Source: Spirochaetales bacterium (GTDB lineage: Bacteria > Spirochaetota > Spirochaetia > SZUA-6 > JAFGRV01). Taken from it: a stretch of 42,940 nucleotides of DNA. A program made the translations under genes and the position numbers. The stretch covers positions 1 to 42,940 of the forward strand of contig JAFGHO010000098.1 of assembly GCA_016930085.1 (NCBI GenBank), read 5' to 3'. This document shows positions 1 to 42,940 of this stretch, one piece after another (within the stretch, counting starts at the first letter, position 1; each line of letters opens with the position of its first letter). The notes under the pieces are model-generated. The model was not told where the DNA came from, did not search any database, and was given only the letters and a program-made list of their open reading frames with translations.

Positions 1-1
1 C

Positions 2-967
2 GGCATTCCCAACAACATTATCTGGGAACTCTATAATGAGCCGATTTTCAACGACTGGAACACCATTAAAAGCTTTGCCACCGATCTCATTAGTACAATA
101 AGAGGTTTTGATTCCGATGGTGTCATAATTTGCGGAACCCCGAACTGGTGCCAGAACCCGGAAGCAGTGATAGGCAACCAGCTTTCAGGCACTAATATTA
201 TGTATTCGGTCCATTTTTATGCAGCACAGCACACAGATTCATACAGGGCAAACGTTCAGACAGCCCTTAATGCAGACCTGCCCTTGTTTGTCACTGAATG
301 GGGTGTTTGCGGCTATGATCCTGCAAACTCGAGCCCGGACATCGGTCAGTCACAGCAGTGGATGACATTGTTGCATGATAACAATATCAGCTGGACCAAC
401 TGGGCCTTTACATGGAAACCGGAAGCATCATCCGCCCTTAAAGAGGGAGTATGGATTACCGGTCCATGGACACTTACAACCAATACAGACAGCAATTCAG
501 ACCTTACGCAGAGCGGCTGGTTTGTGAAACAGCAGCTTGATACTGCAAAGCCTGCTTCAGTCAGTTCAAGCAGTAATCCTACACCAACAGATGCGCCAAC
601 AACACCACCTGAGGTAACAAATCCACCCACAACAACAACTACTTCTACAACAACTACAACAACAACTACAACTACTACTACCACCACGGAGAGCTGTAGA
701 ATTATCGATCCTTCGGTATGCATTTCAGGCGATTTTGGAACTATTAATGCATATAGCTTTAAAACGACAAGAAATATTCAGGGCTGGGGTGTATCCAACT
801 TCGCCAGCAGCAGAAATGGAAACAGAACAATTTCCGTTACGGTAAACGGATCGGGAACTGCGGTGACAACTCCAGGTGCGGCACTGCCTCCCAAGGGTGC
901 AAATGATTACTATGTATTCGTAGCCAGTTCAGGCGGTGAAAACTGGTCACAAGTGTACTGGTGGTAA
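2..967 (+). CDS. GH5 family cellulase, 3' part, with Thr-rich linker and C-terminal binding-like domain (5' truncated by window)
   Basis: The reading frame is open from base 2, so only the last 321 residues are visible. The general acid/base motif LYNEP lies at bases 29-43 and the nucleophile motif VTEWG near 289-303, as in clan GH-A family 5 endoglucanases that cut beta-1,4-glucan. The sequence FTWKPE near 409-426 would form part of the active-site wall. A Pro/Thr linker, then an almost pure Thr run, spans about 580-690. It leads to a domain of about 90 residues that ends in YWW at the stop codon. That aromatic-rich tail resembles a cellulose-binding module and may be related to CBM64, described from Spirochaeta thermophila; this is a weak recognition. 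The protein is expected to be secreted, but the signal peptide is outside the window. The gene looks AT-richer than comM downstream. Family call is firm; the tail domain is tentative. Confidence 0.9.
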   Translation, partial: GIPNNIIWELYNEPIFNDWNTIKSFATDLISTIRGFDSDGVIICGTPNWCQNPEAVIGNQLSGTNIMYSVHFYAAQHTDSYRANVQTALNADLPLFVTEWGVCGYDPANSSPDIGQSQQWMTLLHDNNISWTNWAFTWKPEASSALKEGVWITGPWTLTTNTDSNSDLTQSGWFVKQQLDTAKPASVSSSSNPTPTDAPTTPPEVTNPPTTTTTSTTTTTTTTTTTTTTESCRIIDPSVCISGDFGTINAYSFKTTRNIQGWGVSNFASSRNGNRTISVTVNGSGTAVTTPGAALPPKGANDYYVFVASSGGENWSQVYWW

Positions 968-1023
968 ACGGCCCGACAATGAACTCCGTTTAATGTCGGC
1001 TTAAGGACTAAACCTGACAACCA

Positions 1024-1060
1024 CCCCGCGCCGCTTTTTAAAAGCGGCGCGGGGTTTTTT
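1024..1060 (+). terminator. Rho-independent terminator after the cellulase gene
   Basis: A perfect 15-bp stem pairs 1024-1038 with 1040-1054 around a single central base, GC-rich at its base and A/T at its tip. Six T residues follow at 1055-1060. It lies 57 bases past the cellulase stop codon and separates that gene from comM. Confidence 0.93.
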
Positions 1061-1201
1061 ATGCGATGAGCGGAACATCCGGTGCCGTCTTTTATCGCCG
1101 TAACAAGGCCCCCGCAGGATTTCACAGGTTTTTTTTAAAAAAAACAGGAAAAATCAATGCAGGCGTCACTTTTACCCCGTTATTACATACGGAGGTTAAC
1201 A

Positions 1202-2758
1202 ATGTTTGCAACGGTGATATCGCACGCCCCGCTGGGGATCGACGGGAAACTCGTCTCTGTCGAGGTGGACATTCGAACGGGGATACCCGGAATAGATATT
1301 GTCGGTCTTCCCGACGGCGCGGTAAAGGAAGCGAAGGAACGGGTGCGGGTGGCGATACGCAATAGCGGTTACGAGTTCCCTGCAAGGCGTATCCTCGTCA
1401 ATCTCGCGCCGGCGGGTATCCGCAAAGCGGGGGCGTCCTACGATCTGCCGATCGCGATCGGTATCCTCGCGGCGTCGGGACAGATACCCCCGGAAGGGGT
1501 GCGGAAGACGATGGTGCTGGGGGAGCTGAATCTGTCCGGGAATGTCAGGCCTGTTCACGGTGTTTTATCGGCCGTCCATGCCGGACTCGGGAAGGGGATC
1601 ACCGGGTTTCTAGTCCCGCGGGGAAACCTCCGCGAGGCGCGCGTTGCGGGAACCGGAAGGATATCGGGCATTGACTCACTCGGAGAAGCCGCCGGGGTGC
1701 TTTCCGGTTCTGCGAATATCGGGAGTCCGGATAATCATGACGATGAACCGGATGGTCCGGATGAAACGATGTATGATGCCGCACATTACGGCGATTTCGA
1801 AGATATCAGGGGCCACTGGATTCTCAAGCGGGCCCTCGAGGTCGCCGCCGCCGGGCGGCATCATCTTTTTCTTTTTGGGCCGCCCGGAAGCGGTAAAACG
1901 ATGGGGGCACGGAGGCTTCCATCGATCCTGCCGCCGTTGAGCAGGGAGGAATCGCTTGAGGTGACCGGGATTCATTCCATTGCGGGGAAACTGCCCCCGC
2001 ATTGCGGACTCATCACCAGGCCGCCCTTCCGCATGCCCCACCATTCGGCCTCGACGGAAGGGATTATCGGGGGAGGAAAACTGCCCAAACCGGGGGAGGT
2101 GTCCCTCGCCCATGAGGGGATCCTCTTTCTGGATGAGGCGCCGGAGTTCAGAAAGGACCTGCTTCAGGCATTGCGTGAACCGATCGAGGAAGAACGGATC
2201 ACGATCGCGAGGGCGGAAAGCAATGTCCGGTTTCCCGCATCCTTTCAGCTCGTACTCGCGGCAAATCCCTGCCCGTGCGGCAATCTGGGAAGAAAGGAAA
2301 AGGTCTGTCTTTGCAGTACGCAGGAGGTGTACCGGTACTGGAAAAAACTCGGCGGGGCGCTTCTGGACCGGATCGATATTCGGGTCCCCCTTTCTCCCGT
2401 CTCATCGGAAGAGCTTGTCGGTGATGGGGGGCCGGACGGCGGGGAGGTGAGGCGGCGGGTCGAAGCGGCTGTTTCACGTCAGCACGAACGATTCAAGGGG
2501 CACGGGTTTTCGCGGAACTCGCGGATACCGCCGGGGTATCTCGATAAATTCTGTCCGCTGGACCGGTTGAGCAGGGGGCTTTTAATCGATTCGATGAAAA
2601 AGATCTCTCTGTCATCCAGGGCAATACATTCGATCATCAAGATCGCACGAACCGTCTCCGACCTCGAAGGGTCGGAAAGGATAGGTGAAGAACACATTCT
2701 CGAAGCGATACAGCACAGGAGGTACGGGGACGGAGATTTTTTCTGGAAATTCGGCTGA
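1202..2758 (+). CDS. comM: ComM/YifB family AAA+ ATPase (Mg-chelatase-like)
   Basis: This 518-residue protein belongs to the ComM (YifB) family, a hexameric helicase that promotes branch migration while foreign DNA is integrated during natural transformation. The N-terminal part has the Lon-like fold typical of the family (GIDIVGLPDGAVKEAKERV). A Mg-chelatase AAA+ core follows, with Walker A GPPGSGKT, Walker B-like LFLDEAPEF, and the Cys-rich AANPCPCGNLG segment. The family-specific C-terminal helical part (LSSRAIHSIIKIARTVSDLEG) is present. The start at 1202 is chosen because GGAGG sits 6 bases upstream and the protein then begins like its relatives; an in-frame ATG at 1157 has no such site. 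Length is normal for the family (about 500). Its presence suggests possible competence, but no other com gene is in the window. Confidence 0.95.
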   Translation: MFATVISHAPLGIDGKLVSVEVDIRTGIPGIDIVGLPDGAVKEAKERVRVAIRNSGYEFPARRILVNLAPAGIRKAGASYDLPIAIGILAASGQIPPEGVRKTMVLGELNLSGNVRPVHGVLSAVHAGLGKGITGFLVPRGNLREARVAGTGRISGIDSLGEAAGVLSGSANIGSPDNHDDEPDGPDETMYDAAHYGDFEDIRGHWILKRALEVAAAGRHHLFLFGPPGSGKTMGARRLPSILPPLSREESLEVTGIHSIAGKLPPHCGLITRPPFRMPHHSASTEGIIGGGKLPKPGEVSLAHEGILFLDEAPEFRKDLLQALREPIEEERITIARAESNVRFPASFQLVLAANPCPCGNLGRKEKVCLCSTQEVYRYWKKLGGALLDRIDIRVPLSPVSSEELVGDGGPDGGEVRRRVEAAVSRQHERFKGHGFSRNSRIPPGYLDKFCPLDRLSRGLLIDSMKKISLSSRAIHSIIKIARTVSDLEGSERIGEEHILEAIQHRRYGDGDFFWKFG

Positions 2759-2971
2759 TCATGAAAGCCCTGAATAGCGGAAAACGATACGTATACGGTA
2801 CTGAACAGGACTTTTGTGCACTCAGGCGAGATAAACAAACATTGTCAGTGTGCATAAAGCCGCCGCAGGGAAGATACCGGCGGAAAGGGACAAAGGCCTG
2901 CCCGCGTTTCCACCGTTCTCCGGGACAAACAAGAGGCGTTCACCTGAAAATCAGTATGCCAACTCGATAGA

Positions 2972-4084
2972 TTAAAAAACGGCAAGTTCTGCCGCGAGAT
3001 TCACGTACGCTGGTTTGCTCAATTCCCACTCAAACAGTTCGTGTTTCCAGTAGTCGTTCCGCAGTTCGAGGAGTAAAACGGGACCGCCTTTTTCACGGCC
3101 GATGAAACTCAAAGGGCCGGTTTGCTCCATCGCGATTCCCCTGGCTGGAAGCTCAAGAGCAAACGCCAGAACCTCGTCGTTGAATTCGGCGCACAACCGG
3201 GCGTATGTCCGGTCGATCAGGGTGAAGCTCGAACGAAAAGCCCTGTTGCCCATGATGAGGTCATGGACGCCGGGATCGTGCTCTTGTGCGAAGAGTATGT
3301 AGTGAAGGATGAAGTATTTGATTGCCAGGTAGTAGTGGTACGATCGATCGGCGTTATTAAAAACGGAGTTCACGTCTTTCACGAAAAGCGGCTCCAACTG
3401 CCGGTAAAACGCTATAAGCTCTTGCTCTGTCCGCGCGGTCCAGTAAAAGGCGCAAAATTCGTTGAGCAGCCCGTACACCCCTTCCTGCTGGGTGGTTTGG
3501 TCGTCCCCTGCCTTCACGCTGAGTACATAGTAATCATAGCACTGAAGGCTCCTGATCTCTAAAGGAATGGATTCGGCCATCTCACGGGCCGGGAAGGCGG
3601 CGGTAAGCGGCATGAAATGGATATCGCCTTCATCCAGATAGAAGGCGTAATAGGTTTTGCCGTGTTTGAAATCCAAACCGGCCTTTATCGCCATCTCGAT
3701 ACCCAGGTCATCTATGATGGAGTGGGTCGTTTCGTGGATCACCGTGGGGAGGCTGATGACCCGTTCCCGATCGTCCCTGCAATTCGCTATGAATATAAAG
3801 GGGTCGTTCAAGGATTCCAGATTCCAGAGGTGGCCCTGGTAACGGATTTTTTTCTCCGACGCGTAATGGGTCTTCATTAATTGATGGCAGGCGGGCGCAA
3901 AGCGTTCGAGCAGGCTCATGCCCTGTTCCCTGTGGAGCGCGGCATTGGGGTCATTATAGCCGGGTACGCCCTCGCCGCGCAGGATCGCGGCCTGGCGTGA
4001 GGCATCCGTTTGAGGAACGGATGAAAGGCATTGGATCAAACAAACAAGGCAGCCGAAGCCGATAAGTATAAAAAAACGGTTCAT
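2972..4084 (-). CDS. Putative zinc-metalloprotease-like lipoprotein or secreted protein (HETTH motif)
   Basis: I do not recognise a named family for this 370-residue protein. A hydrophobic N-terminus (residues 1-20) ends in LIQC, which could serve as a loose spirochaetal lipobox with lipidation at Cys20. Otherwise it is a plain signal peptide. Near residue 117 the sequence VIHETTHSIID fits the HExxH zinc-binding helix of gluzincin-type peptidases. About 95 residues later, LLNEFCAFYW offers a Glu that could be the third zinc ligand. It stands alone on the minus strand between comM and a 400-base non-coding stretch. A weak AGAGA-type ribosome site precedes the ATG. The protease role is inferred from the motif only; a structural protein with a chance HETTH is possible. 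Confidence 0.6.
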   Translation of the reverse strand: MNRFFILIGFGCLVCLIQCLSSVPQTDASRQAAILRGEGVPGYNDPNAALHREQGMSLLERFAPACHQLMKTHYASEKKIRYQGHLWNLESLNDPFIFIANCRDDRERVISLPTVIHETTHSIIDDLGIEMAIKAGLDFKHGKTYYAFYLDEGDIHFMPLTAAFPAREMAESIPLEIRSLQCYDYYVLSVKAGDDQTTQQEGVYGLLNEFCAFYWTARTEQELIAFYRQLEPLFVKDVNSVFNNADRSYHYYLAIKYFILHYILFAQEHDPGVHDLIMGNRAFRSSFTLIDRTYARLCAEFNDEVLAFALELPARGIAMEQTGPLSFIGREKGGPVLLLELRNDYWKHELFEWELSKPAYVNLAAELAVF

Positions 4085-4360
4085 ATCATTCTCTTTTCTT
4101 TAAAATACACCCCGTACGCCATTTCATCCTTCTTTTCAACCGATAGGAAAAATTAAAACCTCTTTGAATTTTCTGTTTGTGTCAGCCTACACTGTTATTG
4201 TTTTTGAACCAAAAGCGGAATAAAATTGATCGAACGTGAAAATGATTTTTCCCCTGGCTGTCATGTATTTATAGTATAGGTTACCATTCGCTTCCGTTCA
4301 ATAGAAAAATTATCATTGTTCGGAAAAAGGTTCAAAGGGGATGATCCGGGTGCGTGTTTA

Positions 4361-4387
4361 TACTGACAATTAATTAAATTGTCAGTA
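4361..4387. repeat. 27-base palindrome with ACTGACAATT arms
   Basis: Arms of 11 bp (4361-4371 and 4377-4387) pair perfectly around a 5-base centre. The arms contain CTGACAA/TTGTCAG, the same core found in the larger inverted repeat just downstream. No T-run follows, so it is not an obvious terminator. Confidence 0.8.
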
Positions 4388-4400
4388 TTTCCGATTGTAA

Positions 4401-4470
4401 TGAGTTTGTCAGTTTCTTTTATTATAACGAATTAGATGGAACAGCCAAGTGTAAGAAACTGACAAACTCA
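4401..4470. repeat. 18-bp perfect inverted repeat with 34-base loop
   Basis: Bases 4401-4418 (TGAGTTTGTCAGTTTCTT) are the exact reverse complement of 4453-4470. With the palindrome at 4361-4387 this gives four copies of ACTGACAA in alternating orientation within 110 bases. It lies just past the 3' end of the MutS-like gene. The rest of the 4085-4493 gap is AT-rich, and I see no gene in it. It may be a transcript 3'-end structure, a protein-binding array, or the end of a decayed mobile element. Confidence 0.8.
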
Positions 4471-4493
4471 AAACAGAGGAGTATATATACGCG

Positions 4494-6182
4494 CTAAACG
4501 GCGCCACGTTTTTTCAGCACGTCGACCAGCTGGTTCTTTGTAATGCCGAATCTGGCCGCCAGTTCGATGGCATAGCTTCTTCCTTTTGGTTGACCGGGAA
4601 GGATTTTAAAGGTCGGCCGTATACCGGGCTCTTCCCCGCCGCCTTTTGACGGTTCCGGGTCGCTTTCATACACGCCGGCCACCAGGCTGATCAGCGCGCT
4701 TTCCCCATCCGTATCCGCATTAATGTCATCCGTCATGGCGGCGAGTTGATGAAAATGTGTGGTAAAAATAACCCGTGTTCCGAGCATGCGGAATACCCGC
4801 ATGATATCCTGTGCAAGATAGATGCTTTCACCGGCGTTTGTGCTCGAAAGCGATTCATTGAGAAGGATGAGGGAGAACCGGGTGGCGGTGTCAAAGATTG
4901 TATGGAGTCGCCTCGCTTCTTCACCGAAACGACCCGTTCCGCGTGAGAGGGATTCTTTGACCGGGAAATGGGTCAATAGCTGATCGGTGATACTGATTTC
5001 CGCCCGCTGCGCGGGGACGTAGAGTCCGGCCTGCATGAGTACCTGTGACAGACCGACCGCCTGGGTAAACGTCGTTTTTCCTCCCCGGTTGGGCCCGGTG
5101 AGTATGACGATCCTCCCCGTCTCATTCATCTCGAAATCGTTGGGTACGATTCCTTCTATCGCCCCGCTTTGTTCCGAATCATCGCTTTTTTGTATGGCTA
5201 GATTTATATTATAGAGTCCTTCGTAATGGAGGGAGCGTGCTTCCTTTTTCAATACGCGCGGGCGTACCATCGGCAGTCCGTAACGTTCGAGTTTTTTGAT
5301 TCCTTTTACCGCCCCCAGAAAAAAAATGAATTCGTCATGAAGCCTGACAAGGAGACGGCTGTTGATGCTTATGAACTTTTTGAGCGATCTGGCCAGGGGG
5401 GCGGCCGCCTCTTCCATGATTTTTGCCACGTCTTTTATGACCGGATCGAGCAGGGGATCCGTCGTGCCTTCCGGGGCGGTATGAAGCGGCGCTATCCCCT
5501 GGGTACCGCCTGCCCCGAATATGCGCCGGTAGAGTGTTTTATCCGTATAGAGGTCCTTGTTTATCGAAAGCAATGTGACGCCGCAGGGGATGAGCCCCGC
5601 GTTCAGATTGACGCCTATGGTAATACTGCCGAGATTGTTTATCGTTGCAAGAAGTTCCGGCAGGACGGATAAAAGCCGCACGAAGACGGGATCCTCTTCT
5701 ATCTGCCCGATCAAGGCGGAAAATAATGTAAGTCCGCGGGATCGAATCAATGCTTCTCCGAATGCCTTTCCCAGCCGCCGGACACAGCGGGAATAGAACT
5801 CGAGTTCTCTCAGACGCCATACCACTTCCTGAAAAGGAGTTATCTCCCGGGCGCCGAAGTGGAGGGTGAAATAGGTAAGGGACCTGATATCGGGCAGAAT
5901 TTCCTCCCAGCAGCCGGCCAGATCCGGAGACCGTAAAAGATCCTCGAGGATATCGAGCCTGTAATTGAGGGTTTCCTCGTCATTGCAGACAACCGTATAC
6001 ATACTCTCGAGAGAATCCCTGCTTTTTCCCGTTTCGGTAAAAAACCGGATGAGCGCCGGGATGTCGAGATCCTCCACCGTCTCTTTTCGCAATGGTGTCG
6101 TTGATACTTTTCGGCCTTTTGGCCAGAGAAGACTGAAACCCAGATCCAGTCTGATATCTTCGTTATTTTTCTTTTCTTTCAT
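4494..6182 (-). CDS. MutS-family ATPase (MutS-related, lacks mismatch-recognition domain I)
   Basis: The C-terminal third of this 562-residue protein is a MutS domain V ABC-type ATPase. It has Walker A GPNRGGKTT, a Q/signature-like stretch SRGTGRFGEEARR, Walker B LILLNESLSST, and the FTTHFHQLA switch histidine region. Upstream are helical regions matching the MutS core/lever. The N-terminal mismatch-binding domain with its Phe-x-Glu motif is absent and the protein is shorter than MutS (about 850), so it should not be called mutS. The Walker B Asp is Asn (LLNE), which I recall from related MutS-like branches. AAGGA with an 8-base gap favours the ATG at 6182 over those at 6188 and 6200. The gene overlaps the upstream sigma gene by 20 bases, implying coupled translation. 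Its DNA substrate is unknown. Confidence 0.85.
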   Translation of the reverse strand: MKEKKNNEDIRLDLGFSLLWPKGRKVSTTPLRKETVEDLDIPALIRFFTETGKSRDSLESMYTVVCNDEETLNYRLDILEDLLRSPDLAGCWEEILPDIRSLTYFTLHFGAREITPFQEVVWRLRELEFYSRCVRRLGKAFGEALIRSRGLTLFSALIGQIEEDPVFVRLLSVLPELLATINNLGSITIGVNLNAGLIPCGVTLLSINKDLYTDKTLYRRIFGAGGTQGIAPLHTAPEGTTDPLLDPVIKDVAKIMEEAAAPLARSLKKFISINSRLLVRLHDEFIFFLGAVKGIKKLERYGLPMVRPRVLKKEARSLHYEGLYNINLAIQKSDDSEQSGAIEGIVPNDFEMNETGRIVILTGPNRGGKTTFTQAVGLSQVLMQAGLYVPAQRAEISITDQLLTHFPVKESLSRGTGRFGEEARRLHTIFDTATRFSLILLNESLSSTNAGESIYLAQDIMRVFRMLGTRVIFTTHFHQLAAMTDDINADTDGESALISLVAGVYESDPEPSKGGGEEPGIRPTFKILPGQPKGRSYAIELAARFGITKNQLVDVLKKRGAV

Positions 6183-7089
6183 CTTCATTTTCCTTTTCAA
6201 GTTTTCTCCCCTTCTCGAGGAGTAATTCCATGATCGCGCGGTAATTTCTATCCTTAGCCAATGCGAGGGCGTCTTTGCCGCTTCGATCTTTGATCCGGAT
6301 ATCCGCTCCGTTCTTCAGTAAAAGACCGACCGCTTCCGCATGATTGCTTTCAACAGCCCAATGGATGAGCGTTCTTCCTTTTGCGTCGATTTCATTGACA
6401 TCGATTCCATCGACGATCATCTGTTCGAGAATACTCTTCTGGCCGGATTTGGCGACGGCATCAAAGGTGGTATAAAGACTGATCTTTTCCAGCAGTGTAT
6501 TGTGACGGGAAGGCTTTATCTCATCCAGGTTATCCCTGATAAAGTGGAAGCACTCCTTTCGTAACGATTCCCTGGCGCGTTGCAGCCGCTTCTTTACCGT
6601 GTTGAGTTTGATGTTCAGGAAATCCGCAACCTCCTGCTGGGAATATCCGTCTATATAATAGAGGATTGTCGGTATCCGCTGGGTTTCCGGCAATTTTTCG
6701 ATCTCTTCCCGGATTTTTTCCTCCGTCTCTTTTTTTATGAGGGAGTGCGCCGGATCACTCCCTGCAGATTGATGATGTTCCATTGTATCCATCAAAACCT
6801 CCTTGCCCACCCGGTATTTTATTTTTTTTGCGGCTTCCCGTGATGCGATTTTACGAATCCAGCCGGGAAAAGCGGCATAGTTACGCAGGGTTTCGAGTTT
6901 TTTATAGCAGATGATAAAAACATCCTGGGTAATATCCTGGGCGAGTGCTGCGTCTTTCACCATACCAAAGACATACCCGAAAATAATATCCTGAAATCCG
7001 CCGACTATTTCCGTAAAGGCCTCCTGATGAGGGGAGCGGGCCGTTTTTTGTCGAATTGCATTTTCTATTAATTGTACGAGTGTTTCCAT
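6163..7089 (-). CDS. ECF-type RNA polymerase sigma factor with C-terminal ankyrin repeats
   Basis: Residues 1-100 hold a sigma region 2 (FQDIIFGYVFGMVKDAALAQ; DITQDVFIICYKKL). After a linker, region 4 (LPETQRIPTILYYIDGYSQQ; EVADFLNIKLNTVKKRLQRA) ends near residue 180. The remaining 120 residues contain ankyrin repeats (KGRTLIHWAVESNHAEAVGL; LLKNGADIRIKDRSGKDALA) and a charged Lys/Glu tail. The protein should direct RNA polymerase to its own regulon. The ankyrin part probably serves as a built-in protein-binding or anti-sigma-like sensor, since no separate anti-sigma gene is adjacent. The start at METLVQLIE is chosen by alignment with region 2; it lacks a clear ribosome site, and in-frame ATGs at 7134 and 7173 exist. 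Sigma identity is strong; the start is moderately sure. Confidence 0.88.
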   Translation of the reverse strand: METLVQLIENAIRQKTARSPHQEAFTEIVGGFQDIIFGYVFGMVKDAALAQDITQDVFIICYKKLETLRNYAAFPGWIRKIASREAAKKIKYRVGKEVLMDTMEHHQSAGSDPAHSLIKKETEEKIREEIEKLPETQRIPTILYYIDGYSQQEVADFLNIKLNTVKKRLQRARESLRKECFHFIRDNLDEIKPSRHNTLLEKISLYTTFDAVAKSGQKSILEQMIVDGIDVNEIDAKGRTLIHWAVESNHAEAVGLLLKNGADIRIKDRSGKDALALAKDRNYRAIMELLLEKGRKLEKENEDERKEK

Positions 7090-7194
7090 ATGCTTACAAT
7101 ATACAGGAGAACGGCCGGATGAAAAAGGTGACATTAATGGGTGAAATATACCTCTATATACCCTGCCGGCCACCCTACCCGTTATACATGATAC

Positions 7195-7221
7195 ATAATT
7201 TATGCATCATGCATGAATTAT
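7195..7221. promoter_or_regulatory. Near-perfect ATGCAT-rich palindrome between divergent genes
   Basis: Bases 7195-7221 read as ATAATT, T, ATGCAT, C, ATGCAT, G, AATTAT: a palindrome with one mismatched pair. Another TATGCAT copy follows at 7220-7226. It lies between the divergent sigma and DAG-kinase-like genes and could be an operator serving one or both. No binding protein can be named. Confidence 0.45.
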
Positions 7222-7291
7222 GCATATTGCATAGCCGGAAAGCGGCTCCGTCCCCGTGATGATTTGACGCTTGTCCTTATCCTGTAATGAA

Positions 7292-7320
7292 TTAAGAGAG
7301 ATTTAGTGAGATGGTATGAT
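7292..7320 (+). promoter_or_regulatory. Possible promoter of the DAG-kinase operon
   Basis: A good -10 box TATGAT lies at 7315-7320. Seventeen bases upstream is only a weak -35, TTAAGA. An alternative -35, TTGACG at 7264-7269, has no convincing -10 at the right distance. The start would fall about 20 bases before the gene, just upstream of the G8 run. Confidence 0.35.
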
Positions 7321-7346
7321 TTTTGCATTTATTTGGGGGGGGTATT

Positions 7347-8489
7347 ATGACGACGGCAATGAAAGAGAAAAAATCTTCGGTGCGCAGTGTAAGCGGAAAC
7401 GGCGGTATGCCGTCAATCCTTTTCATCATCAATGAAGCGGCCGGAACAGGACGTACACCGGATGATATCGCGTGTCTGGTTTCCTTTGCTGTCTCCCAAT
7501 GCGGATCCGCTTCGACAATCCGTGTTGAAGAAACCGATAATCATGAAACGGTGACGAAAATCACCGAAGCTTTTCTGCAAAGAAAGGGCGGCCGCAAAAT
7601 TATCATTGCGGGGGGAGGGGGAGGGACATTACGGGCCGTCATCACCGGTATTTATAATACACGGGAAAAGCGGGGGGACACACAGGATCCCCCTGTTGTC
7701 GCCGCTTTGAGAATGGGTTCGGGTAATGTGCTGGCGAAGACACTGGGCATCGAAAAAGATCCGTACAAAGGCCTGCAGCAAATATTCGAGGGCATCAGGT
7801 ACAATCAGATCAGAAAGGTATGTGTCGGCAGGTTCGATTTTACGGATCGGGATTTTCTGCGGCGCACGATTTTCGGTGTCACCCTCATGGGATTCGGCGC
7901 GTTTGGAGGTATTCCCGGCGCGATCGGCAGGTTTCATAAACGTCACCCCTTCATACACCGGCTGCTCGCGGGCATTGTCGGGATCGAATCCCTCACACCG
8001 GTCGAATACGGCGTTCTGCTTGGCGTACGATCGGCGGCCGGATTGTTCTTTCCCGATCGTCCGGCGAAGATCGGAATCGGTTACAACGGAAAAACCGTTA
8101 TCAAGCGGATTATCGCCGGGCTGATTATGAACTTTCCCGTTTCCTCGATTCCTTTGGATCCGGGTATCGTCATAAGCGACGAGGCCCTTTATTTCCATGC
8201 CGTTCCCTACCATTACCGGCTGGATCTTCTCGAACTTGTCGGAAAGCCGCAGCACCTGCCGTCGATTTCCTTTTCCGTCACAAGGGAGTGCGGGGTCGAT
8301 ATAAATTTTCATCCTGAAATGAAAAACAAAAGGTGTATGAAAAAAAGATCCGTAAAACCGGCAGAGATTTTTATCGACGAAGATCCGTATTTTGTCCGGG
8401 GTGCCTTGCATGTTTCGGTTGCCGGAATGATCGAATTCATTAATGCATCACCCCTGAGGACACGGAGTGATAAGGAGGTTATGCGATGA
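7347..8489 (+). CDS. Diacylglycerol kinase / lipid kinase catalytic-fold protein with altered nucleotide loop
   Basis: The N-terminal half of this 380-residue protein follows the DAGK_cat fold. FIINEAAGTGR (family NPxSG region) comes first, then IIIAGGGGGTLRAV where most relatives have GGDGTxxEV, then ALRMGSGNVLAKTLGI matching the PxGTGNDxA loop. The second half is a beta-sandwich-like region with about 80 extra residues compared with DgkB or YegS (about 300). Known relatives transfer ATP phosphate to diacylglycerol, sphingoid or similar lipids at the membrane. The Asp of GGDGT is replaced by Gly, so the activity may differ or be lost. The start at 7347 follows a run of eight G that would serve as the ribosome site; an earlier in-frame ATG at 7323 has none. 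The next gene overlaps its stop codon by 4 bases. Confidence 0.8.
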   Translation: MTTAMKEKKSSVRSVSGNGGMPSILFIINEAAGTGRTPDDIACLVSFAVSQCGSASTIRVEETDNHETVTKITEAFLQRKGGRKIIIAGGGGGTLRAVITGIYNTREKRGDTQDPPVVAALRMGSGNVLAKTLGIEKDPYKGLQQIFEGIRYNQIRKVCVGRFDFTDRDFLRRTIFGVTLMGFGAFGGIPGAIGRFHKRHPFIHRLLAGIVGIESLTPVEYGVLLGVRSAAGLFFPDRPAKIGIGYNGKTVIKRIIAGLIMNFPVSSIPLDPGIVISDEALYFHAVPYHYRLDLLELVGKPQHLPSISFSVTRECGVDINFHPEMKNKRCMKKRSVKPAEIFIDEDPYFVRGALHVSVAGMIEFINASPLRTRSDKEVMR

Positions 8490-10273
8490 GTATTCATGTT
8501 TGCATTCTGGGAATAGACGGAAGCGGTAAAAGTACCATTTCGGCGAGCCTTCCGGCATTGCTTTCGGCCGCCCTGGGTGTGCCCGTCGCGTCCGCCGGAG
8601 AAAAATTTCGGATGACCACGCCGACGGAAGATCATCTGGGGCCCGGTTTTCAGCCAGAACGGCTTCCCCTCGAGTTTCATCTTTCCCGTTTTTTTAAACG
8701 AAAAGCGAAAAAAAACGTTGAAAACAGAAGATTATATCAGGTATTCAAGGTCGCCCATATGCTTTTCCAGGATGCCTCGGCAAAAAAACTGGAAAAGCGA
8801 TACGAGCCAGCGATTGTGGTCAGTGACGGCAACGCGATTCTGTCCGCCTGCGGCAGGGAGGTGAATTACAGGAAAACACCGGGGAGCCGCACGCCGGAAC
8901 CGGCCGAGCTTGCCCGATTATTCGGGTATGTTCTTGACGGCAGGATTCCGGATCCCCGGACTATCGGCCGGATGCCGAAAGCCGTGGCGATCAAAAAACT
9001 CAAAAGGATTTGTGATGCCTGCGGGATCAAAGGGTTCTGGCTTCCGGACATTGTTTTTTTCCTTGATGTGAGGCCATCTTCCGCCATGAAGAGGATCGCG
9101 GCGCGCGGAAGAAAAATCGACGGGCATGAAAACGAAAAGGATCTCAATCAGGCGCGTGAAATGTACCTGAAAACACTCGAGGCATTTTCAATCTACCGTC
9201 CGGAAGCTCTGGTAGAAATCATTCGGACGGACGGTTCAACCCCCGGTGAGGTGTTGCGGAAAATCGTTGGGCGCATGAAAGCCGGGATCAGGGCAAAAAC
9301 CGTGGCACTGCAGGGATCCTCCGCACCGCTGGGAAAGTCGGAAGACAATATCGAAGATAAAAGCTTCTGGTCCAAAATACTGAACAGGAAATATATCTTC
9401 AATTACCTCTGCGCGAAGTGTTTTGACGGGGCGTGGCGTGAACCCTTTTTTGTCTGTTCACCCCACGGAAGGGTTTTCCTCAAGGAGGGGTATTCGGCGA
9501 ATGTGATGAAGATCATCTATGAGAATACAGACACGGAAAAGAACCCGTTCAACAGAATTTTTTTAGGTTACCCCCTGAACAGGGCGGTGTATGACAGGCT
9601 CGAGATGCTGGTCGGCTGGCTGTACTGGGTGTTACGGGAAAAACTTGTACCGGGGAAAGAGGTAACCGTTTTCTCCGCTCCATGCGGATTCGCCTATGAT
9701 ATGCTGGGTGCACTGAACCGATTGAAGAAAGAGTCCCCCCGCCTTTTACAACGGGTAAGATTTGTCGCGTCCGACCTCGATCCGTACGGTGACATAGAAC
9801 CGGCTTTGGCGGCAAAGGCGAGGGAACTCGACATCACCTTCGATTTTATCAAAGGCGATATACGAAAAGCGGCCGTCAGGAAACTCATCCGGTCGTTCGG
9901 CCCCTTCGATATCGAATTGTTTATCGGTCTGTCCGGATGGCTTCCCAAACCGGCCATTGTCGGTCATATGCGGTTTCTCGTGACGGCGATAAAACCGGAC
10001 GGGGTCTGTCTGACCGATACCTTTACCGCCGCCGCATATTCGTTTTCCGGCTATTATGCCGGTTTCAGGGGGAATTATTACGAGCCCGAAATATACAGGG
10101 CGATGCTCGATTACGCCGGATTCAATGGGCAGTATGCGACCGTTGAATCGGGAAGGGACGGGATTAATCACTTGATCGTGGTACGTCCAAGGCGGAAACG
10201 CAGCTTCGCCGTATCCGGTTATGAAACGGCTACATACGGCCGTATAAAAAACAATGAACGGGCCGTTTGTTAG
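8486..10273 (+). CDS. Fusion of thymidylate-kinase-like P-loop kinase and SAM-dependent methyltransferase
   Basis: Residues 1-265 resemble thymidylate kinases. Walker A GIDGSGKST is at 9-17, VVSDGNAILS near 111-120, and a hydrophobic strand FFLDVRPSSAMKRIAARGRK with a LID-like Arg-rich segment near 191-210. After a linker, residues 300-575 form a class I methyltransferase: motif I VTVFSAPCGFAYD at 393-405, an acidic strand end ASDLDPYG at 428-435, then KGDIR, and a late strand AIKPDGVCLTDTFT. The kinase would phosphorylate a nucleotide, sugar or lipid-like alcohol, and the second domain would methylate the same or a linked product. The ATG overlaps the previous stop as ATGA, and the glpD-like gene follows 14 bases later, so the three are surely co-transcribed. 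I know no characterised protein with this domain order. The substrate is unknown. Confidence 0.75.
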   Translation: MSIHVCILGIDGSGKSTISASLPALLSAALGVPVASAGEKFRMTTPTEDHLGPGFQPERLPLEFHLSRFFKRKAKKNVENRRLYQVFKVAHMLFQDASAKKLEKRYEPAIVVSDGNAILSACGREVNYRKTPGSRTPEPAELARLFGYVLDGRIPDPRTIGRMPKAVAIKKLKRICDACGIKGFWLPDIVFFLDVRPSSAMKRIAARGRKIDGHENEKDLNQAREMYLKTLEAFSIYRPEALVEIIRTDGSTPGEVLRKIVGRMKAGIRAKTVALQGSSAPLGKSEDNIEDKSFWSKILNRKYIFNYLCAKCFDGAWREPFFVCSPHGRVFLKEGYSANVMKIIYENTDTEKNPFNRIFLGYPLNRAVYDRLEMLVGWLYWVLREKLVPGKEVTVFSAPCGFAYDMLGALNRLKKESPRLLQRVRFVASDLDPYGDIEPALAAKARELDITFDFIKGDIRKAAVRKLIRSFGPFDIELFIGLSGWLPKPAIVGHMRFLVTAIKPDGVCLTDTFTAAAYSFSGYYAGFRGNYYEPEIYRAMLDYAGFNGQYATVESGRDGINHLIVVRPRRKRSFAVSGYETATYGRIKNNERAVC

Positions 10274-10287
10274 GAGGCGGAAGCACA

Positions 10288-12006
10288 ATGATTAAGGAAA
10301 CGCCGAATAAAACAATACGTTCACAGCTTGCCGGGAGACTGGACAGTAAGACCTTCGACCTCCTTGTTATCGGGGGCGGCATTACGGGTGCGAGTATTTT
10401 CAGGGACGCGGTCCTTCGCGGGCTGAAAACGGCCCTCTTGGATGCCGGGGATTATGCTTCCGGAACGTCGAGTAAAAGCTCGAAATTGTTCCACGGCGGT
10501 CTTCGCTATATCACATCAGGAGATTTCAGACTGACAAAGGAAGCATGCGGTGAACGGAACCTTGCGGTGAATCTCAATCACCGGCTGGTAAAGCCGATAC
10601 CGTTCATGATCCCCGTATACGGGAAGCGCCGTCGGCGCCTCGCCTTCGGGGCTTTGCTTCACGCATACGATTTTCTTTCGGGATACGGCAATTACGACAA
10701 CCACCGGTTCCTGCCGCCCGAAGAAACACTCAGGATGGCCCCCGGGCTTTCGCGTTCCGGGCTTCTGGGAAGTTACATCTACTACGATGCACTCGTTTCC
10801 GATTTCCGGTACACCCTGGAAACGATCAAGGACGGGATATATAACGGGGGGTGCGCATGCAACTACACGAAAGTGACCGGCTTCGTGAAATCCGAAGGGA
10901 AAATATGCGGGGTTTCCATTCTCGATACCGTAGGCGGAACGGCCCGTCATGTGCGGGCCCGTTCGGTGGTGAACGCGACCGGCGCGTTCACCGATGTTAT
11001 CCGCCGCCTCGATGACGGCGACTGCACGCCGGCGATCAAGCTGTCCCGTGGAACACACCTTGTTTTCGACAGGGGGGACATCCCCTTTCATATGACCGTC
11101 ACCTTTTTTTCGCCGATCGACGGCAGGGTGCTTTTTCTCATCAGTCATGAGGATTGTTTCTTATACGGCACCACCGATACATGGTATTCGGGCGATCCGG
11201 CGGCCTCGGTCCCTGAGGAATGCGATGTCGATTACCTGCTTGCATCGATCAACCTCGGCTTCCCCGGCATCGGGCTGTCAAAAGAAAAGGTCCGTTATGC
11301 CTACAGCGGTTTCAGACCCCTGGTTATGAGAAAGAATACGGGGACCAGCCCATCAGGTACGAGCAGGGAAGACCACTACGAGGTATCGGCATCGGGACTC
11401 ATTACCGTGACGGGCGGAAAGCTTTCGACCGCCAGGCTGATGGCGGATAAAACACTCGCCATCGTGTACAAAGGGCTTGAGAAAAAGGCACCGCCGTGCC
11501 GTACCCACATGTCTCCGATCGGCGGCGATATACCGGACTATCCCGAAAACGTCGTGAAATGGGTAAACGGCCATCCGTACCACGCGCGCGACATACGTTC
11601 CATGTGCCGGGATTACGGTGCATCGTTCGTCGATTTCTTTGAAGCGTATCTCGGGGGTATTTCCGGAAGCACCTGTCATGATCCGGAAATCGTCAGATTG
11701 CGCTATATCTGCAGGAATGAAATGGCCGTGAATCTCGAAGACATCATTGAAAGAAGAATCGGCGCCATTGATTGGGATGCCGGGGAAAGGGAAGGTTACC
11801 TGCAAAAATACAGGGTCGTTCTGTCAAGGGAATTGTCGCTTTCGAACGACGAGTTCTTCGACCAATATGAGGCGTACAGGCACTATCTCGCTTCACATCA
11901 TTATCCGGGATCATATTCGGACAAACCCGTTTCATCTTCAACGCGATATCGCATGTTGCACAGGCGGGAATTAATACACCGTAGCGCTAATGCTTATTCC
12001 GCATGA
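10288..12006 (+). CDS. glpD: FAD-dependent glycerol-3-phosphate dehydrogenase (GlpD/GlpA family)
   Basis: The 572-residue protein has the dinucleotide-binding motif LLVIGGGITGASIFRDA at 25-41. It also has the family signature SSKSSKLFHGGLRYI, which contacts FAD and substrate, and TVTGGKLSTARLMAD closing the FAD site. A C-terminal helical domain typical of GlpD follows. The family oxidises sn-glycerol-3-phosphate to dihydroxyacetone phosphate at the inner face of the membrane and passes electrons to quinone. TAGGAGG upstream of the ATG at 10288 decides the start. No glycerol kinase or facilitator is next to it. Instead it closes the DAG-kinase-like / kinase-methyltransferase unit, so it may work on a lipid-derived glycerophosphate. 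Its 3' end overlaps the convergent gene on the minus strand by 36 bases. Confidence 0.9.
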   Translation: MIKETPNKTIRSQLAGRLDSKTFDLLVIGGGITGASIFRDAVLRGLKTALLDAGDYASGTSSKSSKLFHGGLRYITSGDFRLTKEACGERNLAVNLNHRLVKPIPFMIPVYGKRRRRLAFGALLHAYDFLSGYGNYDNHRFLPPEETLRMAPGLSRSGLLGSYIYYDALVSDFRYTLETIKDGIYNGGCACNYTKVTGFVKSEGKICGVSILDTVGGTARHVRARSVVNATGAFTDVIRRLDDGDCTPAIKLSRGTHLVFDRGDIPFHMTVTFFSPIDGRVLFLISHEDCFLYGTTDTWYSGDPAASVPEECDVDYLLASINLGFPGIGLSKEKVRYAYSGFRPLVMRKNTGTSPSGTSREDHYEVSASGLITVTGGKLSTARLMADKTLAIVYKGLEKKAPPCRTHMSPIGGDIPDYPENVVKWVNGHPYHARDIRSMCRDYGASFVDFFEAYLGGISGSTCHDPEIVRLRYICRNEMAVNLEDIIERRIGAIDWDAGEREGYLQKYRVVLSRELSLSNDEFFDQYEAYRHYLASHHYPGSYSDKPVSSSTRYRMLHRRELIHRSANAYSA

Positions 12007-12669
12007 AACAGCATAACCCGGGGGAGAATTGGGGTGTGGAACGACAAGCGTCGTGCAGGTAAACAACCATGAGAAATGGGATTCGAATTCATAACCTATT
12101 CCCATTCGCGCCCCGGCGCCGCCGACACCGGGCACTTTCGCATACCCCGCATCGTATAATTCTTTCGTGACGAAAAGGTACATACCGATTCCGCCCGATA
12201 TGAACCATGAAGGGGCGGAGGGTTCAAGATACCAGACTGCCTCGACACCGGAGAAAATCTGGCTTCCCGCTATGATTAAAAACGGGAAAAGCGGCCAGGC
12301 AAGCGCCATCCATTCATCCAGACTGAAAAACCATTCGTATCCCTCGGTAATGGCATCAATATCCGTGGGGGCGATCACACACAGGAGACCGATATTCAGC
12401 ATATTATTGATTCCGTACCCCAGTTTTACTTCAATAGGAAGAGAGATATATGGTTTCAATATTGATGTATCGTTTTCGGAGGGATCTTCATATACAAGAA
12501 GGGCCCCGCCGACTCCGATACCGAATCCGACCGTCCATCCTTCCCGTTCACCGGCGTACGAAAAAGAGGTACAACAGCATAACCTGAAGAATACCCCCAG
12601 AAAGATAACGATGCGGCAAAGCCGGCGGACCGGGCTTGACTTTCTTTGATATTCTTCACGTTCTGCCAT
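11971..12669 (-). CDS. Conserved-looking outer-membrane/secreted protein of unknown function
   Basis: I do not recognise this 232-residue protein. A basic N-terminus (residues 1-16) is followed by a hydrophobic stretch to about residue 40 ending in YAGERE, which fits a signal peptide. The rest alternates short Gly- and aromatic-rich strands (GWTVGFGIGVGGALLVYE; WFISGGIGMYLFV) and ends VSCGISISATVY, as in small outer-membrane beta-barrels. A clear AAGGAG site lies before the ATG at 12669. It follows the U32 gene by only 12 bases on the same strand, so the two form an operon. Its 3' end overlaps the glpD gene, which runs the other way. Confidence 0.6.
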   Translation of the reverse strand: MAEREEYQRKSSPVRRLCRIVIFLGVFFRLCCCTSFSYAGEREGWTVGFGIGVGGALLVYEDPSENDTSILKPYISLPIEVKLGYGINNMLNIGLLCVIAPTDIDAITEGYEWFFSLDEWMALAWPLFPFLIIAGSQIFSGVEAVWYLEPSAPSWFISGGIGMYLFVTKELYDAGYAKVPGVGGAGARMGIGYEFESHFSWLFTCTTLVVPHPNSPPGYAVSCGISISATVY

Positions 12670-12681
12670 AATTTTTTCTCC

Positions 12682-13923
12682 TTATTTTGTATGGGGTGCG
12701 GTGACACGCTTATCCTGCGGGGAGTTCTCATCTTCGCTTTTTTTCCTTACAATATATCCCTCTTTGACCGCTTTTCCCGTCCGGATAAAAAAAGGTTTTC
12801 CATGATCGGCTTTTGCGACTTCATTTTTTTCCTCATCATACAGGATGAACGAGTCGTCTTCGATATAGAGGATGTCGGGGCCGATGTATTCGAGTGTGTC
12901 CCCTTTCAGAATACTGTTTTTTGCCTTTAGTTCGAAAAAGCCCGGTGTTACCTCTTTCCCGATACAGCCCAAATAGGAATACGGCCTGATATATGAGGTG
13001 CGTGCCGGGGTTTCGATCTCGTTTCTGCCAAAGTAAAAACCGGTTGAAAACTCGCGACGGCTAACCTTGAAGAGTTCTTCCCTGTAACGGTGGAGATCGG
13101 AGGTGCCGTTGCCGGATAACTCATCGAGGGCTTTCCGGTAAGCCCTGGTTGTGACGGCCGTGTAATAGAGGGATTTCATCCGTCCTTCGATTTTTATCGC
13201 ATCGATCCCGGCTTCTTTTATGGATTTCAGATGATCGATCATGCAGATATCCTTTGAAGAAAGAATGGTGGTATGGCCGTCGGCTTCACAGACGGGAAAG
13301 TATTCCCCCGGCCGTTCGGCTTCCTCGAGCAGCATATAGCTCCACCTGCACGAATGCGCGCAGTCTCCGCTGTTCGCGGAACGGCCGGCCATGTACGCGC
13401 TCAGAAAACACCTGCCCGCGTACGCCAGGCACATCGCACCGTGAACAAAGACTTCGAGTTCGCAGCCGCACCGTTTTCTGATCTCACCGATTTCCCGGAG
13501 GCTGAGTTCGCGTCCAAGGATGATTCGCGAAAATCCCATGTCGCAATAAAGGCGGGCGGATTCCGAATTGATACAATTCGCCTGTGTGCTCAAATGAAGC
13601 GGGGTGCGGGGAAAGTGTTTCTTGAGGACGGGAAGGACGCCGATATCGCTTACGATAAAGGCGTCGAACGGATATTGCCCGATATAATCGAGTGACGCTT
13701 CGAGCCTCCCGATGTCCTTCTCGTGAAAATAGATATTCAGGGCGCAGAAGAGTTTTTTGCCTGGTCCTTTCATGAGCCCGATCGCCTCATATTCGCTTCC
13801 GGAAAAGTTGTCAGCCTTTGCCCTGAGGGAAAAATCCCTTATGCCGATATAGACGGCATCGGCGCCGTATTGATAGGCGCATATCAGTTTTTCGAGGTTG
13901 CCCGCGGGCGCCACAAGTTCCAT
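12682..13923 (-). CDS. U32 family peptidase-like protein (TrhP/YegQ type)
   Basis: The N-terminus MELVAPAGNLEKLICAYQYG and ADAVYIG is the hallmark of the U32 family. HLSTQANCIN and EVFVHGAMCLAYAGRC follow. Four cysteines at residues 165, 172, 188 and 192 match those that bind an iron-sulfur cluster in members needed for tRNA or 23S rRNA hydroxylation (TrhP, RlhA). At 413 residues it is closest in size to TrhP-type proteins, whose role is prephenate-dependent 5-hydroxyuridine formation in tRNA. An actual protease activity is less likely. There is no strong ribosome site. A TATAAT box at 13938-13933 lies 9 bases before the ATG, with TTGTTC 17 bases further up, so the mRNA may have almost no leader. 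It is divergent from dtd. Confidence 0.88.
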   Translation of the reverse strand: MELVAPAGNLEKLICAYQYGADAVYIGIRDFSLRAKADNFSGSEYEAIGLMKGPGKKLFCALNIYFHEKDIGRLEASLDYIGQYPFDAFIVSDIGVLPVLKKHFPRTPLHLSTQANCINSESARLYCDMGFSRIILGRELSLREIGEIRKRCGCELEVFVHGAMCLAYAGRCFLSAYMAGRSANSGDCAHSCRWSYMLLEEAERPGEYFPVCEADGHTTILSSKDICMIDHLKSIKEAGIDAIKIEGRMKSLYYTAVTTRAYRKALDELSGNGTSDLHRYREELFKVSRREFSTGFYFGRNEIETPARTSYIRPYSYLGCIGKEVTPGFFELKAKNSILKGDTLEYIGPDILYIEDDSFILYDEEKNEVAKADHGKPFFIRTGKAVKEGYIVRKKSEDENSPQDKRVTAPHTK

Positions 13924-13975
13924 GATTCATCCATTATAAAAAGAATTTCAAAAGGGAACAAGGCCGAAAAAATAC

Positions 13976-14005
13976 CTGACACGGAAGGCCCTCATGGTGT
14001 ATAGT
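13976..14005 (+). promoter_or_regulatory. Promoter placing the start of transcription on the dtd ATG
   Basis: CTGACA at 13976-13981 and TATAGT at 14000-14005 are 18 bases apart. Six bases separate the -10 box from the ATG at 14012, so the mRNA would be leaderless, which agrees with the lack of a ribosome site before that ATG. Confidence 0.5.
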
Positions 14006-14011
14006 ACGCCC

Positions 14012-14464
14012 ATGAGAGCGGTCGTACAGCGGGTGAAGGAAGCATCGGTTACCATCGGCGGAAAGGTCTCGGGTTCGATCGACAAGGGACTCCTGATTCT
14101 ATTGGGGATCGAAGACGCGGATACGGATGACGATATCGCGTGGCTTGCCGGCAAAATCGCGCGTCTGCGGATCTTTCCGGACGGCAATGGTATCATGAAC
14201 CGTTCCGTGACGGAGGCGGGCGGGGACATCCTTGCCGTAAGCCAGTTCACCCTTCACGCGAGCATCAAAAAAGGAAACAGGCCGTATTACGGAAGATCGG
14301 CACTCCCCGAAAAGGCGGTCCCGTTGTATCATGCTTTTATCAAGAAGCTCGAAGATGAAACCGGAAAGACAATCCGGACGGGGGAGTTCGGTGCGATGAT
14401 GGATGTCGGTCTTATTAATGACGGTCCGGTAACCATTATCATGGATTCAAAGCGTATCGAATAG
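14012..14464 (+). CDS. dtd: D-aminoacyl-tRNA deacylase
   Basis: Dtd removes D-amino acids (and mischarged glycine) from tRNA in the cytoplasm as a homodimer. The 150-residue sequence shows the expected start MRAVVQRVKEASVTI and the catalytic-site motif SQFTLHAS. Near the C-terminus it shows NDGPVTI, matching the family's Gly-cis-Pro hairpin that enforces chirality. The start at 14012 is preferred because it gives the standard N-terminus. An in-frame ATG at 13994 has a GGAAGG five bases upstream and would add six residues. The YjbQ-family gene follows 34 bases later on the same strand. Confidence 0.95.
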   Translation: MRAVVQRVKEASVTIGGKVSGSIDKGLLILLGIEDADTDDDIAWLAGKIARLRIFPDGNGIMNRSVTEAGGDILAVSQFTLHASIKKGNRPYYGRSALPEKAVPLYHAFIKKLEDETGKTIRTGEFGAMMDVGLINDGPVTIIMDSKRIE

Positions 14465-14498
14465 GGCCCTTGTGTCTCAGAAAAAACAGGAGAGTACC

Positions 14499-14915
14499 AT
14501 GGTTTACGGAAAGGAAGTATCGTTTCAGACAAAAGGTTTTTCGGATATAAAGGACGTCACGCACCAGGTGCAGGACATCGTCGGTGATTCAGGTATCGCG
14601 GAGGGGATCGTGACAATATCGGTCATCGGTTCCACCGCTTCGGTTTCGACGGTGGAGTATGAACCGGCCCTTGTTGCGGATGTGAAGGAGCAGCTTGAAC
14701 GGCTCGTTCCGCATACCATCCATTCGCGCCATTCGGCCACGTGGGGGGACGATAACGGTTTTTCACATATCCGGGCAACGCTCATGGGGCCTTCCGTTAC
14801 GCTGCCCGTAGCCGGGAAAAGAATCGTTCTGGGGACATGGCAGCAGATTATCGTGATCGACCACGACAACAGGCCGCGGACGAGGAGGATATTCGTCAGA
14901 GTGATGGGCGAATAG
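14499..14915 (+). CDS. YjbQ / UPF0047 family protein (secondary thiamine-phosphate synthase type)
   Basis: This 138-residue protein fits the YjbQ family throughout. It shows a VTISVIGSTASVSTVEYEP strand pair, and the HSRHSATWGDDNGFSHIRAT segment whose His and Asp residues group in the putative active site. It ends in GTWQQIIVIDHDNRPRTR. Members can weakly replace ThiE (thiamine-phosphate synthase), but the true cellular role of the family is unsettled. GGAG with a 7-base gap places the start at 14499; an in-frame ATG at 14472 would add nine polar residues. It is likely co-transcribed with dtd. The next gene is convergent, 24 bases away. Confidence 0.9.
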   Translation: MVYGKEVSFQTKGFSDIKDVTHQVQDIVGDSGIAEGIVTISVIGSTASVSTVEYEPALVADVKEQLERLVPHTIHSRHSATWGDDNGFSHIRATLMGPSVTLPVAGKRIVLGTWQQIIVIDHDNRPRTRRIFVRVMGE

Positions 14916-14939
14916 GATACTAATGGCGGCAGGCGCGTG

Positions 14940-15746
14940 TCAGCCGTTTCTCTGTTTTCGTTTTTCCCTGAAGAATGCCGCGTTGTCGTTGTAGAAACGG
15001 AGAAAATAATGCTGACTGTTCGAGAAAAACTCGCCTATCATAAGGCAGGCCGGTCCGCCGATGTACCGGTAATGCCACGGTTCGTAGATATAACCGGTAA
15101 TCTCTTCACGGCCTTCCGGATAGGAAAGCGAGAAGCCGTAGTGCGGGGCATGTCGTGTCAGCCACGCCGATGCCGGTGTTCCTGCAAACTCGGGCCCGAT
15201 CGGTTCGAAATCGATCGTCGTTCCCAGCTGATGTTGTGAATGGCCCGGCTCGGCCGATTCCCTCTGCGCCCGTTCCTTTCCCAATACCCTGATCCAGTGC
15301 CGGTGTACTTGTTCCTGGTAAGCGTATGAGCGGTAGGCCGATGCGATGGTCAGCACCGCGCCGTCCCCTGCTGCATCGTCACTCATCCTGATGAGGTTGT
15401 CGATCGCGATCTTTCGAAGCCTCAATCCCGGTTTTGCCGCGGAAATGGAATATTCCACCACGGAAACAAGATCCGCTGGTTCATAATCCGGGGGCAGTGA
15501 ATGTGTTTTATCCACGAGAAGCATCAACTCCTGCGGTTCATCCAGAATCACGGCCATAAGTTCGCAGAAACGAACGGGCCGGCCGCGAATCGCCTCCCCG
15601 ATTTCAGCGGGCAAATCCTTTGTCGTTTCTTCGATATCGCTTCGTGTCAGATTGAATTCCGGATGCAGTGTGCTTCCGCCGCACCCGGCGCACATACAAA
15701 GCGCAACGAATACCACCGGCCATGTGAAAAAAGCGGGGAAATACAT
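14940..15746 (-). CDS. VanY-type D-alanyl-D-alanine carboxypeptidase lipoprotein (LAS family)
   Basis: A short signal peptide ends in the lipobox CAGC (Cys22), so the protein is probably a lipoprotein facing the periplasm. The catalytic part has the LAS-family zinc motif GHSQHQLGTTIDFEP (SxHxxGxxxD) and the second ligand region EPWHYRYIG. Both are characteristic of DD-carboxypeptidases that trim the terminal D-Ala of peptidoglycan stem peptides. A preceding YRSYAYQEQVHRHW stretch is also typical. Residues 40-110 carry no recognised domain. Its ATG lies one base past the lon stop codon (TGA-C-ATG), so translation is probably coupled to lon. An operon of Lon and a wall-trimming enzyme is not one I recall as conserved. 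Confidence 0.9.
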   Translation of the reverse strand: MYFPAFFTWPVVFVALCMCAGCGGSTLHPEFNLTRSDIEETTKDLPAEIGEAIRGRPVRFCELMAVILDEPQELMLLVDKTHSLPPDYEPADLVSVVEYSISAAKPGLRLRKIAIDNLIRMSDDAAGDGAVLTIASAYRSYAYQEQVHRHWIRVLGKERAQRESAEPGHSQHQLGTTIDFEPIGPEFAGTPASAWLTRHAPHYGFSLSYPEGREEITGYIYEPWHYRYIGGPACLMIGEFFSNSQHYFLRFYNDNAAFFREKRKQRNG

Positions 15747-15747
15747 G

Positions 15748-18087
15748 TCAGAAAAGCCTTTCGATCACCTCTTCCATTGTTTTCACGGGATGGAAGGTGA
15801 TTCCCTTTTTCACGTTTTCAGGTATCTCGTCGAGGTCTTTCAGGTTTTCATAGGGGATGATAATTTCCTTTATTTTATTCCTTTTTGCCGCGATCGTCTT
15901 TTCCTTGAGTCCGCCGATCGGAAGAACGCGGCCGACTAAGGAAAGTTCACCGGTCATGGCGAGCCTGCTTTTTATTTTTTTATCCCTGATGAGCGAAAGA
16001 AGACATGAGGCCATGGTAATACCGGCGGAAGGCCCGTCTTTCGGCGTCGCACCCGCGGGTATGTGGAGGTGGATCCGGTGTTCCTCGAAGAATTCTTTTG
16101 AAACGCCGAAGCGTTCGGATATCTGCCGGATAAAGGTGTAGGCGATATTCGCGGATTCCTGCATCACATCACCCATCTGGCCCGTCAGTTTGAAACCCTC
16201 TTTGCCCTTGTTGGCGACCGCCTCGATAATGAGGGTGGCTCCGCCGAGAGCCGTCCAGGCAAGGCCGACGGCCATGCCCGGTTTTGTCACCTCGATCGAT
16301 TCGTGTTCGTCGAACGGCGGTTGTTTCAGGTACGTGACGAGATCGTTTTCATCAATGACGACGGGAAGTTTGATTTTATCGAGTACGGAAAGTTTGGCGA
16401 TTTTCCGGTGGATCTTGTCGAGTTGTTTTTCGTACAGACGCAAGCCCGCCTCACGCGCGTACCCTTCCGCTATGGCGAAAAGCGTTTTTTTATCGTAGAC
16501 GACGTCCTTTTTGCCGAGGCCGCTTCGTTCGAGAGATTTCGGAATGAGGTATTTCCGTGCGATCATCACCTTTTCTTCATTGATATAGCCTGAAAGCCTG
16601 ATTATCTCCATTCTGTCCCTGAGCGGCGACGGGATGGTATCGAGGGTGTTTGCCGTCGTAATAAAGAGGATATGGGAGACATCAAAGGGAAGATCGAGGT
16701 AATGGTCCCTGAATGCGACATTCTGTTCGGGATCGAGGACTTCGAGGAGCGCCGATGAGGGGTCGCCCTGGAACGAAACACCGAGTTTGTCTATCTCGTC
16801 GATCATGAACACCGGATCGAGTGTTTTTACGATTTTGAGTCCCTGTATGATTTTGCCGGGCATGGCGCCGACATATGTCCGGCGGTGTCCCTTGATCTCG
16901 GCTTCGTCCCGCATACCGCCCACGGAAAACCTGAAGAACTTTTTCCCGAGAGCGCGCGCGATGGATTTTCCGACGGACGTTTTTCCCACCCCCGGCGGTC
17001 CGACGAGGCAGAGGATCGAACCTTTTGTGTCGTTTTTCAGGATTCCGATCGCGATATATTCGAGAATCCGGTCTTTCACGTCATCGAGTCCGTAGTGATC
17101 GGCGTCTAGAATTTTTTTCGCCCTGCTCATATCGATCTTTGCCTGTTTCGGTTCGTTCCACGGGAGGGAGACGATCGTTTCGAGGTAATTTCTCGTAACG
17201 ACGAACTCAGATGAATTGGGATCCATGAGGGCGAACTTTTCCAGCTCGCTTTCAACCTGATCTTTTACCTCACCCTTGAACTTCAGCTTTTCGATGAGTT
17301 CCTTCAGTCTCGCGTACTCCTGGGTTTTTGCATCGACCGGCATACCGAGTTCGGATTTTATGGCTTTCAGTTCCTCCTTGAGAAAATATTCCCGTTGACT
17401 CTTCGTAATTTTTTCTTCGATCTGGCCCTGAATTTTCTTTTGTATTTTGAGGAGTTCCTGCTCCTTTTTTATGAAGACTAAAACGCTTTCCATTCGTTTA
17501 CGGACGTCGAAGGTCTCGAGAATTTTCTGTTGTTCCTTGCGGTCGATATTCAGGATGGAGGTGATAAAATCGGCGATTTTCCCGGGATGATCGATATTCA
17601 CCATGTTCAGCCGCATTTCCTCCGAAAAGAGGGGATTGTTTTCCGATATCTGTTTCATTTCCGAAAGAAGCGCCCTTGTCAGCGCCTTGACTTCGACAGA
17701 ATCGGCGAGTTCCTCATTCCCATATTCCACGGCGGCGGTAATCGGGACGGTGGTATTGATGAATTTCTTGACGGTAAATCGTTTGAGTGTCGTCACGAAA
17801 ATGTTCATACCACCGTCCGGGAGGTTCAACCGCTTGATTATTTTTGCGGCCGTTCCGACGCGGTACAGATCGCCGCTTTCCGGGTGTTCCTCATCGGGCG
17901 ATTTGATGAGAACAAAACCCAGAATCTGATGGGCTGAAAACGAGGCATTGACGACCTCGATATCCTCCTGATCGTGAAGAACAAGCGGTGTGATGAGTCC
18001 GGGAAAGATCGGCTGACCTTTCAGGGGAAGAATATGCAGTTTATTCGGCAATACTAAATCCGCCGGAATGATTTGCCCATTTGACAT
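15748..18087 (-). CDS. lon: ATP-dependent protease Lon
   Basis: This 779-residue protein has all parts of bacterial LonA. An N-terminal substrate-binding LON domain (about 1-210) and a coiled-coil region (QEQQKILETFDVRKRM onward) come first. The AAA+ module with Walker A GPPGVGKTS follows. The C-terminal protease domain carries the catalytic Ser687 in KDGPSAG and Lys730 in GGLKEK. It degrades misfolded and regulatory proteins in the cytoplasm. Length is usual (about 780-820). A GAGG ribosome site with an 8-base gap precedes the ATG. No CIRCE or other heat-shock operator is visible; the promoter has ordinary sigma-70-like boxes. The VanY-like gene follows with a one-base gap. Confidence 0.97.
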   Translation of the reverse strand: MSNGQIIPADLVLPNKLHILPLKGQPIFPGLITPLVLHDQEDIEVVNASFSAHQILGFVLIKSPDEEHPESGDLYRVGTAAKIIKRLNLPDGGMNIFVTTLKRFTVKKFINTTVPITAAVEYGNEELADSVEVKALTRALLSEMKQISENNPLFSEEMRLNMVNIDHPGKIADFITSILNIDRKEQQKILETFDVRKRMESVLVFIKKEQELLKIQKKIQGQIEEKITKSQREYFLKEELKAIKSELGMPVDAKTQEYARLKELIEKLKFKGEVKDQVESELEKFALMDPNSSEFVVTRNYLETIVSLPWNEPKQAKIDMSRAKKILDADHYGLDDVKDRILEYIAIGILKNDTKGSILCLVGPPGVGKTSVGKSIARALGKKFFRFSVGGMRDEAEIKGHRRTYVGAMPGKIIQGLKIVKTLDPVFMIDEIDKLGVSFQGDPSSALLEVLDPEQNVAFRDHYLDLPFDVSHILFITTANTLDTIPSPLRDRMEIIRLSGYINEEKVMIARKYLIPKSLERSGLGKKDVVYDKKTLFAIAEGYAREAGLRLYEKQLDKIHRKIAKLSVLDKIKLPVVIDENDLVTYLKQPPFDEHESIEVTKPGMAVGLAWTALGGATLIIEAVANKGKEGFKLTGQMGDVMQESANIAYTFIRQISERFGVSKEFFEEHRIHLHIPAGATPKDGPSAGITMASCLLSLIRDKKIKSRLAMTGELSLVGRVLPIGGLKEKTIAAKRNKIKEIIIPYENLKDLDEIPENVKKGITFHPVKTMEEVIERLF

Positions 18088-18114
18088 GTGCTACCTCTTT
18101 ATATCTTTTTTATC

Positions 18115-18143
18115 AAGGTATAAAGAGTATGCGTAAGTGTCAA
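18115..18143 (-). promoter_or_regulatory. Promoter of lon
   Basis: Reading the minus strand, TTGACA (18143-18138) and TACCTT (18120-18115) are 17 bases apart. The transcript would start about 20 bases before the lon ATG and include its GAGG site. Confidence 0.55.
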
Positions 18144-18354
18144 GATTGATTTCCCTGATTTTTACTACATAAGTCTTCTAAAAAAATTCCGGTACGCCGA
18201 TCGAACGGGCCGGTAATGAAAGTACTTTACATCAAAGCCCGAAATGGTTATGCTTATACCATGATCGAATTTCCATCGATGTTGTCAACAAACATGTCCG
18301 TATATGGGTAAACGGGATATGGAAAGAGAAATAAAAAACGATCAAGGAGGGGCC

Positions 18355-18855
18355 ATGAATGTCAAAATAGCCAATGAAACCCACGTACCCGGTATTGTTT
18401 CATTATGGAAAGACTATATCGATTTTCATGCACAGCTTGATCCGTTTTTTGTCAGAAAACGTGACGGTGAAGCCCGTTATATGAAATATATCATCGAACA
18501 GATACATTTGAGCAAATCCCTTGTTCTGGTCGGCCTTGATAATGAAAATATCGCCGCATATTCGCTGGCCCAGATAAAAATGTATCCGCCCGTGTTTCAG
18601 CAATATACCTATGGTTATATCGCGGATATGGCGGTAAAGACGGAATATCAGAACAGGAACCTCGGAGACATGATGCTTACCGGTATCATAAAATGGTTCA
18701 AGTCGAAGCATATCCATCGGATCGAACTGCAGGTTTTTTCCCACAATATGGTCGGAAACTCCTTCTGGCGCAAACATGGATTCAAGGATTTTAAATACGT
18801 GATGAAAATCGAGTTCTCGCCCGATTCCGCCCTCGAGTCAACGTCGTCAGGTTGA
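18355..18855 (+). CDS. GNAT family N-acetyltransferase
   Basis: The 166-residue protein has the GNAT fold order: an N-terminal substrate part (VKIANETHVPGIVSLWKDYI), the strand-loop motif A IADMAVKTEYQNRNLGDMML (the family's V-x-x-x-x-R/Q-x-x-G-x-G/A loop that holds the acetyl-CoA pyrophosphate), and a C-terminal NMVGNSFWRKHGFKDFKYVM typical of motif B. The middle Gly of the loop is Asp in NLGDMM, a mild departure. The acceptor substrate cannot be predicted. AAGGAGG twelve to six bases before the ATG at 18355 decides the start; ATGs at 18304 and 18319 lie upstream without such a site. It stands alone between lon (divergent) and recO. Confidence 0.85.
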   Translation: MNVKIANETHVPGIVSLWKDYIDFHAQLDPFFVRKRDGEARYMKYIIEQIHLSKSLVLVGLDNENIAAYSLAQIKMYPPVFQQYTYGYIADMAVKTEYQNRNLGDMMLTGIIKWFKSKHIHRIELQVFSHNMVGNSFWRKHGFKDFKYVMKIEFSPDSALESTSSG

Positions 18856-18910
18856 CAGACCGTCCGGTGGAACGGTGTCCCGCTGTATCGCCTCTGTACT
18901 AATTTTTATT

Positions 18911-18939
18911 TTGACAAATTTTCTACTTTATGCTACCCT
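18911..18939 (+). promoter_or_regulatory. Promoter of recO
   Basis: TTGACA at 18911-18916 and TACCCT at 18934-18939 are separated by 17 bases. The -35 is perfect and the -10 weak. The predicted 5' leader before the ATG at 18960 is only about 14 bases and lacks a ribosome site. Confidence 0.5.
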
Positions 18940-18959
18940 TGGTTTTGCGTTCGACGATA

Positions 18960-19715
18960 ATGTCAAGAAACACTATACAGCAGGCGATTATCCTGAAAAC
19001 GAACCGGATTGGTGAAATAAACAAGGGTGTCGTTCTTCTTACACGCACAAGCGGCATAATCAACACCGTCGCCTATGGCGCGTGTAAGATGAAAAGCAGG
19101 CTAAGGGCGTACACGCAGCTATTCAGCCATGTAAAAGTATATCTTTATCATAATCCGGTTTCAAATACATTCAAAATTACTGATATGGAACATTACGATT
19201 CTTTCCATGAGATTTCCGGCAGCGTAAGGAAATTTTATTGCGCGTCGCTTTGTGCTGAGGTTATTCTCAAGTCATACGGCGGCGGCGTCAGCGCTGATGA
19301 CATATTCAGTCTTTTCCTGGAATCGTTGACATGCCTTGCGGGCGCCGGCGAAGAGAGCGTGATCTTTATCACTATCCAGTTCCTTTTCAGGTTTTTGATA
19401 ATTACCGGTCACGGTATGCGAATTGATCTATGCGCCGGATGCGGGGCGGACATCGCGCCCGGCGAAACAGCTTTCCATGAAATCGGACGCACCGGTTTTC
19501 TCTGTCATCGCTGCCGGGGGGCCGGAAACGAGATATGTCATCCGGGAATGAGAAAGTATCTTTCCGCGACCATGGCGATTCCCTTCCGGAAAGCCATGGA
19601 TGTGAGTATCGATGCATCTTCCGCCCGGACGTTAAAGACAATTATCGTCCGGATTATTGAGACGCTGCTGGAGGTCTCCCTAAAAACGGTCAAAAGCGGG
19701 GAAGCGATGATATGA
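18960..19715 (+). CDS. recO: DNA repair protein RecO
   Basis: RecO loads RecA onto SSB-coated single-stranded DNA with RecR and anneals complementary strands. The 251-residue protein starts with the OB-fold segment (QAIILKTNRIGEINKGVVLL; SGIINTVAYGACKMKSRL). It continues with the helical domain and carries the zinc-binding CAGC and CHRC pair near residues 160-187. Length is typical (about 240-260). The ATG at 18960 is used because the OB-fold then begins normally; an in-frame ATG at 18930 overlaps the promoter -10 region. The sequence is divergent, but the zinc pair and the fold order support the call. Confidence 0.85.
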   Translation: MSRNTIQQAIILKTNRIGEINKGVVLLTRTSGIINTVAYGACKMKSRLRAYTQLFSHVKVYLYHNPVSNTFKITDMEHYDSFHEISGSVRKFYCASLCAEVILKSYGGGVSADDIFSLFLESLTCLAGAGEESVIFITIQFLFRFLIITGHGMRIDLCAGCGADIAPGETAFHEIGRTGFLCHRCRGAGNEICHPGMRKYLSATMAIPFRKAMDVSIDASSARTLKTIIVRIIETLLEVSLKTVKSGEAMI

Positions 19716-19796
19716 TAACGGGGAGGAACGGAGCTTCCGAAGCGGCATAACATTTATCGGTCGAAATGTGTCGATGCGGGAAAAGGAGTCGTTCGC

Positions 19797-20348
19797 ATGA
19801 GGGTCTTTGCAGGATTGCCCTTACCACCGGAAAAAATAACGGAATTGAAAAAAACGGTTGACTTCATATCGGCGGGCAGCCGTTATTTACGCGCCGTCAA
19901 GCCCGCGGGGCTGCATATTACCCTCTTTTTCTTCGGGGAATTGCGGCAGGAAAAGGTCGACGGACTCATCCGGACAATGGATGACGGGGTCCTCAAGGGG
20001 AAAAAGATAGCGGCCCGCTTCGGGGAAATCGGGCAGTTCCCTGAAAAGGGGAATCCCCGTGTCATCTACATCGGCATCGGGGAAGGAAGCGGGGAAATCA
20101 CCTCATATTACGAGACGTATTGCCGTTTTATCGGGAACGCCGGTTTCGGCAGCCGGGACAAATACAAGGAATTTGTCCCACACATCACCCTCGCGCGGAA
20201 CAAAGGGGGACGGCTCGATGAGGAATTTCTCTTCTCGATTCCACGGCCGGGGGATGGATTTATCATCGACCGGTGCGTGCTGTATCAATCGGTATTATCT
20301 TCCGCCGGTGCCGAATATATGCCGCTTAAAACGATACTTTTCGGATAA
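19797..20348 (+). CDS. thpR: RNA 2',3'-cyclic phosphodiesterase (LigT/ThpR)
   Basis: The two HxT catalytic motifs of the 2H phosphoesterase family are present, HITLFFFG from His40 and HITLARNK from His129. The N-terminus MRVFAGLPLPPE is standard. The family opens 2',3'-cyclic phosphate RNA ends and was first assayed as a 2'-5' RNA ligase. The 183-residue length is normal. AGGAG with a 9-base gap supports the ATG at 19797. The phosphorylase gene starts 11 bases after its stop codon, so it heads a plus-strand operon thpR-pdp-recJ of nucleic-acid metabolism. Confidence 0.93.
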   Translation: MRVFAGLPLPPEKITELKKTVDFISAGSRYLRAVKPAGLHITLFFFGELRQEKVDGLIRTMDDGVLKGKKIAARFGEIGQFPEKGNPRVIYIGIGEGSGEITSYYETYCRFIGNAGFGSRDKYKEFVPHITLARNKGGRLDEEFLFSIPRPGDGFIIDRCVLYQSVLSSAGAEYMPLKTILFG

Positions 20349-20358
20349 CGGGGTTCGC

Positions 20359-21669
20359 ATGCGTGCAGTGGATATTATTATGAAAAAAAGGGAAGGGGAA
20401 CGTCTGGGCCGCGATGAACTTGTCTTTTTTGTCAATGGCTACCTCGCGGGCGAGATACCCGATTACCAGATGTCGGCGCTGCTTATGGCGGTTTATTTCA
20501 GGGGCATGAGTCCGGAGGAGACGGCGTCCCTTACCCGCATTATGCGTGATTCGGGTGAGGTGATCGATCTTTCTGCGGTACGGGGTACGAAAATCGATAA
20601 ACATTCGACGGGGGGGGTCGGCGACAAGGTGTCGCTCGTCCTCGCGCCGCTGGCCGCATCCTGTGGCCTGAAGGTCCCGATGATGGCCGGAAGGGGACTC
20701 GGGCACACGGGCGGTACCCTCGACAAGTGTTCGTCGATCCCGGGATTTTCCGTGAGGATGCAGCCGGAACGGCTTAAGAAAGCCCTCGCCGAGGTGGGGT
20801 ATGCCATTATCGGACAGAGTGAGGATATGGTTCCCGCGGACAGACTGATGTACGCGTTGCGCGATGTGACGGCAACGGTCGAATCCGTTCCCCTTATCAC
20901 GGCGAGCATCCTTTCGAAGAAGTGCGCGGAAGGCTCCGACGGCTTTGTTTTCGACGTAAAGACGGGTTCCGGCGCGTTCATGAAAACGATGGAAGAGGCG
21001 GAAATTCTTGCCGGCAGTCTCTGTGAAACGGGGCGCGGACTCGGGAAAAAGGTGACCGCCGTGATAACGGACATGGACGAACCACTCGGATATACGGTGG
21101 GGAATTTCTGTGAGGTGCGGGAGACCTGTGAATGCCTTCAGGGCAGAGGACCTGATGATGTCACTGAGCTTGCCATCGGTCTTACTTCGCATATGCTTGT
21201 AATGGGAGGCGTCTGTTCATCTCTCGAAGAGGCTGAAGCGAGGTGCAGGGAAAAGCTCGAAAACGGCGCCGCATGGGCCGCTTTTTTAAAGCATGTGGCT
21301 TTTCAGGGTGGTGATGTCCGCGTCATCGAAGATCCGGAAAAAGGACCCGCCGCCGTGTATTCACGCCCGCTCTTGTGCCCGGATGAGGGGTATATCGGAC
21401 GCATCGATGCCTACAAAACGGGCCTCGCGGCCTGTATGCTCGGCGCGGGGAGGCTTAAAAAGGACGATGACGTCGACCCCGCTTGCGGTATAGTCTTTCG
21501 GAAGAAAAGGGGGGATACGGTGAGTAAAGGAGAAGAGATAGCGATGCTGATGAGCAACAGCGAGGCAGCCATGAAGGAAGCGGGGCCGCTGCTTTCTGCG
21601 GCGGTAACGGTTTCAAAGGATCCGGTCTCAGCCGGTATGAGGATGCTGAAAGTAATAGGTGGAGCATGA
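20359..21669 (+). CDS. pdp: Pyrimidine-nucleoside / thymidine phosphorylase
   Basis: The enzyme splits thymidine or uridine with phosphate into the base and (deoxy)ribose-1-phosphate. The 436-residue protein has the family signature KHSTGGVGDKVSL and MMAGRGLGHTGGTLDK. It begins MRAVDIIMKKREGERLGRDE like other members, and ends with the alpha/beta C-terminal domain. DeoA and Pdp share these features and cannot be separated by eye; the overall look favours the Pdp branch. The open frame extends 300 bases upstream through thpR, but the ATG at 20359 gives the standard N-terminus. A run of eight G occurs inside the STGGVG codons (20610-20617), a possible slippage site. The stop codon overlaps the recJ start as ATGA. 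Confidence 0.94.
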   Translation: MRAVDIIMKKREGERLGRDELVFFVNGYLAGEIPDYQMSALLMAVYFRGMSPEETASLTRIMRDSGEVIDLSAVRGTKIDKHSTGGVGDKVSLVLAPLAASCGLKVPMMAGRGLGHTGGTLDKCSSIPGFSVRMQPERLKKALAEVGYAIIGQSEDMVPADRLMYALRDVTATVESVPLITASILSKKCAEGSDGFVFDVKTGSGAFMKTMEEAEILAGSLCETGRGLGKKVTAVITDMDEPLGYTVGNFCEVRETCECLQGRGPDDVTELAIGLTSHMLVMGGVCSSLEEAEARCREKLENGAAWAAFLKHVAFQGGDVRVIEDPEKGPAAVYSRPLLCPDEGYIGRIDAYKTGLAACMLGAGRLKKDDDVDPACGIVFRKKRGDTVSKGEEIAMLMSNSEAAMKEAGPLLSAAVTVSKDPVSAGMRMLKVIGGA

Positions 21670-23789
21670 TCTGGGAAAAAAAGGAGATTGAAGGGAAGCA
21701 GGTAAAAGCCCTCGCGAAAAAATACAATATCGACCTGCTGGTCGCTTCGATCGTTATGCGAAGAAATCTGAACAAGGGACAATCGCTTTGTTTTTTTCTC
21801 GAGAACGATATCCGCTTTCTTCATAATCCCTTTCTCTTCTCCGAAATGGAAGAAGCGGTCGAGCGGATCAATCTGGCCGTCTTGAACGGGGAGGCGATTT
21901 TTGTTTTCGGTGACAGGGACGTGGACGGTATTACCGCGACGGTTCTACTGGTGAGATTATTGAGAGAGAGGGGTGCGAAGGTTTTATGGGGGCTTCCGGA
22001 AGGCGATGACAGCTACGGACTCTCCAGGGAGCTGATCGATTCGATCGCGGAAAAGAATGTCTCGCTGCTCGTTTCCGTTGACTGCGGCATATCGAACATC
22101 GATGAAATCGAGTACGCGGGTGAAAAGGGAATCGATACGATTGTCGTCGATCACCATAATCCCCACGAGTACCTGCCCGAGGCGTGCGCGGTCATCAATC
22201 CGAAGGTCGAAGAATCGGGGTATCCCTTCAAGGACCTGTGCGGGTGCGCGGTTACCTCCAAAGTGGTCTGGGCCCTGCATTTTTCCCGCACCCGTTACTA
22301 CGGTATACCGATCTTCCTTCTCCATATCAAGCCTGCCAATGAATCTTATGTGATCGATATGGTCCGTCTCGTCAATCTGGTCGAGCGGGACAGGATACGG
22401 GAGAATGTCGTACCGGGCGTCGTTTCGTTCGAAAAGACGAGGCTGTTTCGATTTTGCGAGGGAAACGATGTCTATGTGTATCGGGAAGAAAATCAGAAAA
22501 AGCAACTTGCCGTAGTTTTCGGCGATACGTTTACCCCGAATATCTTTGATATCGAACCGTTGATAACGAAAATCTTTCCCGCGTTAAAGGATAACAGCCT
22601 CTATAAAATACAGGAGAAAAGCAGGATCGCTTTTTATGCCGATCGTCAAAGCGAAGAAATCGACGTATTTGCCAGTCTTTTCATATCATATGTCATTAAA
22701 AGCGAAAAAACGCTTTCGGTCGACTACTGTAACGATATGGATCTCGTCGCTCTGGGCACCCTCGGCGATATCATGCCGCTTGTCGACGAGAACAGAATAT
22801 TCGTGAAACTGGGTCTTTCCGTATTGAACAAGACGAAACGGAGGGGACTCCGGGAAATACTCTTCAGGAATTCCCTTTGCGGAAAAGAACTCGACTCGAA
22901 GGATGTCAGCTGGTACGTGACGCCGGTAATCAACGCGTCCGGGAGAATGGGAGAACCGGAGAAAGCGGCGCAGATGCTTTTAACCGATGATGAGAAGGAA
23001 AGCGAAGAACTCGCCGCCTATATCATTAAACTGAATGATAAAAGGAAAAACCTGGGCGAAGAAGTATGGGGCAAGGTGATTCCCGGTGCAAAGCGGTGCT
23101 TCGAGGAAACGGAGGAGAAGTTCATCTATGTTTCGGGCACATCGATTCATCGGGGCATTACCGGTATTATCGCCTCCAGGCTTTCAAAGTTCTTCAAGGT
23201 TCCCGCCCTTGTCGTCGCCCTTCTCGAAAAACGCGCCGTGGGCTCCATCCGGAGTACCCTGAACGTGAACGCCAAGGAGTTTCTTCATTCATTCGGCGAT
23301 CTTTTGACCGATTTCGGGGGCCACGATCTGGCGGGCGGATTCACCATGGGTCTGGATAAAATGGAACGCTTTGAGAGCAGGTTTCAGGAAGTGGTGAAGG
23401 AGATGGAACCGGTACGGCGCAGGGAAGATGTCGTCACCGTGGACGCCGAACTACCCACGGGGTACCTCACCCCCGATATCTGGAGTGTGATCGAGTTCTT
23501 CAAACCGTATGGCGAGGGAAACCCGCCGCTCGTTTTTCTTACACGTGAGGTCGCCATACGGAGTTGTGAAGTCATCGGCAGGCGGGAACAGGTTCATCTG
23601 AAACTCCTTTTCGAGGCCGGGAAATACAAATGGCCGGCCGTGTTCTGGAACAGTGCCGACAGGGTGGGCAGGGATTTCTCCGAAGGGGATTCAGTCGATA
23701 TCGTCTACAATATTTCAAAGAATTATTACCAGCAGACCGAAACCATCAGACTCAATATTTTGGATATCAAAAAAAATACGTCTCCGTGA
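21666..23789 (+). CDS. recJ: Single-stranded-DNA exonuclease RecJ
   Basis: RecJ degrades single-stranded DNA 5' to 3' in mismatch repair and recombination. The 707-residue protein has the DHH-family metal motifs: GDRDVDGITATV (motif I), VSVDCGIS (motif II), IVVDHHNP (DHH, motif III) and the following Asp in ALGTLGDIMPL (motif IV). A DHHA1 part contains ASRLSKFFKVP and the GGHDLAGGF signature. A C-terminal OB-like domain ends the protein. Compared with E. coli RecJ (577) there is an insertion of roughly 100 residues between the DHH motif and ALGTLGD. It is translationally coupled to the phosphorylase gene by a 4-base overlap. Confidence 0.93.
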   Translation: MIWEKKEIEGKQVKALAKKYNIDLLVASIVMRRNLNKGQSLCFFLENDIRFLHNPFLFSEMEEAVERINLAVLNGEAIFVFGDRDVDGITATVLLVRLLRERGAKVLWGLPEGDDSYGLSRELIDSIAEKNVSLLVSVDCGISNIDEIEYAGEKGIDTIVVDHHNPHEYLPEACAVINPKVEESGYPFKDLCGCAVTSKVVWALHFSRTRYYGIPIFLLHIKPANESYVIDMVRLVNLVERDRIRENVVPGVVSFEKTRLFRFCEGNDVYVYREENQKKQLAVVFGDTFTPNIFDIEPLITKIFPALKDNSLYKIQEKSRIAFYADRQSEEIDVFASLFISYVIKSEKTLSVDYCNDMDLVALGTLGDIMPLVDENRIFVKLGLSVLNKTKRRGLREILFRNSLCGKELDSKDVSWYVTPVINASGRMGEPEKAAQMLLTDDEKESEELAAYIIKLNDKRKNLGEEVWGKVIPGAKRCFEETEEKFIYVSGTSIHRGITGIIASRLSKFFKVPALVVALLEKRAVGSIRSTLNVNAKEFLHSFGDLLTDFGGHDLAGGFTMGLDKMERFESRFQEVVKEMEPVRRREDVVTVDAELPTGYLTPDIWSVIEFFKPYGEGNPPLVFLTREVAIRSCEVIGRREQVHLKLLFEAGKYKWPAVFWNSADRVGRDFSEGDSVDIVYNISKNYYQQTETIRLNILDIKKNTSP

Positions 23790-23872
23790 AGGATGTCTCC
23801 TCAAGGCCATATGCATAGACAGCGGCCGGCGTCACTGAAAGCGGAAGCGGGAGAAGGTGACGACCCGTCCTT

Positions 23873-24775
23873 TCAAAGGCCGTCGACGACCTTTTTGATC
23901 GCCCTGATATGATCCGGCGTCGTTCCGCAGCAGCCGCCGACGATATTCGCACCGGAGGAAACCAGCTCGGCGACATATGAGGCGGTCTCGCTTGGGGTTT
24001 CGGGGAAAACGGTTTTCCCGTTTTCAAAAACGGGGGACCCGGCGTTCGCGTGGACCAGAACGGGAATCGCGGCGTCGATTGTCCGAATTTCACGCACGAT
24101 CGGTATCATCAACGCGATGCCGTTTCCGCAGTTGGTGCCGATGATGTGGGCGCCCGCTTCGATCATTTTTTCAGCCATGCCGGAAGGCGATACGCCCATC
24201 ATGGTCCGGAATTCGCCGGCCGGGGTTTTTTCAAAGGTGAAGGTGCAGATTACTTCGAGGGGGGTGTTGTCGAGCGCCGCCCTGACCGCCAGGCCCGCTT
24301 CATCGAGTGCGGACATGGTTTCGATGCAGATCGCGTCGCACCCGCCCTCATAAAGGGCCTTCGCCTGCTCGGCGAACGCCTCGTAAAGTTCATCTTCCGT
24401 GACGTCCCGCATCATGAGCATTTTCCCCGTGGGCCCGACGGACCCGATCACGAGGCGGTCGGCGCCCGCGGCTTCTTTAGATATGGCCGCGGCCTCTTTA
24501 TTTATCTCGTGGACCTTGCCGTCAAGCTTGTAATGCGCCAGTTTGAATCTGCTCCCCCCGAAGCTGTTGGTCTCGATGATATCAGAGCCCGCCCGGACAT
24601 ACTGTGCCGCGACATCCAGCACATCCCCGCGATGGGTCAGATTCCATGCTTCCGGGGCCTCACCGATACCGAGTCCCTTGGCGTGAAGAAAGGTCCCCCA
24701 CGCGCCGTCGGAAACGAGGACCTTCCCGCCGCTGAGCCTGTCGCGAATGATGCTTTTTCTTGTTATCTCTGTCAT
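23873..24775 (-). CDS. Homocysteine S-methyltransferase family protein (MetH N-domain-like)
   Basis: The 300-residue protein is a stand-alone homocysteine-binding barrel. It has LVSDGAWGTFLHAKGLG at the start, ETNSFGGSRFKL, IGTNCGNG with the first zinc Cys, and VGGCCGTTPDHI with the two adjacent zinc Cys at the end. Proteins of this size transfer a methyl group to homocysteine from betaine, S-methylmethionine or a corrinoid partner. No folate or B12 domain is attached, so it is not a full methionine synthase. The start at 24775 follows GGAG. The open frame upstream runs through a repeat (CGCGGATG family) that translates to SVFIRVIRGSF, and is not part of the gene. It is convergent with recJ. 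Confidence 0.92.
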   Translation of the reverse strand: MTEITRKSIIRDRLSGGKVLVSDGAWGTFLHAKGLGIGEAPEAWNLTHRGDVLDVAAQYVRAGSDIIETNSFGGSRFKLAHYKLDGKVHEINKEAAAISKEAAGADRLVIGSVGPTGKMLMMRDVTEDELYEAFAEQAKALYEGGCDAICIETMSALDEAGLAVRAALDNTPLEVICTFTFEKTPAGEFRTMMGVSPSGMAEKMIEAGAHIIGTNCGNGIALMIPIVREIRTIDAAIPVLVHANAGSPVFENGKTVFPETPSETASYVAELVSSGANIVGGCCGTTPDHIRAIKKVVDGL

Positions 24776-24850
24776 GTCACTTCTCCTGTGTGTAGCAAGA
24801 TACATACTTTTGACGGTAATGGCAAGACCCGCGTTTAAAAAAGGGAATGA

Positions 24851-24900
24851 ACCACGGATGACGCGGATGAAGACGGATTTCGCGGCGGGGTGAGGGGAGG
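24851..24900. repeat. CACGGATGACGCGGATG-type intergenic repeat, left flank of the GxxExxY region
   Basis: Short related units ACGGATG, GCGGATG and ACGGATTTCGCGG follow each other, ending in GGTGAGGGGAG (24889-24899). An inverted match of this end lies at 25823-25833, on the far side of the GxxExxY gene. Between this repeat and the gene, 24901-25083 holds AT-rich sequence with a CACGAAAAGGCACGAAATG stretch at 25031-25049 but no gene. Confidence 0.65.
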
Positions 24901-25083
24901 TGAAAATATATGACGGGAGAAACATTACAACAGGCCGAACGGCTTGTATGAAGGCGGATTATATAATAGCATCAAAAGGGACGCAAACGGTAACCCGAAA
25001 ACGATGTTTAGAACGGTATTAATAATTAACCACTAAAATCACGAAAAGGCACGAAATGAAGATGAGAAAAGACAGCCCGAAGG

Positions 25084-25470
25084 CTATCCTTCACGTTGAT
25101 TGACAAACCGCTTCCATTCAAGACTGAAAGAGTTGAAGTTGATGAGATAACCGACAGGTAGTCCTGAGAGTTTGAGATAGCTGATAAGCTGGGCTTCCAT
25201 TACCTTTGCAAGCCGGGCGACCGCCTTGAGTTCGAGGATGATCGTGTTGTCGACAACAAGGTCCGCGATATATGCACCGACATATTCGTTTTTATAGGTG
25301 AGTGAAAATACTTTTTGCCGTTCAAATGGAATACCGGCACGGGCAAGTTCGACGCAGAAAGCGCTTTCGTAGACGGATTCAAGCAGACCGGGGCCGAAAT
25401 GGGCGTGAATGGTAAACGCCATACGAATGATGTTATCCGAGAGATCTTTGAAAATGAGTTTCGATGTCAT
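25084..25470 (-). CDS. GxxExxY protein (PDDEXK_3 family)
   Basis: The 128-residue protein shows the family signature GPGLLESVYE, then YIADLVVDNTIILELKAV. The latter contains the Asp and the ExK of a PD-(D/E)xK nuclease-like core, followed by AQLISYLKLSG and GYLINF. The family is widespread, often present in many copies per genome, and its role is unknown. Nuclease activity is inferred from fold only. AGGAGGT eight bases upstream sets the start at 25470. That site itself lies inside an inverted repeat. A small UUCG-type hairpin (25074-25085, read on the minus strand) overlaps the stop codon and is followed by a T-rich stretch. Flanking repeats suggest that gene and repeats move or spread together. 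Confidence 0.9.
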   Translation of the reverse strand: MTSKLIFKDLSDNIIRMAFTIHAHFGPGLLESVYESAFCVELARAGIPFERQKVFSLTYKNEYVGAYIADLVVDNTIILELKAVARLAKVMEAQLISYLKLSGLPVGYLINFNSFSLEWKRFVNQREG

Positions 25471-25475
25471 GGGCG

Positions 25476-25615
25476 ACACCTCCTTAATTAATTTTAGAAA
25501 CCCGTCAATCTCATTTCCGGGGCCTGTCAAGGTTTGCGAAGCAACACGCAAGTGCATGACCTTGACGGGGCCCGGAAATGAGATTATAATCAAAAACGAG
25601 TCATTAAGGAGGTGT
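25476..25615. repeat. Nested inverted repeats upstream of the GxxExxY gene
   Basis: The outer arms 25476-25488 (ACACCTCCTTAAT) and 25603-25615 are a perfect 13-bp inverted repeat. The inner arms 25507-25521 (AATCTCATTTCCGGG) and 25571-25585 are a perfect 15-bp repeat, extended by CCTGTCAAGGT against ACCTTGACGGG with a mismatch. A small TTGCG/CGCAA hairpin sits in the centre. The outer left arm contains the ribosome site of the GxxExxY gene; the outer right arm carries the mirror copy, AAGGAGGTG, on the plus strand, with no gene behind it. Confidence 0.85.
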
Positions 25616-25647
25616 TAGGTGGAAGATAAGAGGAACGACGGATTTAG

Positions 25648-25868
25648 CGGAAGAAAGACGGATTACGCGGATGGATATGGAGAATGAGAATTTAAGAAAT
25701 TATGATTACAGCTAAAAGAGGAAATTAATGATATTTTTGACATTAGACGTTATACGAATTATAACAATAAAAATAAAAAACTAATCATTCAAGACATACC
25801 GCTTTTACGTCTTGCACGGACACTCCCCTCACCGCGTAATCCGCTTCTTACCGTGAAATCCGTAGTAA
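25648..25868. repeat. Further CGGATTACGCGG repeat copies, right flank of the GxxExxY region
   Basis: A plus-strand copy GACGGATTACGCGGATG lies near 25658-25674. An inverted copy, with CTCCCCTCACC at 25823-25833 followed by GCGTAATCCGC, lies at 25823-25862. The latter mirrors the end of the repeat at 24851-24900. Between 25675 and 25810 the sequence is very AT-rich and I see no gene. Confidence 0.6.
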
Positions 25869-25925
25869 CCCCATTTCCCCTATATTTGCGAGAAATCCGT
25901 GACGGAACGGAACGATACGGACGAC

Positions 25926-26060
25926 TCAGCATTCGTGTCCGGGATGGCTGTACCAATCACGCATGAAATGTTCCGCCGAATCTTCCGAATGCCGGAAGTA
26001 CGCGAATCCGGTCATCATGGCTAAAATCAGCGTGATAATAATTGCGATTATCGTCATCAT
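25926..26060 (-). CDS. Possible 44-residue single-membrane-span protein
   Basis: A short frame begins MMTIIAIIITLILAMMTGFA, one hydrophobic segment. It continues with a polar tail of about 24 residues rich in His, Asp and Glu, and ends HPGHEC. The ribosome site is weak (GATGGTAA about 10 bases upstream). It lies alone between the repeat region and the GH30 gene. The clear membrane span followed by a hydrophilic tail is more gene-like than chance, but there is no other support. Confidence 0.35.
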   Translation of the reverse strand: MMTIIAIIITLILAMMTGFAYFRHSEDSAEHFMRDWYSHPGHEC

Positions 26061-26146
26061 GATAAAAAATTACCATCGTTATGTAAGGGGTTTATTAGTG
26101 TTGTGTTAGGTTTTGGTTAGGAAACGGGGAAGGGGAGATATAGAAA

Positions 26147-26186
26147 CCGGAACCGGCCTTCGGGACTTTCCCCGGGCCGGTTCCGG
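26147..26186 (-). terminator. Inverted repeat downstream of the GH30 gene
   Basis: CCGGAACCGGCC at 26147-26158 pairs perfectly with 26175-26186 over 12 bp with a 16-base loop. It lies 39 bases past the GH30 stop codon. On the minus strand it is followed by TTTCTATATC, a weak T-rich tail, so it probably ends the GH30 transcript. Confidence 0.6.
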
Positions 26187-26224
26187 CATTTATTTCGTTT
26201 TCCGTTACGCGGATACCCCGGGTA

Positions 26225-27814
26225 TCAGCACAGCTGCGTAATGATACCCACGTAATAACGGGCGACCTGAAGCGCGTCCGTGATATTGATGTTCCCGTCG
26301 CAATTGGCGTCCGCCAGGGAGGCGTTGAACGGCGAGGGGTTCAATCCCACGTAATACTGCGCGATGAGAAGGGCGTCCGCGATCGTGACCCTGTCGTCCC
26401 CATTGACGTCCCCGGTCGTTCCCGGTGAGGACCCGCCGCCCGCCGAAAAGGTCGTGACGCTGTTTGCCGCAAGCGTCGCGCTGAATGTCCCGTTCGAGAC
26501 CGATATCGCCGGCGACTGCGCGAGATCGCTGCTCGAGGATGTCACGTAGGGGGTGACGGAACCCGCGGAATACCCGTTCAGATGGAAACTCCTCGACTGG
26601 GAACTCCCGCTTTCATTGATCGCGACAATTGCGAATTCGTTTGTCTGTGTGTTCTTGAATGCCGTCACCAGGACGCCGTTCGAGGAGGCCGTCGACGTCG
26701 ACAACCGGTACCATCCCGGCCTGACGAACCTGCTGTAATTGCCCATGGTATAGAGGCGTTTGTTGGTAAACCAGCTGTTATTCTGGGTATTGATGTTGAT
26801 CAATGCCTCCCCCTTCGCGGGATTGACTTTGTAACAGATCGTCCACCAGTAGCACCACGAGTTGCCCTCGGCGTTGGTGAGGAAATCGTGTATCTGTTTG
26901 GCCCACTTCATCCCGTCCGTCATGGAGGCGTCGTTGTCATTGAGGTTCGATACCTCTGTCTCCCACACCCGTTTGTTCTTGCTTTTCGCGTTCGTAAAGT
27001 CATTGTAATTCGAATTGTTGTAGTTGTGGGCCGCGACGATATCGAGGTACCCGGCCGCGGTCGAATCGTTCAATGTCGCCCGCGCGGGTTCTTCCGTCCA
27101 GTTGGAATCCTCGCCTATGATTATTTTTGTTGCGATCGAGTGTTCGTCCCTGAATTTGGGGCCGAGATTGTCCCTGACAAATGTTCTGAATTGTTCTCCG
27201 GTCCATCTGCATGACGAGTAGCTCGTTCCCAGATTCGGTTCATTGGCGACGGAGATGGCGTAAATGTCGATGCCGTTTCTGTTTTTCATGTATTCGGTCA
27301 CGTACTGGTAAAGGTATTCCGCGTAATCGTCATACATGCTCGTCAGGACCGACCCGCCGTTGATACAGCTGTTGTTGTCCTTCATCCACCGGGGCGGGCT
27401 CCAGACCGTACTGTAGAATATGGTGCATCCCCGCTTTTTCGCCTCCTGCATGAACCAGATCTGTTCGTCGACGGCGTTGAAATTCCACGTGCCCTGCTGG
27501 GGTTCTATGGTCTCGATGGGGCCGTCGATATCGTTTCCCCATTCGCTCATGCTCCCGTCACCGACCATGTTCCGAACCATCGAAAGCCCGATGCCCGAGG
27601 TCTGTGAGAAGAGAAGATCGAGAATCTCGTTTCGGGCCGCTTCGGGAAACTTTTTCAGGTTGTCCGCCTGTTTGAACGCGGCTGACGCGCCGAAACCGTC
27701 GATTTCCTGTCTTGCCTCGTCCCAGTATATCTCGATTGTCTGAGAAAAGGCCTGGCAGGATAGAAACAGGAAGAAAAATACGACCGTCCATACGATCAAA
27801 AACCTTCTGTTCAT
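26225..27814 (-). CDS. Secreted GH30 family glycoside hydrolase (glucuronoxylanase-like) with C-terminal dockerin
   Basis: A signal peptide covers about the first 26 residues. The catalytic barrel begins IDGFGASAAF. It contains the acid/base Glu in SVANEPN (about residue 192) and the nucleophile Glu in VWETEVSN (about 287), as in GH30 enzymes of the XynC/subfamily 8 type that cut glucuronoxylan. A beta-sandwich side domain (GWYRLSTSTASSNGVLVTAF onward) follows. After a Gly/Ser/Pro linker there is a dockerin type I domain of two calcium-binding repeats (GDVNGDDRVTIADALLIAQY; ADANCDGNINITDALQVARY). Dockerins bind cohesins, but no cohesin protein is visible here. The ATG at 27814, not 27817, has the better gap from AAGGAG. 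Substrate could also be another xylan or a glucan. Confidence 0.9.
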   Translation of the reverse strand: MNRRFLIVWTVVFFFLFLSCQAFSQTIEIYWDEARQEIDGFGASAAFKQADNLKKFPEAARNEILDLLFSQTSGIGLSMVRNMVGDGSMSEWGNDIDGPIETIEPQQGTWNFNAVDEQIWFMQEAKKRGCTIFYSTVWSPPRWMKDNNSCINGGSVLTSMYDDYAEYLYQYVTEYMKNRNGIDIYAISVANEPNLGTSYSSCRWTGEQFRTFVRDNLGPKFRDEHSIATKIIIGEDSNWTEEPARATLNDSTAAGYLDIVAAHNYNNSNYNDFTNAKSKNKRVWETEVSNLNDNDASMTDGMKWAKQIHDFLTNAEGNSWCYWWTICYKVNPAKGEALININTQNNSWFTNKRLYTMGNYSRFVRPGWYRLSTSTASSNGVLVTAFKNTQTNEFAIVAINESGSSQSRSFHLNGYSAGSVTPYVTSSSSDLAQSPAISVSNGTFSATLAANSVTTFSAGGGSSPGTTGDVNGDDRVTIADALLIAQYYVGLNPSPFNASLADANCDGNINITDALQVARYYVGIITQLC

Positions 27815-27975
27815 CATTTTCTCCTTTTATATCATTGCATTTTATTTTATATTCAGGTCCATTCTACATTACTGCGGGGAATAAATCAAGATTTTTTTAA
27901 TGCCAGGCCGTTTTCGACGGCTTCGTCATCAATTGATACGGGTAATGAAAAGCGGATATGGTAAAGACAGGGCGG

Positions 27976-29226
27976 CTATATCAATTCCTGAGTCTTGAGA
28001 TGTTCGTATACCGCTTTCATGGTTGTTTTTCCGGCTGTGACGATAAATTTTTCGAAACCGGGTTTTACGAACAGGGTTATGATTATTCTTCGTATGATAT
28101 GCTGAAGGGGATAGTTTCTGCCCCTTTGGATATCCAGACACATTTTTCTCCCCAGTCCGCGTGCACGGTCGAGGGCCCCGGGTATTCCGGATATTTGTCT
28201 GCCGTGCAAGTTGACGCCGCATGCACCGGAAACATAGCCCCTTTTGAATATCCCGTTTTTTATGAGGTTTGTCAGTTCCTTTGCGACATGCTCCGCATTT
28301 CCCCCTCCCGCCGTCGATATACCGGCAATATATTTATCTCCCAGTACGGAGAAGGTCATGAATTCGAAAAGCCCCAGCCGTTCGAGAAACCGCTTCATGA
28401 TTGCATTATAGGTGTTACCGTAATTTGGCGATCCGAAAATGATGCCGTCGGATAAGGCAAGCCTGTTTCTCAGCTGTATGAAATCGTCGTCGATAATGCA
28501 CGAACCACCGGCCAGACAGGCCATACAACCCCGGCAGAATTCGATGTCGTATTCGTTGAGAAAAATTTCTTCCGTTTCCGCACCGGATGCTTCGGCGCCT
28601 TTCAGTGCTTCGCGTACCAGGACGGCCGTGTTCCCGTTTTTTCTCGGGCTGCTGATAATGCCGGTCACTTTTATCGGTTTATTCATGGGTTTCCTCCTTG
28701 TTGTTGATATGATATGTCTCAGGGCACACTGCATCGTGTTGCCGATTATGACGGCCATTACGGCGGCGAACGATATCCACTTTGCCGTCGTCATGAAGGA
28801 TGCAATGGCGATAATGCCGGGATTCGAATATGTAAAAGACGAAAGTAAAACCAGAAGGAACAGATTTTCAAGGCCGTCGAATATACCCTTCACCCAGGGA
28901 AGCATGACCGCTATCAGGCGGTGATACCGGGCGTTATTCCTGTCAAGAAGCCTTGCAATGATAGAAGATTGCATGAGTGCGGAAAAAATGATAAATCCGT
29001 AATCTTTGAGAAGAAATATCATATAGAACCGGCGGCCTGCATCCCCGATCTTTTCAAACAGGGATGTGACATGAGAGGGAGTGTAGTAAAACTGCATGTC
29101 CGGGACGGGCACTCCATTACCGATTTTTGTGAATACGGAAAGATCCGATAGTACGAACCCTGCAAAAATGGCCGACAGAACAAGTGAAATACCAAACAAT
29201 ATTCCATGTCGTTTCCTGCTTTGCAT
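27976..29226 (-). CDS. Fusion: four-span membrane domain plus iron-sulfur flavoprotein (NADPH-dependent FMN reductase fold)
   Basis: Residues 1-175 hold about four membrane helices (near 8-28, 67-92, 120-130, 138-162) of unknown family. Residues 181-416 form a flavodoxin-like FMN-binding domain, with phosphate loop SSPRKNGNTAVLV and FGSPNYGNTYNAIMKRF. Cys231, 234, 237 and 243 make the compact CX2CX2CX5C motif of iron-sulfur flavoproteins, which pass electrons between ferredoxin-like partners and small acceptors. Just before Met181 the DNA has AAGGAGG and a 6-base gap (ATG at 28686), so the flavoprotein could also be made alone. The frame is continuous, with no stop between the parts. The gene is divergent from a tetR gene and its promoter lies in the shared operator region, so it is probably the TetR target. 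Confidence 0.78.
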   Translation of the reverse strand: MQSRKRHGILFGISLVLSAIFAGFVLSDLSVFTKIGNGVPVPDMQFYYTPSHVTSLFEKIGDAGRRFYMIFLLKDYGFIIFSALMQSSIIARLLDRNNARYHRLIAVMLPWVKGIFDGLENLFLLVLLSSFTYSNPGIIAIASFMTTAKWISFAAVMAVIIGNTMQCALRHIISTTRRKPMNKPIKVTGIISSPRKNGNTAVLVREALKGAEASGAETEEIFLNEYDIEFCRGCMACLAGGSCIIDDDFIQLRNRLALSDGIIFGSPNYGNTYNAIMKRFLERLGLFEFMTFSVLGDKYIAGISTAGGGNAEHVAKELTNLIKNGIFKRGYVSGACGVNLHGRQISGIPGALDRARGLGRKMCLDIQRGRNYPLQHIIRRIIITLFVKPGFEKFIVTAGKTTMKAVYEHLKTQELI

Positions 29227-29242
29227 AGAGACAACTCCATTC

Positions 29243-29271
29243 TTGACGTTTATGAAAAGATAATGTATACT
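29243..29271 (+). promoter_or_regulatory. Promoter of the tetR gene
   Basis: TTGACG at 29243-29248 and TATACT at 29266-29271 are 17 bases apart. The -10 box overlaps the first GTATAC of the operator array, so the regulator would repress itself. Confidence 0.7.
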
Positions 29272-29321
29272 GTATGTATAACAAGTATACCCTATGTATA
29301 TAAAGTATACTCAAGGTATAC
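29265..29321. promoter_or_regulatory. Tandem GTATAC operator array between tetR and the flavoprotein fusion
   Basis: GTATAC occurs at 29265, 29285, 29305 and 29316. The first three are spaced exactly 20 bases apart, two helical turns. Between them lies a conserved TATGTATA, giving two tandem units of the form GTATAC-NN-TATGTATA-NN-AA. Both divergent promoters fall inside the array, the expected layout for TetR-family control. Confidence 0.7.
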
Positions 29322-29332
29322 TTAAATGTCAA
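29304..29332 (-). promoter_or_regulatory. Promoter of the membrane/flavoprotein fusion gene
   Basis: On the minus strand TTGACA (29332-29327) and TATACT (29309-29304) are separated by 17 bases: one perfect hexamer and one with a single change. The -10 box overlaps the third GTATAC copy. Transcription would begin near 29297, so the two divergent transcripts overlap by about 20 bases. Confidence 0.75.
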
Positions 29333-29350
29333 GGGGGTAAAGCGCTTTTT

Positions 29351-29995
29351 ATGAAAAAAAAATCACGACGTGATATAGAAAGACAGGCACGCAAAGAAGG
29401 AATCATTAACGCCGCCGAAAAACTCTTCTGTACGTATGGCTTCTCCAGGGTATCGATGGATCAGATTGCCGCGGAGGCCGAGTTTACTAAGCGAACGCTG
29501 TATCAATACTTTTCCGGCAAGGAAGACCTTTATTTTGCCGTAACACTCAAAGGCTTCAGGACCCTCTTTGCGTATTGCGGAAAGGCCATTGAAAAAGGCG
29601 GAAACGGATTCGATAAAATAAGGCATGCATTTATGGCATATTTTCATTTTTATACCGATTTTCCGGAATTATTCCGTCTTATGAATCGTATCGGACAAAT
29701 CAGGAAAAAAGCCGGACCCGGTTTTGATGAATTCAGGCAGTTTGACAATTATATGTTTCAGGAACTCTCGGCGATAATCGGGCAGGGAATACGTGACGGA
29801 AGCATACGCGGCGATATCGAACCGCTGAAAACCGCCTATTCGATCGCGTTTATCCTGACCGGATTTTTCCATGAACTCTCCGAGACAGGACAAAGTTTTA
29901 CCGCCCATCTCGGATTAAACGAAGAGGCCTTCAGCCGATACACCCTCGATCTTCTCGCTTATGCGATACACCCTCATTCGGAAGAAATCACATGA
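29351..29995 (+). CDS. TetR/AcrR family transcriptional regulator
   Basis: The N-terminal 50 residues are a TetR DNA-binding domain: GIINAAEKLFCTYGFSRVSM, DQIAAEAEFTKRTLYQYF, SGKEDLYFAV. The C-terminal 150 residues are the variable helical ligand and dimer part. The gene is divergent from the membrane/iron-sulfur flavoprotein gene, and GTATAC repeats lie on both promoters, so it most likely represses itself and that gene until a small ligand binds. The ATG at 29351 gives the usual basic start MKKKSRRD. AAGGGGG lies 13 bases upstream, rather far. An in-frame ATG at 29294 falls inside the operator and is unlikely. Confidence 0.92.
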   Translation: MKKKSRRDIERQARKEGIINAAEKLFCTYGFSRVSMDQIAAEAEFTKRTLYQYFSGKEDLYFAVTLKGFRTLFAYCGKAIEKGGNGFDKIRHAFMAYFHFYTDFPELFRLMNRIGQIRKKAGPGFDEFRQFDNYMFQELSAIIGQGIRDGSIRGDIEPLKTAYSIAFILTGFFHELSETGQSFTAHLGLNEEAFSRYTLDLLAYAIHPHSEEIT

Positions 29996-30003
29996 GATTT
30001 TCT

Positions 30004-30162
30004 CTACTTTTTTAAAGAATCCCTTGAGAAAATCTTTTTAAGCAGCGCGCCGATACCCTTTTTTTCTTTTTCGTTCTCTTCGAGGTTTTTTAGAAGACGC
30101 TTATCCGGCTGTTTTTTTTGCATATCTTCCAATGTCGATCCGTCTCTGTCGATGATATTCAT
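30004..30162 (-). CDS. Small hydrophilic protein of about 52 residues, unknown
   Basis: The frame MNIIDRDGSTLEDMQKKQPD continues with a Lys/Glu-rich helix and ends KKIFSRDSLKK. It has a very good ribosome site, AAAGGAGG, five bases before the ATG at 30162 (a second ATG at 30165 is closer). The C-terminal part LLKKIFSRD looks amphipathic. I recognise no family. The strong start signal makes it a likely real gene. It is convergent with tetR, whose stop codon lies about 10 bases away. Confidence 0.6.
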   Translation of the reverse strand: MNIIDRDGSTLEDMQKKQPDKRLLKNLEENEKEKKGIGALLKKIFSRDSLKK

Positions 30163-30280
30163 CATTTCCTCCTTTCTTATGTAATTATTGAGAAGGCCGG
30201 CCGGATGCATCGGTATTTTACATTACCTTGATAATCGAGCGGCAAAACGGCCGTTCGTTACCGGTACATCTCCCGTTGAC

Positions 30281-30442
30281 TCAAGATTTTCCTCCCTTCG
30301 GCCTGCCGTTCACCTCCTCATCGATCGTCTTTTTCATCAGGGAGATCAATTCCTGGGTCATGTTGCTGTTCTTCAAATCACAGATTGCCTTGAACCGGTT
30401 TTTTATATTATCGGGAATATTACGCAGATTGATCGTTGCCAT
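30281..30442 (-). CDS. Small ribbon-helix-helix DNA-binding protein (antitoxin-like)
   Basis: The 53-residue frame begins MATINLRNIPDNIKNRFKAI, a strand followed by the first helix of a ribbon-helix-helix fold. It continues CDLKNSNMTQELISLMKKTI, the turn and second helix, and ends in a Gly/Lys tail. Such proteins are usually antitoxins or small repressors that bind palindromes as dimers. The palindrome ATGATAC-AAAT-GTATCAT (30441-30458) lies on its own start codon and probable promoter, which fits autoregulation. No ribosome site is visible. TTGACT (30477-30472) and TACATT (30454-30449) would start the mRNA at the ATG. No toxin gene (PIN, RelE or similar) is next to it, so it appears to be an orphan. 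Confidence 0.72.
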   Translation of the reverse strand: MATINLRNIPDNIKNRFKAICDLKNSNMTQELISLMKKTIDEEVNGRPKGGKS

Positions 30443-30458
30443 GATACAAATGTATCAT
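30441..30458. promoter_or_regulatory. Operator-like palindrome on the RHH gene start
   Basis: Seven-bp arms ATGATAC and GTATCAT flank AAAT. The site covers the start codon and the -10 region of the ribbon-helix-helix gene, the usual place for an autoregulatory operator. Confidence 0.5.
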
Positions 30459-30519
30459 ATGTATTACTAAAAGTCAAGCAGCCGGACAATAAAGTGTTTT
30501 CCTTCCTCTCTACCGGCGC

Positions 30520-30549
30520 TTGACAAATATAGTATATTCTTGATATTCT
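30520..30549 (+). promoter_or_regulatory. Promoter of rpsU
   Basis: TTGACA at 30520-30525 and TATTCT at 30544-30549 are 18 bases apart, both good matches. The leader before the bS21 coding region would be about 65 bases. Confidence 0.6.
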
Positions 30550-30620
30550 ATGATCAATAAAGATCGAGAATAGAACAATTTCTATAGAGGAGACCACGAT
30601 TGTGAAAGGAGGTGATTTTC

Positions 30621-30839
30621 ATCGCTTACGTTATTGTACAGAGTGAGGAAGAACTTGAAAGGGCGATCAAACGATTTAAGCGGCAGGTAGAGAAAGAGGG
30701 AATAATTCGCGAATGGAAGCGAAGGGAGTTTTATGAAAAACCCTCGACCATACGAAGCAGAAGGAAAAAGTCGCTTAAACGAAAACAGCTTAAGAAGATG
30801 AGAAAAATAGGCGGCTCTAAAGGCTCCAAAAACTATTAA
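30621..30839 (+). CDS. rpsU: 30S ribosomal protein bS21, apparently starting at an AUC codon
   Basis: The protein [20 protein letters not shown] and [20 protein letters not shown] matches bS21 throughout, with a longer Lys/Arg tail. bS21 sits on the 30S platform near the 3' end of 16S rRNA and helps initiation. An unusually complete ribosome site, AAAGGAGGTGA (30606-30616), lies ahead. The codon at the ideal distance, and at the usual protein N-terminus (M-A-Y), is ATC at 30621. The only standard start in frame is GTG at 30612, which is part of the ribosome site itself and would add MIF. No ATG is available. AUC/AUU starts are known for genes controlled by initiation fidelity, such as infC. 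The product call is certain; the start is an inference. Confidence 0.9.
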
Positions 30840-30844
30840 AAACA

Positions 30845-30868
30845 AAAGGGGCTTGAAAAAGCCCCTTT
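30845..30868. terminator. Hairpin between rpsU and the convergent acyl-CoA ligase gene
   Basis: AAAGGGGCTT (30845-30854) and AAGCCCCTTT (30859-30868) form a 10-bp stem with a 4-base loop. On the minus strand it is followed by a T-rich run ending in GTTTTTAATAG, so it should work best for the ligase transcript, and less well for rpsU. Confidence 0.75.
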
Positions 30869-30951
30869 CGTATATCCGGCCGTATCGTTGACGATAATCA
30901 TAATATTTATGGCAAAGCAAACATCGCTTTCGTGATGCCGTGATCGATACC

Positions 30952-32853
30952 TCAAGAAAACAGTGATTGAATCTCTTTTTCATACCTTTCGACAATGACG
31001 TCCCTTTTCAGCTTGAGGGTGTGGGTTACTTCCGTGCCCGTTTCGAACGGGGTTTTAAGCAGTAAAATTCTGAATACCTGCTCGAATACCTTGAATCCCT
31101 TTTTTATGTTCACCCGTTCGTTTATTTCATTCTTTATGAGGCCGATAACGGCTTTGTCCTCAAGGAGTTCTTGTTCCTGCGAATAATAAATACCATGGGT
31201 TTCCGCATACCGCGAAAGAGATTCGATATTGGGAACGACAAGTGCCCCGAGGTATTTCTGGTCCTGGCCGACGATCATCACCTGATCGATATATTCCGAC
31301 TGCAGAATGACATCCTCGATCGGGCCGGGTTCGATATTTTCTCCTCCGCGCAGAACGATCGTTTCCTTGACCCTTCCCATGATTCGCAGTTCGCCCTTAT
31401 AGGTTTGCATGGCAAGGTCGCCCGTGTTGAGCCATCCGTCCGGGGAAAGTACCTTCTCCGTTTCTTCCGGCCGTTTATAATACCCTTTCATGACATTCGG
31501 CCCCCTGACAAAGAGGATTCCCTTCTTTCCCGGCCCGAGTTTTTTCCCTTCGGGATCCCTGATTTCGGCTTCCACCTGCGGAAGGGGCGGACCGATGGTA
31601 TTCGGAACGGGGGCCTTGTCTTTTCGAACCGAGACGATCGGCGCCGCTTCGGTAAGGCCGTACCCCTCGAGGAGCAGGATGCCGGTTGCCGCGAAAAATT
31701 TATCCACATACGGGGGGAGGGCGCCCGCCCCGGAGATTCCGAACTTGAACCTGCCCCCCAGCTTTTTCTTTATCTTGCCGAAAACAAGAAGATCTCCCAG
31801 CAATTTCAACGGGGTGATGAGGATAAGCGGAATAATTCCGATCAGGATATCGAACAACAGGATGCGCCGTTTGAACCCGGGAAGCAATCCCCTTGTCATC
31901 GTGAGAAAGTATGAATGGGCGGTTCCCACCTTCACAAAAAAATCGAAGAGAACCTTCTTTATTCCCCCTTCTTCCCGTATTTTCTTATAAATGCCCGACC
32001 GGACCGATTCCCATATTCTGGGGACGGAGGGGAAAATGGTGGGGCGTATCGCTTCCATGTCTTCGAGAATGACCTTTCCGATCAGTTTTGAATAAGCGAG
32101 CGAACACCCGGTGAAAAGCGCCACGTACTCGGCGGAACGTTCAAAGGCATGCCATACGGGGAGGACAGACAGGAAAATATCGCCCGCCACAACGTCGAGA
32201 TGTTCCAGGGGCGCACTCAACTGATGGAGAAAATTATTATGGGTAAGCATCACGCCTTTCGGTTCTCCGGTCGTCCCCGACGTATAGATGATTGTCGCCA
32301 GGTCTTCGCCTTTGCCTTTTGCGATCTCCCTGTCGAATGCCCCGGCGTCCCGTTTCAGTCGTCCCTCTCCCATTGCGCAAATTTCATTAAAGGTGTACAC
32401 CGTTATCCCTTCTTCGACATTTCCGGTTTTCGTAAACCCTTCATCCATAACGATAAGGCGGGTTAATTGCGGCAGTTTACGTCTTATGGAAAGCACTTTT
32501 TCGAATTGCTCGTTATCCTCGACCAGACAGGCGGGACAATCGGCGTGAGAGAGAATATAGAGAATCTCCTCCGCCATCGAGTCCGATCCACGGGGAATAT
32601 CGAGCGCCCCGATTCCGAGGATTCCAAAGCCGGCGATGATCCATTCCTTCCGGTTATTTGAAATGATGCCGATATGGTCGCCGCGCTTTATACCGATATC
32701 AAGCAGACCGAGTCCGAAACAACTCGAACGGGTAAAAAGGGACGTGAATGAAATCGCTTGAAATTTCCCTTCTTTGTCTTTCGCGTATAACGCGGGCCGT
32801 TCGGAATAACGGTTCGCCCGTTCCTTGAAAAGCGTGAGAAGTGTTTTTTCCAT
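30952..32853 (-). CDS. fadD: Long-chain acyl-CoA synthetase (AMP-forming)
   Basis: The enzyme activates fatty acids with ATP to acyl-AMP and then acyl-CoA. The 633-residue protein has the AMP-binding signature YTSGTTGEPKGVMLTHNN, then EGYGLTEAAP, and GWLNTGDLA. GRVKETIVLRGGENIEP carries the hinge and catalytic region. Its length and the membrane-like stretch in the middle (ILIGIIPLILITPLKLLG) fit the larger bacterial long-chain ligases close to plant/cyanobacterial LACS, rather than short FadD. AGGAAG lies nine bases before the ATG. It stands alone with its own promoter and a terminator. It would supply acyl-CoA for beta-oxidation or lipid repair. Confidence 0.92.
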   Translation of the reverse strand: MEKTLLTLFKERANRYSERPALYAKDKEGKFQAISFTSLFTRSSCFGLGLLDIGIKRGDHIGIISNNRKEWIIAGFGILGIGALDIPRGSDSMAEEILYILSHADCPACLVEDNEQFEKVLSIRRKLPQLTRLIVMDEGFTKTGNVEEGITVYTFNEICAMGEGRLKRDAGAFDREIAKGKGEDLATIIYTSGTTGEPKGVMLTHNNFLHQLSAPLEHLDVVAGDIFLSVLPVWHAFERSAEYVALFTGCSLAYSKLIGKVILEDMEAIRPTIFPSVPRIWESVRSGIYKKIREEGGIKKVLFDFFVKVGTAHSYFLTMTRGLLPGFKRRILLFDILIGIIPLILITPLKLLGDLLVFGKIKKKLGGRFKFGISGAGALPPYVDKFFAATGILLLEGYGLTEAAPIVSVRKDKAPVPNTIGPPLPQVEAEIRDPEGKKLGPGKKGILFVRGPNVMKGYYKRPEETEKVLSPDGWLNTGDLAMQTYKGELRIMGRVKETIVLRGGENIEPGPIEDVILQSEYIDQVMIVGQDQKYLGALVVPNIESLSRYAETHGIYYSQEQELLEDKAVIGLIKNEINERVNIKKGFKVFEQVFRILLLKTPFETGTEVTHTLKLKRDVIVERYEKEIQSLFS

Positions 32854-32977
32854 AGCCTATCTTCCTTTTCGTTTATAATTATTTTCGTATTCATTTGCTT
32901 TTCGAATGAGAGACCGCCTGAATTTCAACGTCGCTTTTTAATTTTCCTTCATACGTACGATTAATTACTTATCTTAC

Positions 32978-33007
32978 ATCATACTACGTCATAAGCCGGG
33001 TTGTCAA
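32978..33007 (-). promoter_or_regulatory. Promoter of the acyl-CoA ligase gene
   Basis: On the minus strand TTGACA (33007-33002) and TATGAT (32983-32978) are 18 bases apart. The leader to the ATG at 32853 is about 120 bases, and I see no riboswitch in it. Confidence 0.6.
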
Positions 33008-33032
33008 TGAAAAGCTGCAACAATACACTGTC

Positions 33033-33061
33033 TTGACCGAACGGGAAATATCTGTCATGTT
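33033..33061 (+). promoter_or_regulatory. Possible promoter of the 33068 gene, giving a leaderless mRNA
   Basis: TTGACC (33033-33038) and CATGTT (33056-33061) are 17 bases apart, and the ATG follows six bases after the -10 box. The -10 match is weak, but the position matches three other genes here. Confidence 0.35.
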
Positions 33062-33067
33062 GTTTCT

Positions 33068-33577
33068 ATGGAAACATCCGATAATTCTCAAAATCAGCAA
33101 TACAGGACATATCAAAACAGTGAAGATTCTTTTTCAGTCGACCTGCCGGTAAAAAGCGGTGAAATGGAACAACAAACCCGGGAAATCCAGACGGACAGCG
33201 GGGCTAGAAAAATGCGGGGCTATATCGCTTCACTCAAAGACAAGGCATTCATCATCGGTGTGATCGAACTGGGTATGGTCCTTGATAACGAGCAGAAGTC
33301 GGCTCTTGTTCACGAGTCGAGGGAAGACCTTGCGGCAAACGGCGAGGTTCTTTTCAAAGGCGAGACAGAGATCGACGGTTTCGCCGCACTCACACTCCGG
33401 CTTTGTCAGGATTACGAAGGTATGAAAAGTTATGTCGATGTACTTTTTACCGTAATTGCGGACAGGCTTTTTCAGCTCGAAGTGGTTGCCACTTCCGTTA
33501 AAAAACTCGAAGAAGAAGATACCACTCGATTTTTCCAATCATTTTCGTATACGGTACCGGGCCCGGGGACCGAATGA
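33068..33577 (+). CDS. Unrecognised cytoplasmic protein, 169 residues
   Basis: No family is recognised with confidence. The protein starts with a polar, Gln/Asn-rich stretch (residues 1-20). It then shows SVDLPVKSGEMEQQTREIQT, a pattern of short strands, and near the end YVDVLFTVIADRLFQLEVVA and SVKKLEEEDTTRFFQSF. This order (short motif, antiparallel strands, terminal FFQSFSY) resembles the PsbP/DUF1795-like fold seen in many small bacterial proteins. There is no signal peptide and no ribosome site before the ATG. It is convergent with the HU fusion gene. TACATGC-ggcaa-GCATGTA (33601-33619) between the two could be a weak end structure. Confidence 0.6.
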   Translation: METSDNSQNQQYRTYQNSEDSFSVDLPVKSGEMEQQTREIQTDSGARKMRGYIASLKDKAFIIGVIELGMVLDNEQKSALVHESREDLAANGEVLFKGETEIDGFAALTLRLCQDYEGMKSYVDVLFTVIADRLFQLEVVATSVKKLEEEDTTRFFQSFSYTVPGPGTE

Positions 33578-33647
33578 AGAGGGGCTGAGCCCGGATTCCT
33601 TACATGCGGCAAGCATGTAGATGCGATTCGACAAAATCTACACATTT

Positions 33648-34517
33648 TCATGGAAGGTCGGGAACATGAATCGTTATTTCCGAAACCCTTTCCCTCAATC
33701 CCTTGCCGAATGACATTTTCGGTACATACATTTCCGGTTTGGCCGGAATCGTTATTTTCTTGCCGGTATGCGGATTCATTCCCACCCGGGCTTTTTGCGC
33801 GGCCCGTTTTCTGATCGAGAGTTTTCCGATACGTCCGAGGGGAATACGCTCACCGATCAGCATGCCGGATTCAAGAATATAGAGATAATCCTCGATAATC
33901 TGTGCCGCCTGTTTCTGAGTGATATTGCTTTTGGATGCCAGGTATCTGATAATGGATTTCATGGTGAAGTGGCGGGGGGCGCCGGCCTCCGGTGCCATCA
34001 CCTTTCTGTTTGCCTTTGTAAAGCGGGAAGTGAGAAATATCGTCGCTTCCCTCACCCTTTTTTCCTGTTCTTCTATCGGCAGGGGTTCCCTGCATATCGC
34101 GATACGGAACAATGCCGATGTTTTTTTTATCGGACCGCCGGTAAATGAGATTTCCTCATCCACTCTGATATTATCGGAAAGCTCCGTTACGGGGACCGCG
34201 ACGACATCGGGAACGTCGCTTCGCAGCTTGATGCTCGCGTACTCGACCCAGCGGCCCTTTCCGGTATTTCCGCCGAGGGTGATAAGACTCCCCGAGTATG
34301 TGTAGAGGAGTGCGGCGTGTTCATCATCCCTGTCGAGCGAGTCCGCCGCGATCATATCGAGGGATTTGATCTGGTCCTCGAACATCTTCTTCTTTTCAAT
34401 CCAGTTGAGCGCTATTTTCTCATAGGATTCATCCGTGTCGGGGAGACCGGAAGAGGCGGTCACGCTTCGAAGATGGGTCTGTATATTTCCTGGCAGATTT
34501 TTTACTCGTTCATCCAT
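33648..34517 (-). CDS. HU/IHF-type DNA-binding domain fused to an unknown N-terminal domain
   Basis: Residues 185-280 form an HU/IHF-like domain. It begins with FTMKSIIRYLASKSNITQKQ and AAQIIEDYLYILESGMLIGE, followed by IPLGRIGKLSIRKR, the DNA arm with ARVGMNPHTGKKITI, and PKMSFGKGLRERV. The Arg and Asn-Pro residues of the arm tip are kept. The first 180 residues have no family I recognise; they are acidic, helical at both ends, and contain DDEHAALLYTYSGSLITLGG. HU proteins normally have only about 90 residues, so this is a fusion. It follows an FHA-domain gene by 54 bases on the same strand. The extra domain may bind a phosphoprotein or another regulator. DNA binding is likely; its target is unknown. 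Confidence 0.75.
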   Translation of the reverse strand: MDERVKNLPGNIQTHLRSVTASSGLPDTDESYEKIALNWIEKKKMFEDQIKSLDMIAADSLDRDDEHAALLYTYSGSLITLGGNTGKGRWVEYASIKLRSDVPDVVAVPVTELSDNIRVDEEISFTGGPIKKTSALFRIAICREPLPIEEQEKRVREATIFLTSRFTKANRKVMAPEAGAPRHFTMKSIIRYLASKSNITQKQAAQIIEDYLYILESGMLIGERIPLGRIGKLSIRKRAAQKARVGMNPHTGKKITIPAKPEMYVPKMSFGKGLRERVSEITIHVPDLP

Positions 34518-34571
34518 AACATTGTTCCTTTCTCTTTCTCCGTGACGGTGATCGTCTTACGGAATCCCGCT

Positions 34572-34910
34572 TTATTCAAACGTAAAATCCGTACGACCGA
34601 TCTGGATGACGTCACACTTTTTTAATTTGATATACTTGTCCTTTGGAACGTCGACTCCGTTCACTTTTGTTCCGTTTGTGCTCTTAAGGTCTTTAATAAA
34701 ATAAGCGTTTTTTATTTTTTGTATAACCGCGTGAAAACGCGACACCATGTTGTCTTCGACAACGATACAGTTCGACCGGTCCCTGCCGATGGTAATTTCC
34801 GTAACGATCGGGATGACGTTGCCCTTGAATAACAGGCATCTTTTTTCAAGTTTTCGCAATTTATTAAGCCTTTTCCCGATATTACTTTCAGCATGAAGTG
34901 TTTCGTCCAT
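34572..34910 (-). CDS. FHA-domain protein
   Basis: The 112-residue protein is a nearly isolated forkhead-associated domain. It shows EITIGRDRSNCIVVEDNMVS with the Arg of the GR motif, SRFHAVIQKI with the Ser and His that bind phosphothreonine, and LKSTNGTKVNG. FHA domains recognise phosphothreonine on partner proteins, implying a Ser/Thr kinase, but none is in the window. AGGAGG fits the second of two adjacent ATGs (34910) better. It lies between the FHA-GGDEF and the HU-fusion genes on the same strand, so the three may form a signalling unit. Confidence 0.9.
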   Translation of the reverse strand: MDETLHAESNIGKRLNKLRKLEKRCLLFKGNVIPIVTEITIGRDRSNCIVVEDNMVSRFHAVIQKIKNAYFIKDLKSTNGTKVNGVDVPKDKYIKLKKCDVIQIGRTDFTFE

Positions 34911-35004
34911 CATGCATCCTCCTCATTCTCATCATATACTGTATTGATATGTAAATCAATTATTAAAATTCCGCCGGTGTTTGTTTTTCATACGCGTGAA
35001 TCGC

Positions 35005-35952
35005 CTAATCCGAAATATCGATCGCCACCCTGTTTCTTCCCGCGTTTTTCGCGCAATACATTGCATGATCCGCCGCCTGGACGAGTTTCATCGGGGTATT
35101 GTTCTTGTTATTAATACTCGCAACGCCGAGGCTGATCGTGATCGGGATCCCGCATTTTTTCTTTACCTGATTTTCCACATTCTCCTTCAGTTTTTCAGCC
35201 ACCTGTTTTGCCGTTTCAAGCGATGTTTCGGGAAGAATGATACAGAACTCCTCTCCCCCGTACCGTGCCGCAACGTCATTGTGTCTCAATGTTTTTTTGA
35301 TAATCTCTGCGACCGACTGTAAAACGAGATCGCCCTTTTGATGGCCGTGGCGGTCGTTGATCCGTTTGAAGTGGTCGAGATCGGCAAGAATGACTGAAAG
35401 ATGGCGGTTGTATCGTTTTGCCCGTTCGACTTCGTCGAAAATTTTTTCATCGAGGAACCGTCTGTTGTAGAGGCCCGTAAGGGGGTCCCTGTAGGCGAGA
35501 TTGGTGAGTTTTATCTTTTTTTTATCGATATAATATTTGAGACCGAGCACTTTTTCCTTGAGTTGCGGCTCATTAATTTCTTCAACGATCTGGGCAACCT
35601 TGCTTTCGAGAATCATGGTATCTCCCGGCGTCAACACATATTCTTCTTCCTTTTTATGTATCCGGTCGATGCACCGGAAAAGCAGATTGAAAATACCGGC
35701 TTTGATCTTGTCATGATCCTGCAGCCGGATAGTATCGATTTTTTTACTGTTCACTTCGGTTCCGTTCGTGCTATCGCAATCGCGGAGTGAAAACTCCTCG
35801 CCCGTCCATTCAATAATGCAATGATGCCGTGAAACCGATGTATGGGGGAGGTATATGTCCATATCGACATTTCTTCCGATCGTATACGACCGGTTTTTTT
35901 CAAGTTTCATTTTTTTATCGAGATAGATTAGATAATACTGTTTTTCTTTCAC
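35005..35952 (-). CDS. Diguanylate cyclase with N-terminal FHA domain
   Basis: Residues 1-95 are an FHA domain: RSYTIGRNVDMDIYLPHTSV, SRHHCIIEW, DSTNGTEVN. A helical linker (about 100-145) joins it to a GGDEF domain. That domain contains NRRFLDEKIFDEVERAKRYN, DLDHFKRINDRHGHQKGD, and the active-site loop YGGEEF. The RHND, five residues before GGEEF, is the RxxD inhibitory site for product feedback. The protein should make cyclic di-GMP, switched by binding of a phosphothreonine partner. A cyclic-di-GMP reader or phosphodiesterase is not in the window. It follows the HAD gene by 66 bases on the same strand. Confidence 0.93.
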   Translation of the reverse strand: MKEKQYYLIYLDKKMKLEKNRSYTIGRNVDMDIYLPHTSVSRHHCIIEWTGEEFSLRDCDSTNGTEVNSKKIDTIRLQDHDKIKAGIFNLLFRCIDRIHKKEEEYVLTPGDTMILESKVAQIVEEINEPQLKEKVLGLKYYIDKKKIKLTNLAYRDPLTGLYNRRFLDEKIFDEVERAKRYNRHLSVILADLDHFKRINDRHGHQKGDLVLQSVAEIIKKTLRHNDVAARYGGEEFCIILPETSLETAKQVAEKLKENVENQVKKKCGIPITISLGVASINNKNNTPMKLVQAADHAMYCAKNAGRNRVAIDISD

Positions 35953-36018
35953 TTCAACCCTACCCCCGGCTCAGGATGATCAGTATGTCTTTCATTATGT
36001 ATTGTTTTGTTGTATTGT

Positions 36019-36909
36019 TCAAACGCTTTTGTTTCCGCCGGAAAGCCACTTCGAGACGGCATCGGAAAAACCGCATTCATTATGCGACAAAACCTGCGGG
36101 AATTGACGTTTCAATTCGTCCGCGGCATTACCGACAACAAAAGATCTTCCCGCCCAGGCGAGAAGATCCGTATCGTTATAATCATTGCCCAGCGCACAGA
36201 CGTTTTCGCGCTTAATGCCCGTTTTCAGGCACAGCCATTGGGCGGTCTTGCCCTTTGAAACATGACCGGGAAAGACCTCAATCCAGCAAGAAGCCCCGTC
36301 AAGCGGGGATGTGGTCCGGATTACCGTGAAATCGGGGAGACGGGCTTTAACATTCATGTAAATGCGGCGGCATGTTTCATTATCGGGGGTGGGGATAATC
36401 GCAAGAAGCTGGGCGGCCCGGCAGCTCGCGATATTGCCGGGATCGCCGGCTTCGGCGAATTCACGGTAATTCGAGATTCTCCTATTAAAATCCGGGTTGT
36501 CATTCGTCATCCCGTAATAGGTAAAAAAATGATTCTCCGGTATCGGATGATGAATAAAGAAATCAAGGTTCAGGGAGGTGAATGTCGATGCCGCCTTCTC
36601 GACCTCGTCCTTATCAAACGATATTTTTCTGATGATTGCGTTATCGCCTAAATGCCAGACACCGGCGCCTGATGAAAAAATCACATAATCGACGGGAAAC
36701 GGCGGCTTGATAACCTTGCACAGCGAATAGAAGTTGCGTCCGGTCGCGATGACACGGATAATCCCGCGTTTTTCAAGGACCGTCAGCGTTTCGTAATCAT
36801 CGGGTGCACATTTTCTTTCTTTATTCAGTAATGTGCCGTCAAGATCGGTAATTATCATGGCCAACGGGGCGTCGGCGGGATAGGGGGGGAGCCGGTTTAT
36901 CGTTTCCAT
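36019..36909 (-). CDS. HAD superfamily phosphatase, Cof type
   Basis: The 296-residue protein has HAD motif I MIITDLDGTLLNKERK, a motif II-type Thr in IRVIATGRN, motif III Lys in HVSKGKTAQWL, and motif IV LGNDYNDTDLLAWAG. A Cof-type (IIB) cap lies between them. Members dephosphorylate sugar phosphates, flavin mononucleotide or pyridoxal phosphate with low specificity, so the substrate cannot be given. The start at 36909 adds a short Pro-rich lead before the first strand (ATG 36858 would begin right at MIITDLDGT). It is 12 bases after the DUF402-like gene, so the two are an operon. A G7 run lies in its first codons. Confidence 0.93.
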   Translation of the reverse strand: METINRLPPYPADAPLAMIITDLDGTLLNKERKCAPDDYETLTVLEKRGIIRVIATGRNFYSLCKVIKPPFPVDYVIFSSGAGVWHLGDNAIIRKISFDKDEVEKAASTFTSLNLDFFIHHPIPENHFFTYYGMTNDNPDFNRRISNYREFAEAGDPGNIASCRAAQLLAIIPTPDNETCRRIYMNVKARLPDFTVIRTTSPLDGASCWIEVFPGHVSKGKTAQWLCLKTGIKRENVCALGNDYNDTDLLAWAGRSFVVGNAADELKRQFPQVLSHNECGFSDAVSKWLSGGNKSV

Positions 36910-36921
36910 GGCAGACCCGAA

Positions 36922-37518
36922 TTATCCTTTTCCGAAAATGTATTTTTGCCGCCGGTCCTTTTTGAGAACGGCGACATCATTCAGCGGCAGGTGATAAAAT
37001 TTATGCGATTCCGGACCTTTGGCATGTCCGTTAAAAGGAACAATGGCATTACAATAGCTGGTTATTCCTTCATTATTAATGATTGAGGTCATCTCCGAAA
37101 GCCCTTTCAGGGCCCCCTCTTTTTCATCTTCGGTTATCCAGTGCCTTGTAAGCGCACGTAAAAAGTCATCTTCATCCTTGATCAGATGGGTTTTGCCGTC
37201 CGAGCCGACCAGAATATCATATGCCAAATCGATATTGTAGAATTTATTTTTAACCTTGAAGACGGGGGTGCTTATATCACAGACGAAACAGAAATCGATC
37301 GGTCCCGGAAGGGTTCTGAGTGATCCGTGGCTTGAAAGAAAACAGTGGATATCGAACCATTTGTCGTAAAAAACAAAATGTCTGAGAACAAGGGAGTAAC
37401 AGGCGAAATCATAGACAAGAACAGTTTCATCCGAATAGCGTATCGATTCTTCACCGAATTCGGAAACACGAACCCGGGCGGGAAAGTGAAGTTTGTATAA
37501 AAAGTATCTGGTATTCAT
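36922..37518 (-). CDS. DUF402-like protein
   Basis: The 198-residue protein has the pattern of the DUF402 (FomD/YgaC-like) family: the strand KWFDIHCFLSSHGSL, then NKFYNIDLAYDILVGSDGKT, then HLIKDEDDFLRAL. These carry the conserved Asp residues that bind metal in nucleoside-diphosphatase-like members. The N-terminal barrel part is compatible but less clear, and the last 60 residues (KFYHLPLNDVAVLKKDRRQK) are extra. Family members hydrolyse nucleotide-linked substrates. Here the match is by motif only, so the function is unproven. AAGAAGGG lies before the ATG. The HAD phosphatase follows directly. Confidence 0.55.
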   Translation of the reverse strand: MNTRYFLYKLHFPARVRVSEFGEESIRYSDETVLVYDFACYSLVLRHFVFYDKWFDIHCFLSSHGSLRTLPGPIDFCFVCDISTPVFKVKNKFYNIDLAYDILVGSDGKTHLIKDEDDFLRALTRHWITEDEKEGALKGLSEMTSIINNEGITSYCNAIVPFNGHAKGPESHKFYHLPLNDVAVLKKDRRQKYIFGKG

Positions 37519-37659
37519 GATTACCCTTCTTTAAATATACCAAAATATTCGTGTCGTGTGAATTAAGCCGGGTTTTTTTAGATGAATGGTCCACTTTTTA
37601 AAAAATAATTGAAAAGGAGACTTGCAGATATTTATAATTTGTCTTATCATATACGTGAT

Positions 37660-37977
37660 ATGGCGGACGCAATTCCCGTGCGGATGGATAAAAATGGTAA
37701 TGAAGTCACATTTGTCATCAATGGTGCCATTGACATTTATAACGAAAAAAGTATCAAGAATGAAATACTCGCATCCCTCACCGATGACGTAAAATCGGTT
37801 GTTTTGGATATGTCGGAAGCCAAAACCATCGATTCCTCCGGAATCTGCATGCTTATTATCTTGAAAAACCAGTTGAAAAAGACGGGAAGATCCTTAACGC
37901 TCAAATCGATAAAGGAAACAATCGGGAAGGTTTTTCAGGATACACTCTTTGAGAAGCTGTTCAAAGTCGTCGATTAA
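37660..37977 (+). CDS. STAS-domain anti-anti-sigma factor
   Basis: The 105-residue protein is a single STAS domain: GNEVTFVINGAIDIYNEKSI, SVVLDMSEAKTIDSSGICML and IILKNQLKKTGRSLTLKSIK. The Ser pair in IDSSG is the phosphorylation site of SpoIIAA/RsbV proteins. In partner switching, the unphosphorylated form captures the anti-sigma kinase and releases the sigma factor. An RsbU-type phosphatase that could activate it is encoded about 1.6 kb away, but no anti-sigma kinase gene is nearby. The start is uncertain. The ATG at 37660 has no ribosome site (TTGCAG and TATCAT lie 17 bases apart just upstream), while AAGGAG at 37613-37618 has no standard start behind it in frame. A TTG at 37609 would precede that site. 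Confidence 0.87.
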   Translation: MADAIPVRMDKNGNEVTFVINGAIDIYNEKSIKNEILASLTDDVKSVVLDMSEAKTIDSSGICMLIILKNQLKKTGRSLTLKSIKETIGKVFQDTLFEKLFKVVD

Positions 37978-37988
37978 CAGGGGACTTC

Positions 37989-39599
37989 TCATTCGCTTGA
38001 AAGAAGATTGCCGTCTGAGTCGTAGGCATAGACCTTTTCGGGATTGCCGTTTTCGTCAAACTCATAGATAAAATAGCCCGACAGGCTTCCTTTTTCATCG
38101 TATTGTTCCACCTTGTACGTCCTGCCTTCGGCATCTTTGTGTTTGATGCCGGTGATCGTCCCGCTTGCGTTGTAATACTCGATTCGTACGACATCGCCGT
38201 CTGCGTCCCTGACCGAACGGGTAAACGGCCTTTTTTCTTCCTCGGGGTTCATTGTCACACTCGGTTTTTTCGGTGTCGGTCCGGCCGTCGGTACCGGTGT
38301 TCTTACCTCTGTTTCCTTTTTCGAGATCTCCTCTTCCTTTTTTTCGATTTCAGTATCAATGATCTTGATCGAATCCTCGATAAACTGCCCGAAGGATTTT
38401 TCCTCCGCTTCAACATCGCTTTTCTCAAGATCCGGCTCCGGTGTCTGCTGTATACTCACAGCCGTGACAATCTCGGTCGCTTCCGGTAGGTCCGTTGTGC
38501 CGGTTTGCGTTTCCGATATTTCCTGCAGTTCATTTTCCGTATATTCCGAGATGCGCGCGGCCGTATCGAGGAGGTCGCCGAACGAGTCGTCCCCGATCAA
38601 CGCGTTGTTCTTGATCGACAATTCTCTCAGCTTTTCCGATTCTTCCTCCGATACCGATACCGCGAGGATTCTTCTGTTTGCCAGCTTGGCGGTTTCCGAT
38701 TCATGATTATCCTGGATGATCGATTGATATAATTTTACCGATTCCTCTTTCCTTCCCGATTCTTCATAACACCTGGCCTTGAGATATTCCACTTTTTCAG
38801 AACTCGTCTTGTCCTCTGTCGTTACCTTGTCGAGTATGTCGATTGCCTCTTCGAAAGCGATCAGTTTATACAGCTTTTCCGATTTCAGGAGAGGGCTTTC
38901 ATCGGATTCCTTGACGCGCTTTACCTCCGCCATTATCTCCTCCAAATACCGGAACAGCATTGCGGCGGTGATCGCCACAGCCTCATTCTCAAAATTCCTG
39001 ATTATCGTCAGGTATTTTTCTTTTGCCTCTTCGTATTCACCGAGAATGGAAAGACAATATCCCTGGTGAAGGAGGACGATATGAAGCTCACTTTCGTCGA
39101 TGTTCTGCCGCGCGAGTATCGCATCATACTTTTCCAGGGCTTTCCGGTAATATTTGCTGCGTTCATAGTAATATGCGATCGCCAGATCCATGTTTTCCAC
39201 GGGACCGGCGACATACTGAATCGGGGGTTTTTGTATGAACATCCTCAGAAAGTTGATGATATAGAGAATCGGCCCGGCTATTTCCCTGTAGCGTGAAAGC
39301 GTAAATCCTTCGGGTTCTTCCGATGCCGTAATAAGGTAGGCGATATTCATTTCTTCAATGCTCAACTCGTTTTCATCAATCCTGTTTTCGTAGAGTCCTC
39401 TATGGAGTTTAAACTTTGTCACCATGCCGAGTTCATCCATTTCCATGGTTTCCTTGTTGATTTCCCGTAAAAACACCCTGAGTTCATGCATTCTGATCGA
39501 GACAACGACCTCGTTGAGAACAAACATGCCCCCGATAATGACGATCGTCGAAAGGATGATGATAATAATAAATTTGTTGTTTTTAAAAAAAGCGATCAA
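37989..39599 (-). CDS. Membrane-anchored TPR protein with C-terminal YwqK-like repeats
   Basis: The N-terminus has one membrane span (residues 8-32) and the rest should lie outside the cytoplasm. Residues 130-300 carry TPR-type helical pairs (IAYYYERSKYYRKALEKYDA; LHQGYCLSILGEYEEAKEKY; EYLKARCYEESGRKEESVKL). A long acidic, Glu/Lys/Thr-rich linker with a Pro-rich part follows. The last 80 residues contain three repeats of the type DADGDVVRIEYYNASG, DEKGSLSGYFIYEFDENG and PEKVYAYDSDGNL, similar to the YwqK/MORN-like repeats of surface proteins. No enzyme motif is seen. It follows the RsbU phosphatase gene by 25 bases on the same strand, so the two should be made together. A role in envelope sensing is a guess. 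Confidence 0.75.
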   Translation of the reverse strand: MIAFFKNNKFIIIIILSTIVIIGGMFVLNEVVVSIRMHELRVFLREINKETMEMDELGMVTKFKLHRGLYENRIDENELSIEEMNIAYLITASEEPEGFTLSRYREIAGPILYIINFLRMFIQKPPIQYVAGPVENMDLAIAYYYERSKYYRKALEKYDAILARQNIDESELHIVLLHQGYCLSILGEYEEAKEKYLTIIRNFENEAVAITAAMLFRYLEEIMAEVKRVKESDESPLLKSEKLYKLIAFEEAIDILDKVTTEDKTSSEKVEYLKARCYEESGRKEESVKLYQSIIQDNHESETAKLANRRILAVSVSEEESEKLRELSIKNNALIGDDSFGDLLDTAARISEYTENELQEISETQTGTTDLPEATEIVTAVSIQQTPEPDLEKSDVEAEEKSFGQFIEDSIKIIDTEIEKKEEEISKKETEVRTPVPTAGPTPKKPSVTMNPEEEKRPFTRSVRDADGDVVRIEYYNASGTITGIKHKDAEGRTYKVEQYDEKGSLSGYFIYEFDENGNPEKVYAYDSDGNLLSSE

Positions 39600-39624
39600 T
39601 GTATATCGATACTCCCGGTTATCG

Positions 39625-41124
39625 TTACTCCTTTAGTTCGATGATAATGAGGGTCTCATCATCGGTGTGTACGGCATTGTCCCGGAACGCTTCGAAATCG
39701 GCGATGATATTTTTCAACATCATGGTGCATGGAAGATGAACATTTCTCAGTGCCGCCCGCAACAACCGCTCGAATCCATAATCTTCGTCTTTCGAATTGA
39801 CCGAATCGATAATACCATCCGTATATAATAATATCCTATCTCCGGGGTAAATTTCAATACTCCTCGAATTAAATGCATTTTCGATAACATGCGACATACC
39901 GATAAGGGCCCCTTTTGTCGTCAGGGGATAGACTTTTCCAGACCTGAGGAGATAGCCCTTCGGATGGGCGGCGTTCGAAAATATCGCCTGCTTGTTCCTG
40001 TCGATGATGAAATAAAATGCGGTAAAATATTTCTCGAACTCGATCATGAGATCCTTGAAAAGGAGGTTGATCCGTGTCAAAAGCTGTGACGGATCCGCGT
40101 ATTTGGGGGCTATCTCGACAAACTTGTCTTTGATTACCATTGTAATCAGCGCCGCGGCCACACCATGCCCCGAAACATCGGCGACAAGAACGCCGTATTT
40201 ATCTTTTCCGAGGGGGATAATATTATGGTAATCCCCGCTGACTTCCATATAAGGCTGATGATATACCGCAATATCAAAATATTTAGTCTGGCGCAGATTG
40301 GGGTAGATGGACTTTTGCACCGCATTCGCCATGACAAGTTCGAATCGCATTTGTTTGTTTTGTTCATCGAGTTTTGTAATGGTATCCTGAATGGAATCCG
40401 CCATTGTGTTGAATGCCAGACCAAGCCGGCCGATTTCATCCCGGCTTTTCAGCGATACTCGCGCGGCCAGATTCCCGTTTGATATTTCCTCGCTTTTTTT
40501 CGACAAGGTTTTTATCGGTGCGATAATAATCCTGTTGAGAAAAATACCAAAAAGGAAATGAAAGACCGCTATCGTTACGATGATAAGAATAACGAGAGAG
40601 TAGAGGGTGTTGAGCCGTTTTTTAATATCTTTCATTTCGAGCTTGAAGAGAAGTATCGGTTCCTCGATATATTGAATGCCCAGATATAAAGGAATATAGA
40701 AAAGAATTTCGTATTTTTCTTCTTCTATTCGCGAATAATAAAGCTGTCCCATAAACTCCTTTTTAGCGAGCGCCTTTTGCGCGTCGATCATATTGGATTG
40801 GTCAAGGGTAACATCGCTGCGTGATTGGTGGAGGATTCTTCCCGTTTCCGTAAAAATTATATAGTCTGAAAGCATATTATCGCAAATTTCCATAATGTTA
40901 TCCAGAACACGGTCTTCCGTGAGAACCTCCTCGCTTCGAAGGATCTCCCAACGGAGCGATTCTATCTGGGAATAGATGGTATTGGCGAACTCCTGTGTCT
41001 GATATTTCGAGGTTTCGGTGATAAGGTCAATCTGATTTTCGAATATGATGATGGTAAAAAATGAGATGTTGACGATGGCAAGGAAAATGTAGAGTATGCT
41101 TAATTTTAGACTTATACTTCTCAT
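39625..41124 (-). CDS. Membrane-bound PP2C-type (RsbU/SpoIIE) phosphatase with extracytoplasmic sensor and HAMP
   Basis: Two membrane spans (residues 7-28 and about 173-198) enclose a sensor region of about 145 residues with the look of a single Cache-like domain (DNMLSDYIIFTETGRILHQS). A HAMP domain (NRIIIAPIKTLSKKSEEISN) and a short coiled coil follow. The catalytic PP2C-like domain then has VSGDYHNI, VADVSGHGVAAALITM, LLYTDGIIDSVN and the final TDDETLIIIEL, whose Asp residues bind the two metals. RsbU proteins dephosphorylate a STAS antagonist. The STAS gene at 37660 is the nearest candidate partner. No ribosome site is clear at the ATG. It follows the OmpA-like gene by 163 bases on the same strand. 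Confidence 0.93.
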   Translation of the reverse strand: MRSISLKLSILYIFLAIVNISFFTIIIFENQIDLITETSKYQTQEFANTIYSQIESLRWEILRSEEVLTEDRVLDNIMEICDNMLSDYIIFTETGRILHQSRSDVTLDQSNMIDAQKALAKKEFMGQLYYSRIEEEKYEILFYIPLYLGIQYIEEPILLFKLEMKDIKKRLNTLYSLVILIIVTIAVFHFLFGIFLNRIIIAPIKTLSKKSEEISNGNLAARVSLKSRDEIGRLGLAFNTMADSIQDTITKLDEQNKQMRFELVMANAVQKSIYPNLRQTKYFDIAVYHQPYMEVSGDYHNIIPLGKDKYGVLVADVSGHGVAAALITMVIKDKFVEIAPKYADPSQLLTRINLLFKDLMIEFEKYFTAFYFIIDRNKQAIFSNAAHPKGYLLRSGKVYPLTTKGALIGMSHVIENAFNSRSIEIYPGDRILLYTDGIIDSVNSKDEDYGFERLLRAALRNVHLPCTMMLKNIIADFEAFRDNAVHTDDETLIIIELKE

Positions 41125-41287
41125 ATTACAGGAACCCTTTTATGAGCCCCTTCTTTCTGAATCGACAGAAAAAAGCCGGACATTAATACCCATTTTTTAA
41201 TTATTACGCTAATTATGGAAGTTTTCACGTTATAATACGATATAACACACCGATAAAGAGGTCAATCGGTTTTTCCAAAATAATGGG

Positions 41288-42421
41288 CTACCGTGTCCCG
41301 TTATCGATAATCTCGAACACGACCGTCGGGGATTTATCTTCATTCGAAAGAACGATCTGGCCGATAGAACTGATTTTTAATCGGTGTTCGCCGATACCCC
41401 TCTCGACAAAAAAATCCTTTATTCGTTTCGCTCTGCTTGTATATAATTTGTATTCTTCGGCGGGATTTTCCATGTATTCCGTGTAAGCCGATATGGAGAC
41501 GGCAAGGTGAGGGTTTTCTTCCAGAATTTTTATAATATCTTCCAGAACCGGGATCGATTCTGCCATGAGGGTGTCGGTATTTGTCTTGAACCGGATATTA
41601 TGAATATGGATTTTATCCCCCTTTTTCCCGTTTTTGAGAGGCAGCAGAGCGGGCGGGGTCGTTTCTTCATTGACCGCAGCGGTTTCGATTCCGCCTTCGT
41701 GAACAACGGTTTGTTCGGTTTGCGATCCGCCAAGGGGCAGATCGAAGGCGACGCCGATTCCAGCGTTCACGATACCGGTATCGATATCCTGTGTGCCGCC
41801 GGAATAACTCCAGTACTTAATATAGGAATCGAGATAGACGGTAAGCCACGGCAGGCCGGGGTGGGCGTTGATTCTGAGTCCGCCGTAATAATGCGGGGCC
41901 ATGGACGTTATCCCGCCCCGGTCATTAAACGAATAGAGAAGATCGATTCGATGGATTGTTTCGATATCGATGAAATCCCAGGGCGGTATAATCTTGAGGT
42001 GGAATTGAAAGGTAATACCGTAACAATCCAGGGTTTCGGACCCGGTACCGGATGTCTCGAGGGAATTGTTGAGCCAGATAAATCCCGTACCCCATTTTAT
42101 CGAGTAGAAGGAATCCGGTTCGAAGTACTGGTCGAACAACACCCGTAATGTCGTCCAGTTTCCGCCCACAGAACCGCCGCTTTCGACCTCTCCTTCGAAG
42201 AAGGAATAATCGAACGCCCCTTCGACACCCGCCGTGTATGAACCCGACATGTAACCGACCATGCAGGATGTTCTCAGGGTCAGACCGATGATAGCGTAAA
42301 CAGGATCATAGACCATGGGAGACGCCTCGATATCTCCCGCAATCCGCAGCCCTTCTTCGGAAGAGAAGAGGGGAAACACGGATACGACAAGAAAAAAACA
42401 GGCGGCCACGGTATGTTTCAT
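41288..42421 (-). CDS. Outer-membrane protein with beta-barrel and C-terminal OmpA domain
   Basis: A signal peptide (about residues 1-21, ending FSSEEG) precedes some 230 residues of alternating aromatic strands that fit a beta-barrel. A linker rich in Glu, Thr and Pro follows. Residues 270-375 are an OmpA/MotB-type peptidoglycan-binding domain: IHNIRFKTNTDTLMAESIPV, AVSISAYTEYMENPAEEYKL, and TSRAKRIKDFFVERGIGEHR. The usual Asn-x-Gly of the ISGHTD loop is changed to SAYTEY, so wall binding may be altered. TGGTATAAT at 42435-42427 lies five bases before the ATG, with no ribosome site, so the mRNA is probably leaderless. It may form an operon with the RsbU and TPR genes. Confidence 0.85.
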   Translation of the reverse strand: MKHTVAACFFLVVSVFPLFSSEEGLRIAGDIEASPMVYDPVYAIIGLTLRTSCMVGYMSGSYTAGVEGAFDYSFFEGEVESGGSVGGNWTTLRVLFDQYFEPDSFYSIKWGTGFIWLNNSLETSGTGSETLDCYGITFQFHLKIIPPWDFIDIETIHRIDLLYSFNDRGGITSMAPHYYGGLRINAHPGLPWLTVYLDSYIKYWSYSGGTQDIDTGIVNAGIGVAFDLPLGGSQTEQTVVHEGGIETAAVNEETTPPALLPLKNGKKGDKIHIHNIRFKTNTDTLMAESIPVLEDIIKILEENPHLAVSISAYTEYMENPAEEYKLYTSRAKRIKDFFVERGIGEHRLKISSIGQIVLSNEDKSPTVVFEIIDNGTR

Positions 42422-42426
42422 GGTTT

Positions 42427-42435
42427 ATTATACCA
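42427..42435 (-). promoter_or_regulatory. Extended -10 promoter of the OmpA-like gene (leaderless start)
   Basis: TGGTATAAT (42435-42427, minus strand) is a perfect extended -10 box. It lacks a good -35. Five bases separate it from the ATG, so transcription would begin at or one base from the start codon. Confidence 0.55.
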
Positions 42436-42478
42436 GAAAAGCGGTAAAAAAGGGAAGTGAAAAATAGAAACAAAGAAA

Positions 42479-42507
42479 TTGACAATCGCATTTTTTGATG
42501 TTATATT
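42479..42507 (+). promoter_or_regulatory. Promoter of the TAEP-repeat lipoprotein gene
   Basis: TTGACA (42479-42484) and TATATT (42502-42507) are exactly 17 bases apart, the strongest sigma-70-type promoter in the window. The leader to the ATG at 42590 is about 76 bases. Confidence 0.78.
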
Positions 42508-42589
42508 ATAAACAGAAGCAAAGCGGAAGCGTAAAAGAATTAATCAAGCGTAAAAAGCGTTTTAAAATATGTGATATGAAATAAAAGCA

Positions 42590-42940
42590 ATGAAGAAAAA
42601 GACTGTTTTTTGTTTATTTGTCATCATTTCACTCATATCATTTGTGACATGCCGCGATCCCGGTCTGTGGGGTGTGCTTGACGAACAGGAGGGCGATACG
42701 TCAACGGCGCCGACCGCCCCGGTTGAGGCACCGACTCCGGATACGACGGCAGAACCGACTGCCGAGGCAACCGTGGAACCAACCGCCGAGCCCACTGCCG
42801 AACCCACCGTAGAGCCGACCGCCGAGCCCACTGCCGAACCGACCGCTGAGCCTACTGCCGAGCCGACTTCGGAACCTACTGCCGAACCGACGGCGGAACC
42901 GACCGAAACACCAATCCCGACTGCGGAACCCACTGCCGAG
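42590..42940 (+). CDS. Lipoprotein with Thr-Ala-Glu-Pro repeats (3' end beyond the window)
   Basis: The frame starts MKKKTVFCLFVIISLISFVT and then Cys21, which fits a signal peptide with a loose spirochaetal lipobox. A short stretch RDPGLWGVLDEQEGD follows. Then comes a run of four-residue units of the form (T/S)-(A/V/S)-E-P, about twenty in the visible part, that continues past base 42940. Such acidic, Pro-rich runs form extended surface stalks between a lipid anchor and a distal domain. The distal part is not visible, so no function can be given. A strong promoter lies upstream, but no ribosome site is clear before the ATG. The DNA repeats also produce a long valine/glycine/serine frame on the other strand, which is not a gene. 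Confidence 0.85.
   Translation, partial: MKKKTVFCLFVIISLISFVTCRDPGLWGVLDEQEGDTSTAPTAPVEAPTPDTTAEPTAEATVEPTAEPTAEPTVEPTAEPTAEPTAEPTAEPTSEPTAEPTAEPTETPIPTAEPTAE

Follow-up and report, generated by a model that had tools for sequence, protein, structure and literature searches.

Lipid kinases of the YegS/DgkB type are recognized by an N-terminal match to the catalytic-domain profile, a GGDGT motif (AGGGDGT/AAGGDGT in YegS and DgkB), a second motif of the GxGN type, and DGE or DGD at the expected place. The Asp of GGDGT belongs to the nucleotide/metal site of this kinase superfamily. Proteins of the thymidylate kinase/deoxynucleoside kinase family (PF02223, PF01712) carry a P-loop and an FFLDV...AMKRI.ARG pattern in the LID region. 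Methyltransferases of the Methyltransf_20/YnbC type (E. coli ynbC) are class I enzymes, in YnbC fused to a hydrolase, and their genes in proteobacteria and cyanobacteria are found in clusters with CDP-alcohol phosphatidyltransferase, CdsA, PlsC and PAP2. GlpD and the type 1 glycerol-3-phosphate oxidase share a substrate site to which, in E. coli GlpD, we take R54, Y55, R317, R332 and K354 to contribute.

Relatives of these proteins are encoded by three adjacent genes in the window, which is the whole stretch of 42,940 nucleotides analyzed here from a Spirochaetales bacterium (contig JAFGHO010000098.1). Gene 1 possesses the N-terminal profile match and the second motif (GSGN) of YegS/DgkB-type kinases, with a DED at the place of DGE/DGD; unlike them, it has Gly for the Asp of GGDGT and no match to YegS_C. 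The N-terminal half of gene 2 shares the P-loop and the LID-region pattern with the thymidylate kinases and departs from them by DGN for DRY, a long insertion and a sub-cut-off NCBIfam score. Its C-terminal half aligns collinearly with Methyltransf_20/YnbC, including the segment before motif I, at a similarity no higher than that of a control methyltransferase; in contrast to YnbC it is fused to a kinase, and the PF12147 (Methyltransf_20) profile had no match either in this half or in the whole genome. Gene 3 is related to GlpD and the oxidase over its full length and keeps the substrate-site residues, whereas its sub-equivalog NCBIfam scores and its operon context set it apart from known GlpD. 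The whole is best explained by a lineage-restricted, probably RpoN-controlled operon for glycerolipid or glycerophosphate metabolism, a reading to which we give a probability of roughly 45%.

Gene organization and distribution of the trio

The sequence-only reading had proposed three open reading frames in a single operon, and the layout was borne out in full (Table 1). The start of gene 2 sits within the stop of gene 1 in an ATGA overlap and is preceded by AAGGAGG, and the ATG of gene 3 follows the TAG of gene 2 after a spacing of 14 bases, behind a good ribosome site. Gene 1 begins with an ATG, and an alternative start lies at 7359. The trio is flanked by genes of the opposite strand, to the left by one for a sigma factor with ankyrin repeats and one with a MutS domain and to the right by two reverse-strand genes, and is thus a self-contained transcription unit. 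No transporter gene lies within it. A search for sigma-70 promoters and terminators gave nothing convincing. The divergent gene to the left (6163-7173, minus strand) encodes an ECF-type sigma factor fused to C-terminal ankyrin repeats and overlaps the MutS domain V gene.

Table 1. Positions of the trio, its protein domains and its predicted control elements in the window.
Feature	Position	Strand	Description	Basis or remark
Gene 1	7347-8489	+	380 aa, DAGK_cat/YegS-fold protein	Pfam match, motif reading
Gene 2	8486-10273	+	595 aa, fusion of TMK-like P-loop kinase domain and class I methyltransferase domain	
Kinase-like domain of gene 2	8486-9295	+	P-loop GIDGSGKS intact; LID-like region ARGRKIDGHEN	DRY replaced by DGN
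Methyltransferase domain of gene 2	9482-10195	+	Residues 333-570	Motif I VFSAPCGFAYDML; acidic strand-2 residue ASDLD
Gene 3	10288-12006	+	572 aa, GlpD-type FAD glycerol-3-phosphate dehydrogenase	
Possible ribosome site of gene 1	7335-7342	+	G-rich stretch	Read directly from the sequence
Ribosome-binding site of gene 3	10272-10277	+	AGGAGG	
Predicted sigma-54 promoter	7312-7327	+	TGGTATGATTTTTGCA (GG-N10-GC)	Expected 0.02 per window
Putative activator palindrome	7219-7233	.	TATGCATATTGCATA	Exact
Putative activator (enhancer) palindrome	7201-7215	.	TATGCATCATGCATG	1 mismatch to TATGCANNNTGCATA; expected 0.06 per window at ≤1 mismatch
Weak third palindrome copy	7183-7197	.	TATACATGATACATA	2 mismatches; 18 bp before the next copy

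The trio was found in the same order in one other genome, Spirochaetales bacterium Zod_Metabat.855, which belongs to the same family and a different genus. Identities between the two genomes are 41% for the DGK-like protein, 56-58% for the fusion and 53% for GlpD. In Zod_Metabat.855 the genes are split over two contig ends, the DGK-like gene with the first half of the fusion on one and the second half with glpD on the other; the linkage there is inferred, since the contig break falls within the fusion gene, and the halves match. Its immediate neighbours are non-homologous to those in the source genome, one flank being PolC-like and the other made up of different genes.

The fusion is present in two of the 61 nearest genomes, namely these two, and the source genome was the only carrier of the trio in a sample of 393 genomes of the phylum. 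Neither another fusion nor another close relative of the DGK-like protein was found among the 393 phylum and 248 class genomes, and the fusion was not found in the plasmid and viral collections. A pattern search of GTDB data, with patterns taken solely from where the methyltransferase half begins, so that a distant relative could be missed, matched one named genome contig (Zod_Metabat.855). The trio is a lineage-restricted and rarely shared operon. The operon claimed from sequence alone is seen as an operon-like unit with its order kept in a second genome, and conserved adjacency among spirochaetes holds within one family and is not widespread.

Predicted sigma-54 control and other genes behind the same signature

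The 16-mer of the predicted promoter also precedes the trio in Zod_Metabat.855, at the equivalent place. The two upstream regions have this word in common, compared with a shuffle maximum of 11 for shared words. The TGG-N10-GC element with the TGGYAYGNNNNTTGCW consensus is exact in both genomes, with a chance expectation of about 0.01-0.02 per sequence. Two copies of a palindrome of the type TATGCA-N3-TGCATA are found upstream, both exact in Zod_Metabat.855, and the centre of the nearer one is about 100 bp (source) or about 101 bp (Zod_Metabat.855) from the -12 element. In the source genome an ORF carries the RpoN box (ARRTVAKYR), and several activators of the NtrC type are encoded. The predicted promoter and the upstream palindromes indicate that the trio is probably under sigma-54 (RpoN) control.

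The palindrome motif, defined at the trio, served for an out-of-sample scan of this genome, covering 1,161,806 bases. Twin palindromes occur at just two other places in the scanned 1.16 Mb, C104:26747/26765 and C100:11957/11976, with a sigma-54-like element (1 mismatch) about 146 bp and 97 bp, respectively, from the nearer palindrome; the background of such elements is 11 per 764 kb. The operon behind the C104 site (L092, G000 C104:20001-40000, positions 6957-16251) includes genes for a UbiA prenyltransferase-like protein, an FMN oxidoreductase, a BioF/serine-palmitoyltransferase-like protein and a lipid kinase with GGDGT. It also encodes a ThiL-like protein, a FabF-like ketosynthase, an epimerase-type SDR reductase and a radical SAM protein. 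None of the six C104 proteins tested reaches an NCBIfam equivalog cut-off. The predicted gene set is lipid- or polyketide-like and looks biosynthetic. The C100 target (L116, G000 C100:1-20000, positions 9005-11990, minus strand) encodes a large membrane protein and, after it, a protein of the HD-GYP type; it does not obviously point to lipids, and the regulon may serve a general response.

The C100 operon, as a third co-regulated unit, and the rarity of the trio among relatives would both fit a loose regulon, in which RpoN co-expresses genes for different processes such as nucleotide-like phosphorylation, RNA or protein methylation and oxidation of glycerol 3-phosphate (G3P). This we regard as improbable in view of the tight spacing and overlap of the three genes, their order kept across two genera despite different surroundings, and the position of two DAGK-fold genes, gene 1 and the one at C104, behind this same control element. 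The lipid reading gains independent, though indirect, support, because the same promoter architecture precedes the lipid-type cluster C104.

Properties of the encoded proteins

Gene 1 matches Pfam DAGK_cat above the cut-off (E=1.1e-13; 51.3 bits against a gathering score of 23.6), and a profile search of solved structures with it returned none below E=0.001. Its GGDGT motif reads GGGGT (AGGGGGT) in both the source genome and Zod_Metabat.855, with the expected Asp changed to Gly. The motif is intact in all five other DAGK_cat proteins inspected, one of them the second lipid kinase of this genome and the remaining four from other spirochaetes. Standard DAG kinase activity of gene 1 is doubtful because this nucleotide/metal-site residue is absent, and the product appears to be an atypical protein of the lipid-kinase fold. 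The fold named in the sequence-only reading was retained, and the label of a DAG kinase is doubtful.

The N-terminal domain of gene 2 matches Pfam Thymidylate_kin above the cut-off (E=1.1e-9), and its P-loop aligns to GIDGSGKSS of 2plr. The NCBIfam dTMP kinase model gives 36.5 bits, far under the cut-off of 83.25. The DGN at the likely DRY position, also present in Zod_Metabat.855, was placed by eye against the genome's own thymidylate kinase, and the HHalign alignment does not settle this stretch. A defence-system reading was tried and rejected, as it yielded just weak P-loop matches (best VakA, E=6e-7).

Pfam and NCBIfam searches with the methyltransferase half of gene 2 gave no significant match. 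An AlphaFold model of this half, built from three aligned sequences, has a mean pLDDT of 51.5, with about 60-87 in the SAM-binding core, and displays the alternating strand/helix order of class I methyltransferases and a glycine-rich motif I; a whole-length model of the fusion (pLDDT 36) was not used. A Foldseek search with the model of the half listed 556 PDB chains at E<=0.001; methyltransferases lead this list, with a best E of 2.5e-8 and a probability of 1.00 to many methyltransferases at TM 0.4-0.55. The C-terminal half is, on a model of moderate quality, a class I SAM methyltransferase fold. The middle protein is thus a kinase-like/methyltransferase fusion, as first read from the sequence, by its Thymidylate_kin match and by the modelled class I fold.

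For its METHYLTRANSFERASE affinity, the closest leads are Methyltransf_20/YnbC and two spirochaete proteins (L072/L073), which we take to resemble PhcB. HHalign of the gene 2 half with Methyltransf_20 gave E=3.4e-4 and a probability of 38% over 176 collinear columns, whereas a control, the ordinary methyltransferase L056 of the same genome, reached E=1.5e-4. The assignment to Methyltransf_20 was not secured because the control scores equally. A GY/GF..IYxN segment before motif I is common to gene 2, the two PhcB-like-looking proteins and YnbC-type methyltransferases, except that the YnbC-type L038 does not fit; this pattern was picked after inspecting the sequences, and GY..IYxN has a single match among the genome's ordinary methyltransferases, at a different chain position. 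At L074 (G001 C218, 9012-12577), and also at L072 (own genome, C82), a gene for a class I methyltransferase with a weak Methyltransf_20 match has directly behind it one for a membrane histidine kinase with receiver domains, a layout reminiscent of phcB-phcS quorum sensing.

These features raise the alternative of a signalling unit, in which the DGK-like protein would act as a lipid-sensing pseudokinase and the methyltransferase would make a diffusible methylated lipid signal in the manner of PhcB. The PhcB product is methyl 3-hydroxy fatty acids (3-hydroxy fatty-acid methyl esters) (PMC8578825). The Asp-to-Gly change in both genomes, against GGDGT kept in the five other DAGK_cat matches, is consistent with such a unit, and so is the GY..IYxN segment shared with two PhcB-like-looking proteins, one of them directly followed by a sensor histidine kinase. 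We consider it quite unlikely: the weak profile similarity is equalled by an ordinary methyltransferase of the genome, the PhcB likeness of L072/L073 is putative, and GlpD has no obvious place in it.

Gene 3 matches Pfam DAO above the cut-off (E=1e-42), and its alignment with chains of known structure from GlpD and glycerophosphate oxidase reaches E=4e-78. It stays under the NCBIfam equivalog cut-offs, with 245.8 against 840 bits and 238.7 against 360 bits. With its FAD-binding domain and all the checked site residues kept, it looks like a true FAD glycerol-3-phosphate dehydrogenase, in agreement with its earlier identification.

Canonical relatives of the trio are encoded elsewhere in the same genome: a thymidylate kinase (C76), a lipid kinase with GGDGT (C104), a glycerol kinase (C34, 720 bits, above the NCBIfam cut-off), and a GlpA-type dehydrogenase with a second oxidoreductase (C57). 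The trio is therefore not a housekeeping set. The candidates of a housekeeping thymidylate kinase or DAG kinase were rejected on these copies and on the differing key motifs, and the kinase domain is unlikely to be a missing glycerol kinase given the C34 gene. Ahead of the two C57 genes, a 588-aa ORF (L020, G000 C57:34000-39000, positions 444-2210) has a phosphopantetheine adenylyltransferase-like start followed by a dephospho-CoA-kinase-like part, as read by eye.

GlpD alone could serve carbon or energy use. It is the best-understood member of the trio, its family is catabolic, and RpoN control is often nutritional. A salvage or catabolic operon would follow if the kinase domain phosphorylated a glycerol-like alcohol and GlpD led to DHAP, with the methyltransferase and the DGK-like protein as accessory or detoxifying parts and no new lipid. 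This is unlikely in a genome that already possesses the C34 glycerol kinase and the C57 dehydrogenase and oxidoreductase, and it sits poorly with the lack of a transporter gene in the trio and with the biosynthetic look of the co-regulated C104 cluster.

Proposed role in glycerolipid metabolism

A lipid role remains the best-supported reading of the trio, based on GlpD, the lipid-kinase fold and the regulation shared with a lipid-type cluster. The lipid interpretation given to the operon from sequence alone is supported in part: it is strengthened indirectly by the promoter architecture common to the trio and C104, and the naming of gene 1 as a DAG kinase is doubtful. The carriage of the trio by only two genomes and the C100 target, not obviously related to lipids, count against a lipid pathway. 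The shared signature suggests, short of proof, an undescribed lipid pathway.

In the proposed mechanism, an NtrC-type activator would bind the palindromes and turn on the trio together with the C104 cluster. At the membrane, GlpD would convert G3P by oxidation into DHAP. The DGK-like protein, other than a standard DAG kinase, might bind a lipid or glycerophosphate as a non-canonical kinase or a scaffold, and the fusion would phosphorylate and methylate a lipid-linked or small alcohol substrate to yield a modified lipid or headgroup. A bolder version, which we hold to be rather unlikely, takes the trio and C104 as one RpoN-controlled pathway to an undescribed phosphorylated and methylated lipid or lipid signal, in which the fusion would be a bifunctional enzyme of a new kind and the GGGGT protein would represent a new functional class within the lipid-kinase fold.

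If the proposed role is true, this spirochaete turns on an alternative lipid pathway via an RpoN regulon whose signature, twin TATGCA-N3-TGCATA sites and a -24/-12 promoter, is recognizable in the sequence. That signature would provide a direct route to the other genes of the pathway and to its activator. The kinase-methyltransferase fusion is not described by the family libraries searched here. Elsewhere in the window, a gene on the minus strand (26225-27817) encodes a GH30-type glycosyl hydrolase with a dockerin domain.
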